A DNA stretch of 64,000 bases from an uncultured Bacteroidales bacterium (GTDB lineage Bacteria; Bacteroidota; Bacteroidia; Bacteroidales; CAIWKO01): the NCBI GenBank assembly GCA_903913285.1, contig CAIWKO010000054.1, forward strand, positions 1 through 64,000, in the 5' to 3' direction. Positions 1-64,000 of the stretch are shown here, piece after piece. Within the stretch, counting starts at the first letter, position 1; the number at the start of each line of letters is the position of its first letter. Made by a program: the position numbers and the translations under genes. Under the pieces are notes generated by a model. That model was not told the origin of the DNA, made no database searches, and was given only the letters and a program-made list of their open reading frames with translations.

Positions 1-84
1 TTCTTTGAGTTCTTTTGATAATAAACGTATTAATTCGGCCTTTTCTTCTCTGCTTAAGTCCTGTACAACTTTTTGTAAATCCAT
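1..84 (-). CDS. Partial hypothetical protein, N-terminus only
   Basis: An open frame begins at the ATG at 84-82 and runs off the left edge. It gives 28 residues (MDLQKVVQDLSREEKAEL...) rich in Lys, Glu and Leu, which looks like the start of a helical domain. It follows the secreted-protein gene on the same strand with a 32-base gap, so it may be the next gene of a transcription unit. Too little is visible to assign a family. The call rests on the open frame and plausible codon use only. Confidence 0.4.
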   Translation of the reverse strand, partial: MDLQKVVQDLSREEKAELIRLLSKELKE

Positions 85-116
85 GACAATTTTGTTTCTT
101 CAAAAGTAATCATTTT

Positions 117-1022
117 CTACAATATCATAAAACATAACCTATTCCAATAACCGGCTTTTGACTGGAAAGGAATACGTTCTGTGAGATTCAGATCCTTATC
201 AACGCGGATATAGGTATAATTAGTTTTGTCGGGGTCGCGGTTGGTTTTACCCATATCATATGGCGCAAAGACGAAAATCATTTCGCTCATCGAACTGTTT
301 TCCGACTCTTCTCCTGTGCTTTCAGTGATGCCTTTGGCATAAATATATCCATTGTAGAAATCGAAAGGTATTTTAAGGTCTTTAATCAGATTCAGGTCTT
401 TATCGTATTTCAAAATATGGAATTCCCTGTAATATTTGTATGGATCGTTGCCTTTTTTTGCATCACGGGCTCCGCAAAGTATATACAAATCGCCGTTGTT
501 GTCATCTTCAAAATGTGTGAAATAGTAAAAACGAGTGCCTTCATCATTTTTAGGTTTTACCTTATCGAGAATCTGAACACTTTTGTTATAGCTCATGTTA
601 AACCAGTTGTATGTGTAGTTTATGCGCTTCTTTTTCAATACCAGTGTGCCTAACAGGTTTGCTTCAACGTTGTTGCCTTCAACCGAATATGAACTCCCTT
701 TAAAGTTTACCCACGAGAAATCAAGAGGGTTGGTCTTTTTCATATCGTTTAGTTTATCCATTGCAACATCTTCGTTCTTCACATCCACAAAATTGAAATC
801 TTTGTCGAAGGTGTAGATCTGCAAGGTGATGGCAGTTGCGCTGGATTGAATTGAGTAATACAACTTATACTGACCGGCAGCATTGTCGTATTTTACATTT
901 ACCAGTGTTCCCCTTTTGGCTTTGCCTGTTATTTCATAGGTTTTTTCCAGCATGTTGAATTGTTGTGCAAACAATGCTGTTGTTGCCAAAAGAAACGTTA
1001 GAATAAAAATTACTTTTTTCAT
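117..1022 (-). CDS. Secreted hypothetical protein (301 aa)
   Basis: The protein starts MKKVIFILTFLLATTALFAQ, a clear Sec signal peptide with a likely cleavage site after Ala-Gln (about residue 20), so it should be exported. The mature part is rich in Lys, Asp, Tyr and Asn. Short phrases recur (YDKDLNL near 205 and VDKDLNL near 275; FDKDFNF near 74), which suggests repeated beta-strand units such as a propeller, with strands containing D-K-D-(L/F)-N. I do not recognise the family. The C-terminus (about the last 10 residues) departs from the repeat style and could reflect a natural end or a frameshift near 120-150. An outer-membrane or periplasmic location is inferred only from the signal peptide. 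Confidence 0.75.
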   Translation of the reverse strand: MKKVIFILTFLLATTALFAQQFNMLEKTYEITGKAKRGTLVNVKYDNAAGQYKLYYSIQSSATAITLQIYTFDKDFNFVDVKNEDVAMDKLNDMKKTNPLDFSWVNFKGSSYSVEGNNVEANLLGTLVLKKKRINYTYNWFNMSYNKSVQILDKVKPKNDEGTRFYYFTHFEDDNNGDLYILCGARDAKKGNDPYKYYREFHILKYDKDLNLIKDLKIPFDFYNGYIYAKGITESTGEESENSSMSEMIFVFAPYDMGKTNRDPDKTNYTYIRVDKDLNLTERIPFQSKAGYWNRLCFMIL

Positions 1023-1153
1023 AATATTGGTTTTAGTTAATATTTAATACAAAATTAACATAAAGTAATTTAAAATGCAAGAAAATAATTACTGTAAATC
1101 AGCAGGAAGTTGATAATTTATTTGTTTATGCTGATTTTATTGTATTACACCGC

Positions 1154-2086
1154 TTAATGCATATATTTTTTTATCAGTGCGATGAACACATCGGGCTGGT
1201 CGACAAAAACCGTGTGCGATGCATCGGGCACGAAGGTGAAGTTTTCGGCGCCGATGGCGCTTTGCAGTTGTGCAATTTCGGCCGCGTCGAACAGTCCGTC
1301 GTCCTGACCATAGATGCCGAACACTTTTACTTTGCCTTTGAGTGCGGCCAGGCTGGCAGTGAGGTTGAGGGTAGTGTAGTGTTCGTTTTTATACAGTCCG
1401 CTGACGGGGGCGCTGGTCATGTTGCTGAGGTAGGCCGCCCATGGGCACTTTTTCAGGCTGTCGCTGATGGTTTTCGAGCGCGGCGCGGGGTTCTTTGTTT
1501 TATACAACCCGCACGCGCGGGCATGCAGAAAGCAATAGGAGCTGTATTCGAGCGAGGCGGTATCCATGGTTTCGAGCAGATCGATGTATTTGAGTTGCAC
1601 CGACGAGGTTTCGGTGTATATTTTGCGGCAGCGCGCGATGATGTTCCTGAAGGTTTGCTGAAACGAAAGCGGTGCGCTGACCATAATCAGACTGCTCACC
1701 TTTTCGGGATAAGCGTTGGCAAACAGCAGGCCGAGCGTGCCCCCGTAGCTGTGGCCGATGAGTGTGGCGGTTGTCAGCTTGTATTTCGCGTAGATGGCGT
1801 TCAAATCGTCGAAGGCTTCGCGGAATGTGAACTTCGATGTGCTGTCTTTTTTGGTACGTCCGCTGCCGCGTTGGTCGTATACCACCACATAAAAACCCTG
1901 AGCGGCTAATGTTTGGGCGGTAGATACCTCGAACGAAACGGCATTATAGCCCGGCCCGCCATGCAGAAAGATGATGGCGGGGTTTTTGGCATCGCCATAA
2001 GCCTGGCTGTAAAAGTTGGAGATGTTTTGCGCGATGGCCGTTTGCGCCATAACGAGAAGAATAATGCCCAGAATACGAGTTTTCAT
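1154..2086 (-). CDS. Secreted alpha/beta-hydrolase (prolyl-iminopeptidase-like)
   Basis: This is an alpha/beta-hydrolase fold enzyme with a Sec signal peptide (residues 1-20, ending AIAQ). The oxyanion-hole motif HGGPG is at 42-46, DQRGSGR at 71-77, and the nucleophile elbow GHSYGG at 111-116 puts the catalytic Ser at 113. The acid is probably Asp262 or Asp263 (YGQDDG) and the base His291 (DASHTVF). HGGPG together with DQRG(S/A)G is typical of the prolyl iminopeptidase (S33) branch, so a periplasmic peptidase or esterase is likely, but the substrate cannot be read from sequence. The gene is noticeably richer in G+C than its neighbours. It stands alone, with about 130 bases on its downstream side. 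Confidence 0.85.
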   Translation of the reverse strand: MKTRILGIILLVMAQTAIAQNISNFYSQAYGDAKNPAIIFLHGGPGYNAVSFEVSTAQTLAAQGFYVVVYDQRGSGRTKKDSTSKFTFREAFDDLNAIYAKYKLTTATLIGHSYGGTLGLLFANAYPEKVSSLIMVSAPLSFQQTFRNIIARCRKIYTETSSVQLKYIDLLETMDTASLEYSSYCFLHARACGLYKTKNPAPRSKTISDSLKKCPWAAYLSNMTSAPVSGLYKNEHYTTLNLTASLAALKGKVKVFGIYGQDDGLFDAAEIAQLQSAIGAENFTFVPDASHTVFVDQPDVFIALIKKYMH

Positions 2087-2154
2087 AGTTGCGCTTAAAT
2101 TGCCCGATAAAGGTAGGAAAGTTTTGGGGATGGCGTGAAGATTATTTGGTTGTT

Positions 2155-2225
2155 AATATTGGGAATGCAGAAGTAAGAATTCAGAATTCAGAAGTGAGAA
2201 TTCAGAAGTGGGGGGAAGGGGCGGA
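2155..2225. repeat. Short direct repeats (AGAATTCAGAAGTG phrase)
   Basis: About three imperfect copies of a 14-base phrase containing GAATTCAGAA lie in the gap between the hydrolase start and the next minus-strand gene. They look like slippage-derived low-complexity sequence. No coding potential is evident. Confidence 0.5.
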
Positions 2226-2269
2226 GGTTGGGGGTATGTACAACTATGGTTACAATTTTTATTGCCATT

Positions 2270-2686
2270 CTAGCGATATTGCGACCAGCTTATTTGACTC
2301 ATTAAATAATATGAAAAGATTAGGTTTGCAACTATCATTAGTATGAAACTCCATGCAATTATGCCACCAATCATATTTTTCTTTTTTGACCATTGATCGA
2401 ATTCGGCAATGCGAGCCTTCCACTTTTCTTTATAATCGAAAGAAAAGTAATTTAGTGCCAATAAGGCTATTATGAAAAAAATAACTTTAAAGGATCTGAT
2501 TTCGAGAGTGGCGTGGCGGTTAATGAACATGGTATAATAGTTATACAAGGAAAATGCAAACCATATTTCTAATGCCATCATTGCTATTTGTGCATACCAA
2601 TGGCTCAGCGATTTGATCGCCCCCGTTTTTGCTACTTGATAGAATTTGTAAAACAGATAGTAATATGCTTTGATGAATTTTGCCAT
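2270..2686 (-). CDS. Small integral membrane protein, unknown function
   Basis: A 138-residue protein with three predicted membrane segments: roughly 33-55 (IAMMALEIWFAFSLYNYY), 66-83 (VIFFIIALLALNYFSF) and 108-130 (IIAWSFILMIVANLIFSYYL). A charged loop (KEKWKARIAEFDQWSKKKN) precedes the last segment. No catalytic motif is visible and I do not recognise the family. Its start lies 176 bases from the edge of the 21-bp dyad array at 2862-3134, which is therefore in its 5' region. Confidence 0.7.
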   Translation of the reverse strand: MAKFIKAYYYLFYKFYQVAKTGAIKSLSHWYAQIAMMALEIWFAFSLYNYYTMFINRHATLEIRSFKVIFFIIALLALNYFSFDYKEKWKARIAEFDQWSKKKNMIGGIIAWSFILMIVANLIFSYYLMSQISWSQYR

Positions 2687-2861
2687 TTAAATTATCGTTT
2701 TTTTTTCTCTTCCCTCCACAAATCTACAAATTTATCAACTCCCTATTTTATTGAAATAAAAATAAAGCAGGGACACAATTTCTCGTACCCCTGCTTTTTA
2801 TTTGGTTTTCAGGCATCGCCGTATAAACATCCCTTATCACGGTAATAACGTCCTGAGCAAC

Positions 2862-3134
2862 GGTACAATTGTACTGAGATACTGTACAAGTGTACCGGGT
2901 AATGGTACAATCGTACCGAGTAATGGTACAATCGTACCGAGTAATGGTACAACTGTACCGGGTAATGGTACAACTGTACCGGGTAATGGTACAACTGTAC
3001 CGGGTAATGGTACAACTGTACCGAGTGATGGTACAATCGTACCGAGTAATGGTACAACTGTACCGGGTAATGGTACAATCGTACCGAGTAATGGTACAAT
3101 CGTACCGAGTAACGGTACAATTGTACCGCATTTC
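2862..3134. repeat. Tandem array A: 13 units of 21 bp, each with a GGTAC/GTACC dyad
   Basis: Thirteen head-to-tail units with an exact 21-base period and no length changes (unit starts at 2862, 2883, 2904 ... 3114). Each unit has the arms GGTAC and GTACC around a 4-base spacer (AATT, AATC or AACT), then a 7-base linker of the form GRGTAAT. Units with spacer AATT are perfect 14-base palindromes. The first two and last units are the most diverged. Because 21 is divisible by 3, open frames run through the array on both strands, but they encode only low-complexity heptad repeats and are not genes. Confidence 0.95.
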
Positions 3135-3181
3135 TTAACAAATTTTAACAATTGGAGTATTGAAGAATAACCTAGCTAAAA

Positions 3182-3292
3182 TCAGGATTTTATAGCCCTG
3201 CGCTGTTTAAAATATGCCACAAACAGCAGCGAGAGCGGGAAGAACAAAATGATGAATATCCATTTAACCGTGGCAAGCAGTATTTTCAGCAT
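3182..3292 (-). CDS. 36-aa single-pass membrane miniprotein
   Basis: ATG at 3292-3290 to TGA at 3184-3182 encodes 36 residues: MLKILLATVKWIFIILFFPL, then SLLFVAYFKQRRAIKS. It has one strong hydrophobic helix (about 4-27) and a basic C-terminal tail (KQRR), so the tail is probably cytoplasmic. The gene lies 18 bases downstream of the stop of the secreted cysteine-amidase-like gene on the same strand, which fits co-transcription. No family was recognised. The case rests on the ideal transmembrane profile and tight spacing. Confidence 0.55.
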   Translation of the reverse strand: MLKILLATVKWIFIILFFPLSLLFVAYFKQRRAIKS

Positions 3293-3310
3293 AAACTGTG
3301 TGTTGAGCGT

Positions 3311-3985
3311 TTAAGGTTTGTAAATTGAGGTTTCTTTTTGTTTTCGGCCTGCATAATAAAAAAAACTGATGTCGGCAGCCACGGGCGGCCAGCTTTTAAG
3401 GTGTTTGCCGAAACCTGTGCGCAGGCAAATAAAGTTATTGTTGGTGCGGCCGGCCTGCATCAGGGTTGGGCCCGTGCGTTGGAGGCTGTCCGAACTTATT
3501 TCGGCGGGCATCACCATGGCAATATGTCCCGAACGTTTGGGGTCGGGGTTTTTGCACACGGCCACCACCACCAGGCCCGAATCGGCCTTGCGTTGCGCTG
3601 TTTCCATCACATTGGTTTTTATCTGTCGCCAGCCCGAGTCGGCGGCAGCCTGCGTGAAAAGCCATTTATATTGGGCGCCGGCCAGCAGTTCGGTGTCGTG
3701 GGCGGGCGGCCTCAGCATGTATATGCCGCGCCTTTTGCACACGGCCGCAGCAAAAGCACTGCAATGGGTGGTGATATCTTTGGCGGCATTGGGTTGGTCG
3801 GGTGCGCCCGTTTCCCAGTTCACGTGGTGGCCCGCTTTCCACAAACTATCCACGCGCATGCTCACGTAGAACTGCCTCAGCCGCATTCCCGCTGTATCTA
3901 TTTTGATCAGGTTCTGACCGTGGGCCATGCTCAGCAGGGCAGCGGCGAAAAAGGCGAGGAATATTTGTTTTCTGATCATCTTCAT
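3311..3985 (-). CDS. Secreted NlpC/P60- or CHAP-like cysteine hydrolase (putative)
   Basis: A 224-residue exported protein with a signal peptide at 1-23 ending MAHGQ. The motif THCSAFAAAVCKRRG places a Cys at 75 at the start of a helix, and RSGHIAMVMP places a His at 154 at the start of a strand. This Cys-helix then Gly-His-strand order is what papain-like NlpC/P60 and CHAP peptidoglycan amidases show. The family is inferred from that arrangement only. Probable role: periplasmic peptidoglycan or amide hydrolysis. The small membrane protein at 3182-3292 follows immediately. G+C content is higher than in the flanking intergenic DNA. Confidence 0.65.
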   Translation of the reverse strand: MKMIRKQIFLAFFAAALLSMAHGQNLIKIDTAGMRLRQFYVSMRVDSLWKAGHHVNWETGAPDQPNAAKDITTHCSAFAAAVCKRRGIYMLRPPAHDTELLAGAQYKWLFTQAAADSGWRQIKTNVMETAQRKADSGLVVVAVCKNPDPKRSGHIAMVMPAEISSDSLQRTGPTLMQAGRTNNNFICLRTGFGKHLKSWPPVAADISFFYYAGRKQKETSIYKP

Positions 3986-3991
3986 AGGTGT

Positions 3992-4384
3992 TTATCTGAT
4001 TTCCTGTTTGCAATCTTTGCAATAATACATTGGCTTTAAATTTCCCATAGCAATTCGGTTAAGCAAAGCCATAAAAATAATGAACAATTTCATACACTTG
4101 TGATTCCCCAGTCCCAAACCAATCCTGTGCGAGCCGCAGTAGGGGCAAACAATGTCCGTATTGTCGGGTTGTAGTTTGTCTTTCACCAGTTCGCGGGCTC
4201 GGTCATAATCTTCTTTATGTATCATCACCTGCACACCAGCACCCATCATATTGTTCATATACGGTATCAAAGTAGAGGTGTTCTCGTTGGTAATAAAACA
4301 ATCTATGCCTTCGTTGTTCAGCTTTCCCTTTATCAGGTGAGCTTCTACTGCGTTGTCGCAAGTTATGAGGCGGATGATATCCAT
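3992..4384 (-). CDS. DUF2007-type protein with C-terminal zinc ribbon
   Basis: The N-terminal 70 residues (MDIIRLITCDNAVEAHLIKGKL..., followed by GIDCFITNEN and VQVMIHKEDYDRARELV) match the DUF2007 'putative signal transducing' fold. These domains are ferredoxin-like and related to PII-type folds. A CPYCGS knuckle near 80 and a YYCKDCKQ knuckle near 124 form a four-cysteine zinc ribbon. The protein is cytosolic and of unknown function. The downstream amidase-like gene begins 6 bases after its stop, and the upstream membrane-protein gene ends 9 bases before its start, so the three probably form an operon. Confidence 0.8.
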   Translation of the reverse strand: MDIIRLITCDNAVEAHLIKGKLNNEGIDCFITNENTSTLIPYMNNMMGAGVQVMIHKEDYDRARELVKDKLQPDNTDIVCPYCGSHRIGLGLGNHKCMKLFIIFMALLNRIAMGNLKPMYYCKDCKQEIR

Positions 4385-4393
4385 AATGATCGC

Positions 4394-4804
4394 TTAACAG
4401 AAAATAAGGGCCAGCAAAAACGGCAGGATGATGGCTATTGAGATGATAAGCGGTTTCCAAATCTTTTTTTTTGGGTATTGCTTTTCGTCGGGAAAATATT
4501 TTTTGAACAAAAACTCCGACAGCGCCACAGCCCCTGCAATGTTCAGCAACATCGTGAGCGAAGTGTGCGGTTTATCGGGAATATTCACCACGATGATCGA
4601 AAAGATGGTGTAAAATATCGAGCAGATCAAAATGATGTAGGCTTCTTTACGTTTGCCGATGCTGTTGAGGTTTTGCATCAGCAGCACCGCCCCGAAAATG
4701 GTGGTAAAAAAAACAGCAAAGCCGCTGATGGCTCTGCGCGAATATATCTTCGGACGCTCTTCCGTTTCCTGAACTATTTCCGCTTCTATGGGTTCGGTTT
4801 CCAT
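4394..4804 (-). CDS. Small membrane protein, unknown function
   Basis: A 136-residue protein. An acidic N-terminal tail (METEPIEAEIVQETEERPKIYSRR) is followed by hydrophobic segments near 27-45, 55-74, 84-98 and 113-135. The third is weak, so it has three or four transmembrane helices. The topology suggests a cytosolic N-terminus. It lies in a tight minus-strand run: the TonB-CTD gene ends 16 bases before its start and the DUF2007 gene starts 9 bases after its stop. No family recognised. Confidence 0.7.
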   Translation of the reverse strand: METEPIEAEIVQETEERPKIYSRRAISGFAVFFTTIFGAVLLMQNLNSIGKRKEAYIILICSIFYTIFSIIVVNIPDKPHTSLTMLLNIAGAVALSEFLFKKYFPDEKQYPKKKIWKPLIISIAIILPFLLALIFC

Positions 4805-4820
4805 AATGTTATTATATTAG

Positions 4821-5708
4821 TTATAGTGAAAATGTCACCGGCATATTAAATTGCATCCTTACCGGAATACCACAGCATTTTGCTGGTTTCCATTTCATAA
4901 GTTTAGTGACTCTAATAGCTTCCTCATCAAACCCATCGCCAATTCCTCTTAGTATGTTAACATTTGATACACTTCCGTCCGCTTCAACTATAAAAGTTAC
5001 GTAAACTTTTATAGTTGTACCTTGCTCTTTCGCTGATTGCGGATATTTTATATTATCAGTAAGAAACTTGATTCTTTCAGTATCTCCTCCTGGAAATTCA
5101 GGTAAAGTATCAGCTATTATAAACACGATTTTGTCAGATGGGATTGTTTTAATATCTGGGAATTGAGTATAAGGATCGAACTTTTTAATACTATCGGGAT
5201 CAATTATTCTAAATAAACATCCGCCATCATTCTTTAAATTCTCAATTAAATATAAGGGATATTCCTTTGTATCTTCGCATATTCCTTCAGTGAATTCAAC
5301 ATAGCAATTTGTTTCTGGTCCTAAACAATTGTTGTAATTAATTTTTTTCTTTTTCTTGCATAAACAATCATAATTTAATTGCTGTGTTTTTAGATTAACA
5401 TAAGCGTATGCCGATATTTTTATATTTTTACAAGCTGCGCAGGTATCTTTTAATTGAAGTTGTGTGAGTGCCAGATAATAAAAAGAATTTGATGTTAAGT
5501 TATAAGCAGAGTCCTTAAAGTTTTTGTCAAAAGCTATAACATTTAATGAAGATGTAAGAAACGATTCCGCTTTTTTGAATTGATGCTTGTTATACATTTC
5601 CACACCTTTATTATATAACTTAGTTTTTTTGGCTAAAGAATCCTGCCCAAACACCAAACAATTGGCCAAAACCAATAAACCGAATAAGATTTGTTTGAGA
5701 ACTTTCAT
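4821..5708 (-). CDS. Exported TPR protein with TonB C-terminal domain (paralogue 2)
   Basis: This 295-residue protein has a signal peptide (MKVLKQILFGLLVLANCLVFG) rather than the usual TonB transmembrane anchor. A TPR-like region follows at about 30-110 (YNKGVEMYNKHQFKKAESFLTS). The C-terminal 95 residues form a TonB-CTD fold of the Bacteroidota type: FPGGDTERIKFL, then KYPQSAKEQG, then VTFIVEADGSV and FDEEAIRVTKLMKWKPA. The family usually contacts TonB boxes of outer-membrane transporters. Without an inner-membrane anchor, a role as a periplasmic adaptor is an inference. It is a tandem duplicate of the gene just upstream (16-base gap) and shares the same signal-peptide core. Confidence 0.85.
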   Translation of the reverse strand: MKVLKQILFGLLVLANCLVFGQDSLAKKTKLYNKGVEMYNKHQFKKAESFLTSSLNVIAFDKNFKDSAYNLTSNSFYYLALTQLQLKDTCAACKNIKISAYAYVNLKTQQLNYDCLCKKKKKINYNNCLGPETNCYVEFTEGICEDTKEYPLYLIENLKNDGGCLFRIIDPDSIKKFDPYTQFPDIKTIPSDKIVFIIADTLPEFPGGDTERIKFLTDNIKYPQSAKEQGTTIKVYVTFIVEADGSVSNVNILRGIGDGFDEEAIRVTKLMKWKPAKCCGIPVRMQFNMPVTFSL

Positions 5709-5724
5709 GGCTTTGAGTACTAAT

Positions 5725-6582
5725 CTAAAGCGTAAATCGTAAAGGCATATTGAACTGAACTCTCACAACTTTGCCCGATTGCCGGCCGGGAGTCCATTTT
5801 GGCATCATCTTAACCACCCTCACGGCTTCTTCGTCGCAACCGCCGCCAATGCCTCTCAACACTTTCACATCGCCAACACTACCGTCTTCTTCAATAACAA
5901 AGGTAACAAAAACCGTTCCCTGTATACCCTTCTTTTTAGCATCCTCAGGGTATTTTACATTCGAACTTAAAAATTTTATCCGTTCCTCTTCGCCTCCGGG
6001 ATATACTGGCATCACTTCAACTACCGTAAAAACAACATTATCGGCCGAAAACTTTTTCAGATCGGGAAACGTTGTAAAAGCTTTTTTCTCCCTAAAATTC
6101 ACCGAATCGGTATACGTTTCGGTATAGGACGAAATCTGCGAAGTTATCAGGTTTTTAATATAATATTCGATCACCAGTTCGCTTTTATTTTTACAAACAT
6201 ATTTTGCCATTTCTGAATAGAATGATGAATCAGGATGCTTGCGGTTGTCATAATGGATCAAATTTCTGTGCAAACAGTTCTTATTGTATATACTGTCGGC
6301 TTTTTTATCGCCATATTGGCGTGCTATCTTCAGGTTATCGCAATACCCGCATGTGTCCATGAGTTTCATTTTGGTCAGAGCCAGATTAAAATATGTATCG
6401 CCGTGCGCACTCATCCTTATGGATTGTGTGAACAAAGATTCAGCTTCCGTATAGTTCTTTTGCTGAAATTTTTCAAGCCCCTGATTATAATAATCCAGAT
6501 AGGTTTTTTCTTTTTTCTGTGCAAATGCACAGCAATTGGCCAAAACCAATAAACCGAAAAGAAATTGTTTGAGTATTTTCAT
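5725..6582 (-). CDS. Exported TPR protein with TonB C-terminal domain (paralogue 1)
   Basis: A 285-residue protein with a signal peptide (MKILKQFLFGLLVLANCCAF), a TPR-like segment (LEKFQQKNYTEAESLFTQS, about 35-55, and YFNLALTKMKL) and a TonB-CTD at about 190-285. That domain shows YPGGEEERIKFL, KYPEDAKKKGIQG, VTFVIEEDGSVGDV and CDEEAVRVVKMM. It is clearly paralogous to the gene at 4821-5708 along its whole length. The two middle regions diverge most, which would fit specialisation for different partners. This is the first gene of the pair in transcription order. Confidence 0.85.
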   Translation of the reverse strand: MKILKQFLFGLLVLANCCAFAQKKEKTYLDYYNQGLEKFQQKNYTEAESLFTQSIRMSAHGDTYFNLALTKMKLMDTCGYCDNLKIARQYGDKKADSIYNKNCLHRNLIHYDNRKHPDSSFYSEMAKYVCKNKSELVIEYYIKNLITSQISSYTETYTDSVNFREKKAFTTFPDLKKFSADNVVFTVVEVMPVYPGGEEERIKFLSSNVKYPEDAKKKGIQGTVFVTFVIEEDGSVGDVKVLRGIGGGCDEEAVRVVKMMPKWTPGRQSGKVVRVQFNMPLRFTL

Positions 6583-6710
6583 AAATAAAAGTTTAAAACC
6601 GAAAGCACTTCAATGCTTCAGATAAAATATTCATCAAAAATATAAGGATTTGATTAAATATGCAAGAAAAAAGAAGCAGAAGTATAATTCTGAATTCTTA
6701 ACTTTAGGCA

Positions 6711-6740
6711 CCTGCCCGACTGAAGCCGTTCAGGCGGGCT
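6711..6740. repeat. Dispersed hairpin repeat, copy 1 (CCTGCCCGACTG...CAGGCGGG)
   Basis: Bases 6714-6739 fold as GCCCG-A-CTGAA, loop GCCG, TTCAG-G-CGGGC: ten pairs with a single A/G mismatch. A diverged second copy lies at 8251-8280, in the same orientation. This copy sits just past the rlmD stop, so it may serve as its transcription terminator, although no T-tract follows on the minus strand. Confidence 0.75.
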
Positions 6741-6749
6741 TTAAGTACT

Positions 6750-8183
6750 TTAGTTCACTTTAGGCACTTCCAACTTCTCCAGCAAAGTAATATTCTCCAC
6801 ATGATGCGTATGCGGAAACATATCGAGAGGCTGCACGGCAGTTAATTTATATAGTTCGCTCATCAGGGCCAGGTCGCGGGCCTGAGTGGCAGGGTTGCAA
6901 CTCACATACACGATGCGTTCGGGCGCGGCCAGCAATAATTGCTCCACCACATCGGGGTGCATACCGTTGCGGGGCGGGTCGGTGATGATAATATCGGGAC
7001 GGCCGTGTTCGGCCATAAAATCGGCATTCAATATCTTGGCCATATCGCCTGCAACGAACTCGGTGTTGATAATGTCGTTCAAAACCGAGTTGACGCGTGC
7101 ATCTTCAACGGCAGCGGGCACGTATTCAATGCCCACAACTTTTTTAGCGTCGCCTGCCACATAATTGGCAATGCTTCCGGTGCCCGTATACAGATCATAA
7201 ACGGTTTTGTCAGGAGTGATGTGGGCAAACTGCTTCACGATATCATACATTTTTTTTGCCTGACGACTGTTGGTTTGGAAAAACGACACGGGCCCCACTC
7301 TGAATTTTAGTGCGCCTAACTGTTCGGTGATATAGGGGTTGCCGTAGTAGCATTGTATTTCAAGGTCGGAAATAATGTCGTTGTGTTTGGTGTTGATAAC
7401 ATACATCAGCGAGGTGAGGGCAGGGTAGACCTTTAGGATATGATCGAGCACCAGCTTTTGGTTTTCGGGCTCATCTTCTCCAAACACCACTATCACCATA
7501 GTTTCATCCAGCGTAGTGTTTCTGACAAGAAGGTTGCGCATATACCCCGTGTGATGCCGGGGATTATAGAATGTCAATCCCTGTTCGATGCAGAAATCTT
7601 TCACCGCATTCCGGATCAGGTTGCTGGGTTCGTCCTGCAAATAGCATTTTGTGATGTCCAACACGCGGTCGAAATGCTGTGCAATATGAAAACCGAGGGC
7701 ATTCATGTTCATCTTTTCGCGGTTTTCGGGTTTCATATCTTCGTGGGTGAGCCAGCGATAATCCGAAAAAGTGTATTCAAGTTTATTGCGGTAGCAGGTT
7801 TCGCGTTCCGAAGCCAGAATGGTGTTTATCTCGGGCATTTCAACCTTGCCGATGCGCGTGAAATTATCAACCACCTGCTTTTGTTTATAGAACAACTGAT
7901 ACTGATATTGCATGTGTTGCCATTTGCATCCGCCGCACAAGCCGAAATGCTCGCAAAAAGGTTCTGCTCGTTTGTCCGAAAGTTTATGAAAGTGAATAGC
8001 TTTCCCTTCCATAAAATCTTTTTTGTTGCGGGTGATCTGCACATCTGCTATGTCGCCGGGAACTGCATTAACCACAAATATCACTTTATTTTCGTGTCGG
8101 GCAATAGCTTTCCCTTCCGATCCGGCATCTGTTATTTCAATTTCATTCAGAACTATTCTTTCCGTACGTTGTTTCTTTCTCAT
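6750..8183 (-). CDS. rlmD: 23S rRNA (uracil-C5)-methyltransferase, RlmD type
   Basis: A 477-residue SAM-dependent RNA m5U methyltransferase of the RumA/RlmD (TrmA) family, which modifies 23S rRNA uracil. An N-terminal TRAM domain (about 10-65) is followed by a CEHFGLCGGCKWQH iron-sulfur motif with Cys77, Cys83 and Cys86; a fourth Cys lies near 180. The SAM-binding motif YDLYTGTGSI is in the C-terminal half. The catalytic nucleophile is Cys429 in YVSCNP, and the general base is Glu463 in HHVENITLL. Full family length. Whether the target is U1939 (RlmD) or U747 (RlmC-like) cannot be settled from sequence alone. Two copies of a hairpin repeat bracket the gene. Confidence 0.93.
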   Translation of the reverse strand: MRKKQRTERIVLNEIEITDAGSEGKAIARHENKVIFVVNAVPGDIADVQITRNKKDFMEGKAIHFHKLSDKRAEPFCEHFGLCGGCKWQHMQYQYQLFYKQKQVVDNFTRIGKVEMPEINTILASERETCYRNKLEYTFSDYRWLTHEDMKPENREKMNMNALGFHIAQHFDRVLDITKCYLQDEPSNLIRNAVKDFCIEQGLTFYNPRHHTGYMRNLLVRNTTLDETMVIVVFGEDEPENQKLVLDHILKVYPALTSLMYVINTKHNDIISDLEIQCYYGNPYITEQLGALKFRVGPVSFFQTNSRQAKKMYDIVKQFAHITPDKTVYDLYTGTGSIANYVAGDAKKVVGIEYVPAAVEDARVNSVLNDIINTEFVAGDMAKILNADFMAEHGRPDIIITDPPRNGMHPDVVEQLLLAAPERIVYVSCNPATQARDLALMSELYKLTAVQPLDMFPHTHHVENITLLEKLEVPKVN

Positions 8184-8250
8184 TGTATGTTTATCAAGTT
8201 ATAAAGTAATCAATATCTTTATCTTCCGTCTTTCTAATCGCAAATCACCA

Positions 8251-8280
8251 ACCTGCCCGACTGGAGTCATTTAGGCGGGT
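8251..8280. repeat. Dispersed hairpin repeat, copy 2
   Basis: ACCTGCCCGACTGGAGTCAT then TTAGGCGGGT. It has the same architecture as the copy at 6711-6740, with substitutions in the stem that mostly keep pairing through G-T wobbles. It lies between the DUF2207 gene stop (8296) and the rlmD start (8183). Confidence 0.7.
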
Positions 8281-8295
8281 CGCCAATCGCCATAT

Positions 8296-11200
8296 CTACC
8301 AACTGCTTCCGCCTCCACCGCCAAAGCCACCGCCCGAGAATCCTCCTCCCGAAAAGCCGCTTCCACCGCTTCCGCCCCACGACGAAAAGCCCGAACCGCC
8401 TCCTGTGAATCCTCCATAAGATGAACTCACGGCGGCTGTATGCATATAGTTCATGCTGCTGTTCATGTGATGCATGCTGTTTATAACCACATTTGTAAAC
8501 AGCAATGTATTGAACGATGTAGTTTTGTCGCTCACGAACCATGCGGGCGATTCGGTGATCAGTGTATCGAATTTTGACGCCCATTCTTTGCCTTGTCCCA
8601 TCACAATAGCGTAAGATATGGTTTGGTAAAAGTAGTTCGGGTTTTCTTTCAGTATTTCATTCAGCCGTGGTATTTCAGCACGTTTCATAAACTCGTAAAA
8701 ACCCAGTGCTTCATTATAAACTTTTGCACCGTAAGGTCCGCGTTTGGGCATGATATATCCGAAAATTCTCAGCATAATAAAGATCAGCGAAAAGCAAATG
8801 ATGATCTGTGCCCAAAAATACTGCGAATACATAAGTATCACGGTTCCGATAACCAGCGAAATGATAGAAAGGAATTTTAGCAGTCGGCCGAATCCAATAG
8901 TTCCGGGTTTGTAGAATTTACGGTTCTTTGCATCCGATAAAAGTTCGCGTTCGGCAGTATTCATGGTGATGTAATAACTGTTCTTCAGCGAACTTATCTT
9001 AACTGTATCGCTTGTTTTGAACAAACGCTGAAACATGGTAATTTCGTAGCTTTTTGCATCTGCCGGAAGGTCCTTGAGTTTGGTCAGTTCAAAATCGGTT
9101 TCGTGAGTAAGATCATTCGAAAACTCTTTGATGCTTAACAAACCGTTTCCTGCCCAATAAAAGATCAACGAAACCAGGTCGCGTTTTTGCAGTTTATTAT
9201 CCCACAAAAAACCGATCTCAGCGGGTGTTACTTCAGCAGGCGGATAATAGCCTACCACCACAGTTTCTTTTTTATCCCTGCCGATACAATACCACAGAAC
9301 GATCAGCAGTATAAAGAAAAGAAATGGAATGAACAGAAAATAATTGTTCATCCATATCAACCGAAGTTTTAACCATAAAACACTTTTGCTGAGAACATTT
9401 TTAGAGAACTCGGTTTTAATAACCACCGATTGATATGGCATCAAACCGTGGATCAGCTTTCCATCGATCCTGTTTCCCGAAAGATGTACCGGATTATTCT
9501 CTTTAATTGCACCGTTTCCGTCAATAACTGCTGTGTACGAAACGGGAGCAAGGTTCATATTATCGGGAAAGATGATACTAAAACTGCCGCCACAAACAGG
9601 TTCTTCGAATACACCGGTAAGCGGGTAAAACAGTTCTAGGTTGTTGTCTTTCACATTCAATAGATCAAAAACATCGTATTCAAGGGTAAAAACAGTATCC
9701 TGCACAGCGTTCTTCGGGGCGAATTCAATATCGAGATTCATATTTTCCCAGTCCGGATATATACTGTTTTCAGGTGTTGCTTTTATGTTTTGAACCAAAA
9801 CTTTGGTCCGGCTGCCGATCAAAGTGTAATTGGGCACCGAATATGATAAACCGGTATACATACCAATATCATGGGGATAATTATACCGTATCTTATCTTT
9901 AAATGTATTTGTAACGCCCGATTTTTGATTGAAATTCACGATGTAGGTTTGCTTCACATGAACGGCACCATTACTTTTAATGATCAGGTCGGTATGAAAA
10001 TCTTTAATAAAAAAGTTTTTCGCATAAATATAATAAGGTACTTTAGTCTTATAAATATCAGAACTGTGGAGTTTTATCTTGAAATCGATTTGCGGACAAT
10101 ATTTGGGCGAAATGATCTTTTTGAGTTCATAACTGTTATCTTTAAAATTCCAATGGGTATCATAAAATGCAGGGCTTGAATTTTCGAAAAAACTAATGCG
10201 TTGTCGGCCATAATGAATAGAAGTATCAATTTCTATTCTGAACGAGAAAGTTTCAACGGGTTCTTTTAACTGAGAATCGAGCATGTTCCAGTTAATTGTA
10301 GCCAGTTTGTCCTGAAAATTTAATGCACCCCAAACTTTATAATGAAAAACAAATTCGTACGAACCGCTCAAAGGACTTTTTAAAGCCTCAACCCCGATGC
10401 ATTTATTGTCGCCAAAAGGCTTTTCAACAAAACGAATATTTTTCTTATCACCACTTATGCAAGTTCCCGAAAAATTTTCAAGATAGATTTGCTGATGAAT
10501 ATCGCTGTTCTTATCCTCAGTAATAGCGGAGTAATTGAAATATCGGGTAAAAGAAGTTGCAGGTCTGACAAATTCAACGAAATAATGTTCATCAACGCTC
10601 AGCGAAGCATCCTTATTGATCTTAACTTTAGTGAAATAGTTTTTTATATAATATTCGTCCGCCATCTCCGAAATTGGAACGTCGGTGTTTTTGAAGTAGC
10701 TCAACGGAAAACGGATTGCCATTGTAATTCCTTCATTTACATTAAGAGGACTTAGCATGGAGCCTGTAATCTCATCCTGAGCAATCTTGAAGGTTGCATT
10801 ATGCTCTTTTGATCCTTCTTTTCCGGTAAATACAATTACATTTTGTTCTGTAAGTTTTATTTTACTTGGGAAATGTATTGCGAAATTCACACTTTTTATC
10901 GGAGTATCCCAATCATGTCCGATAAGATTCCAGAAGAATTCGCTGTGGTCGCGGAATTTATTGAAAGCACCCCAAACTGTATATTTTATCACAAATGTAT
11001 GGCTACCGGTAAGAGAAGTATTTGCATCGCCGATCTTTATGTTCACAAAATCGCCGTCTTTTGAAGTGGAAAAACTATAGCCACTTACACTTATATTTTT
11101 TATGTAGGTTTCGTAGTATAAGCTGACATCATCGCGCTGTGCTGTATAGACAGTATCAATGCGGGTTTTTTCATATCTGAAAGGTATTTTTCTGATTATT

Positions 11201-11367
11201 CCGTGTCGTGATTCCGAAAACGTAAGTTTAATGGTTTCGCACACATCAAATGATCCGTTTGCATTGATTTTTATATCAACCAGATAATTATTGATGGTAA
11301 ATGCTTCCTGCGATAATGCCTGAATATTTGCAAGAATTACAAAAAACAGAAATACAATCTTTTTCAT
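8296..11367 (-). CDS. Triple DUF2207 predicted membrane protein with Gly-rich tail
   Basis: A 1023-residue protein with a signal peptide (MKKIVFLFFVILANIQALSQ). Three successive DUF2207-like extracellular modules follow: about 24-230 (INNYLVDIKINANGSFDVCE), 240-440 (YYIKNYFTKVKINKDASLSV) and 455-660 (YAKNFFIKDFHTDLIIKSNG). A transmembrane helix lies at about 683-704, a cytosolic domain follows, and two more helices are at about 835-880. The C-terminus is an extreme Gly/Ser tail (FSGGGFSGGGFGGGGGSSW). DUF2207 proteins normally have one such module. The gene directly follows lemA, and LemA with DUF2207 is a recurrent bacterial pairing of unknown envelope function. The start is 9 bases after the lemA stop. 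Confidence 0.88.
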   Translation of the reverse strand: MKKIVFLFFVILANIQALSQEAFTINNYLVDIKINANGSFDVCETIKLTFSESRHGIIRKIPFRYEKTRIDTVYTAQRDDVSLYYETYIKNISVSGYSFSTSKDGDFVNIKIGDANTSLTGSHTFVIKYTVWGAFNKFRDHSEFFWNLIGHDWDTPIKSVNFAIHFPSKIKLTEQNVIVFTGKEGSKEHNATFKIAQDEITGSMLSPLNVNEGITMAIRFPLSYFKNTDVPISEMADEYYIKNYFTKVKINKDASLSVDEHYFVEFVRPATSFTRYFNYSAITEDKNSDIHQQIYLENFSGTCISGDKKNIRFVEKPFGDNKCIGVEALKSPLSGSYEFVFHYKVWGALNFQDKLATINWNMLDSQLKEPVETFSFRIEIDTSIHYGRQRISFFENSSPAFYDTHWNFKDNSYELKKIISPKYCPQIDFKIKLHSSDIYKTKVPYYIYAKNFFIKDFHTDLIIKSNGAVHVKQTYIVNFNQKSGVTNTFKDKIRYNYPHDIGMYTGLSYSVPNYTLIGSRTKVLVQNIKATPENSIYPDWENMNLDIEFAPKNAVQDTVFTLEYDVFDLLNVKDNNLELFYPLTGVFEEPVCGGSFSIIFPDNMNLAPVSYTAVIDGNGAIKENNPVHLSGNRIDGKLIHGLMPYQSVVIKTEFSKNVLSKSVLWLKLRLIWMNNYFLFIPFLFFILLIVLWYCIGRDKKETVVVGYYPPAEVTPAEIGFLWDNKLQKRDLVSLIFYWAGNGLLSIKEFSNDLTHETDFELTKLKDLPADAKSYEITMFQRLFKTSDTVKISSLKNSYYITMNTAERELLSDAKNRKFYKPGTIGFGRLLKFLSIISLVIGTVILMYSQYFWAQIIICFSLIFIMLRIFGYIMPKRGPYGAKVYNEALGFYEFMKRAEIPRLNEILKENPNYFYQTISYAIVMGQGKEWASKFDTLITESPAWFVSDKTTSFNTLLFTNVVINSMHHMNSSMNYMHTAAVSSSYGGFTGGGSGFSSWGGSGGSGFSGGGFSGGGFGGGGGSSW

Positions 11368-11376
11368 AATTATGTA

Positions 11377-11934
11377 TTAAGATAATTTAACCTGAATTGT
11401 TTCTTTTTCTAGAAATTCAATTTCAAAAAAATCTGCTGATCTAAATCCCGAAATACGTGCAAAAAGTATCCCCGGAAATGATTCAACGGATGTATTGTAA
11501 TCACGAACCACAGCATTATAGTACCTTCTCGACATTTGAATCGTATCTTCTATTTCAATTAATGATTCTTGTAAATTAATGAAACTTTTATTTGCAAGAA
11601 GATCAGGATAATTTTCAACGGCTACAAAAAGGTTTTTTAATAAACCTGTCATAATATTACCACTTAAGGCTTTTTCTTTTGTAGTATTTGCACTGGTGAA
11701 TAGCGATCTCTGAGTGGCGATCTTTTCAAATAATTCTTTTTCGTGGGATGCATAAGCTTTGACGATCTCTACCAGATTCGGCAACAGATCAAATCTTCTT
11801 TTCAGTTGAACATCAATATCACTTTCTGAGTTTTTTATTTTATTCCGATACCTGATAAATAGGTTGAAATATATGATACCAGTAATGATCAGGATTGAAA
11901 TGATACTTACACTGATTATAATAAATAGATTCAT
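11377..11934 (-). CDS. lemA: LemA family protein
   Basis: A 185-residue LemA protein starting at the ATG at 11934. The start is chosen because an exceptional Shine-Dalgarno sequence (GGAGGAG) ends 6 bases upstream, overlapping the last codons of the preceding gene. The longer in-frame extension runs antiparallel to no conserved sequence. An N-terminal transmembrane helix (about 3-24) is followed by the family signature YRNKIKNSESDIDVQLKRRF and DLLPNLVEIVKAYASHEKEL. The C-terminal part is a helical bundle (LIEIEDTIQMSRRYYNAVVRDYN). The role is unknown; LemA proteins sit in the envelope and associate genomically with DUF2207/TPM proteins. It is translationally coupled to the GWxTD gene: the upstream stop is one base before its ATG. 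Confidence 0.93.
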   Translation of the reverse strand: MNLFIIISVSIISILIITGIIYFNLFIRYRNKIKNSESDIDVQLKRRFDLLPNLVEIVKAYASHEKELFEKIATQRSLFTSANTTKEKALSGNIMTGLLKNLFVAVENYPDLLANKSFINLQESLIEIEDTIQMSRRYYNAVVRDYNTSVESFPGILFARISGFRSADFFEIEFLEKETIQVKLS

Positions 11935-11935
11935 A

Positions 11936-13237
11936 TTATCTCCTCCAATTTTCAACACCGTTATACCAAATATCCTTATACTCGATGCTGCGCTGAAGCG
12001 TATAATCATTATCGGTAAAAGGATTCAAAGTTTTTACAAATACAAGTGTAATAGAAACCATGTTGCGATCCGGACCATAATACCATGTTTCGTTAGTTGC
12101 TGAATGAAAAACATTTAAGGGTTGACCTAGGATAATATAGGCCATTCCTCTGTCGGTTTTCCAACCTTCAGTATATGAAGTGAAGAAACGGTTTGCATCT
12201 TGCACCCTGTTATAATAAGATCTTATTAATTCGCTTGCCCGATCAGGATTCCCAGCTTTGTCTAACCAAAAATTATCAATTGCAAGTTTAGTATTATTGG
12301 AATTCTTTAAGTCGGCAAATTCAGATTTGGTTGTAATATAGATCAAGGGCATAAGCATTTGATCTGTTGACGTTATCTCTGGAAAATCATCATAGAAACG
12401 AAAGACTGTAAGTCCCTCTTTTTGGTTTGTATCAGTTTGAAAATGGTATATCCCTGTTTTTGAAAGTGAAATTAAATCGGAACTTCCGTTATTAATATCT
12501 ATCGTGAATGTACTGTCAAATTTAAATGAAAGGGGTGGATTGGTTGAGAGAATATAAGGAGGTTCGGCTATAGGAAAATTCTTTTTAATGTATTTTACGT
12601 AAAGCTTTTGTATTTGTTTGTCGCTGCATATAATATCAAATTTCTCTTTATGACTAATGTAATTTTTAACGTATGGTACACCATTCTCATTAACTAAATG
12701 AAAATTGTTTCTGCTAAAGTGGTTGTTACATGATATGTACAAGTATTTTGTCGTATTATTTTTACTATTCACATCAGTAAGGTATAAAGATAATACATAG
12801 TCTTCACCATCCTTCATATTAACAACAAAGCTGTCCATGATTTCGGCCTGATTATTGAAATGTATAGTATCCATGAATCTAATGGAAGATGAATCTAATA
12901 TTTGTTTCAGGTTAGATTTTTTATATATTTCGTAATTGACTTTAAAATAAGAATAAAAATAATTTTTCTTTAGATCCTTTTGAAAGAATAAACCTTGAGA
13001 GTTAAATTTATAATAGATTTTACAGTTTTTGGAATCAAATTTATAGCTACAAATATTCAAATTAAAATTCTTTGAGAGTACTAAATAATTGGAAGAAATA
13101 TTCGTGAAGCTGATCTTGGATGGATTGTAGCAGGCAAAAAACACAAAGCAAAAGGAAATCAAGAATGAAATCTTAATTTTATTACCAACTGAAATAATCC
13201 TCTTAACCATCATGAAATTATTGTTTTCAAAAACCAT
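11936..13237 (-). CDS. GWxTD domain lipoprotein
   Basis: A 433-residue protein with a lipoprotein-type signal (hydrophobic stretch ISFLISFCFVFFAC with a candidate lipid-attachment Cys near 36). The C-terminal region carries FWLDKAGNPDRASELIRSYY and then EGWKTDRGMAYIILGQP, the hallmark of the GWxTD domain found in Bacteroidota and relatives. The central part is beta-rich. Function is unknown. The first ATG (13237) is 3 bases after the rmuC stop, which favours it as a coupled start; ATGs at 13213 and 13210 would give a more typical signal-peptide length. It is the second gene of the rmuC-GWxTD-lemA-DUF2207 operon. Confidence 0.85.
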   Translation of the reverse strand: MVFENNNFMMVKRIISVGNKIKISFLISFCFVFFACYNPSKISFTNISSNYLVLSKNFNLNICSYKFDSKNCKIYYKFNSQGLFFQKDLKKNYFYSYFKVNYEIYKKSNLKQILDSSSIRFMDTIHFNNQAEIMDSFVVNMKDGEDYVLSLYLTDVNSKNNTTKYLYISCNNHFSRNNFHLVNENGVPYVKNYISHKEKFDIICSDKQIQKLYVKYIKKNFPIAEPPYILSTNPPLSFKFDSTFTIDINNGSSDLISLSKTGIYHFQTDTNQKEGLTVFRFYDDFPEITSTDQMLMPLIYITTKSEFADLKNSNNTKLAIDNFWLDKAGNPDRASELIRSYYNRVQDANRFFTSYTEGWKTDRGMAYIILGQPLNVFHSATNETWYYGPDRNMVSITLVFVKTLNPFTDNDYTLQRSIEYKDIWYNGVENWRR

Positions 13238-13240
13238 TAC

Positions 13241-14614
13241 TTAACTTTCGTTCGATCCTGAATTTAAATCATCATCAAGCATAAATATTTCAGGCAGGTT
13301 TTTAGTAGTCTTTGCACCCAGTTGTCTTAATTTGTCAACTTTACCAATCAGGTTGCCACTTCCTTCAAATAGTTTTTTGTTGGCCTCTTTATATGTTTTT
13401 TGAACGGTATCTAATTGGTTGCCTAGTCTTTTTAAATCTTCAACCAGACCGGCAAATTTGTCATAAAGCTTTCCACCTTCAGTGGCAATTTCTATTGCAT
13501 TTTGAGTTTGTTTTTCCCTTTTCCAAATAGATTCTATGGTTTTTAATGTTGCCAAAAGTGTAGATGGACTAACAATGACAACCCGTCTGTCCCAAGCAAA
13601 ATTGAAAAGTTCAATATCCTGCTGCACAGCTATACTGAACGAAGATTCTATAGGCATGAACATGAGAACAAAATCAGGTGAGTTAATTGCATCAGCATGT
13701 GCATAACTTTTTTCACTAAGTCCTTTCACATGGCTTTTAATCGACTCAATGTGGAGTTTAATGTTTCGTTCTCTTTCTTCCTGATTTTCCGTATTCACAT
13801 ATTGTTCGTAAGCAACAAGGGATACTTTAGAATCAATAATAACGTGTTTGTTCTCGGGAAGTTTTATGATAACATCTGGTCTTAGAATATCACCCTCATC
13901 ATTTCGGGTACTGAACTGTGTATCATATTCCTCTCCTTTAATCAGTCCTGAACGTTCCAGAATCCTTTCCAAAACAAACTCGCCCCAATTGCCCTGTTTT
14001 TTTTGATCTCCTTTCAATGCTTTTGTCAGATCATTTGCTTCTTTCGATATATTGATATTTAGGTCCTGTAATTTTTTTAATTCTGCTTTTAAATCGGTTT
14101 GATCCTTAATGCCTTTTTCATATGTTTCGTGAACTTGTTTTTCGAATGCACTAATTTTTTCTTTCAGCGGATTTAAAATGTCTGAAATATTTTTCTGATT
14201 ATTTTCATTGAATTCAACGGTGTTCTGTTTTAATATTCTTCCGGCAAGGTTCTCGAATTCTGATAAGAACTTCTTTTGAAGATCTTCAGTTTCTTTTTTT
14301 TGATCTTCAAGCTTTTCATTTAATGAAAGATTCAATTGTTCGGCTTTCGCTAAATTACTTCCCAGATTAAAGTTTTTCTCTCTTTCTGATGAAACTTGTT
14401 TCTCTATGTTAATGATATTTTGGCGAAATAATTCTACCTTTTCATTAATAGAATTCTGTAAGTTTGTTAGTTCTGAGTTTTTTTCAAATACGAGGCGTTC
14501 GAATTCAATATTTTTTTCTTTTAATTGTCTTCCTTTTTTGTTTTGAAGCAACCATCCAATAATTCCACCTGTAAAAAGTGAAAGGGTAACAGATAAAATG
14601 AGAGTCAGTGTCAT
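13241..14614 (-). CDS. rmuC: DNA recombination protein RmuC
   Basis: A 457-residue RmuC family protein. An N-terminal membrane helix (MTLTLILSVTLSLFTGGIIGW) anchors a long coiled coil (about 25-200, heptads rich in E, K, L, N). The RmuC nuclease-like core follows: KGDQKKQGNWGEFVLERILE, then RPDVIIKLPENKHVIIDSKV, then FVLMFMPIESSF and WDRRVVIVSPSTLLATLKTI. The DSKVS motif corresponds to a PD-(D/E)xK-like site. RmuC limits inversions at short inverted repeats in E. coli, which is notable in a window full of short dyad arrays. First gene of the operon by spacing. Confidence 0.93.
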   Translation of the reverse strand: MTLTLILSVTLSLFTGGIIGWLLQNKKGRQLKEKNIEFERLVFEKNSELTNLQNSINEKVELFRQNIINIEKQVSSEREKNFNLGSNLAKAEQLNLSLNEKLEDQKKETEDLQKKFLSEFENLAGRILKQNTVEFNENNQKNISDILNPLKEKISAFEKQVHETYEKGIKDQTDLKAELKKLQDLNINISKEANDLTKALKGDQKKQGNWGEFVLERILERSGLIKGEEYDTQFSTRNDEGDILRPDVIIKLPENKHVIIDSKVSLVAYEQYVNTENQEERERNIKLHIESIKSHVKGLSEKSYAHADAINSPDFVLMFMPIESSFSIAVQQDIELFNFAWDRRVVIVSPSTLLATLKTIESIWKREKQTQNAIEIATEGGKLYDKFAGLVEDLKRLGNQLDTVQKTYKEANKKLFEGSGNLIGKVDKLRQLGAKTTKNLPEIFMLDDDLNSGSNES

Positions 14615-14675
14615 TTTTGTTTTTTGTTGTAAAATTAACGATTAGAAGCGAGAAAATTTAGGTTATAATTAAACT

Positions 14676-15914
14676 TTATTTTTTAGTTTTCAAGGTTATA
14701 AGAGTGATCTCAGGTCTTGTTCCTATTCTACCTGAAAATCCACTGTATGACATGCCTGGATTTACATATAACTGTTGCTCTCCTGAATTGTAAAGACCAT
14801 ACCATTCATGATACTTAAACATTGCAGGGCTTATTTTAAATAGTTTGCAAATTACCGCCATTTGCATGGCATGAGTATGTCCTGATAACGTCACATCAAT
14901 ATCGGTTTTTTCAATGACCTCAGCTCTCCAATGGTTGGGATCATGAGATAATAGTACTTTGAAATCAGTATCCTTAACATTTTTCATAGCTTTTGGAAGG
15001 TTCCCTGAATGCTTAAATGGATAGAACCCACAATTATTAACTCCAATTAGCCCGATTGAATCACTACCTTTCTTTATGTAACAAGAGCTATCTATTAGAA
15101 TAATAAATCCCATTTCTTTTTCATCAATAATTAATTTACGAGTTATATCGGATTGGTTTATTGGCTTTTTTAAGGTAAAATAATCTCCTATATCATGATT
15201 CCCTAATATACTGAACTTTCCATAAGTTGATCTTAGTTTTGATAGAATATTGATGAATGGCTTAATTTCTTTATCACTGACATTAATTAGATCTCCGGTG
15301 AATACAATAATATCAGGGTTAATCTTATTAACGATGTCTACACTTTCTTCTATAGTTTTTGTATTTAAAAAACTTCCAAGATGCAGATCAGAAATTTGAA
15401 CGATCGTAAACCCATCAAACGATTTTGGCAGTTTTGATGAAAAGATTTCAACTCTTTCAACTTTTAAATTCGTTTTTCCATATACAAAACCATAAACAGC
15501 AATTCCTTCAATGACAAAGTATGAAATAAATGCCGTGATATAGATCCATTTTGGTATTACTATCTTTGACTTTTTTCGCAGGATGTATTTTGATAGTTTT
15601 ATTATAAGCTTAATTAAATCTGAGATAATTAGAAAAAAAGCTATAACGGCTTTCGGTAAATATATAAGAATAAAAGCATCTAGAATTAAAAAAAGCTGAC
15701 GGTACTTGATATAACTATCTTCTGGAAAACCAATAATAAAATATACACTTAGCTCAAAAATAATAAAACAAATACACAGAATGATAATAATGTACTTAAG
15801 AATCAGTTGGTGTTTGGTATTGTGAAAGAAAGAATTTTTCAGAGTCTGATAGTAATAGAAGTCAGAAACAATCACTATTAAAAGGATAATTAAGACTCTG
15901 ATCAAAAGATTCAT
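14676..15914 (-). CDS. Membrane-anchored metallophosphoesterase (YkuE/YaeI-like)
   Basis: A 412-residue protein with four or more N-terminal transmembrane segments within about residues 1-150, then a calcineurin-like phosphoesterase domain. Metal-binding motifs appear in order: ISDLHLGS, VFTGDLIN, GNHDIGDY, LLSHDPNHW and LSGHTHAMQ, the complete five-motif set. Relatives hydrolyse UDP-2,3-diacylglucosamine or other phosphoesters; the substrate here is unknown. The ATG (15914) is only 4 bases from the base of a strong terminator-type hairpin (15919-15948), so this gene either has its own very short leader or depends on read-through. Confidence 0.9.
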   Translation of the reverse strand: MNLLIRVLIILLIVIVSDFYYYQTLKNSFFHNTKHQLILKYIIIILCICFIIFELSVYFIIGFPEDSYIKYRQLFLILDAFILIYLPKAVIAFFLIISDLIKLIIKLSKYILRKKSKIVIPKWIYITAFISYFVIEGIAVYGFVYGKTNLKVERVEIFSSKLPKSFDGFTIVQISDLHLGSFLNTKTIEESVDIVNKINPDIIVFTGDLINVSDKEIKPFINILSKLRSTYGKFSILGNHDIGDYFTLKKPINQSDITRKLIIDEKEMGFIILIDSSCYIKKGSDSIGLIGVNNCGFYPFKHSGNLPKAMKNVKDTDFKVLLSHDPNHWRAEVIEKTDIDVTLSGHTHAMQMAVICKLFKISPAMFKYHEWYGLYNSGEQQLYVNPGMSYSGFSGRIGTRPEITLITLKTKK

Positions 15915-15918
15915 AAAA

Positions 15919-15948
15919 AAAAGCAGTTACTTTAGTGTAACTGCTTTT
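15919..15948 (-). terminator. Intrinsic terminator, 12-bp perfect stem
   Basis: AAAAGCAGTTAC (15919-15930) and GTAACTGCTTTT (15937-15948) pair perfectly around a 6-base loop. Read on the minus strand the stem is followed by a run of T, as in a rho-independent terminator. It lies 19 bases past the stop of the FnIII-type gene and directly abuts the metallophosphoesterase start codon. Confidence 0.9.
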
Positions 15949-15967
15949 CAAAAATAGAGATAAAAAT

Positions 15968-17461
15968 CTATTTACTCAAAATTATTTTTCGGGTAATGAT
16001 ATTGTCTCCTTGCTTAAGTTTAATGAAATAAATTCCATTTGGATTTGAATTCAGGTCAAGGCTTATTAATTTGTTCCCGTTTTTAATGCTATACATTTGA
16101 TTGAAAATCTCCTGTCCAACAAGATTAAGCACACTTATTGAAATATCGTTTGAAGAGTTTGCAGCAATTTGTATATTAATTTTCCCATTTAAACTTGGAT
16201 TTGGGAAAATACTAACAGAATTATTGCCAATTTCTTCAATACCAATAGGCGATGTAGTTGTAAAATTAAATACATCTGACCAACTAGAAGTATCATTTTG
16301 TGTTGTGGCTTTCATTCTCCAATAATATGGCTTGTTCGGTAATAAAGGAGATGCAGCAATAAATGTATATGAAGAGGTATCATTTTTAATTACAAAATGG
16401 TTTGCTGTTAGAAATGAAGCAGATGTGTCAATTTCTAGATAATAGGTTCCAATGCCTGTTAATGCTTTCCATGTTAAAGTTGGGATCGTTGTAATTCCTG
16501 TTGCCCCACTAACAGGAGCAAGTAAAGTCATTTTATCAATTGTTGAAAATTTCCAAACTATTGTTTCATTGGACGAATCAAGAAGATTTTGAGCCTGTAC
16601 TTTCCAATAATACGTTTTTCCAAAAAGCAAAGTATCCGGAATCGCCCTTACTATTGTATCAGATGATGTCTTAATTACTTTTGTAGTATCTACAATATAA
16701 GATATAACATTAGTAGTAAATAATGAATCAGTTGCCAGAGTATAAGTATATTGTTTAGAACCTGTCCAATCCCATTTAAATGCTGTAACAGGCAAAGCAT
16801 TAATAGTGTCATTTTGGGGATGACGCAACAAGAAATCAGTAAGCGTATAAAAATCAGCAACGTTTGACCAGTTTGAAATACTTAGTGGATGGCGAGCTCT
16901 CATTCTTAAATAATAATGTTTTTCGAAGGTAAGTTGTTTAGAATAAGCATCAATTTTTGCCGACCCAACATTACTTGTAACAAATAATGGACTTGAAAAT
17001 GACATCGATGTGTCTATCTGATATTCATAATCAGTTATGCCTGTTATTGCATTCCATTTAAAGTAGCAACTTACAGGTCTGTTTGTTGCGCCATTTACAG
17101 GTTGAATAATCGTAACAGTACTTATGATATAAAATTTACCTGCTATACACCAGTCTGAAGAATCAGAGACTCCAATTGCTTTAACTCTCCAGAAATATTT
17201 CGAATTGAATAATAGATGACTTAATGTATATGCGGTTAAATTTGTAGTAAAATTGCTGGATGTAATAAAAAGGCTATCAAGGCTTACCTGGATTTTATAG
17301 CTAAAGGCTCCTGGAACGGCTGCCCAATTTAAAAATGTATTTGGCATCTGATTAACAGCGCCATTAGTTGGAGTTGTTAATGTTGGCGGAAACATTGTGT
17401 TTGCTGAAAACACAAAGGAAAACATGAAAATACATACAAGAGTAGATAATACTTTTTTCAT
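15968..17461 (-). CDS. Type IX-secreted protein with repeated FnIII-like domains
   Basis: A 497-residue protein starting at ATG 17461, where the signal peptide MKKVLSTLVCIFMFSFVFSA begins. Four or five fibronectin-type-III-like repeats follow, each with a P-x-N-G-A phrase, a W-x-A-(V/I)-x-G core and a FGKTYYWKVQA-type strand. A C-terminal type IX sorting domain covers about the last 75 residues (VSIFPNPSLNGKINI, VLNLVGQEIF, NGIYFIKLKQGDNIITRKII). It should be exported through the outer membrane and attached or released at the surface. Probable role: adhesion or extracellular scaffold (inference). A separate hairpin terminator follows. Confidence 0.88.
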   Translation of the reverse strand: MKKVLSTLVCIFMFSFVFSANTMFPPTLTTPTNGAVNQMPNTFLNWAAVPGAFSYKIQVSLDSLFITSSNFTTNLTAYTLSHLLFNSKYFWRVKAIGVSDSSDWCIAGKFYIISTVTIIQPVNGATNRPVSCYFKWNAITGITDYEYQIDTSMSFSSPLFVTSNVGSAKIDAYSKQLTFEKHYYLRMRARHPLSISNWSNVADFYTLTDFLLRHPQNDTINALPVTAFKWDWTGSKQYTYTLATDSLFTTNVISYIVDTTKVIKTSSDTIVRAIPDTLLFGKTYYWKVQAQNLLDSSNETIVWKFSTIDKMTLLAPVSGATGITTIPTLTWKALTGIGTYYLEIDTSASFLTANHFVIKNDTSSYTFIAASPLLPNKPYYWRMKATTQNDTSSWSDVFNFTTTSPIGIEEIGNNSVSIFPNPSLNGKINIQIAANSSNDISISVLNLVGQEIFNQMYSIKNGNKLISLDLNSNPNGIYFIKLKQGDNIITRKIILSK

Positions 17462-17485
17462 AGTGTTTGGTTTTTTAATTAAAAA

Positions 17486-17515
17486 AATAAGCCTTGCAAT
17501 AAACTGCAAGACTTA
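17486..17515 (-). terminator. Intrinsic terminator after the BNR-repeat gene
   Basis: Read on the minus strand, AAG-T-CTTGCA pairs with TGCAAG-G-CTT (one G-T pair) around a 6-base loop, followed by an A then a T-rich tract. It begins 8 bases past the stop of the gene at 17523 and precedes the start of the next gene (17461). Confidence 0.75.
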
Positions 17516-17522
17516 AATAAAT

Positions 17523-20372
17523 TTATTTTGTAACAATGAATTTTGAAGTTTTGCTGTTATTGCCCTCAAGGAGTTGAATAATGTAAGTCCCTTTTGATAG
17601 ATCAGTACAATTAATATTTTCGATATTATAACCATTGGCTTTATCACTCAGAGTAAATGCCTTAACTATTCGTCCATTCAAATCATAGATATTAATTGTT
17701 ACATTTGATTTTTGAACTAAGGAATAACCTATATTTAGGTAATCAATAACGGGATTTGGATATATAGTAATATTATTTGAGCTAATATTCTTAGGTTGAC
17801 TGTTTTCATTTATTCCTAAATATTGGTTGTTATTATAAAAACCTTTTCCATGAGTACCTAAGTATATTGTACCATAATTACTCACTCCGGGATAATCATA
17901 AATTTGTTGACGAACCATAAACACTGGCACTTTTGCCATACCTGTGTTTTCTTCTGTCCATTGAATTTGAGCAGCAGTTTTTGTAATATCTTGGGTCGCA
18001 TAAACACCGTATTCAGTACCAAGTATAACTATATTCGGATGTCCCATTTCGAAGATAGCCGAATACACAGGCATTTTTGGAAGCTTACTACCAGTTGTCG
18101 TTCCTTGTTTTGACACAAAGGTCGGAGCTAAATCAAGTGCATTTGCACAATAATAAACATAATCAGTATTTCCGTAGTTTCCTAATGTAACCACAATACG
18201 TTCAGGATCATTAGGGTCAATTCCAATGCTGGTAACTGCCTGACCACTGAATGATTTTATTAATGTTGTTTCAACTACACTGTATGGGCTATTATATGAA
18301 CCACTTGCCGAATCTGAAATTGCAAGTAAATTTGAAATACGAAATAGAGCTCCGCCAGTAGTTCCTACATACATGTAATTTCCATCTTTTGAAATGCTAA
18401 AAGTATGAGGGTTGGCAATATTAGCAATGCAGTACCATTGAGGAGTTATTTGAAATTGCAAAGGGCCGTAGGTCATCCAAATACCATTATTTAATCCGAC
18501 AAAAAATTTTGAATTAACAATATCCTGAACATATAAAGTGTCACCTTTAAGTAAATTACCTTCGGATGGAGTAATTACATGTTGAAATAGTACTTTGTTA
18601 TTATGGCTTTTAACATTTATTATTTGTCCAACTGAATGTGCAGATGTAGTATCCACAAAATATGTCTGGAAAGGACTGTATAGATCGTTAAAACTTTCCC
18701 ATATAGATAAAGGAGTAACAAAAGGAGCAAAAGTTGCAGTAGTTCCCGGAGTGGAACTGCCTTTCATATAACTACTGATAAATTGACTGCTTGCTGCCTC
18801 CTGATAAGTAACTCCTTTATCCGGAGAACGCCAAAAGCCAGCATATTGCATAGTTCCAAAAAATACATCAGGATTAATCAATGAAAATGCGGCCCAGCCA
18901 CCATCACCTCCATAAAGAACACTTGCTTGTTTAGTATCGAAACCTGTCCCGCTTACGTAAGGACAACTATTATCCTGTGTGCCCGACATAACACCTGTAG
19001 AACCGTTACAAGCAACCGAATACATTTGTGTGACATTGTAATTTTTATTAATAGTAATAAATGAACTACCATTATTTGAGGTTTTTGCAATACCTCCATC
19101 AGAACCTAGATAAAATGTTGAAGGATTAAGTTTATCAAATACAATAGCGTGCATATCAACGTGTGCATCATAATCTTCTGAACCAGTAGTTACTTGAGCA
19201 AAACTACTTCCAAGGTGCCACTCCCAGATAACTAATCCACCAACATAAATTTTATTTGGATTAGTTGGGTGCACAGCAATACAATTATCATAAGTGCCTT
19301 GGTTATTGGGTCCGAAAAGTTGAAAAGCTGACGAACCCCCCGGCCCGATTACTGCCCATATACTCCCTTTATCTGTTGAACGGTAAACACCCAAAAGTCC
19401 TCCACTTGAATTGACAATACTTGCATAGATATAATCAGGATTTGAAGGAGCGATAGCTAGTTCAATTCTGGATGCACCGGTAACTGGCGATTTGTCAACA
19501 AAAGTTTGAGGTTCGCCATTTCCTGTAACACCAGGTGAAATATTTATTTTATTTCCAATAGCAATAGCAACTGTTCGGTCTGAGCCAACATCCACGCAAG
19601 AACAATTTGCAGTATTTTGAATTGTGGCTGTTAAGTAAACCGGATTAATCCATGCACTTGTTGCATCGTCCCAATATCGTAATCCTTTGTTTGTAGCAGC
19701 ATAAACTCTCTCGTTCACAGGATCAACTGCAATTCTATTAACAAAAGCCCATTCAGTGCTCGTACTTCCAACAACTGTCGGTGCTGCGTTGTGGAAAATA
19801 TTCCAGGTTGTACCGCCATCAGTTGATTCATATAAACCGCTGCCCAAAAATCCAGGTGTACCGTCTACATCACCTACATTGGCAAAACTTTCACCGGTTC
19901 CAACGTATAAATTCCCGTTTATCGGATTTTGTGCAATGCAACAAATGTTAACATCTGGCATGCCGGTTAATGGTTCCCATGATGTACCGCCCGTAACAGA
20001 CTTAAACAAACCGCCACTAACACCACCGGCATAAACCAAATTACTGTTATTGTGGTCAACCAATATAGCACGGGTTCTTCCACCAACATTATCCGGTCCT
20101 AATTCATTCCATAACATACCAATGGATTTTGTTTTTATTAGATCAGCTATTTGTTGTCTGGCATTCATAACATCAATAGGGTTAATTGTTCCGCTGATTT
20201 GGTTATTACGAATTTCTCCAAGCCATTTCATAGCCCCTTCAATTTCCTGGTCACTTTCTGAATTTTTAAAAAAAGACCTTCTTTCAGAATGTCCGTTAAC
20301 TGCAATTAACAGCACTACTGCCATTATTACACTTAATCCTACGATACTAAATAGTAAATTTTTACTTTTCAT
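17523..20372 (-). CDS. Type IX-secreted BNR/Asp-box (sortilin-like) protein
   Basis: A 949-residue protein with an N-terminal hydrophobic export signal (LLFSIVGLSVIMAVVLLIAV, about 6-25). A multi-bladed propeller carries Asp-box motifs: GLFKSVTGGTSW, GLYESTDGGTTWN, GVYRSTDKGSIW, GIAKTSNNGSSF and GFWRSPDKGVTY. Pairs with P-x-N-x-(N/K/E)-x-(I/V)-Y-(A/V) strands follow the VPS10/sortilin-like layout. The C-terminus is a type IX sorting domain (ITIYPNPVIDYLNIG ... YDLNGRIVKAF ... KGTYIIQLLEGNNSKTSKFI). No sialidase catalytic Arg triad could be assigned, so an adhesin or carbohydrate-binding surface protein is more likely than a sialidase. Long 5' region (768 bases) upstream. Confidence 0.88.
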   Translation of the reverse strand: MKSKNLLFSIVGLSVIMAVVLLIAVNGHSERRSFFKNSESDQEIEGAMKWLGEIRNNQISGTINPIDVMNARQQIADLIKTKSIGMLWNELGPDNVGGRTRAILVDHNNSNLVYAGGVSGGLFKSVTGGTSWEPLTGMPDVNICCIAQNPINGNLYVGTGESFANVGDVDGTPGFLGSGLYESTDGGTTWNIFHNAAPTVVGSTSTEWAFVNRIAVDPVNERVYAATNKGLRYWDDATSAWINPVYLTATIQNTANCSCVDVGSDRTVAIAIGNKINISPGVTGNGEPQTFVDKSPVTGASRIELAIAPSNPDYIYASIVNSSGGLLGVYRSTDKGSIWAVIGPGGSSAFQLFGPNNQGTYDNCIAVHPTNPNKIYVGGLVIWEWHLGSSFAQVTTGSEDYDAHVDMHAIVFDKLNPSTFYLGSDGGIAKTSNNGSSFITINKNYNVTQMYSVACNGSTGVMSGTQDNSCPYVSGTGFDTKQASVLYGGDGGWAAFSLINPDVFFGTMQYAGFWRSPDKGVTYQEAASSQFISSYMKGSSTPGTTATFAPFVTPLSIWESFNDLYSPFQTYFVDTTSAHSVGQIINVKSHNNKVLFQHVITPSEGNLLKGDTLYVQDIVNSKFFVGLNNGIWMTYGPLQFQITPQWYCIANIANPHTFSISKDGNYMYVGTTGGALFRISNLLAISDSASGSYNSPYSVVETTLIKSFSGQAVTSIGIDPNDPERIVVTLGNYGNTDYVYYCANALDLAPTFVSKQGTTTGSKLPKMPVYSAIFEMGHPNIVILGTEYGVYATQDITKTAAQIQWTEENTGMAKVPVFMVRQQIYDYPGVSNYGTIYLGTHGKGFYNNNQYLGINENSQPKNISSNNITIYPNPVIDYLNIGYSLVQKSNVTINIYDLNGRIVKAFTLSDKANGYNIENINCTDLSKGTYIIQLLEGNNSKTSKFIVTK

Positions 20373-20516
20373 ATTGCTAATTAATTGATTGTTATTTTTT
20401 TATTTTTTTGTTTAATTATTCTATAGCCCCACAAAAACGGGCACAAGATACGATTTTTTATTTAGTTGCCAAATAGTATTTATTAATTATTTCAACAAAA
20501 TTTTAAACCAAGTTTC

Positions 20517-20524
20517 AAAGATAA
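20517..20524 (-). promoter_or_regulatory. Candidate -7 box (TATCTTTG) for the BNR-protein gene
   Basis: The minus strand reads TATCTTTG, an exact match to the Bacteroidota -7 consensus TAnnTTTG. A TTG (20552-20550) lies 25 bases upstream, slightly farther than usual for a -33 element. It implies a 5' untranslated leader of roughly 135-140 bases. Confidence 0.5.
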
Positions 20525-20669
20525 TACTTTATATGTTAAAAAAAAAGAACAAATCAGTTAACGGTAGCATAAAAAAAGTTAACGGTAAAATTTGAGGGTA
20601 TTTTACTTTTTTTAGGTACTTTTTTTATTAAATTAATTCAATTTTTGGGTAGGAACAAGTTTTGCATGA

Positions 20670-20690
20670 TTATACCATTTAATGGTATAA
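20670..20690. promoter_or_regulatory. Perfect dyad, possible operator
   Basis: TTATACCATT and AATGGTATAA are perfect inverted arms of 10 bases around a single T. The site is about 145 bases upstream of the candidate -7 box. The 20373-21140 gap contains only this dyad, two TTAACGGTA phrases (near 20555 and 20580), A/T tracts and array B. No gene was seen in it. Confidence 0.55.
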
Positions 20691-20859
20691 AAATATTTAT
20701 TGAATTTTGCTTTTAAGATATTTCAAACAACCGAGTGACACGCCTAAAATTTGTTCTATAAATTATTTATTGCAAAAAACTATCCTTAACTATCAATACC
20801 AACGAGGTTTATAATGTAATTTAAAGTATCTTTGATCAATGTAAATAGGTTTTTGTTCA

Positions 20860-21069
20860 AATATAGTCGTATTTGTACCAAATATAGTCGTATTTGTACC
20901 GAATATAGTCGTATTTATACCAAATACAGTCGTATTTGTACCGAATACAGTCGTATTTGTACCGAATACAGTCGTATTAATACCAAATACAGTCGTATTT
21001 ATACTAAATACAGTCGTATTTTTACCGAATACTGTCGTACTTCAACAAAATACAATAGTTTTTACAAAA
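20860..21069. repeat. Tandem array B: 10 units of 21 bp, each with an AATAC/GTATT dyad
   Basis: Units start at 20860, 20881, 20902 and so on to 21049, with an exact 21-base period. Units 1-8 are good and 9-10 degenerate. The consensus is arm AATAC (or AATAT), 4-base spacer AGTC, arm GTATT, then a 7-base linker such as TGTACCR. This is the same 5-4-5-7 layout as array A at 2862-3134, although the sequences are unrelated. It lies past the lipA stop and 488 bases upstream of the BNR-protein start. The open frame through it codes only for a YSRICTE-type heptad repeat and is not a gene. Confidence 0.93.
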
Positions 21070-21140
21070 GACTGTAAAACTTGTTTATAGGTATTTGGAA
21101 TTTCTAACAGGAATATGAGTAAAAAAGAAAATCGATTTGT

Positions 21141-22019
21141 TCAATGCCCAGCAACATGTTTTTCTGCATGAAATGACGATCTGACCAAAGGACCGCTTTC
21201 AACAAAATCAAACCCTTTTTTAATACCGATTTCTTCGAATTCTTTAAATTCTTCAGGGGAATAATATTTTACAACAGGAATATTGTTGCGCGAGGGTTGA
21301 AGATATTGGCCTATCGTAATAATTTTGCAGTTTTGTTTCAAAATATCATCCATCGTCTCCAGTACTTCTTCATTTGTTTCACCCAGACCAAGCATGATTC
21401 CTGATTTAGCTTTTACTCCCGCATTGGCTATAGTTTTTATTACGAGCAAACTTAAATCGTATTGAGCTTTTATTCTGATTTCCTTAGTGAGTCGGCGAAC
21501 TGTTTCAAGATTATGGGAAATTATATCGGGTTTTGATTCAATTACTTTTTTCATGGCATCGATATCACCATTAAAATCAGGTATCAGAGCTTCTATTGTT
21601 ATTGCAGGGGTTTTTTCGCGAATGGCAATAATGGTATCGTGCCATATTTTGGCACCGCCATCTTTTAAATCGTCTCGTGTTACTGAAGTGAGCACACAAT
21701 GTTTTAATCCTATTTTTGAAATAACTTCAGCAATTTTTTTTGGTTCATCAATATCTGTCGAAACCGGGCTGCCTTTTTTAACTCCGCAAAACCTACAGTT
21801 TCTTGTGCAAATGTTCCCGAGAATCATGAACGTGGCGGTTTTGGCAGCCCAACATTCAGCTATATTCGGACATTTGCCGCTTTCACAAATTGTGTGAAGT
21901 TCGAAATGCGACAAATATTCTTTAATAAAAGAATACTCATTTGTTGAAGGTAATTTTATGTGAAGCCAATCAGGTTTTTTTTGGAACTGATTTGGACTAT
22001 TTGTATTGGAATCAGACAT
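21141..22019 (-). CDS. lipA: Lipoyl synthase LipA
   Basis: A 292-residue radical-SAM enzyme that inserts two sulfurs into protein-bound octanoyl groups to make lipoyl cofactor. Both iron-sulfur signatures are intact: the LipA-specific CESGKCPNIAEC (Cys45, Cys50, Cys56) and the radical-SAM CTRNCRFC (Cys71, Cys75, Cys78). Further conserved segments are VLTSVTRDDLKDGGA, HNLETVRRL and SGIMLGLGETNEEV. The C-terminal SFHAEKHV motif carries the conserved auxiliary-cluster Ser (VRSSFHA). Full length. It supplies lipoate for 2-oxoacid dehydrogenase complexes elsewhere in the genome. Confidence 0.97.
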   Translation of the reverse strand: MSDSNTNSPNQFQKKPDWLHIKLPSTNEYSFIKEYLSHFELHTICESGKCPNIAECWAAKTATFMILGNICTRNCRFCGVKKGSPVSTDIDEPKKIAEVISKIGLKHCVLTSVTRDDLKDGGAKIWHDTIIAIREKTPAITIEALIPDFNGDIDAMKKVIESKPDIISHNLETVRRLTKEIRIKAQYDLSLLVIKTIANAGVKAKSGIMLGLGETNEEVLETMDDILKQNCKIITIGQYLQPSRNNIPVVKYYSPEEFKEFEEIGIKKGFDFVESGPLVRSSFHAEKHVAGH

Positions 22020-22024
22020 AGGTG

Positions 22025-22774
22025 TTATAATTTTCGTCTGCCAAAATGAAATCCGATATATGCATTTACAAAAAGAAATTGATCTTTTTGATAGGCCATT
22101 ATTGGAACATTTTTATAAAACCCGTCAGCAAAAACTCCGCATTCAAGTGTCTTTACAAATTTATCTTCTGCGCCATATTCAAAACTCAATCCAATTTTAG
22201 CATATAATCCGGGATAAATGCCCATATGGTTAAACCCCTTAAAATATGATCCACGGCTATAAATATCAGTAATGTTATGTACTGCAGGATCGAATCTTTC
22301 CTGAACAAGATAATATTCTCCGGTAGATTCATTGAATTTTACAATATTAAGATATTGTGATTTGGTTATCCCCAGAGAAATGCCACCATAATAGAACAAT
22401 CTAACTTCACAACCTCCCCAATATGGTTTCCCATTTAATGTATGCATTTGTCCAACACCACCATGTATCGTATAAAAGCTGTTTAATTTACCGTAAATGA
22501 AATTTTTAGAATTATCATAATACGAAGAGATCTTAATTTCTTTGGAATGTTTTATATTCAGGGCTTCAATTTCCCACATAAATTTTCGGAGGTAAGTCTT
22601 TGACTTGCCATTGTGGTATCCAATTCCGAACCCTTCGGAATGAATAAAGATAGATCCGGTTTGTTCACGGCGGAAGAGAATTTTTTTCTCAATATTAGAT
22701 TCTGATTGCCCGAAAACAGAAGTGGTTAAAAATAAAAGAAAAAATACTAATAATATGTTCCGAAAACGGATCAT
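22025..22774 (-). CDS. Putative outer-membrane beta-barrel protein
   Basis: A 249-residue protein beginning at ATG 22774 (MIRFRNILLVFFLLFLTTSVFG, a signal peptide). A longer frame would start at a TTG that falls inside a candidate -7 box, so the ATG is preferred. Alternating aromatic/aliphatic strands (GSIFIHSEGFGIGYHNG, VRLFYYGGISLGITK, MGIYPGLYAKIGLSFEYG, FVNAYIGFHFGRRKL) look like a barrel ending in a terminal strand. I recognise it as a conserved Bacteroidota type but cannot name a function. The lipA start is 5 bases past its stop, so the two may be co-transcribed. Confidence 0.75.
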   Translation of the reverse strand: MIRFRNILLVFFLLFLTTSVFGQSESNIEKKILFRREQTGSIFIHSEGFGIGYHNGKSKTYLRKFMWEIEALNIKHSKEIKISSYYDNSKNFIYGKLNSFYTIHGGVGQMHTLNGKPYWGGCEVRLFYYGGISLGITKSQYLNIVKFNESTGEYYLVQERFDPAVHNITDIYSRGSYFKGFNHMGIYPGLYAKIGLSFEYGAEDKFVKTLECGVFADGFYKNVPIMAYQKDQFLFVNAYIGFHFGRRKL

Positions 22775-22789
22775 GAAAGAAAATTTGAT

Positions 22790-22797
22790 CAAAGATA
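22790..22797 (-). promoter_or_regulatory. Candidate -7 box TATCTTTG with a very short leader
   Basis: The minus strand reads TATCTTTG, matching TAnnTTTG, 15 bases before the ATG at 22774. If used, the leader would be only about 8-10 bases. No good -33 TTG is seen at the expected distance, so the call is tentative. Confidence 0.35.
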
Positions 22798-22813
22798 CTA
22801 AAAGAAAACGGAA

Positions 22814-22942
22814 TTAAGCGCGTTTTTCAGTTTTAGCTTTATTTGTTTTGCTATAGGCAGGGCAAAGTTCATGAGTACGGCAAGAAGCAAAAATAGTAGC
22901 TAGCATTACTACCAGAAATATTATGGCTGCTGTTTTTTTCAT
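22814..22942 (-). CDS. Tiny lipoprotein, twin B (42 aa)
   Basis: ATG at 22942 gives MKKTAAIIFLVVMLATIFAS followed by CRTHELCPAYSKTNKAKTEKRA. The lipobox-like IFASC would leave a mature lipopeptide of only about 22 residues, with a second Cys and a basic tail. It is clearly related to the gene 4 bases upstream: both have SC-(R/K)-T then C-x-AY-(S/K). Such short lipopeptides resemble entericidin-like or signalling lipopeptides, but no family was recognised. Longer upstream extensions of this frame overlap the twin gene and are not believed. Confidence 0.6.
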   Translation of the reverse strand: MKKTAAIIFLVVMLATIFASCRTHELCPAYSKTNKAKTEKRA

Positions 22943-22946
22943 AGGA

Positions 22947-23066
22947 TCAATATTTTGAATGTGATGAATGAGATTTATATGCTCCACAGTTCGGTACTGT
23001 TTTACATGAAGATAAAGAAATCGCAACAATTAGAATGAGTGTGAGGATAACAACAACTTTTTTCAT
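22947..23066 (-). CDS. Tiny lipoprotein, twin A (39 aa)
   Basis: ATG at 23066-23064 to TGA at 22949-22947 encodes MKKVVVILTLILIVAISLSS then CKTVPNCGAYKSHSSHSKY. The lipobox LSSC predicts lipidation and a mature peptide of 19 residues rich in Ser, His and Lys. It is paralogous to the following 42-residue gene, and the signal length, C(K/R)T motif and C-x-AY motif are shared. The MKK start, hydrophobic core and lipobox make a real gene likely despite the size. Confidence 0.6.
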   Translation of the reverse strand: MKKVVVILTLILIVAISLSSCKTVPNCGAYKSHSSHSKY

Positions 23067-23216
23067 AAAAAGATTTATGTTAATAATTGATTGGTTTGCA
23101 AATTTAATCAAATTTCAAAAAAAAGAAATAGGTTTGTAGTCGAAACTTATTAACATTTTTGTGTTGAACAATATTATTTATAGATTATTAACGTTATTTT
23201 TACTAAAAATTGTTTC

Positions 23217-23894
23217 ATGACGAAAATTTCACCTTTAATTGAAGATAGTTGGAAGCAGATTTTGCAAAATGAATTTGATTCCGATTATTTCAGTTCTTTA
23301 AAAGAAAAACTTTTGGAAGAGAAAAAACGATATGTTGTTTATCCTCCTGGTTCTCAAATTTTTTCTGCATTTAATCATACTCCATTTGATGACATAAAAG
23401 TGGTAATTCTTGGGCAAGATCCATATCATGGTCCGGGGCAAGCAAATGGGTTGTGCTTTTCTGTTTCGCCGGGAATTAAAAAACCTCCTTCACTCGTAAA
23501 TATTTTTAAAGAGATCAATAATGATCTGGGAATTGAAATTCCTGAAACAGGCAATCTTGAAAAATGGGCGAAACAAGGTGTGTTGCTCCTGAATGCTTCG
23601 CTTACCGTTCGGGCTAATACACCGAATGCTCATCAGGAATTCGGATGGCAAACTTTTACGGATGCAGTCATTAAAAATATTTCGGATAAGAAAAATGGAA
23701 TAGTGTTTATGCTGTGGGGCAAATTTGCACAAAGCAAAGAAACTTTAATTGATACCACGAAGCATTTTATTCTGAAAGCAGCACATCCTTCGCCATTTTC
23801 GGCCTATAATGGTTTTATGGGATGCAAACATTTTTCTAAAGCGAATGAAATTTTGAAAAGTTTGGGCAAAAAAGAAATTGATTGGTCGTTGTAG
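23217..23894 (+). CDS. ung: Uracil-DNA glycosylase
   Basis: A 225-residue family 1 UDG that removes uracil from DNA. The water-activating loop GQDPYHG is at 66-72 (Asp68) and the DNA-intercalation loop HPSPFSAYNGF starts at His190. Other family landmarks are GLCFSV, LLLNASLTVR (uracil-binding Asn) and VFMLWGKFAQ. Full length. The BamA-like gene follows after 12 bases, suggesting co-transcription without an obvious functional link. Confidence 0.97.
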   Translation: MTKISPLIEDSWKQILQNEFDSDYFSSLKEKLLEEKKRYVVYPPGSQIFSAFNHTPFDDIKVVILGQDPYHGPGQANGLCFSVSPGIKKPPSLVNIFKEINNDLGIEIPETGNLEKWAKQGVLLLNASLTVRANTPNAHQEFGWQTFTDAVIKNISDKKNGIVFMLWGKFAQSKETLIDTTKHFILKAAHPSPFSAYNGFMGCKHFSKANEILKSLGKKEIDWSL

Positions 23895-23906
23895 GAAAAC
23901 AAGAAG

Positions 23907-25655
23907 ATGCCAAAAACGTTTATAAAATATGGGATTTTTATATTACTGGTTTTTTTGTCCGCACAACTTATAGCGCAAAAAAATGTGTCTTTGAAAATTG
24001 CGTATAAGGATTCGGTCAATAAAATACCGTATAAACATGGCATTTCAAAGCAATATACGACAAAATTGGAAGCCATTCAGGCTGCTCAGAATCTTTTAAG
24101 TTTTTATTATAAACAAGGTTATTTAGCTGCAAGTATTGATTCGGTTTTAACAGATTCGGTGCAGGTGAAAATTCAACTTTTTATTGGCAACAAATATCAG
24201 TATTTGAGTTTGCGAAAAGGCAATCTCGATAAGTATTTGTTGAATGAGATTGGTTTCAAAGAAAAGAATTTCGATGGCAGAACTTTTAAATATGAAGAAA
24301 TAATTAAGATATCGGAAAAACTTCTGACATATTGCGAAAATAACGGATATCCTTTTGCGGCATTTAAACTGGATAGTATTCTGATTTCGGATAACACCAT
24401 TGATGCTGCCATAAATTTCAAAAAGAATAACAAAATTAGCATCGACAGTATTATTTTAAAGGGCAGTGCAAAAATTGCCCGGGGATACATTTATAATTAT
24501 ATCGGAGTAAAACCCGGACGTTTATACGACGAATCGCAGGTTGCAAAGATTAATAGCCGGATGCACGACTTACCTTTTTGCAATGTGATAAAGCCTTCGG
24601 AAATTATGTTTACCGAAAATGATGCCAAGATATTTCTGTATCTCGACAAAAAGAAAGCCAGTACCTTTTACGGGATTTTAGGCGTTTTACCGAACAATCA
24701 AACAACGGGAAAAATCCTTATCAACGGTGAACTTAAACTTTCCTTATTGAGTGCATTCAATCATGGCGAATTGATTGACCTCGACTGGCGAAGCATCAGC
24801 AAAGGAACTCAGGATTTAAAGGTAAATCTGGCTTATCCTTATTTGTTTGCCACGCCTTTCGGGCTGAACTATAAATTTTCGTTGTACAAAAAAGATACTT
24901 CGTATATGACGATCGACCATAATATCGGAGTGCAATATTTTTTTAGCGGGCAAAATTATGTGAAAGCCTTTGCCGATATTTATAAATCAAACCTGTTAAG
25001 TTCTTCGGGCTTCGAAACGATTACCGTGTTGCCCGACTTTGCAGATGTTTCGGCAAATATGTTCGGGGCTGATTTCAATTTTGAGAAATACGATTATAAA
25101 CCAAACCCCGTGAAGGGCTATTTGATCTATTTTTCGGGAGCTGCCGGGCAAAAGAATATAAAAAAGAATGCTGCAATAAATCCAACTTTGTATGACAGTG
25201 TTCAATTGAAATCGACGCAAATAAAACTGATTATAAATGCAAGCGTGTTTATTCCTTTGTTCAAAAAAGCAACCTTATTGCTCAATACCGATAATGGATA
25301 CCTGATCAATAATGCCATATTCGATAACGAACTTTTTAAATTGGGTGGATTGCGTTCGTTGCGCGGTTTTGATGAGGAATCTATCATGGCTTCATACTAT
25401 AACATGTTTTTAGTCGAAATGAGGTATTTGTTCGAGAAGAGATCGTTTTTTGCTTTGTTTGTTAATGGTGCCTATTATGAGAAGAACACTCAAAAAGCAT
25501 TTGTTCACGATACCCCTTATGGCTTTGGAGCAGGATTATCATTCGACACGAAGATCGGTATGTTTTCGTTGTATTATGCTTTGGGAAGTCAGTTCGGGCA
25601 AACCATTTCGTTCAAACAAGCCAAAATTCATTTTGGGTTCACCAATTCTTTTTAG
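23907..25655 (+). CDS. BamA/TamA-like outer-membrane protein (POTRA plus surface-antigen barrel)
   Basis: A 582-residue Omp85-superfamily protein with a signal peptide at 1-23 ending LIAQ. POTRA-like domains span about 30-240 (YKQGYLAASIDSVLTD; YCENNGYPFAAFKLDSI; ISIDSIILKGSAKIARGYIYNYIGVKPGRLYDESQV). The rest is a C-terminal barrel with FKLGGLRSLRGFDEESI, which matches the family lid-loop signature (L/I)RG(F/Y). Shorter than canonical BamA, and close to the patatin-free, metallophosphatase-free Bacteroidota surface-antigen type. Probable role: outer-membrane translocation or insertion of a specific substrate. Conventional bamA is probably elsewhere. Confidence 0.85.
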   Translation: MPKTFIKYGIFILLVFLSAQLIAQKNVSLKIAYKDSVNKIPYKHGISKQYTTKLEAIQAAQNLLSFYYKQGYLAASIDSVLTDSVQVKIQLFIGNKYQYLSLRKGNLDKYLLNEIGFKEKNFDGRTFKYEEIIKISEKLLTYCENNGYPFAAFKLDSILISDNTIDAAINFKKNNKISIDSIILKGSAKIARGYIYNYIGVKPGRLYDESQVAKINSRMHDLPFCNVIKPSEIMFTENDAKIFLYLDKKKASTFYGILGVLPNNQTTGKILINGELKLSLLSAFNHGELIDLDWRSISKGTQDLKVNLAYPYLFATPFGLNYKFSLYKKDTSYMTIDHNIGVQYFFSGQNYVKAFADIYKSNLLSSSGFETITVLPDFADVSANMFGADFNFEKYDYKPNPVKGYLIYFSGAAGQKNIKKNAAINPTLYDSVQLKSTQIKLIINASVFIPLFKKATLLLNTDNGYLINNAIFDNELFKLGGLRSLRGFDEESIMASYYNMFLVEMRYLFEKRSFFALFVNGAYYEKNTQKAFVHDTPYGFGAGLSFDTKIGMFSLYYALGSQFGQTISFKQAKIHFGFTNSF

Positions 25656-25708
25656 GTGAATGTTTTTAAAGGTTAAAGTTAATAATAAGCGGAAGAGTAT
25701 TCCTTCAC

Positions 25709-27577
25709 TTATTCTTCTATGCAGGCTTTACCCGGCAGAAGCAGATTTTTGTATTTAAGCGAAGGCGATTCGATAAATTTTCCCAAACCTAATTGATCCC
25801 ATTTGCTGTCGATGCTTTCAATGGTTTTATCGTCGGCAACAATTATATTGGGCCATGGACGATTGAAATTATCAAAACGTTTGGTCTTCACTGTTCCGTC
25901 TATAATTAAAGTCTGGTTGACGCGGAAGATATCGCGTTCTGCATCGATATTATTCAACACCAGCCAGGCAATATCTTTTAGATTTTCCGTGTCGGAGGTG
26001 CTGTCGGTAAATATCAGGAACTTGATACCGGAAATATAATTCCCTGCCAGCAATGTATTGCATAATTCGGTAATGTGGTGTTGCCTGTTTTTTTCTATAC
26101 CGATAATTATTAGTGAAATTCCGGAAGCGGGAAGCGAAACGTTGATCTTTTTTATTTCGGGAAAGTTTTCAAGAATTTCAGCTTTCTTAATTTGAGGCAT
26201 GGTTTCAGTCGTTTCTAAAACTTTCGATTTTTTGCAGGCATCGATGCCTATTTTTCCTCCAAAAGCAAATTTCGCTGCAGCATGGTCGAGGACATCGCTC
26301 GGACCCTTCGAAAAAATGATATCGTCGGATATGCTTACGTTTTCGGAAATATATTTTGCCAATTGATGGTAATCGGTGAGCGGATAGGGCATATCGACGG
26401 CTATCATCACTTTGGTGAACATCATTTGGCCTGCACCCCACAATCCGTTGATTATTTTTAAAGCTTGTCCGTCGAAAAAGGGTTTTGTTTTGAAAAGAAC
26501 CAGATTGTGGAACACCCCTTCGACCGGCATGTGGATATCTTCTATGTCGGGGTGCATGGTAAGACGAATGGGCCCTAAAAATATGCGTTCGGTGGCTTTT
26601 CCTATCCACGCGTCTTCCTGCGGCGGAATGCCCACGATGGTGGCGGGATATACGGCATCTTCGCGATGGGTGATGCAGGTGATATGGAATTTCGGATACA
26701 TATCTTCCAACGAATAAAACCCGGTGTGGTCGCCGAAGGGTCCTTCCGAAATCAAGTCCTCCAAAGGATCTACATAGCCTTCTATAACAAAGTCAACATC
26801 TTCGGGAACCAATAAATCGTTTGTGAGACATTTTACCATCGTTACTTTTTTCTTTCTCAAGAATCCCGCAAGGATGTATTCGTCGAAATTGTCGGGCAGG
26901 GGAGCTGTGGCAGCATAAGTATACACAGGATCGCCCCCGAGCGTGACCGAAACAGGCATGCGTTGCCCGAGTTCTTTATATTCGTGATAGTGACGGGCGG
27001 AGTTCTTGTGAAGATGCCAATGCATGCCCGTGATATCTTTGCCGAACACCTGCATGCGATACATGCCCACGTTGCGTGTGGCATTGTTGGGATCTTTGGT
27101 GTGAACCACAGGCAGTGTAACAAAAGGCCCTCCATCGTGCGGCCAGCATTTCAGCACGGGAAGTTTTGTGATATCGGGCGTTTCCATAACAACTTGCTGA
27201 CATTTTCCTTTCCGGGAAACGGTTTTGGGCATCCACGACGAAAGTTCTTTGAGCATCGGCAACATCTTTAGCTTGTCGAGCATGGAGTTTTTGGGCGAAA
27301 CGAATTTCTTGAACAAGTCTTCGATATCGGTCTGCACCTGATCGAGATTTTGGATGCCTAATGCCAAACACATGCGTTTTTCGGAGCCAAAAGCGTTTAT
27401 CAGCAGCGGAAATCCGGTTCCGGTGTTTTCAAATAACAATGCCGGCCCGTTGTGTTTCGAAAAACGGTCGGTTATTTCGGCAATTTCCAGTTCGGGCGAA
27501 ACAAATTGCTTCACACGAAGGAGTTCGCCGTGCTTTTCGAGGGTGAGGATAAAATCGTTGAGGCTGGAATAGGGCAT
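25709..27577 (-). CDS. ubiD: UbiD-family decarboxylase (menaquinone or ubiquinone type)
   Basis: A 622-residue prFMN-dependent decarboxylase. The start is set at ATG 27577 (MPYSSLNDFILTLEKHGELL), the usual N-terminus of this family. A longer in-frame extension would run across the Tpx promoter and lacks conserved residues. Landmarks: DRFSKHNGPALLFEN near 40-55, MYRMQVFGKDITGMHWHLHK, RMPVSVTLGGDPVYTYAATA, EGPFGDHTGFYSLED (conserved E and D), AIVGIPPQEDAWIGKATERI and ALKIINGLWGAGQMMFTKV. Bacteroidota use this family in menaquinone synthesis, which is the most likely role here. It needs a UbiX flavin prenyltransferase, which is not in this window. Confidence 0.9.
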   Translation of the reverse strand: MPYSSLNDFILTLEKHGELLRVKQFVSPELEIAEITDRFSKHNGPALLFENTGTGFPLLINAFGSEKRMCLALGIQNLDQVQTDIEDLFKKFVSPKNSMLDKLKMLPMLKELSSWMPKTVSRKGKCQQVVMETPDITKLPVLKCWPHDGGPFVTLPVVHTKDPNNATRNVGMYRMQVFGKDITGMHWHLHKNSARHYHEYKELGQRMPVSVTLGGDPVYTYAATAPLPDNFDEYILAGFLRKKKVTMVKCLTNDLLVPEDVDFVIEGYVDPLEDLISEGPFGDHTGFYSLEDMYPKFHITCITHREDAVYPATIVGIPPQEDAWIGKATERIFLGPIRLTMHPDIEDIHMPVEGVFHNLVLFKTKPFFDGQALKIINGLWGAGQMMFTKVMIAVDMPYPLTDYHQLAKYISENVSISDDIIFSKGPSDVLDHAAAKFAFGGKIGIDACKKSKVLETTETMPQIKKAEILENFPEIKKINVSLPASGISLIIIGIEKNRQHHITELCNTLLAGNYISGIKFLIFTDSTSDTENLKDIAWLVLNNIDAERDIFRVNQTLIIDGTVKTKRFDNFNRPWPNIIVADDKTIESIDSKWDQLGLGKFIESPSLKYKNLLLPGKACIEE

Positions 27578-27595
27578 AAAAATTATTTTCGGTAA

Positions 27596-27629
27596 TTGAT
27601 TACTTAAATTAAAAAAATCTGTAATTTTG
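27596..27629 (+). promoter_or_regulatory. Candidate promoter of tpx
   Basis: TAATTTTG (27622-27629) matches the -7 consensus TAnnTTTG, and a TTG (27596-27598) lies 23 bases upstream. Transcription would begin near 27635, about 18 bases before the ATG at 27653. It overlaps the 5' end of the divergent ubiD-type gene region. Confidence 0.5.
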
Positions 27630-27652
27630 CACAAATTTAAATAATATTGAAC

Positions 27653-28162
27653 ATGGAAAAGCATATTGATATGATTACTTTCGGGGGAAACCCTTTGACA
27701 CTGGTTGGTGAAATGGTTAAAGTGGGTGATAAAGCTAAAGATTTTACGGTTTTGGGAAACGACCTGGCTCCGCATAAACTGAGCGATTATAACGGAAAAA
27801 TACGCATTATTTCGGTAGTGCCTTCCGTTGATACCGGAGTTTGCGCCGCTCAAACCCGCCGTTTCAACGTGGAAGCCGCCAAATTAGAAAATGTGGTGAT
27901 ACTCACCATTTCGTGCGATCTGCCGTTTGCCTTGGGTCGCTTTTGTGCCGCCGAAGGCATCGATAAAGTGATAACGTTATCTGACCACAAGGAAACTGAT
28001 TTTGGTTTGAAGTATGGTTTTTTGATAGAGGAACTGCGTTTGTTATCGCGCGGTATTGTTGTAGTTGATGCTCACGGAATTGTGCGCTATGTGGAATACG
28101 TGAAAGAAGTTACAACGCATCCCGATTATGATGCTGCTCTGGAAGTTGCACGCGCTCTGTAA
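27653..28162 (+). CDS. tpx: Thiol peroxidase (atypical 2-Cys peroxiredoxin)
   Basis: A 169-residue Tpx that reduces hydroperoxides using thioredoxin. The start is ATG 27653; an in-frame TTG two codons earlier is less likely. The peroxidatic Cys64 lies in PSVDTGVCAAQTRRFN. Cys98, 34 residues later, has the spacing of the resolving Cys of E. coli Tpx (FALGRFCAAEG). The N-terminal ITFGGNPLTLVG is the family signature. Cytosolic or periplasmic location is open, as there is no signal peptide. A strong terminator follows. Confidence 0.95.
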   Translation: MEKHIDMITFGGNPLTLVGEMVKVGDKAKDFTVLGNDLAPHKLSDYNGKIRIISVVPSVDTGVCAAQTRRFNVEAAKLENVVILTISCDLPFALGRFCAAEGIDKVITLSDHKETDFGLKYGFLIEELRLLSRGIVVVDAHGIVRYVEYVKEVTTHPDYDAALEVARAL

Positions 28163-28183
28163 GATTTATTTTCTGACAAAAAG

Positions 28184-28224
28184 AAGAGGCTGCCCGTTAA
28201 AAAAGACAGCCTCTTTTGTTTTTT
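28184..28224 (+). terminator. Intrinsic terminator after tpx
   Basis: AAGAGGCTG (28184-28192) pairs with CAGCCTCTT (28207-28215) around a 14-base loop, followed by a T-rich run (TTGTTTTTTC). It begins 22 bases past the tpx stop. On the opposite strand it could also stop the converging Smr gene. Confidence 0.85.
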
Positions 28225-28252
28225 CTGATCACCAATCGCCAATTGCAAATTG

Positions 28253-29311
28253 CTACTTTTTTTGATGTATCAACACCTCTGTGGCGCCGATTCCGTATTT
28301 GGCAATGGAAGCATCGAAGGATTCGAGGAAATCGTACTGGTCTAAGATGGTTTTGAGTTCAATTTTTAGGATTCCCGCGCCAACCCCGTGAATGAAAATG
28401 ACGCGTTTGAAATTTGCGGCGATGGCGCTTTCTAAACAACGCGAAAAATAGTCGAGTTGCAATAGCAGTTTTGCCTGATTCGACAAGGAATTCGGATTTT
28501 CGGTGAGCGCTTCGATGTGGAGGTCGACTTCGGCAAAATCGTCGTCAATTTTATGTTTGAGTATGGTTGTATCGTTTTTTACAACAGGTTCGGGAGTTTT
28601 GGCTGCAGCGGAATTTGTTTCCGAATCTTTTAGTTCGGTGTGAGGCGCGTCGATTAGTTTTTGAATGTAGGCCCGGCTTCTGAAAACCGTGTTCACGGCG
28701 TAGTTATCTTCTTTGAGCAGTTTTTGCATCTTGATCTGAAATTCGCAGTTGACCGGCGGTATGATTTCGCCCAAAGTTTCTTTATAAAACAACATCTGCA
28801 AAATTCCATGCGCGTAAAGTTCCAATTCGGCGCGGTCGGCCACCTGAACGGAAGCCTCGGAATATTTGGGGATGCTTCCGTAGTCGATGCCGATATATTT
28901 GTCGCGTTTTTTGAGCATCATCGACCAGATAATGTCCGAATCGGTATTGTTGAGCAAAAACACTTCTACATCGCCGAAAATTAAATTTTGCTGGTCGTCG
29001 GGAACCATGGCCAGATATATTCCTTCGGGCAGATCGAAGGGGAGGTTTTCGTCGTCGTTAGAAATGGTTTTTTCGGGCGAGGGAGTTGCCTGAGCCTGGC
29101 TGAAACCGGTTTTTTCTACCTGATAGTGTTCTTCGAAGAAGCGTTCGCCGGCGCTGGTGCTTTCTATCACGATAAGTTCTTTCATGAGCACGGGAATATC
29201 GAAACCATCGTCGATGGCGACATTGACAAGCTCGTTGCTGACGATACGGCTGATTATTCCGCCTCCTTTTTCGTTGAGAAACTTAACTTTATCGCCTACT
29301 TTGAATTTCAT
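28253..29311 (-). CDS. DUF2027/Smr domain protein
   Basis: A 352-residue cytosolic protein. The N-terminal KFKVGDKVKFLNEKGGGIIS segment (about 2-50) is the DUF2027/MutS2-associated beta module. A central DUF2027 domain follows (about 90-220, YLAMVPDDQQNLIFGDVEVF and MLKKRDKYIGIDYGSIPK). The C-terminal 90 residues are an Smr domain: EVDLHIEALTENP at about 263, then VIFIHGVGAGILKIELKTIL (HGxGxG loop) and GIGATEVLIHQ. Smr domains can nick DNA or cleave RNA at collided ribosomes. The combination is characteristic of Bacteroidota; its biological role is not established. Confidence 0.9.
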   Translation of the reverse strand: MKFKVGDKVKFLNEKGGGIISRIVSNELVNVAIDDGFDIPVLMKELIVIESTSAGERFFEEHYQVEKTGFSQAQATPSPEKTISNDDENLPFDLPEGIYLAMVPDDQQNLIFGDVEVFLLNNTDSDIIWSMMLKKRDKYIGIDYGSIPKYSEASVQVADRAELELYAHGILQMLFYKETLGEIIPPVNCEFQIKMQKLLKEDNYAVNTVFRSRAYIQKLIDAPHTELKDSETNSAAAKTPEPVVKNDTTILKHKIDDDFAEVDLHIEALTENPNSLSNQAKLLLQLDYFSRCLESAIAANFKRVIFIHGVGAGILKIELKTILDQYDFLESFDASIAKYGIGATEVLIHQKK

Positions 29312-29380
29312 GGTGTTTTTTCTTCAAAATTACTGAAAAATCGGTTTCGGAATGAAAAAAATCGCGAATGTTGTTGATAT

Positions 29381-29655
29381 GAGGTATCTGGTCTATGGTA
29401 TAGGGTATCTGGTATGGGGTATCTGGTCCAGGGTATATGGTATGGGGTATCTGGTCTATGGTATCTTGTATTTGGCGATTAATTATTGTGAAAACTTGTA
29501 AATCATAATGAGAAATAAAAATGTGAAGAGGTGGTTTTTTTTTTATGTATCCGAATTAATGGATCGATTACCAAATTGCGGCCACCATAGACCTGTTACC
29601 AGATACCAGATACCACAGACTTGTTACCAGCTAACAGGTTCCAATTACCAGCTAC
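29381..29655. repeat. Inverted blocks of a GGTATCTGGT phrase
   Basis: The left block (29381-29470) holds five or six imperfect copies of GGTATCTGG/GGTATATGG. The right block (29585-29655) holds the reverse complement phrase (TACCAGATACC, TTACCAGCTA) several times. The blocks could pair into an imperfect cruciform or RNA hairpin about 270 bases long. The 348-base gap 29312-29659 contains nothing else recognisable. Confidence 0.75.
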
Positions 29656-29659
29656 CCTT

Positions 29660-30718
29660 TTAATTTTTCACTAATTTGGTTTCGAAATTTCCTTCGGCGC
29701 TTTGCAGCCTGACGAAATAAATTCCGTTGCGCAAGCGACCGACGGGAACCATAGCTTTTTGTTCGGCTGCGGCAGGCTGACGATACATCTCGTTGCCCAA
29801 AACATCAAAAATAAGGATTAACGGTTGGGTGAGTTGCGGCGGAATATCGATAGTGAGCACATCGGTGGCAGGGTTGGGACTCAAAGTAAGTTTCGGCCGG
29901 TTTAGTGCCGTGGGGATGCCATAATTGGCGGGGTGGAGGCTATCGTATAAAATGGTGAGCAGTCCAAACTGGTTGGTGATCTGCAACACGGGAACGTTGA
30001 GCTCGGTCGACAGCCATTTGTATTCGGTAACCACGCGGTTGATGTTGAATCCGTAGCTAATGGTGTCGGCATAGATGGTATCGGTGTAGTTGATGACCGA
30101 TTTCACGCGGATGACGTCGAAAGTGCCCGAGGGCAGTTTCAGGGTTCCCCAGCCGTCGACGTGGTTCACGCGATGCAGTTTTTCGCCGTAGTAGCCAAAC
30201 CCGCTGAGGCTGATGTGGTATTGAGAGTCGGACGAATCGGCGGTGCCGTAGGTAACCGGAAATTTATAGCGCACATCGGCATTATCGTAGGTTAAAGGCA
30301 CTCCCACGCCACTTATGGTTGCGCCCACGCCCACGGCCGAAAATTGCGCGCTTTTGTTCTGCATAAAGATATAGGTGTCGGTAATATTGAGCATCGGAAT
30401 GGATGGCATGGTGGTTTTTGTGGCCACGGTGGCCAGATGAGCGGCGTCGAAGGGGTTGCTGTAAGCTATATTGTAGGTGAGCGGGGTGGAGAGCACCGAA
30501 AGAAACGTATCGATGGTGGTGGTGGTGGGCGAGAGGCTCGAAAAATCCCAGGCGTAGTTTGCTCCTGTCAGGGCGTAGTCAATTCCGTTCACGTTGGAGG
30601 TTTGCAGCAGCGGAATGATATTTCCGGCCACCGGCATGTTGGCCGAAGTTATGCTGATCTGCGCACGAATTGTGAGCGAGGCCAATGCAAATGAGGCGAG
30701 CAGGAAAAACTTTTTCAT
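29660..30718 (-). CDS. Type IX-secreted protein, unknown function
   Basis: A 352-residue protein. The start is set at ATG 30718, where the signal peptide MKKFFLLASFALASLTIRAQ begins; the 66-codon upstream extension runs into repeat array C and has no signal. The mature part is a beta-rich domain with features of a common Bacteroidota secreted type (NYAWDFSSLSPT, WGTLKLPSGTFDVIRVKSV). The C-terminal sorting domain reads LTLSPNPATDVLTI, IFDVLGNEMYRQP and NGIYFVRLQSAEGNFETKLV. It is predicted to be exported by the type IX system. Array C begins 123 bases upstream. Confidence 0.85.
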   Translation of the reverse strand: MKKFFLLASFALASLTIRAQISITSANMPVAGNIIPLLQTSNVNGIDYALTGANYAWDFSSLSPTTTTIDTFLSVLSTPLTYNIAYSNPFDAAHLATVATKTTMPSIPMLNITDTYIFMQNKSAQFSAVGVGATISGVGVPLTYDNADVRYKFPVTYGTADSSDSQYHISLSGFGYYGEKLHRVNHVDGWGTLKLPSGTFDVIRVKSVINYTDTIYADTISYGFNINRVVTEYKWLSTELNVPVLQITNQFGLLTILYDSLHPANYGIPTALNRPKLTLSPNPATDVLTIDIPPQLTQPLILIFDVLGNEMYRQPAAAEQKAMVPVGRLRNGIYFVRLQSAEGNFETKLVKN

Positions 30719-30840
30719 CCGGATTTTTTTTACAAATCTATACATTAATCTATTCGGGTAAATGATGTTTGGTTTTTTAACAGAAATTTGTGTTTTTGAG
30801 TGAATGGCTTGTGAAAATGACAGTTGAAACCGCGATTTAA

Positions 30841-31165
30841 CCCGTCCCAACGCGTTGGATAGCGTAAAATCGTAAAATTTAGCCATCCCATCGCGTTGGA
30901 TAGCGTAAAATCGCAAATTTTAGTCGTCCCATCGCGTTGGATTGAGTAAAAAAGTTTTTTGAGCCCAATCCGACACGTCGGAACCCGTTCAAAAAAATTT
31001 TGAGCCCATCCGAACACGTTCAGGTGGGTTAAAAAAAATTTTGAGCCCATCCGAACACGTTCAGATGCGTTCAAAAAAATTTTGAGCCCATCCGAACACG
31101 TTCAGGTGCGTTCAAAAAAATTTTGAGCCCTCCCGAACACGTTCGGGTGCATCAAAAAGTTTTTT
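30841..31165. repeat. Tandem array C: 8 units of 41 bp, each with a dyad and A/T tract
   Basis: Eight dyad cores repeat at an exact 41-base spacing (core starts 30851, 30892, 30933, 30974, 31015, 31056, 31097, 31138). Unit 1 holds the perfect palindrome CCAACGCGTTGG. Unit 8 holds CCCGAAC-AC-GTTCGGG with 7-base arms. The middle units are intermediates (CCGAACACGTTCAGG). From unit 4 on, each also has a run of A followed by T (AAAAAAATTTTGAGCCC), a typical intrinsically bent tract. The rest of the 30719-31286 gap shows nothing recognisable. Confidence 0.93.
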
Positions 31166-31286
31166 TGAAGCACCTACACCAAAAAAATGACGACGAAACG
31201 AGATGCCCTAAAATGTAAGCCCAAAAAAGGGGGTTGAAACAGCTTTTTGAAGGCATCGGAAAAAACAATACGCCTGAAAATAAAAT

Positions 31287-31835
31287 TTACAACAAGGTCA
31301 ACGTTTCTATGGCTTTCAAAGCATTTTTATACCGCTCATCGCCCAAACCCGACACTACGGCAAAGTTTACCCTGCGCTCCGTTAATTCCCGATGATACCA
31401 ATCGAAAAAATACCGGCGCATGTGCGGATGTTCACGCAGCGGATCGGCTTCCCAGGGCAGATCGATATCGCACAGCAGATACAGATCGTATTTCACCTTC
31501 GGCAGGTTTTCGGCCACCCATGCGGGGCATTTTTGGTAGCGATGCTCTGCCCAGATCTTTATCACGCTAAGTTCCGTATCGCAAAACAAAAAACGGGTTG
31601 CCATTTTTTGCAAACATTTTTCGGCGGCAATTTGCTTTTTGGCCATAAACGTCAAATCGTCGTAAGTGTATTCGCGGCCCAGCTTGTCGAGATATTTTCG
31701 GGCAAATTCGGGCACGCAAACCGTGTTGAAATGCCGCGCCAGATAAACCGACAGCGACGATTTGCCCGTAGATTCGGGCCCGGTGATGGCCACCCGCACT
31801 ATGCGGCGCGTTGTTTCGTGTAGTCCTTTTTCCAT
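31287..31835 (-). CDS. NadR-like ribosylnicotinamide kinase domain protein
   Basis: A 182-residue P-loop kinase matching the C-terminal domain of NadR. It has Walker A GPESTGKSS near 20, then VCVPEFARKYLDKLGREYTYDDL, FLFCDTELSVIKIWAEHRYQ and YDLYLLCDIDLPWEADPLRE. The start is set at ATG 31835 (MEKGLHETT); it overlaps the end of pnuC by 37 bases, and longer extensions run through pnuC in another frame. The stand-alone kinase would phosphorylate nicotinamide riboside as it enters through PnuC. There is no NMN adenylyltransferase or HTH domain. Confidence 0.88.
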   Translation of the reverse strand: MEKGLHETTRRIVRVAITGPESTGKSSLSVYLARHFNTVCVPEFARKYLDKLGREYTYDDLTFMAKKQIAAEKCLQKMATRFLFCDTELSVIKIWAEHRYQKCPAWVAENLPKVKYDLYLLCDIDLPWEADPLREHPHMRRYFFDWYHRELTERRVNFAVVSGLGDERYKNALKAIETLTLL

Positions 31836-32419
31836 TTCAAATATCCGTAAACGGACAAAAGTGTAAAGATAAAATATAGCGGCGAGAAGGCGAAAAGATG
31901 TTTGAAAAAATAAATAGCGGTGCAGTTCAGGTTTATCACGATCCACATCAGCCAGTGTTCCATTATTTTTTTCGCCATGGCGTATGTGGCGATAACGCCC
32001 CAAACCGTCACCAGCGAATCCCAATACGGGAAAGCGGCGTCGGTGTAGTTCCTCAAAAAATAGCCCAAAACGCCCGTCAGGCCGAAACCCAGTATCAGCA
32101 TCACGATAAACTCCTTGCGGAACAATTTGCGGATGGGAACTTCATATTTTTTCTGCCCGCCGAACACCCAGAAATACCAGCCGTAGATCGTTATCACCAG
32201 ATAGAAGACCTGTAGAATTACATCGGCATACAGCTTCGAAAAAAAGAAAACCCACATCGAAATGATCACGTTCAGCAAACCCACGGGCCAGCACCAGATG
32301 TTTTGTTTCGCCTCGAGCCAAACCCCCACCAGGCCGAGCACCGAACCGGTGATTTCAACCCAATGAACCAACATCCATTGCAAAATAATATCGATACGGT
32401 CAACTTGCAGCAACAACAT
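31799..32419 (-). CDS. pnuC: PnuC-type nicotinamide riboside transporter
   Basis: A 206-residue integral membrane protein with about seven helices. Family features are QNIWCWPVGLLNVIISMWVF in the first third, ADVILQVFYLVITIYGWYFW (IYGWY signature) and YAMAKKIMEHWLMWIVINLN. PnuC relatives carry nicotinamide riboside, while PnuT relatives carry thiamine. The overlapping NadR-type kinase favours the former. The adjacent YkoF-like thiamine-binding gene keeps the latter possible. No TPP riboswitch was recognised upstream. Confidence 0.88.
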   Translation of the reverse strand: MLLLQVDRIDIILQWMLVHWVEITGSVLGLVGVWLEAKQNIWCWPVGLLNVIISMWVFFFSKLYADVILQVFYLVITIYGWYFWVFGGQKKYEVPIRKLFRKEFIVMLILGFGLTGVLGYFLRNYTDAAFPYWDSLVTVWGVIATYAMAKKIMEHWLMWIVINLNCTAIYFFKHLFAFSPLYFIFTLLSVYGYLKWKKDYTKQRAA

Positions 32420-32525
32420 AATCAGAATTCTTAAAAATCAGATTTAACGAGCTAATAGTTCATAAAGGAAAAAGTTTAAAAAGCATTTTTAACTATTCAC
32501 TATTAACTATTAACTGTTCACTTCC

Positions 32526-32783
32526 TCACCATTTCTCAACGATTTGCAGATCGGCGTTAATCACCTTCATCACGAAAACCGAATGCGGCAATTCGAACGA
32601 TTTCTCCATTTCGTTGGTCAGCGCCTGCATCACATCTTTATATTCGCCGAACACCTGCGTGCTCATGCCGTTGGTGGTGCATCTGAGGGTTTTGTAGCCA
32701 TTGATGCGGTCGATAAAACCGGTTATAGCCGGAAGATATTCGTTCAACAGGGGATAATAACTTATTTCGACAGAAATTTTCAT
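32526..32783 (-). CDS. Thiamine-binding (YkoF/MTH1187-like) protein
   Basis: An 85-residue ferredoxin-like protein. The opening MKISVEISYYPL, central CTTNGMSTQVFGEYKDVMQA and closing SVFVMKVINADLQIVEKW are typical of the small YkoF/MTH1187 (thiamin_BP) family, which binds thiamine or pyrimidine compounds. It sits about 106 bases upstream of pnuC on the same strand, so co-regulation is possible. A cytosolic location is expected from the lack of a signal. Confidence 0.75.
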   Translation of the reverse strand: MKISVEISYYPLLNEYLPAITGFIDRINGYKTLRCTTNGMSTQVFGEYKDVMQALTNEMEKSFELPHSVFVMKVINADLQIVEKW

Positions 32784-32947
32784 AAATATTTATTTTTGGG
32801 AATGCAAATATACGTGCAAAATTATTAGTATTTTTGAAAACGAATCCCGGGTGCATAAAATCCTGTTGATCGGTAATTTTTATTAACAAAAGCGCAATGC
32901 TGCATATCGGGTTTAAGGATGGCATTTTGCTTTACAAAACCTAACAG

Positions 32948-33502
32948 ATGAGAAGAATTTTTTTATTCATTGCAATCGGTGTTTTTGCTTTCTTTCTAAG
33001 CAGTTGTTTAACCGTCGAAAAAAAACAATACACATTTGAACTCACCGGAAAAGATTCGGGAAAACTCACCATTAAGTATATCAACATCATGTCGAACGTC
33101 GATTCGGCCGGATATACCGAGCCCAAAGATTTTGAAGACCTGTTGACAAGTTATATTAATGGTAGCAAGATCGAAGAATCCTATCCCGATGCAAAAAATA
33201 TCAGCAAACGTTTGTTCGAAGAAAACGGCGTATTGTGCGGCGAAGTGATCATGGAATTTCCGAGCATTAAAGCTGCACGCTTGTATCAATTCGATTCAAA
33301 AAGCCCGTTCATGTTCTATGCAAGCTCTGTCGACGGCGAAACTTATGTTGAATCGAACGGAACTTATGGCGGCGACAATATGCCCGTGGTGATGTTTCCC
33401 ACCAAGCTGAAAACTTTAACCGTAACCACCAGCGTCAGCAAACCTACCGACGAAAAATTCGTCAGCTTGCTTGGCGAATACAACAAGTGGAAGAAAAAAT
33501 AA
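32948..33502 (+). CDS. Hypothetical lipoprotein
   Basis: A 184-residue protein with a lipoprotein signal (MRRIFLFIAIGVFAFFLSSC, lipobox LSSC, Cys20). The mature protein is beta-strand rich (YTFELTGKDSGKLTIKYINI) with the conserved-looking segments RLFEENGVLCGEVIMEFPS and FYASSVDGETYVESNGTYGG. I cannot name the family. A bidirectional terminator separates it from the converging secreted-effector gene. Confidence 0.75.
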   Translation: MRRIFLFIAIGVFAFFLSSCLTVEKKQYTFELTGKDSGKLTIKYINIMSNVDSAGYTEPKDFEDLLTSYINGSKIEESYPDAKNISKRLFEENGVLCGEVIMEFPSIKAARLYQFDSKSPFMFYASSVDGETYVESNGTYGGDNMPVVMFPTKLKTLTVTTSVSKPTDEKFVSLLGEYNKWKKK

Positions 33503-33511
33503 ATCCAATAC

Positions 33512-33549
33512 AAAAAAAAAGCCCTTGATGATTCAAGGGCTTTTTTTTT
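33512..33549. terminator. Bidirectional intrinsic terminator
   Basis: GCCCTTGA (33521-33528) and TCAAGGGC (33533-33540) form a perfect 8-bp stem with a 4-base loop. An A-tract on the left and a T-tract on the right give both strands a terminator. It lies between the converging genes ending at 33502 (plus) and 33548 (minus). Confidence 0.93.
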
Positions 33550-34045
33550 AATGTGTCATGGCGGGTTTTTGTCGGTTTTCTTTTAATTTCTCAACCAGCA
33601 TTTTGTTGAACTCTTTTTCGGCCAGATAAAGCTGAACCACTTTAACGCTGCCGATCACCCTGGTGAATTTGGGGTAATACTCTTTTTTCAGGTCGAGCAA
33701 ACTTTGTTCCTGCGCCAGTTGAGCATTCACAATCTGGTCGGCCTGATCTTCGGTCATATTTTCTGTGCCGTTTAGCTTCAAATTGCGGTTATTTTGGCGG
33801 TTTTCTTTTTGCAGGTCGGTTTTTTTGGCTTCATACTCGTTATATAGCGGCCAGAAATTCTCAGCTTCTTTTGCGCTCAGGGTAATTTTGTCGCTGATAA
33901 AAGCAATTTTCATTGCCTGCACTTTTTCCTTTTTTTCCTGCATTTTAGTGTTGGTGTTACCTGCACTTTGTGCAAAAACGCTTCCGTTCGCAAAAAACAG
34001 GAAGGCGGTTGCGATAATTCCGAATAATACTGCTTTTGTTTTCAT
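33548..34045 (-). CDS. Secreted helical protein of an ECF sigma operon (Spy/CpxP-like)
   Basis: A 165-residue exported protein (signal peptide to about residue 25, GSVFAQ). The rest is charged and helical, with the phrase KITLSAKEAENFWPLYNEYE, a Q/N-rich linker, EDQADQIVNAQLAQEQSLLD and LKKEYYPKFTRVI. The layout of helices with L-S-x-x-E-A-x-x-F-W-P-x-Y is typical of small periplasmic proteins found third in Bacteroidota sigma/anti-sigma operons and loosely resembles Spy/CpxP chaperones. The sigma and anti-sigma-like genes lie directly upstream (22-base gap). Confidence 0.75.
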   Translation of the reverse strand: MKTKAVLFGIIATAFLFFANGSVFAQSAGNTNTKMQEKKEKVQAMKIAFISDKITLSAKEAENFWPLYNEYEAKKTDLQKENRQNNRNLKLNGTENMTEDQADQIVNAQLAQEQSLLDLKKEYYPKFTRVIGSVKVVQLYLAEKEFNKMLVEKLKENRQKPAMTH

Positions 34046-34067
34046 AATGATTATTTTAATTTAATTA

Positions 34068-34607
34068 TTAATTTTCGGGGTCGATATTTTCGTTGTTGAG
34101 ATATTCCAGAATGTCGTTATTATTGATGGTGGTATCGAACACGAATTTGGGTTCTTTTATTTGCTGTTTCACGCTGGTGTCGTCCATCTGAGCAACTGTA
34201 GCGAACTCATCGGGATTAAAAAACTTAATGCTGTCGCTGCTCATTTCCACCAGAGTATTTTCGTCGAGGTTATCTTCCAGATATTCCGTAATGGCGTCTT
34301 CATAGCTATTCAACGAAGCAAATTGTTCATGATTTTGAGTTTTGTGCGGCAGCAAAAGCGTAAAAATAAACAGCACGGCTATCACGGCAGCTGCCAAACC
34401 CGAAACCAGCGCGATGCGATGCGTCATACTGACTTTTTTCCCCTTTGTGGGATGCTGCGATTGTATCTTTTCCAGTAAAACAGAAGGTAGCTGCTCAAAA
34501 TAACCTTCGGGCACTTTAAACGGATTATCCGAACCGGGCAGAGCTTTTCGTTCTGATTCCGGTTCGATTTGATCCGCTGTTGGTATTTTAAAGGTCTGTT
34601 TTTTCAT
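34068..34607 (-). CDS. Putative anti-sigma factor, single-pass membrane protein
   Basis: A 179-residue protein with an N-terminal cytosolic part (about 1-65, including NPFKVPEGYFEQLPSVLLEK, a phrase common in these proteins). A transmembrane helix lies at about 66-87 (ALVSGLAAAVIAVLFIFTLL) and an acidic periplasmic domain follows (DAITEYLEDNLDENTLVEMS). No zinc-binding HxxxCxxC anti-sigma motif is present. The role is inferred from its position 37 bases after the sigma gene and its topology. Confidence 0.7.
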   Translation of the reverse strand: MKKQTFKIPTADQIEPESERKALPGSDNPFKVPEGYFEQLPSVLLEKIQSQHPTKGKKVSMTHRIALVSGLAAAVIAVLFIFTLLLPHKTQNHEQFASLNSYEDAITEYLEDNLDENTLVEMSSDSIKFFNPDEFATVAQMDDTSVKQQIKEPKFVFDTTINNNDILEYLNNENIDPEN

Positions 34608-34644
34608 GTTGCTGGTAGTTTAGATTAAAATATTATCGAAAGGT

Positions 34645-35193
34645 TTAATTGTCGATCAAATTTTTTTCAATTTTTTTAAAAGCGACGTGATATGATGCTT
34701 TCAGCGCGCCTTCGCTGGTGTTTAAAATCTCCGATATTTCCCCGAAAGGCAATTCGTCGAAATAGCGCATATTAAAAACCAAACGCTGCCGTTCGGGCAG
34801 GGCGAGTATCTCTTTTTGCAGCTTCAGTTGAATTTCTTCGGCATTAAAATAATTATCATCTTTCAGCGAATTGGCGAGTTTTTGCTCCACGCTGAAAAAA
34901 GGAATAAAATTCAGCAGTTTTTTACTTCGCAAAAAAGCCAGCGCTTCATTCACGGCAATACGGTATATCCAGGTCGATAATTTGGAATCTTCTCTGAAAC
35001 TTTCGAAATTATTCCAGATCTTCAAAAATATATTCTGAACGGTGTCGTTAGTATCTTCGTGCGAAATAACGATCTTGCGTACCAGCCAGTAAATCTTTTC
35101 CTGATAGGCACGAATCAGCAGCGTAAACCCTTTGTTTCGGGTATTTACGTCACGAAGTTGAAGTAAAATTTCCTCGTCTGATTCTGAATGCAT
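34645..35193 (-). CDS. ECF-type RNA polymerase sigma factor
   Basis: A 182-residue sigma-70 family factor with only regions 2 and 4. Region 2 carries YWLVRKIVISHEDTNDTVQN and IFLKIWNNF, with promoter-melting TWIYRIAVNEALAFLR. Region 4 carries LPERQRLVFNMRYFDELPFG then EISEILNTSEGALKASYHVA, an intact helix-turn-helix. It heads a three-gene operon with the putative anti-sigma and the secreted helical protein, a classic envelope-stress arrangement. No TAnnTTTG box was found just upstream, which would fit autoregulation through another promoter type. Confidence 0.93.
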   Translation of the reverse strand: MHSESDEEILLQLRDVNTRNKGFTLLIRAYQEKIYWLVRKIVISHEDTNDTVQNIFLKIWNNFESFREDSKLSTWIYRIAVNEALAFLRSKKLLNFIPFFSVEQKLANSLKDDNYFNAEEIQLKLQKEILALPERQRLVFNMRYFDELPFGEISEILNTSEGALKASYHVAFKKIEKNLIDN

Positions 35194-35321
35194 ATCAAAA
35201 TTTGAAGTTTAGATGAACGCCGGTTAAGAAAGTTTAAAATAACACAAATTTTTTGTAAAAACCGTTCACATCCGGTTTCTAAAAAATGATGTTACTTTGC
35301 AATAATTTAATAACGCATAAA

Positions 35322-35726
35322 ATGAAAAAAATATTTTTTATCCTGCTTTCGATCCTCATATTAGCATCGTGCACTTCCAAAAGAGAAAAAGCCATAGTGT
35401 TGAACAAATCGGGTATTCATAAAATGAATGATAATCATATCAAAGAAGCCCTGGCCGATTTCGACAAGGCTGTACAAACCGATCCTACGTTTGATCAGGC
35501 TTATTATTACCGCGGAAACATGAAATTCAGTTTAACCGACTATCAGGGCGCTTTGGCCGATTACACAAAAGCTATTGAGCTGAACCCGGGCTTTATGGAT
35601 GCGTATTGCAACCGGGCTCAGGTATATCAATCCATTGATCAGTTAGACAAAGCATGTCCCGATTGGAAAAAAGCAAAAGAATTGGGTCGTCCGAACCTGG
35701 AAGATAAATTAAGCCATTGCAACTAA
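35322..35726 (+). CDS. TPR-repeat lipoprotein
   Basis: A 134-residue lipoprotein starting at ATG 35322 (MKKIFFILLSILILASC, lipobox LASC). Three TPR units follow: HKMNDNHIKEALADFDKAVQ, DQAYYYRGNMKFSLTDYQGA with LADYTKAIELNPG, and DAYCNRAQVYQSIDQLDKAC. Such TPRs mediate protein contacts in the periplasm or inner leaflet of the outer membrane. Its stop is 2 bases from the stop of the converging ychF gene, with no terminator between them. Confidence 0.85.
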   Translation: MKKIFFILLSILILASCTSKREKAIVLNKSGIHKMNDNHIKEALADFDKAVQTDPTFDQAYYYRGNMKFSLTDYQGALADYTKAIELNPGFMDAYCNRAQVYQSIDQLDKACPDWKKAKELGRPNLEDKLSHCN

Positions 35727-35728
35727 AC

Positions 35729-36826
35729 TTACACGTTGAAGCGGATGTGCATGATATCGCCTTCTTCAACGATATAATTTTTTCCTTCAACATTAAATTT
35801 GCCAGCTTCCTTGCAGGCGTGTTCCGAGCCTAAAGTCACAAAATCGTTATATTTCATAACTTCAGCCCTGATAAAACCTCTTTCAAGGTCGGAATGTATT
35901 ACGCCCGATGCCTGCGGGGCTGTCATGCCGGCTTTAATGGTCCAGGCTTTCGCTTCTTTGGGTCCGGCAGTATAAAAGGTGCGCAGGTTGAGCAAATGAA
36001 ATGCCGATTTGATGAGTTTGTTCACACCGGGTTCTGAAAGTCCCACGTCGTTCAGAAATATCATGCGGTCTTCAATAGTTTCCAGTTCGGCGATCTCGGC
36101 TTCCAGTTTTCCGGCGATAACCAAAACTTCCGTGTTCTCATTTTTAACCGCTTCTTTCAATTGGTCAACATAAGCATTTCCGTTCACGGCCGAAGCGTCG
36201 TCCACGTTACAGACATAAATAACAGGTTTTTCGGTAAGCAAACACAGATCGCGCACCAGTTTACGGTCTTCAGCCGAAACATCTAAAGTTCGGGCCGACT
36301 GAAACGATTCAAGATGGTTTTTATAATGCGTCAGTACATCAAAAGCGCGTTTGGCTTCTTTATCTCCGGTTTTTGCAAGCTTCTCGGTCTTCACCAGTTT
36401 GCGGTCTATCAGATCCAGATCATTTATCTGCAACTCCAGGTCGATAATTTCTTTATCGCGAACCGCATTTACCGAACCTTCAATATGTGGCAGGTTTTCA
36501 TCATCAAAACAGCGTATCACATGTATGATAGCATCCGTTTGACGTATGTCTGAAAGGAATGAATTGCCAACGCCTTCTCCCTTGCTCGAACCTTTGGTCA
36601 GTCCCGGAATATCAACTATTTCAACGGCAGCATGAACCACTTTGGCCGCCTTTACCAGTTTCTCCAGAACATACAAACGGTCGTCGGGAACATTCACGAT
36701 CGCCACGTTCGATTTGTTTGAACTGAACGCAAAATTGGTGATCTGCGCTTTTGTATTCGACATGCAATTAAAGATGGTGGTTTTGCCGCTATTCGCCAAA
36801 CCTATGATTCCGCAATTCAAACCCAT
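35729..36826 (-). CDS. ychF: Ribosome-binding ATPase/GTPase YchF
   Basis: A 365-residue Obg-family P-loop protein. The start is set at ATG 36826 (MGLNCGIIGLANSGKTTIFN), the canonical N-terminus with the Walker A GLANSGKTT. Switch II is DIPGLTKGSSKGEGVGNSFL, the base-specificity position reads CNVDD (NxxE/D type rather than NKxD, as in ATP-preferring YchF), and a C-terminal TGS-like domain ends YIVEEGDIMHIRFNV. It is universal and ribosome-associated. The 20-codon upstream extension is not conserved. Confidence 0.96.
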   Translation of the reverse strand: MGLNCGIIGLANSGKTTIFNCMSNTKAQITNFAFSSNKSNVAIVNVPDDRLYVLEKLVKAAKVVHAAVEIVDIPGLTKGSSKGEGVGNSFLSDIRQTDAIIHVIRCFDDENLPHIEGSVNAVRDKEIIDLELQINDLDLIDRKLVKTEKLAKTGDKEAKRAFDVLTHYKNHLESFQSARTLDVSAEDRKLVRDLCLLTEKPVIYVCNVDDASAVNGNAYVDQLKEAVKNENTEVLVIAGKLEAEIAELETIEDRMIFLNDVGLSEPGVNKLIKSAFHLLNLRTFYTAGPKEAKAWTIKAGMTAPQASGVIHSDLERGFIRAEVMKYNDFVTLGSEHACKEAGKFNVEGKNYIVEEGDIMHIRFNV

Positions 36827-36982
36827 AAAATTCTTTTTTGCAAATGTAGCCATTTTTGAGTCTGCGACGGCTATTGTACGCATCATTAATCCTGATTTGG
36901 ATTTTAACAGGCATAACGTCAGGCTGCTAAAAAAACTTATTCTTTATTTTTGAACAATCTTTAGCGAAACAGTAAAAAGCTA

Positions 36983-36990
36983 TAAATTTG
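36983..36990 (+). promoter_or_regulatory. Candidate -7 box (TAAATTTG) for the transketolase operon
   Basis: TAAATTTG fits TAnnTTTG, with the translation start 14 bases further on (37004). No TTG is present at the expected -33 distance, so the assignment is weak. Confidence 0.35.
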
Positions 36991-37003
36991 AAAAAAAATA
37001 TTT

Positions 37004-37846
37004 ATGCCAACAAACGACGAATTAAAAAATATTGCCACTCAGGTTAGGCGCGATCTGCTACGAATGATACACGCAGTTAATTCAGGCCATCCCGGCGGTT
37101 CATTGGGCTGTGCCGATCTGATCACCTGCCTCTATTTTTCCGTAATGGAACATAATCCCCACTTCACCATGGACGGGTTGAACGAAGATATTTTCTTTTT
37201 GTCGAACGGACATCTGTCTGCCGCATGGTATAGTGTGTTGGCACGTTCGGGATATTTTCCCGTTTCGGAGCTTGCCACTTTCCGTAAGTTGGGATCCCGT
37301 TTGCAGGGGCATCCCACACCGGCCGAACATTTGCCCGGCATCCGCATAGCATCCGGTTCGTTGGGACAGGGAATGTCGAATGCAATTGGAACTGCAACTT
37401 CAAAAAAACTCAATAAAGATACACATCTGGTTTTTAGTTTGCACGGCGACGGTGAACTGGATGAAGGGCAAATTTGGGAAGCTATGATGTATGCTGCTGC
37501 CAAAAAGGTCGATAATCTGATATCGATAGTTGATTGTAACGGGAAACAGATCGACGGGCCGGTAGAGGAAGTAATGTCTCTGGGCAACCTGCATGCCAAG
37601 TTCGAGGCATTCGGGTGGAAGGTGTTTGAGATGAACGGAAACAACATCCCCGAAGTTATTGATATGCTCAAGATCGCAAAAGCAAATACTTTTAAAGGGC
37701 AGCCCATCGTTATATTGATGAAGACCGAAATGGGTTTCGGAGTTGATTTTATGATGGGCACACACAAATGGCACGGTGTGGCTCCCAACGACGAACAATT
37801 GAAAACAGCATTGGCTCAATTACCCGAAACGCTCGGCGATTATTAA
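37004..37846 (+). CDS. Transketolase, N-terminal subunit
   Basis: A 280-residue thiamine-diphosphate-binding half of a split transketolase. Key segments are NSGHPGGSLGCADL (pyrophosphate-side His), SNGHLSAAWYSVLA, ASGSLGQGMSNAIGTA and the TPP/Mg motif HGDGELDEGQIWEAMMYAAA followed by SIVDCNGKQIDGP. It pairs with the C-terminal subunit encoded at 39259-40215 to form the active enzyme of the non-oxidative pentose phosphate pathway. Unusually, a secreted VWA protein gene lies between the two halves, with gaps of only 14 and 9 bases. Confidence 0.95.
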   Translation: MPTNDELKNIATQVRRDLLRMIHAVNSGHPGGSLGCADLITCLYFSVMEHNPHFTMDGLNEDIFFLSNGHLSAAWYSVLARSGYFPVSELATFRKLGSRLQGHPTPAEHLPGIRIASGSLGQGMSNAIGTATSKKLNKDTHLVFSLHGDGELDEGQIWEAMMYAAAKKVDNLISIVDCNGKQIDGPVEEVMSLGNLHAKFEAFGWKVFEMNGNNIPEVIDMLKIAKANTFKGQPIVILMKTEMGFGVDFMMGTHKWHGVAPNDEQLKTALAQLPETLGDY

Positions 37847-37860
37847 CCTAAGCTAAAAAA

Positions 37861-39249
37861 ATGAAACATCTGTTCCTGAAGTTTTTTCTGTTAGCACTTT
37901 GCGGCATGCTTTTGACCGTAAACAGTTTTGCGCAGGTTAAAGAAAAAGAAAAACCGAAACCTGTAACGCGCATATTGTTTGTTTTCGATGCTTCGCAAAG
38001 TATGCTCGGCTTGTGGCAAAGCGACCGTAAGATAACGATAGCCAACAAACTGATGGCCGAAATACTGGATAGTTTGGTCGATGTTCCCGATCTGCAATTG
38101 GGTTTGCGGGTTTTTGGCCATCAAAAAACATTTCCGCCTCAGGATTGTAACGATTCGAAACTGGAAATTCCGATAGGCTACTTCAATATCGAAAAGATCA
38201 AGAACAAACTAAAAACCGTTAATCCGAAAGGTACCACTCCGATAGCCGCTTCGCTCGAAGCTGCCGGAGGTGATTTTCCGCCCTGCGATAATTGCAGGAA
38301 CATCATTATATTAATTACCGACGGAATTGAAGAATGCAGCGGCGACCCCTGCGCGGTTTCATTGGCCTTGCAAAAGAACGGTATTGCGCTCAAGCCTTTT
38401 ATCATCGGTATCGGAAAAAGCTTTAAAGATGCTTTCGATTGCGTGGGAACTTATTTTGATGCAACCACCGAAAAAGATTTCAGCAATGCCCTCAAAGTGG
38501 TGATATCGCAAGCGCTCAATTCTACCACCGCTCAGGTGAATTTGATGGATGCTTACGGAAAATCTACCGAAACCAATGTAGGTATGACCTTCTACGATAA
38601 TTTTTCGGGGCTTATCAAATATGATTTCGTGCACACGATAAATAATATGGGATTGCCCGATACCCTGATACTCGATCCTTTGCTGGCATATAATATCGTG
38701 GTGCATACCATTCCGCCCGTGCATAAGGATAGTGTGGCCATCACACCCGGAAAACATACCACTATTGCTATAGATGCACCGCAAGGCTCTCTGGAATTGA
38801 AAGTAGGAGGGAACTACCCTTCGGTAAAAAACCTTTCGTGCATCGTTAGGCAAGCAGGTAAGATGCAAACGCTGAATGTGCAGTCGTTTAATGATAAGAC
38901 AAAATATATTATCGGCAAATACGATCTGGAAGTGCTGAGCCTGCCGCGTATGCAAGTGAAAGATGTGGAAATACGCCAAAGTTATAATACCACGGTCGAA
39001 ATACCGATGCCCGGCATAGCTGTGATACAGCCGAGCATGAGAGGGTATGGGGCCATTTATCTGGAAGATAAGAACAAACTCACGATGATATATACCCTGA
39101 ACGAAAGCGGCGAACAGGAAACCCTGTATATGCTTCCGGGAAACTATCGCGTGATATTCCGTTCGAAAGGTTCAACCCGATCGTTATATACCGTCGAAAA
39201 ATCGTTTAAAATTGAATCGGGTGCAACTACCCACGTGAATTTTTATTAA
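37861..39249 (+). CDS. Secreted von Willebrand factor A domain protein
   Basis: A 462-residue exported protein (signal peptide at 1-25 ending SFAQ). The VWA domain (about 35-220) has a complete MIDAS: DASQS at 43-47, a Thr in NPKGTTPIA near 124 and an Asp in LITDGIEEC near 153. Cysteine pairs (DCNDSK, CDNCRN, EECSGDPC) suggest disulfides. The C-terminal region is beta-rich (DIEIRQSYNTTVEI-like strands). Metal-dependent ligand or protein binding in the periplasm is likely. It is transcribed between the transketolase halves with short gaps, although its compartment differs from theirs. Confidence 0.88.
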   Translation: MKHLFLKFFLLALCGMLLTVNSFAQVKEKEKPKPVTRILFVFDASQSMLGLWQSDRKITIANKLMAEILDSLVDVPDLQLGLRVFGHQKTFPPQDCNDSKLEIPIGYFNIEKIKNKLKTVNPKGTTPIAASLEAAGGDFPPCDNCRNIIILITDGIEECSGDPCAVSLALQKNGIALKPFIIGIGKSFKDAFDCVGTYFDATTEKDFSNALKVVISQALNSTTAQVNLMDAYGKSTETNVGMTFYDNFSGLIKYDFVHTINNMGLPDTLILDPLLAYNIVVHTIPPVHKDSVAITPGKHTTIAIDAPQGSLELKVGGNYPSVKNLSCIVRQAGKMQTLNVQSFNDKTKYIIGKYDLEVLSLPRMQVKDVEIRQSYNTTVEIPMPGIAVIQPSMRGYGAIYLEDKNKLTMIYTLNESGEQETLYMLPGNYRVIFRSKGSTRSLYTVEKSFKIESGATTHVNFY

Positions 39250-39258
39250 ATTAAACTC

Positions 39259-40215
39259 ATGAGAAACTATCAGAAAACAGGAGAAAAAGACACCCGTTCG
39301 GGCTTCGGCGAAGCTTTGCTCGAACTGGGCAGAACTAACCCCAACGTTGTGGCGCTGTGTGCCGACCTTATCGGTTCGCTGAAAATGGATGCATTCGTGA
39401 AAGAATTTCCCGACCGTTTTTTTCAGGTGGGCATAGCCGAAGCCAACATGATAAGCATCGCGGCAGGGATGACCATAGGCGGAAAAATTCCGTTCACAGG
39501 AACCTTTGCCAATTTCTCGACGGGCAGGGTTTACGACCAGATCAGACAGGGAGTTGCCTACTCGAACAAAAACGTGAAGATATGTGCCTCGCACGCCGGC
39601 ATCACATTGGGCGAAGACGGAGCCACGCATCAGATCATGGAAGATATCGGGTTGATGAAGATGCTGCCCAATATGGTGGTGATTAATACCTGCGATTTTA
39701 ACCAGACCAAAGCAGCCACCAAGGCAATTGCCGACTATATAGGCCCCGTCTATCTGCGTTTCGGCAGGCCTAAGGTGCCCGTGTTCATTCCCGAAGACGA
39801 GCCTTTTGTGATCGGAAAAGCCCTGCAACTTACCGAAGGAAAAGATGTGAGCATTTTTGCCACGGGACATCTGGTGTGGAAAGCATTGGAAGCTGTGAAT
39901 ATACTTAAAGAAAAAGGTATTGAGGTCGAACTGATAAACATCCACACCATAAAACCCCTCGACGAGGATGCTATAGTAAATTCGGTGGCTAAAACCCGCT
40001 GCGTGGTAACTGCCGAAGAGCACGAGATGAACGGCGGATTGGGCGACAGCATAGCACAATTGCTGGGCAGAAAACTACCTACGCCGCTTGAAATGGTTGC
40101 TGTGAACGACAAATTCGGCGAAAGCGGAACCCCCGACGAACTGATGACGAAATACGGTCTGGACACGGTGAACGTGGTGGAGGCCGTGATGAAGGTGATG
40201 GGAAGAAAGCGTTAA
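39259..40215 (+). CDS. Transketolase, C-terminal subunit
   Basis: A 318-residue half with the pyrimidine-binding and C-terminal domains of transketolase: DTRSGFGEALLELGRTNPNV, VGIAEANMISIAAGMTIGGK (catalytic Glu in GIAEANM), GEDGATHQIMEDIGLMKMLP and VTAEEHEMNGGLGDSIAQLL. Works with the product of 37004-37846. The stop is followed by low-complexity DNA (GATGGAATGATGGATGG-type runs, 40216-40359) before the VOC gene. Confidence 0.95.
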   Translation: MRNYQKTGEKDTRSGFGEALLELGRTNPNVVALCADLIGSLKMDAFVKEFPDRFFQVGIAEANMISIAAGMTIGGKIPFTGTFANFSTGRVYDQIRQGVAYSNKNVKICASHAGITLGEDGATHQIMEDIGLMKMLPNMVVINTCDFNQTKAATKAIADYIGPVYLRFGRPKVPVFIPEDEPFVIGKALQLTEGKDVSIFATGHLVWKALEAVNILKEKGIEVELINIHTIKPLDEDAIVNSVAKTRCVVTAEEHEMNGGLGDSIAQLLGRKLPTPLEMVAVNDKFGESGTPDELMTKYGLDTVNVVEAVMKVMGRKR

Positions 40216-40359
40216 TTTGAAAATGATATAATTATACAATGATATAATGGATTGATGGAATGATGGATGGGTGGAAAGATGGAAAAATACCATGGCTTGT
40301 GGCTTATGGCTCTTGGCCAACACCAATCGCAAATCGCTATTCACTAATCGCTAAAACAA

Positions 40360-40755
40360 ATGATACAGCAAGATAATCACGTTGAAATAATATTGTATGT
40401 GGCCGATCGGGCGCGCAGCCGCGATTTTTACAAGAGCATACTGGGCTATGACCCGGTGGTGGATGTGCCGGGCATGACGGAGTTTCAACTGAACGAGTTT
40501 TGCAAGCTGGGTTTGATGCCCGAGAAAGGCATTGCCAAAATATTGAAAAACAAAACCCAACCTCCCGCATCGGGCAACGGCATACCCCGCTGCGAATTAT
40601 ACTTGATGGTTGACGATCCGGCTCAAAGCATGAAGTTCGCCCTGAAAAACGGGGCTATCGGCGTCAGCAATGCCAAAGTACACGTCTGGAGACACAAGGT
40701 TGCTTATGTGCAGGACCCCGACGGACACATTGTGGCGTTTGCGAAAGTTTTGTAG
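40360..40755 (+). CDS. Vicinal oxygen chelate (glyoxalase/bleomycin-resistance-like) protein
   Basis: A 131-residue protein with the paired beta-alpha-beta-beta-beta layout of the VOC superfamily: EIILYVADRARSRDFYKSIL at the start and LYLMVDDPAQSMKFALKNGA then VAYVQDPDGHIVAFAKVL. The usual C-terminal metal ligand Glu (H-x-x-E/E-x-A) appears as Ala in IVAFAK, so metal binding or catalysis is uncertain. The substrate is unknown. Confidence 0.8.
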   Translation: MIQQDNHVEIILYVADRARSRDFYKSILGYDPVVDVPGMTEFQLNEFCKLGLMPEKGIAKILKNKTQPPASGNGIPRCELYLMVDDPAQSMKFALKNGAIGVSNAKVHVWRHKVAYVQDPDGHIVAFAKVL

Positions 40756-40800
40756 TTGATTTGTTTGTCGTTTGCTGTTTGGTGATTTTTTAATAATAAT

Positions 40801-40832
40801 TTGATTTCTATTCTATTTTCTTTTTATCTTTG
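40801..40832 (+). promoter_or_regulatory. Bacteroidota-type promoter
   Basis: TTG at 40801-40803, a 21-base spacer and TATCTTTG at 40825-40832 match the -33/-7 arrangement. Start of transcription would be near 40838, about 11 bases before the ATG at 40849. Confidence 0.65.
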
Positions 40833-40848
40833 AGGATATTTAGGTGTT

Positions 40849-42909
40849 ATGAAAAAAACTTTTGCTTTCATAGTATTCCTGCTTTTATCCGTTTTTCTGT
40901 TTTCCCAAACCAACCATGCCCCAACGGCTGTTGATGATTATGCCACTACCACCCGCGGCCATGTTATCGTGAATGTGCTGGCCAATGATTTTGATGTAGA
41001 TGGGGATTCGATTGCACTATTTTATTGTTATCCAACCCCACATCATGGTACCATAAATATTGTTCAGGGGAAAATTGAATATACTGCCAATAGTAATTAT
41101 TTAGGTGGAATGGATACTCTAAGATATGTCATTCGCGATTTTGGTCACGACACAACAAAATCTGCTGCCGGTAGGTTGATCCTTATAGTAGATAACACCT
41201 TATTTGCTGGCTCGGTTGATATCAATAATATAAATGCTGCTGTAAATGCCAACGGTTCACTATTTTCATATAAAATTCCGAATCATAGTTCAAGTGTTTG
41301 GAATTATTACCCAAAATTTGAAGTTCCCAAAGGAAGCGGCAAAAATTCAATGTTTTGCGGAAATTTTTGGATAGGAGGGATTGATAATTCCGATTCTTTG
41401 CATGTTGCCGCCCTGATGTATGAATGTGAAGGAAGTGATTTTTGGGCAGGACCTATTTCTAATGTTTATGATTCCGCGTATGATTATAAATATAAAAGGC
41501 TGTGGAAAATTACGAAGGCTGATATCGATTATCATATTGCTCATTGCTGGGACGTGAATTATACTCCTATTCAAGCAATACTTGACTGGCCCGGAAACGG
41601 AGATGTAAGCAAAGGGCAATCGGCCATAATAGCTCCATTTTACGACCGCAACGGCGATGGTATCTACGATCCAAACTCGGGCGATTATCCTTTGATTAAA
41701 GGTGATGAAGCCGTATTTTTCGTGTTTAACGATGATCGATTACCTCATACCGAAACCGGAGGCACCAAACTGGGAGTGGAAGTGCAAGCCATGCTTTATG
41801 CATTCGATTGTCCTACCGATTCTGCTTTATGGAACGCCATTTTCGTGAGCTATAAGATCATCAACCGTTCTGCAAATACTTATCACGATGCTTATGTTGG
41901 CTTTTTCTCTGATAATGAAATTGGCTATGGTTATGATGATTATGTCGCCTGTGATGTGCAGAGGGGAAGTTTTTACAGTTACAACGGGGTAGATCGTGAT
42001 GGCTCAGGTTCTTCAATTTCTTATGGTTATTTTCCTCCGGCACAATCGGTAACCGTGTTGGGTGGTCCTTTTATTGATCCCGATGATATTGACAACCCAG
42101 CCGGAAATTGCGATGAAGGTATTAACGGATTGAATTTTGGAAATAATATTATTGACGACGAAAGATATGGTTTGAGTTTTTCAGGTATGATTAATGGAAC
42201 AGGAGGATTTGATGCTATAACGTACCCCTATACTGCGCTTCAATACTATTATTATTTGAAAGGCTATTGGAAAGACGGAGTGCAAAAGCATTATTGGGGC
42301 AACGGACATCCGCAAGCCGGCGGAACCGGGCCTGTTTGCAGATATTCGTTTCCCGGTACATCAGACCCCTGCAATTACGGTACATGGGGTGTAGATCCCG
42401 GTGGCACCGAACCCTGGACAGAGGAACAAGCCGGCAATTCACCTTATGACAGGCGAAGCCACGGTTCGTCGGGTCCATTCACATTTTATCCCGGTCAGGT
42501 GGAATATCTCGATCTGGCTTTTGTGAACGGGCGCAATTTTGCCGATTCGAGCGCCAAAGCTGCCATCCCCGTGATGCAAACGCGCATCGACAGTGTGCGC
42601 AGCTATTTTATTAAAGATAAAACACCCTGCGGCGGGCGCTTTTCGGGCTATAAACCGACTGTGGAAACCCCGGGCTTCCTGTATGTGTATCCAAACCCGA
42701 CCAACGGCAGCATTTGGCTGGAATATGCTCCAGGCAGTTTCACGCACTTTATAATGTTCGATATAATTGGCAATGTTATTATGTCGGGCGCTATCAGCGA
42801 AACCCGCAAACATCAGATCGATGTTTCGGCTTTGCGCAGCGGTATGTATTTTTTAAGTGTGGACGACGGTGTGAACATCACGATACGGAAGATCATTAAG
42901 GTTGATTAG
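40849..42909 (+). CDS. Large type IX-secreted protein with cadherin/Ig-like N-domain
   Basis: A 686-residue protein with a signal peptide (MKKTFAFIVFLLLSVFLFSQ). An Ig/cadherin-like domain at about 24-110 (APTAVDDYATTTRGHVIVNV, then LANDFDVDGDS and TANSNYLGGMDTLRYVI) has the Ca-binding flavour of VCBS/Big_9 repeats. A long central region is rich in Asp, Gly and aromatic residues (YDRNGDGIYDPNSGDYPLIK is dockerin/EF-loop-like). The C-terminal sorting domain reads VYPNPTNGSIWLEY, MFDIIGNVIMSG and SGMYFLSVDDGVNITIRKII. Predicted surface protein; central function unknown. Confidence 0.88.
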   Translation: MKKTFAFIVFLLLSVFLFSQTNHAPTAVDDYATTTRGHVIVNVLANDFDVDGDSIALFYCYPTPHHGTINIVQGKIEYTANSNYLGGMDTLRYVIRDFGHDTTKSAAGRLILIVDNTLFAGSVDINNINAAVNANGSLFSYKIPNHSSSVWNYYPKFEVPKGSGKNSMFCGNFWIGGIDNSDSLHVAALMYECEGSDFWAGPISNVYDSAYDYKYKRLWKITKADIDYHIAHCWDVNYTPIQAILDWPGNGDVSKGQSAIIAPFYDRNGDGIYDPNSGDYPLIKGDEAVFFVFNDDRLPHTETGGTKLGVEVQAMLYAFDCPTDSALWNAIFVSYKIINRSANTYHDAYVGFFSDNEIGYGYDDYVACDVQRGSFYSYNGVDRDGSGSSISYGYFPPAQSVTVLGGPFIDPDDIDNPAGNCDEGINGLNFGNNIIDDERYGLSFSGMINGTGGFDAITYPYTALQYYYYLKGYWKDGVQKHYWGNGHPQAGGTGPVCRYSFPGTSDPCNYGTWGVDPGGTEPWTEEQAGNSPYDRRSHGSSGPFTFYPGQVEYLDLAFVNGRNFADSSAKAAIPVMQTRIDSVRSYFIKDKTPCGGRFSGYKPTVETPGFLYVYPNPTNGSIWLEYAPGSFTHFIMFDIIGNVIMSGAISETRKHQIDVSALRSGMYFLSVDDGVNITIRKIIKVD

Positions 42910-43084
42910 GTGAAAAAAGATTATTGGTTTGTGGTTTCTGATAAAAATTCCAAATCACAAAAAACAAAACACAAATAAATTCCAAGACTCAATAATCAAA
43001 TTACAAACGTTGGCATAGGGCGGTTTGGAAATTGATAGTTTTGGAGTTTCGATATTATTTGTTATTTTCTTTTTGTTGTTTGGG

Positions 43085-43753
43085 CTATTCTAAAGTTCGG
43101 TATAGTTGAATCTTGTCTGATTCAATTATGCTGATGCCTGATTTTTCTTTTTTGGCTTCATGCAGCATGGCTTTAGCGACGAGCGAAGCTTCCACTCCGC
43201 GATATTTCGACAGTTTGCCGATAAACATAAATCCCAAAGCTTTCATAACGGCTTTGCCCACCTGTTCGCCAAAGCGATGTTCCTCACGGTGGCCCATCAG
43301 CATTGAGGGGCGGAAAATAACAAGCGACGGAAACACCAGCATGCCCAAACTTTCTTCAACCTTGCCTTTGGTGCGCAGATAGAAGTTTTGCGAGTTTTTG
43401 TTGGCTCCCATCGACGAGATGTAGAGAAACTTTTCAACCTGCGAGCGTTCGGCAATGCGGGCTACCGAAATTACGTAGTCGTGGTCGATACGGGTGAAAT
43501 TTTCCCGGCTTCCGGCTTTTTTTATGGTGGTGCCCAGGCAACAAAACACGTGTTGAGCTGTGATGCATTCGGTTTCGCTGATGCGGCCGAAATCAACGAT
43601 CTTTTCGGTGAGTTTGGGATGCACTATGCCGCACGATCTGCGAACCCAAATTTCGACGGAGCCATAGGCCTCGTCATTGAGCAATTGAATTAAACATTGA
43701 TTGCCGCACAAACCGGTTGCGCCTATCACTAATGCTTTTAAGGGTTTTTGCAT
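43085..43753 (-). CDS. NAD(P)-binding atypical SDR (HTATIP2/TIP30-like)
   Basis: A 222-residue Rossmann protein. The nucleotide-binding loop GATGLCGNQCL is at about 12-22, followed by VFCCLGTTIKKAGSRENFTR, FLYISSMGANKNSQNFYLRT and KGKVEESL (Y-x-x-x-K spacing in YLRTKGK). The pattern matches the HTATIP2-like atypical short-chain dehydrogenases. Its start is 2 bases past the aroK stop, so it is translationally linked. Substrate unknown. Confidence 0.85.
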   Translation of the reverse strand: MQKPLKALVIGATGLCGNQCLIQLLNDEAYGSVEIWVRRSCGIVHPKLTEKIVDFGRISETECITAQHVFCCLGTTIKKAGSRENFTRIDHDYVISVARIAERSQVEKFLYISSMGANKNSQNFYLRTKGKVEESLGMLVFPSLVIFRPSMLMGHREEHRFGEQVGKAVMKALGFMFIGKLSKYRGVEASLVAKAMLHEAKKEKSGISIIESDKIQLYRTLE

Positions 43754-43755
43754 GA

Positions 43756-44286
43756 TTATTTTTTATCAGGGCATCGTTTTTCGAAAAGTTTGCAGATCTT
43801 TTCGCAAACCGAGTCTGGTGTGTCGCTGTTGTCGATCTTTACAATGTGGGTTGATAGTTTGTAGCTGGGTTCGCGTTTCGACAGCAGGCAGTTAATCATT
43901 TTATTCAGGTCTTCGTCGCCGGCTATCAGGGGGCGCAGTACGGTATTATCTTTCAACCGTTCGAAAAGCAATTCGGGAGTACATTTTAAATAAATAGTGA
44001 TACCCATGGTGTTCATCAGGCTCATATTATCCGAAAAAATGGGCATTCCGCCCCCGGTAGCAATAATGGCGTTGTTGGTATGCACCTTGATATGCAGCAA
44101 GGCGTCGCGCTCAAGTTTGCGGAACACGGCTTCGCCATCGGTGCCATAAACCGAGACGATGCTTTTTCCGCATTGGGCTTCAACCATTTTATCTGTATCA
44201 ACAAAATCCCATCCGAGCTTATCGGCCACCATTTTGCCAACGGTGCTTTTGCCGCTTCCCATAAATCCGACAAGGAAAAACTTCAT
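43756..44286 (-). CDS. aroK: Shikimate kinase
   Basis: A 176-residue kinase of the aromatic amino-acid pathway that phosphorylates shikimate at O3. The P-loop GFMGSGKST is at 7-15, DTDKMVE contains the Mg/shikimate Asp, and ATGGGMPIF contains the conserved GGG. The lid region carries RLKDNTVLRPLI. Full length. First gene of a two-gene unit with the SDR-like gene. Confidence 0.95.
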   Translation of the reverse strand: MKFFLVGFMGSGKSTVGKMVADKLGWDFVDTDKMVEAQCGKSIVSVYGTDGEAVFRKLERDALLHIKVHTNNAIIATGGGMPIFSDNMSLMNTMGITIYLKCTPELLFERLKDNTVLRPLIAGDEDLNKMINCLLSKREPSYKLSTHIVKIDNSDTPDSVCEKICKLFEKRCPDKK

Positions 44287-44520
44287 ACACTACTTTTTGA
44301 TGATGCAAATTAAAGCATTTAAATGTATATATGCAAGAAAATTCTTCATTACTTTTAGTTTAAGATTATCAAATCATCCTGTTACGTATCGCCACAACTG
44401 CTAAAGTTGTATATTTAGCTGCAAAAAACAGTGGAGAAGGCTGCAGAAATTTTTATACATATTGTTTGTATGACGAAAGTATTATTTGTAAATTTACTGC
44501 CTTAATTGCAGATATGTTCT

Positions 44521-44932
44521 TTGCATGTTGTAGAAATTGAAAGGGTGTGCTGAAATACGTACTTGCCGATCCTGAAATTGAAGAAAGCGTTTGTCGATCT
44601 CAGGGTTGTTCCCCGCACATAGAGGGACGTCCCCCTATGATAGAGGGACAACCCTCCGATGTAGAGGGACAACCATGAGCAACAGAGGGATGCCCCCCTG
44701 ATATAGAGGGACGACCATGAGTAATAGGGGGACGCCCCTCCGGAACAGGGGGACGCCCCCCTGCAACTGGGGGGAGTCCCCTCGGAGCTGGGGGGAATTT
44801 CTGAGCGCAAGAAACTGTTCGGAAAATGTTGCGTTTGCTGCAACATAAAATTATACCATCATCGCGCCTGTCCGTTTCATGAATAACATTAATACAGCGC
44901 ACAGCAAAAGTATATTGTTGCACGTTGTAGAA
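44521..44932. repeat. 15-bp direct repeats flanking array D
   Basis: TTGCATGTTGTAGAA at 44521-44535 and TTGCACGTTGTAGAA at 44918-44932 (14 of 15 identical, same orientation) enclose array D and about 110 bases past it. They could be remnants of an insertion, recombination sites or shared regulatory sites. No transposase or terminal inverted repeats are seen. The remainder of the 44287-44991 gap has no recognisable gene. Confidence 0.6.
44600..44809. repeat. Tandem array D: ten units of 21 bp, G/C-rich dyads
   Basis: Unit starts fall every 21 bases: 44600, 44621, 44642 and so on to 44789; the first and last units are diverged. Units contain RGGGG then a 4-base spacer (ACGC, ACGT, ACAA) then CCCCY and a short linker. 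The unit at 44747 is perfect: AGGGGG-ACGC-CCCCCT. Others are imperfect, and the units at 44663 and 44705 lack the right arm. The layout again equals 5-4-5-7. Open frames through it encode PS-rich or RG-rich heptads and are rejected as genes. Confidence 0.9.
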
Positions 44933-44991
44933 CCATAACAGCTATTAAAATGAAAAAATAATAATTGTAAAATCTTTTAAAGCGATACATC

Positions 44992-45723
44992 ATGGCATCA
45001 AAAGATTATATTCCTCATAAAGATAGATTATTCCACATTTGGCAGGACAATTTTGTGAATGGCGTTAACGAAAATTATGCCAGTTGGGATTTGCCCGCGC
45101 GTGCCGCAACCGAATGGACGCTGCTCACCGCCACTCCCGGCACCAAGAAAATGCGTTGGGATGCTGCGTGGGCAAACGTCAGTACAAATAACTTTACACG
45201 TTCGCAAAATGTTGAAATGAACGATGCCCGCCGGGAATATGAAAGCGGTTTCAGAACATCGGACAGCGACACAAGTTTGCGTTTGTTTATTAAACGTTAT
45301 TTGCGCAACAATCCTTTGGTGACCAACGGGCAAAGAATTCAAATGGGCATAACAATTCCCGATGAAGATAAAAGTGGTCCGTTAGATAAAAACGCACTCA
45401 TCGACCTGTGGGGACTCGTGCGCAGTGTGGATCATTTGGTGCATCTGATTCAGGTAACAGTTCCGGGTCGCCGGAGCAGGGCGAAAGGCAGGGGAGTTAA
45501 AGACATACAGGTTTTTATGGCCATCACACCTGCCAGTCAAACAGCATCGCCTTCTTTAAGTTCCTTTGCCTATATTGGTGTTGTGAAGCGCGGCCTGATG
45601 ATTCAACTGTTCAGCGAGGATCAGGTAGGCATGCGTGCACATTATTATGCCCGTTTCAGGTTTGAAGGCAAAATAGACTCTTATGGCCCACCCAGTTCGT
45701 ATTGGAGTTGCATAATCATGTAA
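44992..45723 (+). CDS. Conserved protein of unknown function (MASKDYIP family)
   Basis: A 243-residue protein without a signal peptide. Notable segments: MASKDYIPHKDRLFHIWQDN, then FVNGVNENYASW, a helical middle (RLFIKRYLRNNPLVTNGQRI) and a Gly/Arg-rich loop (PGRRSRAKGRGVKD). The C-terminal half has beta strands (VFMAITPA, FAYIGVVKRGLMIQLF, RAHYYARFRFEGK). It resembles a recurring Bacteroidota protein type that I cannot name with a function. It is the plus-strand gene closest to array D, which ends about 180 bases upstream. Confidence 0.75.
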   Translation: MASKDYIPHKDRLFHIWQDNFVNGVNENYASWDLPARAATEWTLLTATPGTKKMRWDAAWANVSTNNFTRSQNVEMNDARREYESGFRTSDSDTSLRLFIKRYLRNNPLVTNGQRIQMGITIPDEDKSGPLDKNALIDLWGLVRSVDHLVHLIQVTVPGRRSRAKGRGVKDIQVFMAITPASQTASPSLSSFAYIGVVKRGLMIQLFSEDQVGMRAHYYARFRFEGKIDSYGPPSSYWSCIIM

Positions 45724-45778
45724 AAAATGAGAAATAACATTACTTTTCTGTCCGAAATTTATGTAAATCGGGAATAAA

Positions 45779-46507
45779 ATGAAATTTTTCAAATTCCTGA
45801 TTACAGATTGGTTTCTTTTTATTTTTAAACCAAACAACAAACCGATAGAGCTAAGCCTGAAAAGGCGCATAGCCGGTTTTGCTTTTTATTTGGTTTTCTT
45901 TTTTCTAATTTATTATTCTCTTGAGAACACTGCCCACACTCTTTTGAATAAGCTATGGCTCATTAAAATCATTCCATTTCCCATAACGTATCGATACGAA
46001 ATATTAGCCAGTGGTTTCTGGATTCTTGTGATTATTGGCCCTATATTGGAAGAATTGATGTTTCGCTTGAGTTTACGTGCAAAACCTTATTTTCTTGCCA
46101 TTTCATTAACCCTGATTTTTTTCTTTTGTATAGATGCGTTTTTCGATGTAAAAATCTTCTTCAACTGGAAATATACTTTGGAAAATGCAGCGCTGATGAT
46201 TTTGATTGCAGCAATATTGACTGTAGTTATAAACTTTTTTCGGATACCTTTTGAGAAATTCTGGAACAAATATTTTGTGCTGATATTTTATCTGTCCGCA
46301 TTACTCTTTGGTTACATGCATCTGAATAATTATTTTGTAATTCACTATTCGGTTGTGCTGTTGAGTCCGGTTTTTATTTTCCCGAAGATAATTGTGGGAT
46401 TGAATTTTGGATTTCTACGGATGCGCTATGGAATAATTTTTTCCATATTGACCCACATGAGTTTCAATCTGGTTCCTTATTTGATTTACCTGCATTATAT
46501 GAAATAA
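45779..46507 (+). CDS. CPBP-family intramembrane metalloprotease (putative)
   Basis: A 242-residue membrane protein with about seven or eight hydrophobic helices. The CPBP/Abi signature is present: EELMFRLSL near 85 (EExxxR), FGYMHLNNYF near 180 and LTHMSFNLVPY near 222 supply the Glu and two His of the predicted metal site. Such proteases act on membrane proteins or prenyl-protein-like substrates. It sits 32 bases upstream of the first sugar aminotransferase and may be co-transcribed with the polysaccharide locus. Confidence 0.85.
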   Translation: MKFFKFLITDWFLFIFKPNNKPIELSLKRRIAGFAFYLVFFFLIYYSLENTAHTLLNKLWLIKIIPFPITYRYEILASGFWILVIIGPILEELMFRLSLRAKPYFLAISLTLIFFFCIDAFFDVKIFFNWKYTLENAALMILIAAILTVVINFFRIPFEKFWNKYFVLIFYLSALLFGYMHLNNYFVIHYSVVLLSPVFIFPKIIVGLNFGFLRMRYGIIFSILTHMSFNLVPYLIYLHYMK

Positions 46508-46539
46508 CAAAAGAAGATAAAGTAATTAAAACCCAAACA

Positions 46540-47742
46540 ATGTACCACTATTCATTGAACAAGATCGACCCCCTTGAACGCTTATATGTTAAGGAAGTTC
46601 TCGACAACGGTTTCAGGGCTTCGAAAAAGAACGTTTTCGTTCGGCGGCTCGAGCAGGAGTTTGCCAAAACCTTTGGTGTTGATTATGCCATTGCCCTTGC
46701 CAACTGCACCTGTGCCGTGCACACGGCGCTGGCTGCTCTGGGTGTTGGCCCCGGCGACGAGGTTATCGTGCCGGCTTTAACCATGTCGAGTCCTGCCATG
46801 GCAGTGCTTCACAACAATTCCATTCCCGTGTTTGCCGATGTGGATGCCGAAACTTTTAATATCGATGCCGGATCGGTGCGACGGTGCATCACACCTCGCA
46901 CCAAAGCCATCATTTCGGTGGCGCTTTATGGTTTGCCACCCGATTATGATGCCCTGCTGGCTTTGTGCGACGAATTTCATCTTTATTTGATAGAAGACAA
47001 TGCCCAATGCATCAACGGCACCTATAAAGGCAGGGTAGTGGGCAGTTTCGGACATTTTGCCTGCTACAGCTTTCAGGGAAGCAAACACCTCACGGCCGGC
47101 GAAGGCGGCATGCTGATAACCCGCGACGCTCAACTGGCCGAAAAAGCACGCAAATTCAGCGGGCTGGGTTTTGCCGGACTCACCGCCACGGGCAACACAA
47201 CCGGGCGCGGCGAATTGCAGAAACCAGCTTTTGAACGTCATCTCACCTACGGCTTCAACTATAAAATGCCCGAACTATGCGCCGCGGTGGCTTTGGCTCA
47301 AATGCAGCGTTCTTCTGAACTGATACGTTTGCGCAAACAATCGGGTGGTCTGTATAACCTTATTATGTTCAACTGCGAAATTGCAAAAGAACAAGCGCGA
47401 ACTATGGATTACGAAAACTGCTATTGGACCTATGCCATACAATTGCAAACCACCCAACCCGGAAAAGATTGGTCGCGTTTTAAAAAACTCTTTATCAAAA
47501 ACGGTGGAGAGGCTTTTTATGGAGCATGGCAACTTACATACAACGAACCGTTATTCAGAAACGAGGTTCAGCACCAAAAAGGCGTGTGGCAGCGCTATCA
47601 AAAGGGGCTGTGCCCCACGGCCGAATATCTGCAGCCCCGCATGATACAATTGAAAACAAATTATTTATCGCATGACGAGATAGAAGATCAAGCGTCGGCA
47701 TTGGCGCTTACCCTAAAGCAAATTAAGAAATCAAAAACATAA
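46540..47742 (+). CDS. DegT/DnrJ/EryC1 family PLP-dependent sugar aminotransferase
   Basis: A 400-residue fold-type I aminotransferase of nucleotide-sugar synthesis. Landmarks: ANCTCAVHTALAALGVGPGD then EVIVPALTMSSPAMAV, IEDNAQCINGTYKGRVVGSF (Asp in IED) and YSFQGSKHLTAGEGGMLIT, in which Lys of GSKH forms the Schiff base. A closing FNYKMPELCAAVALAQM follows. It transfers an amino group to a keto-sugar. First recognisable gene of the polysaccharide locus. Confidence 0.93.
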   Translation: MYHYSLNKIDPLERLYVKEVLDNGFRASKKNVFVRRLEQEFAKTFGVDYAIALANCTCAVHTALAALGVGPGDEVIVPALTMSSPAMAVLHNNSIPVFADVDAETFNIDAGSVRRCITPRTKAIISVALYGLPPDYDALLALCDEFHLYLIEDNAQCINGTYKGRVVGSFGHFACYSFQGSKHLTAGEGGMLITRDAQLAEKARKFSGLGFAGLTATGNTTGRGELQKPAFERHLTYGFNYKMPELCAAVALAQMQRSSELIRLRKQSGGLYNLIMFNCEIAKEQARTMDYENCYWTYAIQLQTTQPGKDWSRFKKLFIKNGGEAFYGAWQLTYNEPLFRNEVQHQKGVWQRYQKGLCPTAEYLQPRMIQLKTNYLSHDEIEDQASALALTLKQIKKSKT

Positions 47743-47794
47743 TACTTTATCGGTGTTTGATTGTTGGTTACTTTGTTAATTTCCCGAGTTAATA

Positions 47795-47828
47795 TTGAGC
47801 ACCCATGTTTTTAAAAATGTTATTTTTG
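47795..47828 (+). promoter_or_regulatory. Candidate promoter upstream of the flippase
   Basis: TTG at 47795-47797, a 23-base spacer and TATTTTTG at 47821-47828 fit the TAnnTTTG pattern. Transcription would begin about 28 bases before the ATG at 47863, and the following genes overlap or abut, so this may drive the main operon. Confidence 0.5.
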
Positions 47829-47862
47829 TGGAAAATAGTAACATACTTCCGCAATTCGACGC

Positions 47863-49146
47863 ATGGAAAAAAGCTCAACATCAAGGATCAAGCAGTTTCG
47901 TAAAGATCACGGAAGGATCATTGAGAATTTCTTTTCCTTATCGGTTCTGAACGGCATTTCATTCCTGTTTCCGCTCATCACCATTCCATATCTCACGCGG
48001 GTTTTGGGTGTCGAGAAATTCGGCCTGTGGTCTTTTGCCTTCGCCATTATTCAATATTTCATCATCTTCACCAGCTTTGGTTTTGCCTATTCGGCCACGC
48101 AGCAAATATCCGTTAACCAAACCAATCGCCGCAAAATATCCGATATCTTTTCGGCTGTCATCACCGTCAAACTGATGATCTCTGTATTGTGTTGGTTCGT
48201 GCTAATGGCGCTCATATTGTTCACTGACCAGTTCCGCCGCGATTATCTCATCTTCATCTATTCGTTCGGCATGGTGATAGGCGATGCGCTGGTGCCGGTG
48301 TGGTTGTTTCAGGGCATGGAAAAAATGAAATTCATCACCATAGTAAATTTTGCTTCCAAACTGGTGTTCACCGTGCTCATCTTTGTTTTTGTCCGCTCCG
48401 AAGCCGACCTGCTGATCGTGCCCATATTCAATACACTCGGCTTTCTGATAGCGGGTATCATAAGTTTTGTGATCGCCTACCGCATCTTCAAACTAAAACT
48501 CGTATGGCCCAAGTTAAGCGAGATCAAAATACAGATGAAAGAAGCCTGGCCCATATTTGTATCAACATTCAGCATCAACCTCTATCGCTATGCCAATGTG
48601 CCTTTGCTCGGTTTTTTAACCAACATGACCATGGTAGGCTATTATGCTTCGGCCGAAAAAGTGATAAAAGGGGTGCAGTCGCTCATCACTCCCCTGTCGG
48701 ATGCATTGTTCCCATACATGAGCCGGCGGTTTGCCGCAGACAGTGCAGGTCAGAACGTGGGCTTTTTGTATCGCCTCGGCAAAAAATATTTTGTGGTGCT
48801 GACGGCAATATCAGCAGTGTTTTTGCTTTTTGCCAAACCCATAGTCACCGTATTCCTGGGGCATAAATTTGTCGATTCCATTCCCGACATACAAATTATG
48901 AGTTTCGTGGTACTGTTTGGCGGGATGAACTATTTTCTGGGCATCATCGGTTTGGTGAACATGGGCTACAAAAAGAAGTTTATGGTTTTTGTTGCCATCA
49001 CGGGATTGATCAGTATCATAAACCTCGTGTGGCTTATTTATTATTTTGCCGATCAGGGCGCCTCGGCTTCGATGCTCATCAGCGAAATGTTGCTGTTCAT
49101 CATGCTGGCGGTTTTTGTGTTCAAACTAAAAAAGGCGCATGAATAA
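47863..49146 (+). CDS. wzx: Wzx-type polysaccharide flippase
   Basis: A 427-residue multi-pass protein (about 12 helices) of the MATE/PST (MOP) superfamily. The N-terminal LSVLNGISFLFPLITIPYLT and RVLGVEKFGLWSFAFAIIQY segments are typical of oligosaccharide flippases. It moves undecaprenyl-linked repeat units across the inner membrane. Its stop overlaps the start of the next glycosyltransferase by 8 bases, indicating translational coupling. Confidence 0.92.
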   Translation: MEKSSTSRIKQFRKDHGRIIENFFSLSVLNGISFLFPLITIPYLTRVLGVEKFGLWSFAFAIIQYFIIFTSFGFAYSATQQISVNQTNRRKISDIFSAVITVKLMISVLCWFVLMALILFTDQFRRDYLIFIYSFGMVIGDALVPVWLFQGMEKMKFITIVNFASKLVFTVLIFVFVRSEADLLIVPIFNTLGFLIAGIISFVIAYRIFKLKLVWPKLSEIKIQMKEAWPIFVSTFSINLYRYANVPLLGFLTNMTMVGYYASAEKVIKGVQSLITPLSDALFPYMSRRFAADSAGQNVGFLYRLGKKYFVVLTAISAVFLLFAKPIVTVFLGHKFVDSIPDIQIMSFVVLFGGMNYFLGIIGLVNMGYKKKFMVFVAITGLISIINLVWLIYYFADQGASASMLISEMLLFIMLAVFVFKLKKAHE

Positions 49147-50197
49147 CGAACGCAATAATCCGATCACCCAGGAGCATATCGCCATCGTTATCCTCAACTG
49201 GAACGGATACGAAGATACACTTGAATGTTTGCAGAGCCTTGCACTATGCACCTATAATAACTTCGAGATCATTCTGGTTGATAATGCTTCACAGGATAAT
49301 TCTGTGGCGATCATTAAAGAGCGCCTACACCAACACAATGCTGATGCTTCGCTACGAAAGTTCTGTTTTGAAGAAGAAAACCGAGACGAGAGTTCAATCA
49401 AGGTTACTTTTATTGAAAATGCCGAGAACCTTGGTTTTGCCATTGGAAACAATATTGGCATCGCTAAGGCTCTTGAACTTGATGCCGGATACATACTCCT
49501 TTTAAATAACGACACCACGGTCGCCCCCGATTTTTTGATGCAATTGATCAGCTTTTTTCGGGCACATCCTGATTATTCGGTTGCAACGCCGCAAATACGC
49601 TATTTCGACAAACCCGATATGATCTGGAATTGCGGAGGCAGGCTCACCGCTTCCGGCTCGCGTAAATATTTCTTCGACGATAAAGCTTTTTCGCAACTGC
49701 CGGACAAAAGTTTTCTGAACATAAGTTTTATCACGGGTTGCGCCCTGATGGCAAAAGCCGGAGTGTTCAAAACCCATGGCTTGCTTTCCGATGCGTTCTT
49801 TTTCGGAGAGGAAGACTACGAGTTTTCGTTGCGGATGAAGAAAAACCGTGTAAAAGTTGCCTGTGTGCTGCCTTCGGTGATCTACCATAAGGTAAATTCG
49901 TCCATTTCAAAAGCGTCTGACAGTGCCATCGGCAAAATGTATATCCACTATCTCAACCGCTATATCAACCTGAGGAGTTATATGCCTGCATGGAAATGGA
50001 AACTATGGCGGCGTGTTTATTTCCTGTATATTTTTGCCTTGCTGAAACACCGCCACAAAATAAAATGCACCACCATACGGAATTTTAAGAAAAGTTTGTT
50101 CAGGAATTCATCCGCGATGAGCGGAGTGAATAAGCAGACTTTTGAGAACTATATTCATGCTGATTTTAACGAATCTGAAACTATAACCAATGTTTAG
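49139..50197 (+). CDS. Family 2 glycosyltransferase (rhamnosyltransferase-like)
   Basis: A 352-residue GT2 enzyme. AIVILNWNGYEDTLECLQSL opens the GT-A fold, VDNASQDNSVAII follows, LLLNNDTTVAPDFLMQLISF holds the DxD-equivalent NNDT, and ITGCALMAKAGVF then FFGEEDYEFSLRMKKNRVKV carries the acceptor-side ED. The layout is that of WcaA/rhamnosyl-type transferases. It overlaps the flippase gene by 8 bases and the next gene by 8 bases. Confidence 0.92.
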   Translation: MNNERNNPITQEHIAIVILNWNGYEDTLECLQSLALCTYNNFEIILVDNASQDNSVAIIKERLHQHNADASLRKFCFEEENRDESSIKVTFIENAENLGFAIGNNIGIAKALELDAGYILLLNNDTTVAPDFLMQLISFFRAHPDYSVATPQIRYFDKPDMIWNCGGRLTASGSRKYFFDDKAFSQLPDKSFLNISFITGCALMAKAGVFKTHGLLSDAFFFGEEDYEFSLRMKKNRVKVACVLPSVIYHKVNSSISKASDSAIGKMYIHYLNRYINLRSYMPAWKWKLWRRVYFLYIFALLKHRHKIKCTTIRNFKKSLFRNSSAMSGVNKQTFENYIHADFNESETITNV

Positions 50198-52415
50198 ATT
50201 GAACAGAACCGGAAAGATCGCTTTAACATGCATTTTGATCGTGCTTGCTTTTGGTATTGAATACTTTTTTCTTTTAAATCCATCAAATACCATCATTATT
50301 GGTTTACCAAGTCAAAATATTCCGGACTATATTCCCGATACTTCTGCATCAAAATTCCCAACATGGATTTGGTATCCCGGAGATTTTGAACTCCAGCTCC
50401 ACAATAAAGTCTCCATTCGCAGAACTCAGAAAGGAATTCCCGTTCCGCCTAATATCAGGATGGATAATTATTATCAGAATGTTCAGTTCAAAAAGGACTT
50501 TTTACTAAAAAATACTGATACTGTTGAGATTTTTGCAGAAGGAATTTTTAATGTTCAGCTCGACGAAAACTATCTTTATAACAATTTTAAAACATTGGTT
50601 ATTCCGGCCGGAAAACATTCGCTGTTGATCTCTGTTTATAATGATCTGTCGGTTCCAACCATTTTTGTAAAAGGAAAACAGCTTAATTCCGATACTTCAT
50701 GGAGTGTCTCGTGCTACGATAAAAAATGGGTTAAAGCGGGCTATTGGAATTTTAATGCCGGGGACAAATTGCCTTCAAAGTTCAAACTCCCGACAACCGA
50801 GGAGCAGGCATATAAATATACTATTTCACCTGCGAATTTTTTTGTTGATTTTGGAAAAGAAACCTTTGGATATCTGAAAATTAAAAAGAGAAGCGGAAAA
50901 GGTAAAGTTCGGATAAATTATGGTGAATCGTTAGAAGAAGCCAACTCCGGTGATTGCGAAACTTCAGATGAAATTGATTTCGCAAATACAACTTCAGAGG
51001 TATATGTAAATCCGGCTTCCCGGGCTTTTCGTTATGTGAATTTAAAATTGGATAAAAACATTACTATTGATAGTGTTTCTGTTTTTTATGAATATTTGCC
51101 GGAGCAAAAAATAGGGAAATTTGAATCTTCGAGCGAAAAACTCAATAAAATATGGAATGTTGCAGCTTATACACTCGAATTAAACACCCGGGAATTCTTT
51201 CTCGATGGAATAAAACGCGACCGGTGGGTTTGGTCGGGCGATGCCACTGAGTGCTATCTTATGAACTATTATCTGTATTTTGATAAAGAAATAAATAAAA
51301 GAACCATAATAGCTTTGCGGGGAAAAGACCCTGTTGATACGCATATTAACACTATTCTCGATTATTCTTTTTATTGGTTCAATGGTATCTATGATTATTA
51401 TCAATACACCGGTGATATTGGTTTTGTGAAGCAAATTTATCCCAAAATGGTTACTTTAATGGACTTTTGTATTAACCGGCGCAATCCGTCCGGATTTGTT
51501 GAAGGACTAAAAGATGATTGGGTTTTTATTGATTGGGCAAAGATGGATAAAACCGGCGAATTAAGCGTGGAACAGATATTGTTTTGCAAAGCCTTAGAAT
51601 CAACGGCTTATTTTTCTGATTTGTTAAACGATAAAGAAAACAGTAAAAAGTATTCAGATCTTTCCGTTAATTTGAAAGAAAAGATCAATACTGTGTTTTG
51701 GAGTGCTTCTAAAAATTGTTATATGCATTCGCGAAAAGGAAATACGATTAGTCCTGATATAACCCGATATTCGAATATTTTTGCGGTTTTATATAATTAT
51801 GCAAATAGCTCACAGAAAAGTTCCATATGCAAGAATGTATTGATGAATGATAATATCCTCAAGATTACTACTCCTTACATGAAATTCTATGAACTTTCAG
51901 CTATAGCAGAATGTGGACAATACGATAAAGTTATCAGTGATATAGAGAATTATTGGGGCGGTATGTTGGACATGGGAGCAACCACTTTTTGGGAATCATA
52001 CAATCCTGAGGAAAAAGGATTGCAGCATTATTCGAATGGATATCCCGACCGACCTTTTGCTAAAAGTCTATGCCATGCATGGTCAGCCAGCCCCATCTAT
52101 TTGCTTGGAAGATATTTTTTGGGAGTAAACCCGACTGCACCCGGGTATGCAAAATTTAATATCGAACCGCACTTGGCGAAATTGGAATATATTAAAGGGA
52201 CAGTACCAATGCCAAATGGAATTGCAGAAATTTACATGGATAAAAATAAGATCAAGATAAAAACAAATTGTAGTGGAGGAACTTTATCATTTGATAGCAG
52301 AACTAAGCCTGAGAGCAACTTTGGTACGGTTAGCAACATTTCGGAAAATAAGTACAGTCTTGCCATTGAAAAGAATAAAGAATATTTGATAAAATTCCAA
52401 AACACCGAACAGTGA
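50190..52415 (+). CDS. Membrane-anchored alpha-L-rhamnosidase-like (GH78) protein
   Basis: A 741-residue protein. The N-terminal helix (IALTCILIVLAFGIEYFFLL, about 10-30) acts as an anchor rather than a clear cleavable signal. A beta-domain (FVDFGKETFGYLKIKKRSGK) and an (alpha/alpha)6 barrel follow, with FFLDGIKRDRWVWSGDATEC, GLKDDWVFIDWA and TTFWESYNPEEKGLQHYSNG then HAWSASPIYLLGRYFLGVNP, typical of GH78. Catalytic Glu assignment needs alignment. A glycosidase inside a polysaccharide synthesis operon could trim, remodel or release the polymer. It is coupled to the GT2 gene by an 8-base overlap. Confidence 0.85.
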   Translation: MFRLNRTGKIALTCILIVLAFGIEYFFLLNPSNTIIIGLPSQNIPDYIPDTSASKFPTWIWYPGDFELQLHNKVSIRRTQKGIPVPPNIRMDNYYQNVQFKKDFLLKNTDTVEIFAEGIFNVQLDENYLYNNFKTLVIPAGKHSLLISVYNDLSVPTIFVKGKQLNSDTSWSVSCYDKKWVKAGYWNFNAGDKLPSKFKLPTTEEQAYKYTISPANFFVDFGKETFGYLKIKKRSGKGKVRINYGESLEEANSGDCETSDEIDFANTTSEVYVNPASRAFRYVNLKLDKNITIDSVSVFYEYLPEQKIGKFESSSEKLNKIWNVAAYTLELNTREFFLDGIKRDRWVWSGDATECYLMNYYLYFDKEINKRTIIALRGKDPVDTHINTILDYSFYWFNGIYDYYQYTGDIGFVKQIYPKMVTLMDFCINRRNPSGFVEGLKDDWVFIDWAKMDKTGELSVEQILFCKALESTAYFSDLLNDKENSKKYSDLSVNLKEKINTVFWSASKNCYMHSRKGNTISPDITRYSNIFAVLYNYANSSQKSSICKNVLMNDNILKITTPYMKFYELSAIAECGQYDKVISDIENYWGGMLDMGATTFWESYNPEEKGLQHYSNGYPDRPFAKSLCHAWSASPIYLLGRYFLGVNPTAPGYAKFNIEPHLAKLEYIKGTVPMPNGIAEIYMDKNKIKIKTNCSGGTLSFDSRTKPESNFGTVSNISENKYSLAIEKNKEYLIKFQNTEQ

Positions 52416-52469
52416 AAATGACTATTTTTATAAAATCTGAAATAAATTTCCAAAAACTGAATTGACGCA

Positions 52470-53804
52470 ATGAGCCTCGAAAAAACCAGAATAGGAGTAA
52501 GTGAAATTCATGTCTTTTTTACCATGTTTTTGGCAAGCATTATCCCTTTCAACAAGGTTTTTATTACGTATTCAATAACTTTATGGATCATCAGCGCCAT
52601 TGTGCTTATGATAGTAAGAAAAGATTCGGCCAGCAGTTTTAAACTTGATTTCGGGTTTGTTTTAAGCATGTTGATATATCTGATCTTTGTAGTGGGAGTA
52701 TTTTATTCACAAAACAAACCCTCTGCCTTGTTCGACATACAGGTAAAATTATCGATGTTGGTAATACCTCCTGTAATGTATTTATTGCGCGATTTTTATA
52801 AGAGATATTTCAATTATATACTGGTGGTATTTGTTATTGCCAATATCATTGCAGGCTTGATTTGCCTGGCTTTTGCATTTTATCATTCGTTTCATTATAA
52901 CAATGGTTCGCTCATCTTCAATAGTAATGTGCCCGGCATCTATCCTGACCTAAACACAAAACCCCCAAACTATTTTTTCTACACTAATTTTTCGGTATTT
53001 AAACATCCTGCCTATTTTTCGATGTATTTGGTTCTTTGTGTTTTTATTGTGTTCTATTTTTTGCGCAATTCATTCTCTTTTTTTAATTCCAGAGTCAAGA
53101 ACATCATAACTTACTATTCCGTAATTATATTCCTGGTCATAATAATCTTTTTTCTGGAATCGAAAGCTGCATATGTTTCATTATTGTTATTGACTCTTAT
53201 CTTTAGCATCGGATATGTGGTGAAAGAAAAAAAATGGATATGGGGTATTGCTATCATATCAGCCATAATTGTTATTAGTGTGATAGGTTTCAAACAGAAT
53301 TCGCGATTCTATTATATAAGCTCCGCACTAAAGAACAAAGATGGCTTTATGACTGCCATTCAAAACAAAGATTATAAAGTGCTTATCGATTCGTATGGTA
53401 TCGACAGAATACCGATTTGGATGATAGCGGGTGAGATAATAAATGAGAATTTATGGATAGGTGTTGGTTCAGGTGATGTGTCCGACAGATTGATGGAGAA
53501 ATACAAGTTTTATAAACTTCAAACCCTCGAAAATAACCGATACAATACTCACAACCAATATCTGGAAACATTTGTGGCTCTTGGATTGATTGGCTTTCTG
53601 ATCTTTATGGCATGGTTGTTTTATCCCTTGTTCTGTAAAAAGAATTTTACGAAGGAGCGCTTCCTGATATTGATTTTCTCAGGTATTTTGATCCTGAATT
53701 TTATGTTTGAAGCGGCACTAAATACAATTTCGGGCATAATATACGTGGCCTTCTTTTATAGTTTTTTATTGTTTGTTTCAGTTGACAGGTCTGTTTCAAA
53801 ATAA
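52470..53804 (+). CDS. O-antigen ligase/polymerase-type membrane protein
   Basis: A 444-residue protein with about 10-12 helices and a large loop. Central phrases FLESKAAYVSLLLLTLIFSI and the loop region RIPIWMIAGEIINENLWIGV, GSGDVSD and NTHNQYLETFVALGLIGFLI match the WaaL/Wzy (O-antigen ligase, PF04932-like) family, with the conserved G-x-G-x-G and H-N-x-Y-L motif. It would ligate or polymerise O-units in the periplasm. Confidence 0.9.
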   Translation: MSLEKTRIGVSEIHVFFTMFLASIIPFNKVFITYSITLWIISAIVLMIVRKDSASSFKLDFGFVLSMLIYLIFVVGVFYSQNKPSALFDIQVKLSMLVIPPVMYLLRDFYKRYFNYILVVFVIANIIAGLICLAFAFYHSFHYNNGSLIFNSNVPGIYPDLNTKPPNYFFYTNFSVFKHPAYFSMYLVLCVFIVFYFLRNSFSFFNSRVKNIITYYSVIIFLVIIIFFLESKAAYVSLLLLTLIFSIGYVVKEKKWIWGIAIISAIIVISVIGFKQNSRFYYISSALKNKDGFMTAIQNKDYKVLIDSYGIDRIPIWMIAGEIINENLWIGVGSGDVSDRLMEKYKFYKLQTLENNRYNTHNQYLETFVALGLIGFLIFMAWLFYPLFCKKNFTKERFLILIFSGILILNFMFEAALNTISGIIYVAFFYSFLLFVSVDRSVSK

Positions 53805-53812
53805 ATCGGGCT

Positions 53813-53843
53813 TTGTTTATAAGGTTTATTATTTGTTATTTTG
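53813..53843 (+). promoter_or_regulatory. Candidate internal promoter
   Basis: TTG at 53813-53815, a 20-base spacer and TTATTTTG at 53836-53843 (one mismatch to TAnnTTTG). It lies in the 65-base gap before the gene at 53870 and could uncouple the downstream half of the locus. Confidence 0.4.
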
Positions 53844-53869
53844 CAAAAAGAAACGAATAAAATAGCATT

Positions 53870-55117
53870 ATGTTAAATCTGGCACTTCTTCTGATTCTCA
53901 TTGCTGAAGTGTTTTTTTTTACGCATTTTGACAAGAAGATATTCGGGAATTATTTCTCGCCTGTAGTTATTTTGTCGTATCCTATTATTTTAATTCTTGC
54001 ATTGGCTATTGTTTTTAGTACGGCCCTGGATTTTTTGCCTGTAAACAATTCAGTATTGTTGTTGTGCATTGTTGGGGTCTTTTTTTTCTGGTTTGGTAGT
54101 TTCTTTTGGAGTGTAATAATCCCTTCTAAAGTAATAAATAATGTTGCCGAAAGATTTAAGGACCCGCATATTGAAGTTTCTGCCAACTTGAAAAAAGTAT
54201 TTCAGGTTTTTGCCTGGGTGGTAATATCAATAATGTTGTTTTCGTTCTACAAAACCTACCGTTCGTTCGGAAATATTTCTGCTGTCGGTTCGGATGAGTT
54301 TTCATCCGATTACGGCGGACACGGCGCTACCGGGCATATTTTGGGTTTGGCGATACCCTTGCTTATATTCTTTATAAGCATCGCTAAAAAGAAAGATTAT
54401 TTGACATTGCTGACTATAGTATTTCTGGTTTTTCTGTTGCTGTTATATCGTGTCAAAACCTGGTTGTACATCCCGTTAATTGGAGGCGTTCTCTTACGAT
54501 ATTATAATTTACGCAAGTTCAGGATCCGGATATTTCCGATACTGATTTCGGTACTGATCGTGGTCTTACTTTTTTTGCTTTCTTATGCGTTTTCGGTTAA
54601 AGCCGATAATTATACTTTTTGGGAAAAAGTGCTGATGCTGTTAAAACATTTAACGGGCTATATTTTTGCCGGGGTATTGGGGTTTGGCGAACATATAAAA
54701 CATAATTTCCCGATAGGGGAAAGCCCGAAGGGTTTATTTATGCCGTACATTAATTTGTATAATGTTATCACCGGACATCAGGTTACTGGTGTTGTAAGTC
54801 CTTACCATGTTTTTATTGACAGGCGTTGTCTCGAAGATGTGAATGTAAAAACCTTTTTCGGAACAATTCTGATCAACGGAGGCTATTTTATTGGGATTTT
54901 ATATACCCTTATAATGAGTATAATCCTCTATTTTATCTGGATCGTGGCCTCCGTAACAAAAAACTATTGGTTTGTAATTTTGTATATCTTTTTCGCTGCT
55001 GCATTGGTTCTGGGTTGGTTCGATTTCTACTACAACCAATTACCCTTTCTCGAATTACCTGCCTACATGATAATATTTATTATTCTCACGAATAAAAAAC
55101 CAAAGATTCAGGTATGA
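53870..55117 (+). CDS. Second polymerase-type membrane protein (Wzy-like, putative)
   Basis: A 415-residue protein with about 10-12 helices and a periplasmic-style loop (ISAVGSDEFSSDYGGHGATG, about 135-155, and GESPKGLFMPYINLYNVITG, about 280-305). The character is that of O-antigen polymerases of the oligosaccharide repeat-unit polymerase (Wzy/EpsG) group, whose sequences are extremely variable. The assignment depends on topology and location. Having this protein and the WaaL-like protein side by side suggests one polymerase and one ligase. It ends 4 bases inside the GT4 gene (ATGA overlap). Confidence 0.7.
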   Translation: MLNLALLLILIAEVFFFTHFDKKIFGNYFSPVVILSYPIILILALAIVFSTALDFLPVNNSVLLLCIVGVFFFWFGSFFWSVIIPSKVINNVAERFKDPHIEVSANLKKVFQVFAWVVISIMLFSFYKTYRSFGNISAVGSDEFSSDYGGHGATGHILGLAIPLLIFFISIAKKKDYLTLLTIVFLVFLLLLYRVKTWLYIPLIGGVLLRYYNLRKFRIRIFPILISVLIVVLLFLLSYAFSVKADNYTFWEKVLMLLKHLTGYIFAGVLGFGEHIKHNFPIGESPKGLFMPYINLYNVITGHQVTGVVSPYHVFIDRRCLEDVNVKTFFGTILINGGYFIGILYTLIMSIILYFIWIVASVTKNYWFVILYIFFAAALVLGWFDFYYNQLPFLELPAYMIIFIILTNKKPKIQV

Positions 55118-56223
55118 AAATAATGATACTAGCTAATGCTGACAGCATTCATACCAGAAAGTGGGTCATTTCTTTATGCGATAGAGGGGTTGATATCGTG
55201 CTTTTTAGTTTGAATCGGATTAATACTGAATTTTATGGCGGACTAAAAGGCTTTAAAGGATATTCATTTGGAAGGAGTGGCGACTTAAGCAAAATTGATA
55301 ATAAAACAAAAAAGTTAAGCTATCTGACGGCAGTATCAAGAATTAAAAAGATAATTTCAAACGAAAAACCTGATATTCTTCATGCTCATTATGCTTCGAG
55401 CTACGGATTACTGGGTGCTTTATGCAAATTCCATCCTTATGTTATTTCCGTTTGGGGCAGCGATGTTTTTGATTTTCCCCGTAGCTCGGCTCTTGCAAAA
55501 AGACTATTAAAATACAGCCTGTCGAAAGCCGACCGTATTTTATCAACAAGCCATGCTATGGCTGAAGAGACTAAAAAATATTGTAAAAAAAGCGTAATAG
55601 TAACCCCGTTTGGCATTGACTCTGATATTTTCTTTAAGAAAAAAATGAAAACATTATTCCAAGAGAATGATGTTGTCGTTGGAACCATTAAAACTCTAGA
55701 GAAGGTATACGGTATCGAGTATTTGATAGAGGCATTTGCTCTGGTTGCTGATAAACTAACTGATCTTAGTCTGAAGCTGTTGATTGTGGGTTCAGGTAGT
55801 TGCGAACATGAACTTAAGAACAGGGTCCGTGAGTTGGGAATTGAAGATCGTGTGTTGTTTACCGGTCAGGTTGATCATTCTTTAATTCCTGAATATTATA
55901 ATAACATAGACATTTTTGTGGTATCTTCGTTACGTGAAAGTTTTGGAGTTGCTGTTCTGGAAGCTTCAGCCTGCGAGGTGCCGGTAATAGTTACAGAAAC
56001 AGGCGGTTTGCCCGAAGTGGTTGAAAAGAATGTAACGGGCTTTGTTGTTCCGGTCATGAATTCCGAAGAAATTGCTAGGGCTATAGAAACACTTGCTCTG
56101 GATGAAAAACTCCGAACTGAAATGGGAGTAAAAGGAAGAAAAAGAGTGGAAGAATTCTACAACTGGAATAATAACGTACAATTGATGATTACAATTTACG
56201 ATGATATAATTTCAAAAAAATGA
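55114..56223 (+). CDS. Family 4 glycosyltransferase
   Basis: A 369-residue GT-B enzyme. The N-terminal half has MILANADSIHTRKWVISLCD and ILHAHYASSYGLLGAL. The C-terminal half has the GT4 nucleotide-binding pattern LKLLIVGSGSCEHELKNRV, then VLFTGQVDHSLIPEYYNNID and SLRESFGVAVLEASACEVPV with the conserved E-x7-E (ESFGVAVLE). It starts in an ATGA overlap and ends in another with the PIG-L gene (56220), so the three are translationally coupled. Substrate unknown. Confidence 0.93.
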   Translation: MKIMILANADSIHTRKWVISLCDRGVDIVLFSLNRINTEFYGGLKGFKGYSFGRSGDLSKIDNKTKKLSYLTAVSRIKKIISNEKPDILHAHYASSYGLLGALCKFHPYVISVWGSDVFDFPRSSALAKRLLKYSLSKADRILSTSHAMAEETKKYCKKSVIVTPFGIDSDIFFKKKMKTLFQENDVVVGTIKTLEKVYGIEYLIEAFALVADKLTDLSLKLLIVGSGSCEHELKNRVRELGIEDRVLFTGQVDHSLIPEYYNNIDIFVVSSLRESFGVAVLEASACEVPVIVTETGGLPEVVEKNVTGFVVPVMNSEEIARAIETLALDEKLRTEMGVKGRKRVEEFYNWNNNVQLMITIYDDIISKK

Positions 56224-56858
56224 ATCTAAAATTTAAAAACATTTTAATTCTGGCTCCACATACCGACGATGGAGAGTTCGGCTGTGGAGGTTCAATAGCA
56301 AAGCTGATCGAAGAAGGCGCCAATGTGTATTATGCTGCCTTTTCTCTTTCCGAAGAGTCGGTGCCTGACGTTTATCCGAGAAACATATTAGAATCGGAAG
56401 TGAAGGAAGCAACCAAATCGCTGGGCATACCCCCTGCAAACTTGCTTATATACAGATATAAGGTGCGGCATTTTGCATACCATCGTCAGGAAATTCTTGA
56501 GGATTTGGTTCAGTTGAATAAAAAGATCAACCCAGATCTTGTTTTTATGCCGTGTCTTCACGATCTGCATCAGGACCATAGCACTATTGCCTATGAAGGA
56601 CTCCGTGCTTTTAAAAAGACAAGCATCCTGGCCTATGAAATACCATGGAATAATCTTAATTTTGCAACCCAGTGCTTTTTCAAACTCGACGAACGCCACA
56701 TGGTGAAAAAAATCGAAGCTCTGGATAAGTATAATTCTCAGAAAGGACGCTATTATGCTTCGGAAGAATTTATCAGAAGTTTGTCGAGAACACGAGGCAC
56801 ACAGATCGGATGCGAATACGCAGAAGTTTTTGAGGTGTTGAGATGGATAATGAACTAA
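56220..56858 (+). CDS. PIG-L/LmbE family deacetylase
   Basis: A 212-residue zinc-dependent N-acetyl-sugar deacetylase. The metal site LAPHTDDGEFGCGGS (His14, Asp16-Asp17) and PCLHDLHQDHSTIAYEGLRA (second His pair) are intact. It is probably responsible for removing an N-acetyl group from a sugar in the repeat unit or its precursor. The start overlaps the GT4 stop by 4 bases. Confidence 0.92.
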   Translation: MNLKFKNILILAPHTDDGEFGCGGSIAKLIEEGANVYYAAFSLSEESVPDVYPRNILESEVKEATKSLGIPPANLLIYRYKVRHFAYHRQEILEDLVQLNKKINPDLVFMPCLHDLHQDHSTIAYEGLRAFKKTSILAYEIPWNNLNFATQCFFKLDERHMVKKIEALDKYNSQKGRYYASEEFIRSLSRTRGTQIGCEYAEVFEVLRWIMN

Positions 56859-56888
56859 AAAAGTAGATACTAATAAAAAGAGTCGTTT

Positions 56889-57569
56889 ATGAAGATAATT
56901 ACAGGAGCATCAAGAGGTATAGGTAAATATTTATTCGAAAAATTTCAAAGCCAGGGCGAAGTTGTTTATGGAACATTTCTTACAACCGAACCGGACCCTA
57001 AAAATTCGGAATTAATTGCAAAAGTTGATATTTCAAATCATGCTGAAGTCGTAAAATGGGTAAATTCAATAAAATTTGAAGAAAAAATTGAATTGATTAA
57101 TTGCGCAGCAACAAATTATAATGCTTTTGCACATAAAGCAGATCCTGTAAAATGGAAAAATACGATCGAAGTTAACCTGGTTGGTACTTTTAACGTTATC
57201 AATGCCATTTTGCCTGAGATGCGAAAAAATAATTACGGACGTATAATTAATTTTTCGTCTGTTGTAGCAAAAATGGGAGTTGCCGGAACAAGTGCTTATG
57301 CTGCTTCCAAGGCTGCATTGTGGGGTTTATCAAAGAGCATTGCAGTTGAAAATGCTTCAAAGGGGATCACAATAAACTCTTTGAACCTAGGATATTTTGA
57401 TATCGGAATGATTAGTGATGTGCCTGCTGAGATACAGGAAAAGATCAAGGAAAAAATTCCCGCAAATTGTTTTGGCGACCCGATTAATATTTATAACGCT
57501 GTTAATTTTATTATTTCATCAGATTATATTAACGGCGAAAGTGTGAATATTAATGGCTGTATAATTTAA
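56889..57569 (+). CDS. Short-chain dehydrogenase/reductase
   Basis: A 226-residue classical SDR. The nucleotide-binding TGASRGIGK is at about 5-13, NCAATNYNAF near 72 corresponds to NNAG, and the active-site Ser and Y-x-x-x-K appear in FSSVVAKMGVAGTSAYAASK. The C-terminal segment INGESVNINGCII resembles the end of FabG-type enzymes. It may reduce or oxidise a keto-sugar in this locus. It follows the PIG-L gene by 30 bases. Confidence 0.9.
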   Translation: MKIITGASRGIGKYLFEKFQSQGEVVYGTFLTTEPDPKNSELIAKVDISNHAEVVKWVNSIKFEEKIELINCAATNYNAFAHKADPVKWKNTIEVNLVGTFNVINAILPEMRKNNYGRIINFSSVVAKMGVAGTSAYAASKAALWGLSKSIAVENASKGITINSLNLGYFDIGMISDVPAEIQEKIKEKIPANCFGDPINIYNAVNFIISSDYINGESVNINGCII

Positions 57570-57579
57570 CTTCTGTTCC

Positions 57580-58407
57580 ATGATATACGAAGACGGTAAA
57601 AAGAATATAAAAATTGTAGCTGATTCGATCGAAATTGGCAAGAATGTTCATTTAGGAAATAATATTTCTGTTGCGCTGAAAGGCAAATTCAGCGTGGGCG
57701 ATTTTAGCTATCTGGGTAATGATATTCATATCCGGGGCAATAATGTTGCTATCGGCAAACATTTATTTCATTCGTCCGGCTTGCGTATCGGTGGCGGCGG
57801 TCGTCAACATCCCAATGCAAATATCACAATAGGCGACAGATGTACCATTCACAATAACTTTATTAACGTATGCGAACCGGTGATTCTGGGTGATGATGTC
57901 GGTTTATCTCCCGAAACCTCATTTCTCACTCATGGCTATTGGATGTCTGTTCTCGATGGTTTTCCGGCTATGTTCTCGGGAATTAAAATCGGGAATGGAG
58001 TTATTATTGGCTACAGAAGTCTGATCATGATGGGTGTGAGCATTGCCGATTATTCGGTTATAGGGGCTCAAAGCGTTGTGACCAAAACGATCAGTCAAAA
58101 AGGTGTGTATGCTGGTTCACCGGCAAAGTTCATTAAAGAGATCATTCCGTTAACTCCGGACCAAAAGGCACTAAAACTCCAGCAGATCATCGACAGCTAT
58201 TTGCCGATTGCAAGGTATCATGACATTGTGCCGAAGATAATTATTGAATACCCGTTTGTTCAGATGAATGATTTTAAATTTAATGCAGAAACGTTTGAAT
58301 ATTGGGGAGACGAAAGTATTGAAACCGATGATTTGCGCGATTATATTCGTAAATGGGGTATACGAATCTATACCGAAAGACCATTTGTGAGCAAATTCAG
58401 TTTCTGA
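57580..58407 (+). CDS. Left-handed beta-helix (hexapeptide) acyltransferase
   Basis: A 275-residue protein whose first 190 residues are hexapeptide repeats (IEIGKNVHLGNNI, FSYLGNDIHIRGNNVAIGKH, ITIGDRCTIHNNFINVCEPV, IKIGNGVIIGYRSLIMMG and VSIADYSVIGAQSVV). This is the coenzyme A-dependent sugar acetyl- or acyltransferase fold, with GVYAGSPAKFIKEI as the typical end. The last 85 residues form an additional domain not typical of the simplest CAT-like enzymes. It probably acylates a sugar of the repeat unit, perhaps at the amine freed by the PIG-L enzyme (inference). Confidence 0.88.
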   Translation: MIYEDGKKNIKIVADSIEIGKNVHLGNNISVALKGKFSVGDFSYLGNDIHIRGNNVAIGKHLFHSSGLRIGGGGRQHPNANITIGDRCTIHNNFINVCEPVILGDDVGLSPETSFLTHGYWMSVLDGFPAMFSGIKIGNGVIIGYRSLIMMGVSIADYSVIGAQSVVTKTISQKGVYAGSPAKFIKEIIPLTPDQKALKLQQIIDSYLPIARYHDIVPKIIIEYPFVQMNDFKFNAETFEYWGDESIETDDLRDYIRKWGIRIYTERPFVSKFSF

Positions 58408-58420
58408 TAAATAAATATTT

Positions 58421-59461
58421 ATGCAGCAACAACCAATGGTTTCTGTTATCATTGCATGCAGAAACGAAGAAGTGTGGATCGGAAAATGTATCGAATCGAT
58501 AATTAAGAATAATTATCCGAAAGATTCATTGGAGTTGTTTGTTGTCGATGGTTTAAGTACCGATAAAACTGTTGAAATTGCACAAAGTTATCAGAAGAAA
58601 CACGCTTTTATCAAAATTCTGAAAAACGAGAAGAGGATATTTCCGGCAGCTGTTAATTTAGCTTACAAAAACTCTCTTGGCGAAGTAATAATAATTTTGG
58701 GAGCACATGCCGAATATTCTGAAAATTATATTGCTGATAATGTTAAAGCTCTTTTCTCTTATAAAGTTGACAATGTAGGTGGTCTGGTCGAGCAGATCTG
58801 GCCGGTTAAAAACGTTACCGGCAAAGCGATCACTATGGTTCTTTCTTCAAAATTTGGAATTGGTGGTGCCAAATATCGTACAGGTACCGACAAGCCTGTA
58901 TTGGTAACAACTGTTTTCGGTGGTTGCTATCGCAGGGATGTATTTGAACGTATCGGACTTTTTAACGAAGATTTGACCAGTTCATCTGATATTGATTTCA
59001 ATACAAGGCTAAAGAAAATTGGAGGAAAAACACTTCTGATTCCTGATATAAAGGTGTATTATCACTATGCAGAAACCAATTTCGCTAAATTCATCAAAAA
59101 CAATTTCCGAAACGGTTTCTGGACCATCAACCCTTTAAAATTTGTCGATCACATTCCGGTTACTATCCGTCATCTGATCCCTTTGATCTTTGTTTCTGGA
59201 ATTATTGGTGCGCTCTTGATGTCAATTCTCTCCGTTTATTTTCTCTGGATACTATTGGCAGTTATGAGTATCTATTTGCTTGCCTCATTCTCCTTTTCTT
59301 TCAGATATATTAAGATCGGACTTCGCTATGTGTTTTTGTTGCCTTTCTTCTTTTTTTCCTTGCATTTTTCTTATGGTTTGGGTTCATTTGTTGCAATGAT
59401 AAAAGTTTTGTTCAGCAAAAACTTTTATAAGATCAGGTTCTCAAAAAAACAAATCGGATGA
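58421..59461 (+). CDS. Membrane-associated family 2 glycosyltransferase
   Basis: A 346-residue GT2 enzyme. The N-terminal VSVIIACRNEEVWIGKCIES and FVVDGLSTDKTVEIA (DG-x-S) define the nucleotide-binding region, followed by ILGAHAEYSENYI and GGCYRRDVFERIGLFNEDLT then SSDIDFNTRLKKIGGK. At least two C-terminal membrane helices (about 245-320) tether it. It differs from the GT2 at 49139 and may add the second sugar. Confidence 0.92.
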   Translation: MQQQPMVSVIIACRNEEVWIGKCIESIIKNNYPKDSLELFVVDGLSTDKTVEIAQSYQKKHAFIKILKNEKRIFPAAVNLAYKNSLGEVIIILGAHAEYSENYIADNVKALFSYKVDNVGGLVEQIWPVKNVTGKAITMVLSSKFGIGGAKYRTGTDKPVLVTTVFGGCYRRDVFERIGLFNEDLTSSSDIDFNTRLKKIGGKTLLIPDIKVYYHYAETNFAKFIKNNFRNGFWTINPLKFVDHIPVTIRHLIPLIFVSGIIGALLMSILSVYFLWILLAVMSIYLLASFSFSFRYIKIGLRYVFLLPFFFFSLHFSYGLGSFVAMIKVLFSKNFYKIRFSKKQIG

Positions 59462-59486
59462 CAGGAACTTATAACATCTTTTTAAT

Positions 59487-60077
59487 ATGAAGCGGATCTT
59501 CGATTTATTCTTTAGCCATCTGGCACTGTTGATATTTTTACCATTCTTTCTGGTAATAGCCTTGATCATAAAGCTACACGATTTCGGCCCTGTTTTTTAT
59601 AAAGCACCAAGAGTTGGCTTGAACGGGAAACTATTCAAGATGTATAAATTCAGAACAATGGTTGTGAACGCCGATCAGATAGGTGGGTCTTCTACCACTA
59701 GTTCTGATTCTCGTATCACTGGTATTGGTTGTTTTTTGCGCAAATATAAACTCGATGAATTGCCGCAGTTAATCAATGTTTTTATCGGTAACATGAGTAT
59801 TGTGGGTCCCAGACCTGAAGTAAAACATTTTACCGATTTGTTTACCGAAGAAGAAAAAGCAATTTTGTCTGTGAAACCCGGTATTACGGATTTTGCATCC
59901 GTTTGGAATTCCGATGAAGGAACAATTCTTGAAGGAGCAGAAGATCCCGATAAAGCATACATGGAACTGATATGGCCCGAAAAGAAGCGGCTGCAGTTGA
60001 AATACGTTCGCGAGCATTCTTTTTGGGTGGATATTAAAATTGTTTTTTTAACTTTGCAGGCTGTTGTAAGAAATTAA
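59487..60077 (+). CDS. Priming undecaprenyl-phosphate sugar transferase
   Basis: A 196-residue member of the polyisoprenyl-phosphate hexose-1-phosphate transferase family. The N-terminal re-entrant helix ([20 protein letters not shown], about 5-25) is followed by [20 protein letters not shown], the catalytic [23 protein letters not shown] segment and [17 protein letters not shown]. It is short, with no extra N-terminal membrane domain, like WecP/PglC monotopic enzymes. It transfers the first sugar phosphate to undecaprenyl phosphate. Confidence 0.95.
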
Positions 60078-60103
60078 CTCCAAACTCAAGCCGCTTTTAT
60101 TTG

Positions 60104-61081
60104 ATGACGTATTCCAAAGATTTTTTAGAAAAGCTATACCGGATGATGCTTCGCATCAGAATGTGTGAAGAAAGCCTTGTCGATCCGATATTAAAAGGAG
60201 AGATACGTTGTCCTGTTCATCTGTATTCGGGTCAGGAAGCTGTTGCCACAGGTATTGGGGCTGCTCTTGAACAAAAAGACTTTATTTTCGGTAACCATCG
60301 TTCCCACGGTCATTATCTGGCTAAAGGCGGCGATATGGCTGCCATGGTTGCTGAGATTTACGGAAAGGAAACCGGCTGTTCAAGAGGCAGAGGCGGCTCC
60401 ATGCATCTGATCGCACCCGAAAATGGTGTGATGGGAATAGTACCAATAGTTTCAGGAACTATTTCGCTCGCTTTGGGAGCTGCTTTATCCATTAAAATTA
60501 AAAAAGAAGATAAGGTTACCGTGAGCTTTTTCGGCGACGGTGCCACCGGCGAAGGTGTTTTGTATGAATCTCTGAATTTTGCAGCACTCAAAAAACTACC
60601 TATCATCTTTGCCTGCGAAAACAATTTGTATTCAACCCATTTACCCATAAACGAAATTCGTACCAACCGTAATATTTTCAATATTGCTAATCCTTTCGAA
60701 ATAGAAACCTTTAGGGTTGACGGAAACAATGTTCTGGAAGTCTACGAAACTGCGAAAAAAGCTGTGGAGCATTGCCGCAATGGTAAAGGCCCTGTATTTA
60801 TTGAATTCTTAACCTATCGCTTCCGTGGTCACGTTGGTCCCGACGATAATATTCAGGGCTCGCATACCGATATTCGCCCGAAAGAAGAGATAGAAGCCTG
60901 GTTAAAAAGAGATCCCTTGATTCTTTTCAAAGCCTACCTTACAGAAAACAATATTTCGACCGGTAGCGATTTAGAGTTGATTCACCAACAGGTTGAAACC
61001 GAAGTTATCGCTGCAAACGATTTTGCTAAAAACAGTCCTAAACCCGATAAAGAAGATCTTTGTAACTATGTGTTCAAATAG
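60104..61081 (+). CDS. Thiamine-diphosphate dehydrogenase E1 component, alpha-like subunit
   Basis: A 325-residue E1-alpha family protein starting at ATG 60104 (a TTG one codon earlier is less likely). Landmarks: CPVHLYSGQEAVATGIGAAL, GNHRSHGHYLAKGGDMAAMV, GRGGSMHLIAPENGVMG and the TPP motif FFGDGATGEGVLYESLNFAA then CENNLYSTHL. YRFRGHVGPDDNIQGSHTDI follows. It is clearly of the 2-oxoacid dehydrogenase/acetoin family. No E2 or E3 gene is nearby. It overlaps the beta-subunit gene by 14 bases. Confidence 0.92.
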   Translation: MTYSKDFLEKLYRMMLRIRMCEESLVDPILKGEIRCPVHLYSGQEAVATGIGAALEQKDFIFGNHRSHGHYLAKGGDMAAMVAEIYGKETGCSRGRGGSMHLIAPENGVMGIVPIVSGTISLALGAALSIKIKKEDKVTVSFFGDGATGEGVLYESLNFAALKKLPIIFACENNLYSTHLPINEIRTNRNIFNIANPFEIETFRVDGNNVLEVYETAKKAVEHCRNGKGPVFIEFLTYRFRGHVGPDDNIQGSHTDIRPKEEIEAWLKRDPLILFKAYLTENNISTGSDLELIHQQVETEVIAANDFAKNSPKPDKEDLCNYVFK

Positions 61082-62051
61082 CAGAAAACTAAATTTTGGG
61101 TTAGCCATAAACGAAGCTATCCACCAAATGATGGAAGCTGACGAAAGCGTTTTTCTTATCGGTCAGGGTGTAAAGAGCCCCTGGTATGTGGGTAATACCT
61201 GCAACGGATTGGTTCAACGTTTTGGCGAAGACAGGGTTATCGATACGCCCGTTTCCGAAAATGCCATCACAGGTGCGGCTGTCGGCGCATCAATAGCAGG
61301 AATGAAAGCCATCGTGGTTCATCCCCGTGTCGATTTTGTGTTGTATGCCTTCGATCCTATCATCAATCAGGCAGCCAACTGGTATTATATGAACGGAGGC
61401 AAAGCTTCTGTTCCGGTGGTGTTCTGGCTCATCGTAAATCGTGGCGGCGAACAGGCAGCTCAGCACTCGCAGGCTTTACATTCCATGTTTGCTCATGTGC
61501 CCGGCTTAAAGGTCGTGGCTCCTTCAACCCCTTACGATGCTAAAGGACTTCTCATTTCTTCCATATTGGACGAAAACCCTGTTGTTTTTATCGACGACCG
61601 CTGGCTTTATCGTTCGCAGGCCGAAGTTCCCGAAAAAGCATATCAGATACCGATCGGAAAAGGGATCATCAGAAATGAAGGAAGCGCTGTTACCCTCGTT
61701 TCGTTTTCCTATATGGCTCTCGAATCGCAAAAGGCCGTTGATGAGTTGAAGCAACAAGGTATCGACGTTGAGTTCATCGACCTGAGAACCATCAAACCGC
61801 TCGATACAGAACTGATATTCGAATCGGTGAAAAAAACAGGCAAGCTTGTTATTGCCGATGGCTCTTGGAAAACAGGGAGTGTTGCAGGAGAGATATCTGC
61901 CCTGGTTTCAGAAAATATATTTGAATATCTGAAAGCGCCTGTCAAACGGGTTTGTTTGCCCGATTTGCCTGCTCCGGCTTCTGCAAGCCTCGAGAGTGTT
62001 TATTACAAAACCAAAGACGATATTATTAAAGCTATTAAAGAAATTTTATAA
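61068..62051 (+). CDS. Thiamine-diphosphate dehydrogenase E1 component, beta-like subunit
   Basis: A 327-residue E1-beta protein. The start is ATG 61068 (MCSNSRKLNFGLAINEAIHQ), overlapping the alpha stop by 14 bases. Longer starts inside the alpha gene are less likely. Conserved parts are MEADESVFLIGQGVKSPWYV, ENAITGAAVGASIAGMKAIV, NRGGEQAAQHSQALHSMFAH then VPGLKVVAPSTPYDAKGLLI, and FIDLRTIKPLDTELIFESVK. It pairs with the alpha subunit to form an alpha2beta2 E1. Its place in a polysaccharide locus is unusual. Confidence 0.92.
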   Translation: MCSNSRKLNFGLAINEAIHQMMEADESVFLIGQGVKSPWYVGNTCNGLVQRFGEDRVIDTPVSENAITGAAVGASIAGMKAIVVHPRVDFVLYAFDPIINQAANWYYMNGGKASVPVVFWLIVNRGGEQAAQHSQALHSMFAHVPGLKVVAPSTPYDAKGLLISSILDENPVVFIDDRWLYRSQAEVPEKAYQIPIGKGIIRNEGSAVTLVSFSYMALESQKAVDELKQQGIDVEFIDLRTIKPLDTELIFESVKKTGKLVIADGSWKTGSVAGEISALVSENIFEYLKAPVKRVCLPDLPAPASASLESVYYKTKDDIIKAIKEIL

Positions 62052-62063
62052 CTCAGAATTTTT

Positions 62064-63173
62064 ATGGAAAAAAGAAAAGTCCGCTTTGTTGATCCCGGCA
62101 AACTATACAGGATGCTCAAATCCGAACTCGATGCTGCCTATTTTGATGTGATGGAGAAAGGCGAATTGATAAATCGCGGACATTTAAAATCGTTTGAAGA
62201 AAATCTTGCTAAATTCGTTGGCACCAAATATGCCATTGGTTTGAACAGCGGCTACGATTCCCTCCATGTTTCCATGCGGGCTGCAGGCATTGGTCCCGGC
62301 GACGAAGTTATCGTTCCTGCTCACACCTTTGTGGCAAGTTGTTCGGCTATTGTTAACGTTGGTGCAACACCAATTTTGGTGGATGTAACCCCCGATTTCA
62401 ATATCGATGTAAATAAAATTAAGGAAGTGATGACTTCCCGCACCAAAGGTATCATGCCTGTGCATTTGAGCGGCTGGATGGCCGACATGCCTGCCATTAT
62501 GAAGATAGCCGATAAATACAACCTGGTGGTTATCGAAGATGCCTGCCAGAGTCTGGGTTCATCCATCAACGGAATAGGAGCAGGGGCATGGGGTTTAACC
62601 GGATGTTTTAGTTTCTATCCTTTCAAGATATTGGGCGGTTATGGCGATGGCGGTGCTATCACCACCAACAGCCTCGAAGTGGCTACTTTTGCCCGTCGCA
62701 TGCGTTTCAACGGCGAAGACCGCGAAACAGGCGAATATCATGGTCACGGATTTACCTGTTTGCTCGACAATATGCAGGCTGCTTTTCTTGATGTTAAATT
62801 GCGTTACATGCCTCAATGGATCGAAAAACGTAAAGCCATTGCCAACAAATACCGCGAAGCGCTTTCCGATCTGCCCGATCTGCTGTTGCCGCACTACGAC
62901 CGTCCCGGCTTCGACCATGTATATCAGAATTATACTTTGCGTTCCAAGCAAGGCGAAGAATTCTCAAACTACCTCAAAGAACATGGTGTTGAAGTGCTCA
63001 CTCAATTCCGCAAACCCTATTATAAACATAAAGCTTTGAACCTTCCCGACCGTGGTTTCACCGAAACCGAAGCCCTCAGCCGCGAAGTATGTTCCTTGCC
63101 GATGAATGTCGAAATTGACGATGTCGAACTCGATTATGTTATCAAAGTGGTCAGAAGCTTTTATGGTAAGTAA
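62064..63173 (+). CDS. Second DegT/DnrJ/EryC1 family sugar aminotransferase
   Basis: A 369-residue PLP enzyme. LNSGYDSLHVSMRAAGIGPG then DEVIVPAHTFVASCSAIVNV, VVIEDACQSLGSSINGIGAG (Asp) and FSFYPFKILGGYGDGGAITT (Schiff-base Lys in FYPFK) match the family. A closing NMQAAFLDVKLRYMPQWIEK follows. It starts 12 bases after the E1-beta stop, so these three genes may act as a module. It differs from the aminotransferase at 46540. Confidence 0.94.
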   Translation: MEKRKVRFVDPGKLYRMLKSELDAAYFDVMEKGELINRGHLKSFEENLAKFVGTKYAIGLNSGYDSLHVSMRAAGIGPGDEVIVPAHTFVASCSAIVNVGATPILVDVTPDFNIDVNKIKEVMTSRTKGIMPVHLSGWMADMPAIMKIADKYNLVVIEDACQSLGSSINGIGAGAWGLTGCFSFYPFKILGGYGDGGAITTNSLEVATFARRMRFNGEDRETGEYHGHGFTCLLDNMQAAFLDVKLRYMPQWIEKRKAIANKYREALSDLPDLLLPHYDRPGFDHVYQNYTLRSKQGEEFSNYLKEHGVEVLTQFRKPYYKHKALNLPDRGFTETEALSREVCSLPMNVEIDDVELDYVIKVVRSFYGK

Positions 63174-63200
63174 GGATTTAAGTCAATGTATAAATGATTT

Positions 63201-63225
63201 CTTTGCGTCTTTGCGTCTTTGCGCG
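63201..63225. repeat. CTTTGCGTCTTTGCG low-complexity repeat
   Basis: A 9-base phrase (CTTTGCGTC) is repeated almost three times just past the second DegT gene. Phrases of this kind recur in Bacteroidota intergenic DNA. No coding content. Confidence 0.6.
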
Positions 63226-63281
63226 ATTAATAAGCAGATGACATACTACATCTTTTATAGTGTAAAAACTAATTGCCTTTT

Positions 63282-63338
63282 AACCTAAACACCTAAACGA
63301 CTATACACCTAATCACCTAAACGCCTAAACGGCTAACC
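63282..63338. repeat. CCTAAACA-type tandem repeat
   Basis: About six imperfect copies of a 9-base ACCTAAACG phrase, ending directly at the start codon of the aminotransferase gene. No other structure or consensus promoter was seen within it. Confidence 0.75.
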
Positions 63339-64000
63339 ATGAAACACCTCTCCTTCATCACCGAAACCTTCACCGAGTCTGTAATTCGCGAAATGACACG
63401 CGTCAGCGATGCCATGAATGGTATAAACCTCTCTCAGGGTTTTCCCGACTTCGAAAGTCCGGCTGAAATAAAACAAGCTGCCATCAGGGCCATCAATCAA
63501 AACTGGAACCAATATCCTGTCACTTTTGGCGAACCCGAGTTGCGCGAAGCCATCAGCCGCAAAGCGCTTGCTTATAATCATATCAAATCAAACCCCGACA
63601 CCGACATCACTGTTACCTGTGGCGCCACCGAAGCCATGATAGCCACCCTCACGGCCATCATCAATCCCGGCGATGAGATCATTATATTCGAACCTTTCTA
63701 CGAAAACTACGGCCCCGACGGTATACTGTCGGGTGCAAAACCCAAATACGTTAAACTCTACACTCCCGACTGGCATTTCGATTTCGACGAGCTGGCTGCT
63801 GCGTTCAACTCCAAAACCAAAGCCATCATCATCAACACCCCCAACAACCCCACGGGCAAAGTGTTCACCCGTGCCGAATTCCAATTCATCGCTTCTTTGT
63901 GTCAGCAGTGGGATTGTTACGCCATCACCGACGAAATATACGAACACATCATCTACGACGGCTGCCAGCACATTTCTCTGGCTTCTGTGCCCGGCATGGA
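63339..64000 (+). CDS. Class I/II aminotransferase (methionine/kynurenine type), truncated by window edge
   Basis: The first 220 residues of a PLP aminotransferase begin at ATG 63339 and run off the right edge. MNGINLSQGFPDFESPAEIK, TCGATEAMIATLTAIINPGD, FEPFYENYGPDG, NTPNNPTGKVFTRAEF (conserved Asn) and ITDEIYEHIIYDG (Asp and Tyr) are characteristic of the YbdL/kynurenine-aminotransferase group. The Schiff-base Lys lies beyond the edge. Translation starts directly after a 9-base tandem repeat. Confidence 0.93.
   Translation, partial: MKHLSFITETFTESVIREMTRVSDAMNGINLSQGFPDFESPAEIKQAAIRAINQNWNQYPVTFGEPELREAISRKALAYNHIKSNPDTDITVTCGATEAMIATLTAIINPGDEIIIFEPFYENYGPDGILSGAKPKYVKLYTPDWHFDFDELAAAFNSKTKAIIINTPNNPTGKVFTRAEFQFIASLCQQWDCYAITDEIYEHIIYDGCQHISLASVPGM

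Follow-up and report, generated by a model that had tools for sequence, protein, structure and literature searches.

Array A and its neighborhood

The window, i.e. the whole stretch of 64,000 nucleotides that was analyzed here, comes from the genome of an uncultured Bacteroidales bacterium and carries near its beginning a tandem repeat that we call array A (2862..3134; neither this nor the other repeats are assigned a strand). The array is located between two ORFs of the minus strand. One is a small membrane-protein-like ORF (2270..2686) that does not show any Pfam family above cut-off, and the other (3311..3985) has no Pfam match at E≤0.01. The 176 bases given in a preliminary description as the distance from the array to the start of the 2270-2686 gene, on its 5' side, are correct. 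This interval holds an intrinsic-terminator-like hairpin of 15 pairs with a T-rich tail (2764..2797, minus strand), whose fold, read from 2797 to 2764, has z=-6.0. Synteny with the genus mate G001 was considered and rejected: only the 3311-3985 gene aligns (64% identity) and no array is found beside the match, where the contig ends. At window 2163-2207 there is also a heptamer-type repeat (GAATTCAGAAGT...), which has many copies across the genome and is found in the genus mate G002 as well.

Array A contains 13 units of 21 bp each, starting at 2862 + 21n, and the unit is a GGTAC-NNNN-GTACC dyad (14 bp) followed by a 7-bp linker. The exact spacing claimed previously is borne out both by the unit listing and by TRF (13.0 copies, score 378). 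The lag-21 identity over the best 84 bp is 0.96, whereas none of 20 Markov-1 sequences of 64 kb exceeded 0.51; the periodicity is far beyond chance. While the 13 units lie where they had been placed, they do not mark the full extent of the array, since degenerate edge units continue leftward (2821..2861, from the lag-21 and TRF extents) to a limit at about 2821-2837. At the other end, the right edge unit and its flank (GCRTTTCTTAACAAATTTTAACA; 3114..3155) are common to array A and to a second array, B, as seen by comparing the two.

The arms were said to be nearly invariant, and each of them is indeed intact in 12 of the 13 units (unit 2 has TGTAC instead of the 5' arm GGTAC and unit 1 has GTACT instead of the 3' arm GTACC). 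Spacer and linker were said to alternate, and variation does sit there: the spacers are AATC (five), AACT (five), AATT (two) and AAGT (one), and the linkers of units 1-12 are GGGTAAT (5), GAGTAAT (4) or others (3). Yet this variation is not free. AATC goes with GAGTAAY and AACT with GGGTAAT, with unit 8 mixed and the edge units deviating, so that array A is made up of two unit types (haplotypes), as expected from unequal exchange or slippage. Head-to-tail tandem units of this length place array A among the minisatellites (about 10-60 bp), and its lag-7 identity of 0.24 is too low for a 7-bp period such as that of STRR or TAACTGA-like heptamers. A CRISPR array was rejected because there are no unique spacers and the entire unit repeats.

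Sister arrays

Array B is found at G000:C20:123366-123658, on a different contig of the same genome. In the last unit and about 24 bp of the adjacent flank it is nearly letter-identical to array A, and the interior consensuses of the two differ at 3/21 positions. The simplest reading of the two sequences is that A and B would go back to one copying event followed by separate homogenization of each interior, with the edges keeping the old sequence. A second sister pair, L088 and L089, has 86% identity over 321 bp. The two pairs document that arrays were copied from one site to another and that interiors were homogenized while edge units stay alike; the per-unit mismatch profiles, together with the A/B comparison, also give the homogenized interior and degenerate edges that are characteristic of minisatellites. 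The possibility that the A/B flank is the fixed end of an element was rejected, since its 20 bp occur exactly only twice in the genome.

A class of 21-bp arrays

A lag scan of 812,500 bases of this genome found 26 period-21 arrays other than 7-bp repeats, and few loci at other periods. The class was set apart from four true heptad arrays by a lag-7 cut of 0.5, and lag-7 identity is low in its listed members (0.09-0.40). Two heptad arrays of the window (29383-29475 and 29584-29637) share one intergenic region, and the unit of one is the reverse complement of that of the other (GGTATCT / AGATACC). Extrapolation gives roughly 130 period-21 arrays in the genome, a rough figure because some of the sampled stretches were chosen around motif matches. 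By TRF, 30 arrays were tallied in 0.81 Mb of the genome at lenient settings (at least 100 bp, at least three copies and a match of at least 70%; 66 arrays listed overall): 18 have a period of 21, two of 42, four of 41 and one of 43, and the remaining five are at 7, 14, 18, 24 and 102. The 21-bp period therefore dominates in this genome. The window itself holds, by both TRF and lag scan, another 21-bp array with the unit CAAATACAGTCGTATTTGTAC (20821..21073) and a more degenerate 21/42-bp array with units like AGAGGGACGCCCCCC plus linker (44613..44807).

By comparing the units of the class, only 2 of 325 pairs were found to be alike beyond chance, and these are the two sister pairs; a single common unit family was thus rejected. 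The arrays are of all ages, with a match down to 55-66%, and their median copy number is 12.6 (31 arrays), a value that short-read assembly may cap, as several arrays end at contig ends. One array (L049, 2762-3207) has 21 copies and an apparent higher-order repeat of about ten units. Two adjacent 41-bp arrays are located at window 30845-31158, and arrays of 41-43 bp recur in the genome at L060, L092, L095 and L098; they possibly represent four-turn relatives of the 21-bp arrays. Array A is best read as belonging to a large class of non-coding minisatellites dispersed between genes, in which each array has its own unit and nearly all units are 21 bp long.

Occurrence in other genomes

A similar picture is seen in a second phylum. 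In 192 kb of the termite-gut Treponema MAG G395, from contigs taken by number irrespective of repeats, the 13 arrays with a match of at least 70% include eight at 21, two at 42, two at 23 and one at 18, with unit sequences that differ from those of our genome. Within Treponema there are apparent repeated families (L138, L189, L191), and one array of 23-bp units with 97% match (L188, 10134-10292) is an exception to the 21-bp rule. In a Treponema MAG (L031, 1009-1194) a 21-bp GTAC array, detected by the dyad pattern described below, separates cas4 from cas1 in a row of cas4, cas1 and cas2, which looks like an insertion and not like a placed regulatory site. The class is present among the genus mates too: of the arrays with a match of at least 70%, three of four in G001 are at 21 or 63, three of four in G003 are at 21 or 42, and none of the two in G002 fits. 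In a further 20 genomes of the order, of which 287 kb of contigs were scanned, one array out of five fits.

Genome contigs were also scanned for pairs of intact GTAC dyads separated by a linker of 7 bp. Of the 12 resulting stretches, nine have at least three units, and these nine belong to Bacteroidota, Spirochaetota and Chloroflexota. Arrays of the GTAC subset are rare, since the strict pattern occurs in 2/393 genomes of the order and a pattern with a looser linker in 1/395 genomes of the class, namely in this genome only. An origin from viruses or plasmids was rejected, as no similar DNA was found in phages (three units searched) or in plasmids. In viral sequences, 35 stretches have two GTAC dyads 0-30 bp apart. 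Of these, 33 are pairs standing alone or repeats of another kind, and a 7-bp linker occurs in none of the 33. The other two, on viral contigs (L034, 8951-9069; L035, 1718-1857), are arrays of six to seven near-identical 21-bp GTAC units.

Conservation of the arms

The arms of arrays A and B vary less than the rest of the unit (3/20 variable columns in the arms vs 14/22 elsewhere, Fisher p=0.0018). The same is seen in four GTAC arrays of other genomes (8/40 vs 22/44, p=0.006), although the pattern by which these were found favors intact arms. Arm conservation in the GTAC subset is therefore real, and this part of the constraint on pairing proposed in the preliminary description stands. As a general cause it does not hold: the remaining arrays of the class with palindromic units show no conservation of the arms (p=0.41), only 5/26 arrays of the genome have units whose palindromy exceeds that of shuffles at p≤0.05 (mean p 0.51), and four units of array B break one arm pair.

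What holds the period

One of the questions raised by these arrays is why their length is kept while their sequence is not. We suggest that they are a non-coding minisatellite class whose period is tied to two helical turns and which may be bound by protein on one face, a reading to which we give a probability of about 0.45. A length of 21 bp would be retained as exactly two turns of B-DNA (2 × 10.5). No smaller whole number of base pairs makes up whole helical turns, so that units of this length stay on one face, and 21 bp would be the shortest whole-number period to remain in phase over about 13 copies. The units would thereby be displayed on one side of the helix, and their most likely partner would be a DNA protein that binds cooperatively; in the GTAC subset (A, B and the arrays in other phyla) the 14-bp dyad may be the site of a dimer and the 7 bp its linker. 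One sequence-reading protein cannot explain all arrays, because there is no motif common to them. To go from period to protein is an inference, and a frozen period that was simply inherited is almost equally likely.

Length changes are rare, with 1037 mismatches vs 33 indel bases in 30 arrays (L017, with 70 mismatches and 13 indel bases, is excluded from the tally). Arrays of other periods in this genome likewise have few indels, and the scarcity may reflect the youth of the arrays together with the detection method. In Treponema, among arrays with a match of at least 70%, indels amount to 5%, 3% and 0% in three non-21 arrays and to 0 in nine of ten at 21 or 42, which are small numbers. Variable columns cluster within the units (mean z 0.70, t=3.6, 26 arrays), for which multi-base mutations can be an alternative source. 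A wedge model shows coherent bending that peaks at 21 among periods 18-24 in control tandems of random genomic units. For the units of the arrays themselves, no selection is seen on curvature compared with shuffled units of the same period (mean p 0.56 and 0.63 for two wedge tables), nor on a twist sum of 720 degrees. The rule is not absolute either, with periods of 41 and 43 in this genome and of 23 and 18 in Treponema.

Another explanation, which we hold to be a serious one even if it falls short of even odds, is that the arrays are neutral or selfish: one or several ancestral 21-bp arrays were copied between genes and homogenized separately, their sequences drifted and the period was simply inherited, with no function. 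The sister pairs with common edges and diverged interiors fit such a history, and so do the apparent repeated families of Treponema, the range of ages, the lack of a common motif and the mixed gene contexts, including the array between cas4 and cas1. Yet inheritance alone requires transfer between phyla, since the period also dominates in a second phylum whose units are unrelated, and the arm conservation of the GTAC subset and the clustering of variable columns suggest that some constraint exists.

The reading of a period tied to two helical turns can be extended to a helix-phased satellite system, in which about a hundred intergenic arrays would drift in sequence while their period is locked to two DNA turns by a nucleoid or regulatory protein, which would polymerize along one side of the DNA and respond to phase more strongly than to sequence. 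Such a system would have emerged in, or spread to, Bacteroidota and Spirochaetota at the least, with the GTAC-dyad subset keeping operator-like arms across phyla. We consider this extended form rather unlikely.

RNA, promoter and coding readings

The array could instead be transcribed as a row of RNA hairpins that acts as a 3' UTR stabilizer or a sponge. Compared with shuffles, array A folds with z=-11.9 on the minus strand and z=-7.0 on the plus strand, all 7/7 pairs are kept on the minus strand in its units 3-13 (11 units) when G-U is allowed, and the terminator-like hairpin follows the array on that strand. Nevertheless, we find this improbable: only a minority of the arrays of the class are palindromic, pairing is poorer in array B, whose spacer favors the plus strand, and no Rfam family matches at the gathering threshold in the whole window.

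Promoter activity of the 2686 gene had also been linked to the array, which would make array A a promoter-side tuner of this membrane-protein gene. Besides the distance of 176 bp upstream, the gene context of the arrays offers some reason for it, as divergent gene pairs flank 12 of the 23 arrays placed by script (three of the 26 period-21 arrays could not be placed), where about 6.7 are expected from intergenic bases. The count becomes 11 after correcting array B, whose LytTR neighbor was missed by the gene caller, and the bias is mild. The promoter reading is not supported because the strong terminator-like hairpin separates the array from the gene; 3/23 placed arrays are convergent, the Pfam-matched neighbors of the arrays are unrelated to each other, and we regard this role of array A as very improbable.

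Least likely of all is a protein-coding heptapeptide repeat (e.g. GTIVPLL on the minus strand), for which several open frames run through array A and MLKFVKK-like starts are common to A and B, but which was ruled out by a synonymous-change test in the 27 of 32 arrays with enough units (no frame with a clear excess; mean best z 1.29 with about five frames per array), while in the L088 array a stop in the second unit interrupts the frame that is most obvious, Pfam matches are sub-threshold only and periods of 41 and 43 are not multiples of 3.

Relation to known repeats

Bacterial minisatellites or VNTR (MIRU-like) are alike in being tandem, intergenic and prone to changes in copy number, with homogenized interiors and degenerate edges. 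Typical VNTR sets have mixed unit lengths, whereas here, at an extrapolated total of roughly 130 loci, unrelated units have a single length of two helical turns. The heptanucleotide STRR of cyanobacteria are short tandem repeats scattered between genes; the 21-bp arrays are also found between genes but differ in unit length and in lacking a shared sequence. REP and BIME are intergenic palindromic elements, and the units of arrays A and B are likewise intergenic and palindromic, but most arrays of the class are not. In iteron and operator arrays, repeats about two turns apart present their sites on one face of the DNA. The spacing is similar here, yet there is no common site across arrays, and no replication or partition family was found by Pfam among the searched neighbors of A and B.

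Among published descriptions, the nearest is that of TAACTGA and other heptamer direct repeats in Beggiatoaceae, Cyanobacteria and Bacteroidetes (PMC4679880). There, as in our case, the repeats are intergenic direct repeats with many copies, also in Bacteroidetes; they have a 7-bp unit and one common sequence, and lie near start codons in a Beggiatoaceae genome (PMC4679880). The 21-bp arrays have little lag-7 identity and no common sequence. In freshwater Planctomycetota, intergenic tandem repeats were tied to deletions, in passages that give no period (PMC9426551). A 21-bp class of this kind was not found described in open-access full texts, whether on repeats of this length, on the helical period, on minisatellites or on termite Treponema.

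These arrays may account for contig breaks in MAGs assembled from short reads. If they are neutral, they offer a clean case of concerted evolution with sister arrays that can be compared. If it is the period rather than the sequence that is kept, they would let helical phasing in bacterial chromosomes be studied as a natural experiment, and would give satellite DNA a bacterial counterpart that is open to testing.

Follow-up and report, generated by a model that had tools for sequence, protein, structure and literature searches.

The genome of an uncultured Bacteroidales bacterium (G000; assembly of 3.99 Mb in 70 contigs) carries, between a NadR-like gene and a gene for a type IX (T9SS) cargo protein, a tandem array of palindromic 41-bp units, array C. 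What is this array, and does it serve the gene beside it? We address these questions from the window, that is, the whole 64,000-nucleotide stretch of DNA that was analysed (to which unprefixed coordinates refer), from other parts of the same genome, and from the sister species (G001), a member of a different family in the same order (G307), and genomes G002 and G003.

Anatomy of array C

Array C is intergenic and consists of eight 41-bp units (30838 to 31165) that abut without gaps and start at 30838, 30879, 30920, 30961, 31002, 31043, 31084, and 31125. The period is exact, confirming the eight evenly spaced cores described in an earlier note on this DNA, and amounts to about four helical turns, as that note also held. 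The core is CCAACGCGTTGG in unit 1, CCATCGCGTTGG with a single T·T mismatch in units 2 and 3, CCGACACGTCGG in unit 4, CCGAAC-AC-GTTCAG in units 5 to 7, and CCCGAAC-AC-GTTCGGG in unit 8. All eight units are degenerate inverted repeats of about 20 + 20 bp, longer dyads than previously given, whose arms form Watson-Crick pairs at 11 to 15 of 20 positions. The consensus dyads exceed those of letter-shuffled units (P = 0.0004 for units 4 to 8; P = 0.03 for units 1 to 3). An A/T tract had been noticed in the later units and is indeed present, as A7T4 or A8T4 in units 4 to 7 and as A5-6GT6 in units 3 and 8; units 1 and 2 have none.

As RNA, the array folds far above shuffled sequences on both strands (z = -9.4), which follows from its being a tandem palindrome; any such array would fold. 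It contains no CRISPR-type spacers, the units abutting directly, and zero terminator-like sites (a GC stem and a T run). Searches of Rfam and of plasmids with array C gave no match, nor did a search of genome contigs for the exact two-motif pattern.

Array C is a mosaic of unit types found in other arrays

Further arrays of the array C family occur in G000 at C3:41962-42289 and C2:5129-5332 (the C3 and C2 arrays), with a diverged relative at C10:39586 (shuffle P = 0.0005), which in turn has a close match at C34; two more are present in G001 and one in G307. Measured against these arrays, array C divides into three parts.

30838 to 30960, no strand: units 1 to 3, 41 bp each, of the C2-array type; the blast link to the C2 array lies above all permuted controls.
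30961 to 31001, no strand: unit 4, whose nearest type is the G001 array at C20:27527 (32/41 identical).
31002 to 31165, no strand: units 5 to 8, of the C3-array type (35 to 38/41 identical), with A7T4-like tracts, and more distantly like the gene-linked array of G307.

Unit 1 is identical to the C2 consensus at 34 of 41 positions. The cores had been read as shifting through intermediates along the array; the comparison instead reveals a switch of unit types (C2, G001, C3), and a smooth gradient was rejected on the same grounds. Judged from unit sequences, array C is a mosaic of discrete unit types.

A sequence model of the units (R1) detected no arrays of this family in G002 or G003, and its convincing matches fell solely inside arrays, with a few lone hits at E values of 0.4 to 0.6 (150 candidates scored per genome). 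A search of G000 found no gene-linked partner for units 5 to 8 and the C3 array. When the flanks of array C and of the C2 and C3 arrays were compared, no shared leader or tail sequence was found, and the longest terminal inverted matches in the flanks of array C, at 8 bp, are at chance level. A short gene resembling an IS200-type transposase (L216:6179-6625) lies about 390 bp from the 41-bp array at C34.

Paired arm changes separate unit types but are not borne out within arrays

Four arrays supplied 23 distinct units, although their pair cells derive from no more than a few unit types; 71% of these cells are paired, as opposed to 62% after shuffling, and 14 of the 18 pairs show two-sided change. 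Pair 16/25, which is C-G in 12 of the distinct units and G-C in 11, is never broken. Within arrays, deviations from the group consensus break a pair in 25 cases, keep one in 10, and create one in 24, and one array of the sister species has a degraded core in four of its five units. The proposal of compensatory arm changes, to be checked by covariation among units of related genomes, therefore fares differently at the two levels: it is supported between unit types, where change is mostly two-sided and pairing exceeds that after shuffling, and it is not supported within arrays, where changes break pairs more often than they keep them. With breaks exceeding retentions and about equaling creations, pairing as an ongoing constraint is not borne out, and RNAalifold recovered no consensus structure.

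Reading the C2-array core, CCAACGCGATGG, on the opposite strand gives exactly the core of units 2 and 3, CCATCGCGTTGG, and a G001 array includes one unit with a perfect palindrome of 40 bp. Template switching between hairpin arms is a known hairpin-perfecting mutation (PMC8794818). Since arm swaps and perfected palindromes are products of this process, they do not demonstrate selection on pairing, and arm-to-arm template switching can be an alternative source of the two-sided changes.

The neighboring T9SS gene

Array C is flanked by two genes.

29663 to 30718, minus strand: T9SS cargo gene with a Por_Secre_tail match (PF18962, E = 1.7e-9); array C lies on its 5' side.
31290 to 31838, minus strand: NadR-like AAA_28 gene; array C lies on its 3' side.

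The T9SS gene starts about 120 bp from array C, and the PF18962 match bears out both the identity and the distance reported earlier. A functional link between the two did not hold up. G002 has nadR and then the T9SS gene, but the gap between them lacks an array; in G001, what precedes the T9SS homologue is a 21-bp array of unrelated sequence; and the sister arrays of array C occupy divergent, convergent, and codirectional gaps. An operator role for this gene was rejected because the array is not conserved at the relatives, and on these comparisons we judge the T9SS gene to be a coincidental neighbor. A clean empty site in G003 was considered and rejected, its flanks not being syntenic.

The gaps that hold 43 arrays comprise 25 codirectional, 11 divergent, and 7 convergent ones, compared with 206, 71, and 37 among all gaps. 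These proportions match the background, indicating that arrays have no orientation bias. A terminator role was rejected for this reason and for the lack of terminator-like sites.

Arrays with helix-tied periods across the genome

The survey of G000 covered 1.3 Mb, about one-third of the genome, and recovered 56 intergenic arrays with periods of 21n or 41n bp; period statistics refer to 896 kb and only to non-coding arrays 100 bp or longer. Periods of 21, 42, 63, or 84 account for 30 of the 40 arrays in this set, and periods of 41 or 123 for four. The sister species is alike, with 21n-type periods in 11 of 14 arrays and periods of 41 or 123 in 2 of 14; the bias is not seen in G002, whose sample is without long 21n arrays, or in the order-wide sample. 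Array sequences in G000 are mostly unrelated from locus to locus, and dyads are not supported as a general rule for the 21-bp arrays (Fisher P = 0.14). Several contigs end within arrays (the ends of L038, L184, and L185 and the starts of L099 and L105), and draft genomes therefore under-count them. Heptad-like tracts with 7-, 14-, or 21-bp repeats also occur in gaps (window positions 29383 to 29471; L025:5094-5438), including in G002.

Arrays lie in front of three families of small proteins

The C2 array precedes, by 192 bp, a gene (C2:5524-6480) whose 319-aa product has no database match (no Pfam match) and defines family C. In front of its homologues in G001 and in G307 (the latter at 40% amino acid identity), 41-bp arrays lie at a distance of about 356 bp, and the three arrays are related to one another in the same orientation to the gene (similarity score of 46, versus 9 for permuted arrays). 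Family C loci were picked by protein homology alone from 343 genomes of the order, with matches in 8, plus three loci in G003; at 21 of the 23 with enough upstream sequence, a 41n or 42n array is present 5'. At 17 of the 21 family A loci the array has a 21n period, and such arrays accompany family B (about 204 aa) at seven of eight G000 loci and, in other classes of the phylum, at the majority of loci.

Outside G000 and G001, arrays occur 5' of 16 of 18 family C genes, 8 of 11 family A genes, and 5 of 6 family B genes (the last including two weak cases, one array being 609 bp away and one having 3.3 copies), in contrast to 2 of 265 control genes. The Fisher P values against these controls (4e-22 for C, 1e-11 for A, and 1e-8 for B) are overstated because paralogues within the families are non-independent, but the contrast remains large. 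Within G000, 14 of the 16 family A, B, and C genes have an array, versus 50 of 772 genes overall. The arrays usually lie about 50 to 530 bp in front of the family genes.

Array period follows protein family, being 21 bp for family A and 41 or 42 bp for family C. Of the 17 arrays linked to family A, 16 have an identity of 0.6 to 0.97 at lag 21; for those linked to family C, lag 21 is near background and identity is high at 41 or 42. Array similarity and protein similarity are weakly correlated (Mantel P = 0.006 for A and 0.023 for C).

In AlphaFold models, the family C protein begins with a long helical part and ends in a jelly-roll/cupin-like domain (pLDDT 91), and the family A protein has six helices and an FN3-like domain (pLDDT 85). 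In fold searches with the former, the C-terminal part alone was recognizable, the N-terminal helical matches being chance hits of the bundle type; the hits were generic, and folds absent from the hit lists are not thereby excluded. The likeness of the modeled C protein to toxin or viral jelly rolls is that of a common fold only. No DNA-binding domain was recognized in the A, B, or C proteins, and neither a plasmid search with proteins A, B, and C nor a phage search with proteins B and C gave a match.

Several other genes deserve mention. Additional array-associated genes encode SpaA or carboxypeptidase-regulatory-like domains. A motif resembling G(N/S)DLxGK(V/P)(R/K) precedes a beta-sandwich domain in L148:12696-13598, L146:4640-5026, L038:12314-13045, and family A. 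More small-protein families in G000 have an array 5' (L132:4073-4696 and L224:9923-10573; L138:8023-8997 and L223:12298-13275). At L179 (G209:C12:287371-291213), a family C gene with an array of 84-bp period adjoins a CRISPR-like array whose repeat, ending AATTTCTACTATTGTAGAT, resembles a type V (Cas12a) repeat.

Orphan arrays repeat the sequences of gene-linked arrays

Comparison of the 56 G000 arrays with unit-permuted controls yielded 13 links in 11 clusters, mostly pairs. Eight of the 11 clusters pair a single gene-linked array with a single orphan, a count only mildly above random pairing, with gene-linked status beyond families A, B, and C assigned partly by eye; three contain orphans only, and none joins two gene-linked arrays. 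Members of the gene-linked/orphan pairs share the repeat and not the flanks, the exception being L214/L231, which have one flank in common. Both forms are present in the window.

2855 to 3128, no strand: orphan 21-bp array, matching L145:13366-13633, the array 5' of family A gene C20:122489-123211 elsewhere in G000, at 76% over 270 bp.
20858 to 21054, no strand: orphan 21-bp array with a 63-bp higher order and a dyad unit.
44621 to 44763, no strand: 21n-bp array 5' of a family A gene, the gene-linked form within the window.
44992 to 45720, plus strand: family A gene encoding 243 aa, a helical N-terminal part and an FN3-like domain; no Pfam/NCBIfam match.

By its unit sequences, array C is best read as an orphan array of family C-type repeats, of which units 1 to 3 are of the type that precedes a family C gene (at C2). 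A trio of orphan 21n arrays (L142:5983, L226:1140, and L226:13042) has both flanks as well as the repeats in common; in contrast to array C, these probably represent a minisatellite borne on a MITE-like mobile element.

Alternative explanations

The main rival to a repeat-binding system is a passive satellite, produced by slippage, unequal exchange, and hairpin template switching, in which array C does nothing specific. The fixed period would then reflect a mechanical bias of copying or repair toward whole turns, and the link to genes would have another cause, such as tolerance of long 5' regions. The mosaic of unit types, the similar rates at which pairing is gained and lost, the placement of arrays in all gap orientations at background rates, the relatives lacking array C at the equivalent locus, and two-sided changes explicable by template switching (PMC8794818) are all in keeping with such an origin. 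It leaves unexplained, however, why the period depends on the neighboring protein family, why 16 of 18 family C genes but only 2 of 265 controls have arrays, and why members of different bacterial families keep a 41-bp repeat beside the same gene; we regard it as possible but somewhat doubtful.

The remaining readings ascribe array C to mobility, transcription, or control of its neighbor. That it is the internal minisatellite of a transposase-moved, MITE-like element of the BrickBuilt or 464/PgRS type has a precedent in Bacteroidota with 23-nt and 41-nt tandem repeats (PMC4596501), and the flanks shared by the L142/L226 trio, as expected of mobile elements, and the IS200-like gene near the C34 array point the same way; this origin is nevertheless unlikely, given that array C and the C2 and C3 arrays lack a common leader or tail and that terminal inverted repeats do not exceed chance matches. 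Also improbable is a function as transcribed RNA, whether a hairpin regulatory RNA, a 5' leader that stabilizes an mRNA, or a terminator block for nadR: that both strands fold strongly and that same-class arrays are transcribed in Bacillus coagulans (PMC8161180) would suit it, but array C has neither terminator-like sites nor an Rfam match, arrays show no orientation bias, and changes within arrays fail to preserve pairing, with no RNAalifold consensus. Least credible, and in our estimation very improbable, is a bent or dyad-rich operator of the T9SS cargo gene. Its distance of about 120 bp from the start codon, on the 5' side, and the near-helical phase of the A-tracts in units 4 to 7 are set against the missing array before the G001 and G002 relatives, the unrelated genes beside the sister arrays, and the presence of only one A-tract per four turns, with none in units 1 and 2.

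A proposed two-part system

We favor, at somewhat short of an even chance, the reading of array C as an orphan member of a two-part system of cognate repeat-binding proteins and arrays in cis and in trans. One part would be the spacer-free intergenic arrays, with a period tied to the helix (21 bp for two turns, 41 to 42 bp for about four) and a locus-specific sequence; the other would be the genes for small proteins, each with a predicted helical N-terminal and beta-sandwich C-terminal domain, that have an array in front. Orphan arrays elsewhere in the genome repeat the sequence of a gene-linked array. The anatomy and mosaic of array C, the association of arrays with genes, the family-specific period, and the sequence matches in cis and in trans are observed; by analogy with sopC/SopB and iterons/Rep, we infer that the proteins bind the repeats: the family C protein, probably as a dimer or oligomer, would bind its repeat on a single face of the double helix, in cis at its own array, which may bring about autoregulation, and in trans at orphan arrays such as array C. 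Bound arrays could form a nucleoprotein patch that affects neighboring transcription or nucleoid structure, and any effect of array C on the T9SS gene would be of this presumptive kind. Unequal recombination would let arrays grow, shrink, and exchange units, the last of which would account for the mosaic of array C.

More generally, and still tentatively, G000 may harbor a chromosomal protein-satellite system, made up of fast-evolving families of small proteins, each with a cognate array whose period is set by the family and whose sequence drifts, with copies in cis and in trans.

Comparison with known repeat systems

REP and BIME sequences are intergenic palindromes of 20 to 40 bp that occur largely as dispersed single or paired copies (PMC3733652), whereas units of the array C type were found within arrays alone in the R1 model search. 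TAACTGA and other heptamer direct repeats, known from Beggiatoaceae, Cyanobacteria, and some Bacteroidetes (PMC4679880), are likewise spacer-free, intergenic, and present in Bacteroidota; they differ in that the 7-bp unit has a single fixed sequence and is not palindromic, and in lying near start codons. The BrickBuilt and 464/PgRS elements of Porphyromonas gingivalis are MITE-like, with a leader, a tail, and terminal inverted repeats (PMC4596501). Compared by description and not by sequence, they resemble array C in being intergenic sequences of a Bacteroidota genome, with 23-nt and 41-nt tandem repeats and long predicted stem-loops, and differ from it in their leader, tail, and terminal inverted repeats.

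The F-plasmid centromere, sopC or parS-F, has twelve 43-bp tandem repeats, each with a 16-bp inverted repeat, that are bound by SopB/ParB (PMC6238139). It is an analogue in the way it works: its repeats, like the eight 41-bp dyad units of array C, are tandem, and they lie next to or near the gene for the binding protein. Unlike sopC, the G000 arrays are chromosomal, many, and of unrelated sequence; the partner at C2 is a family C protein and not ParB, and the neighbors of array C are the NadR-like and T9SS genes, with no parA or parB. In plasmid iterons, direct repeats spaced by about two helical turns precede the gene for the cognate Rep protein, each protein having its own repeat sequence. 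The array-linked proteins are unrelated to Rep, with no origin or Rep domain, and their arrays have trans copies across the chromosome, unlike iterons.

The closest counterpart is the class of constant-size, variable-sequence bacterial tandem repeats of Subirana and Messeguer, which were called enigmatic and for which no function was known (PMC8161180). These are intergenic, spacer-free, and species-restricted, with a period of 20 to 21 nt and several sequence families per genome, and the array background of G000 matches this class: 30 of its 40 arrays have periods of 21, 42, 63, or 84, with mostly unrelated sequences. Periods in the class are 20 to 23 nt (or double) or 52 nt, which G000 fits overall; array C, at 41, is one base short of twice 21, and its units, unlike those of the class, are palindromic. 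Sequences of the class are restricted to a species and their positions poorly conserved; array C is absent at the equivalent loci of G002 and G001, yet the 41-bp type recurs in G001 and, in another family, in G307. Not reported in the paper on the class (PMC8161180) are the ties of constant-size arrays to gene families, a period that goes with the family, and matched copies in cis and in trans. Repeats hitherto without known function now have candidate binding proteins and candidate sites, and, if the proposal is true, the protein-satellite system would be the missing partner of the constant-size, variable-sequence tandem repeats of bacteria.
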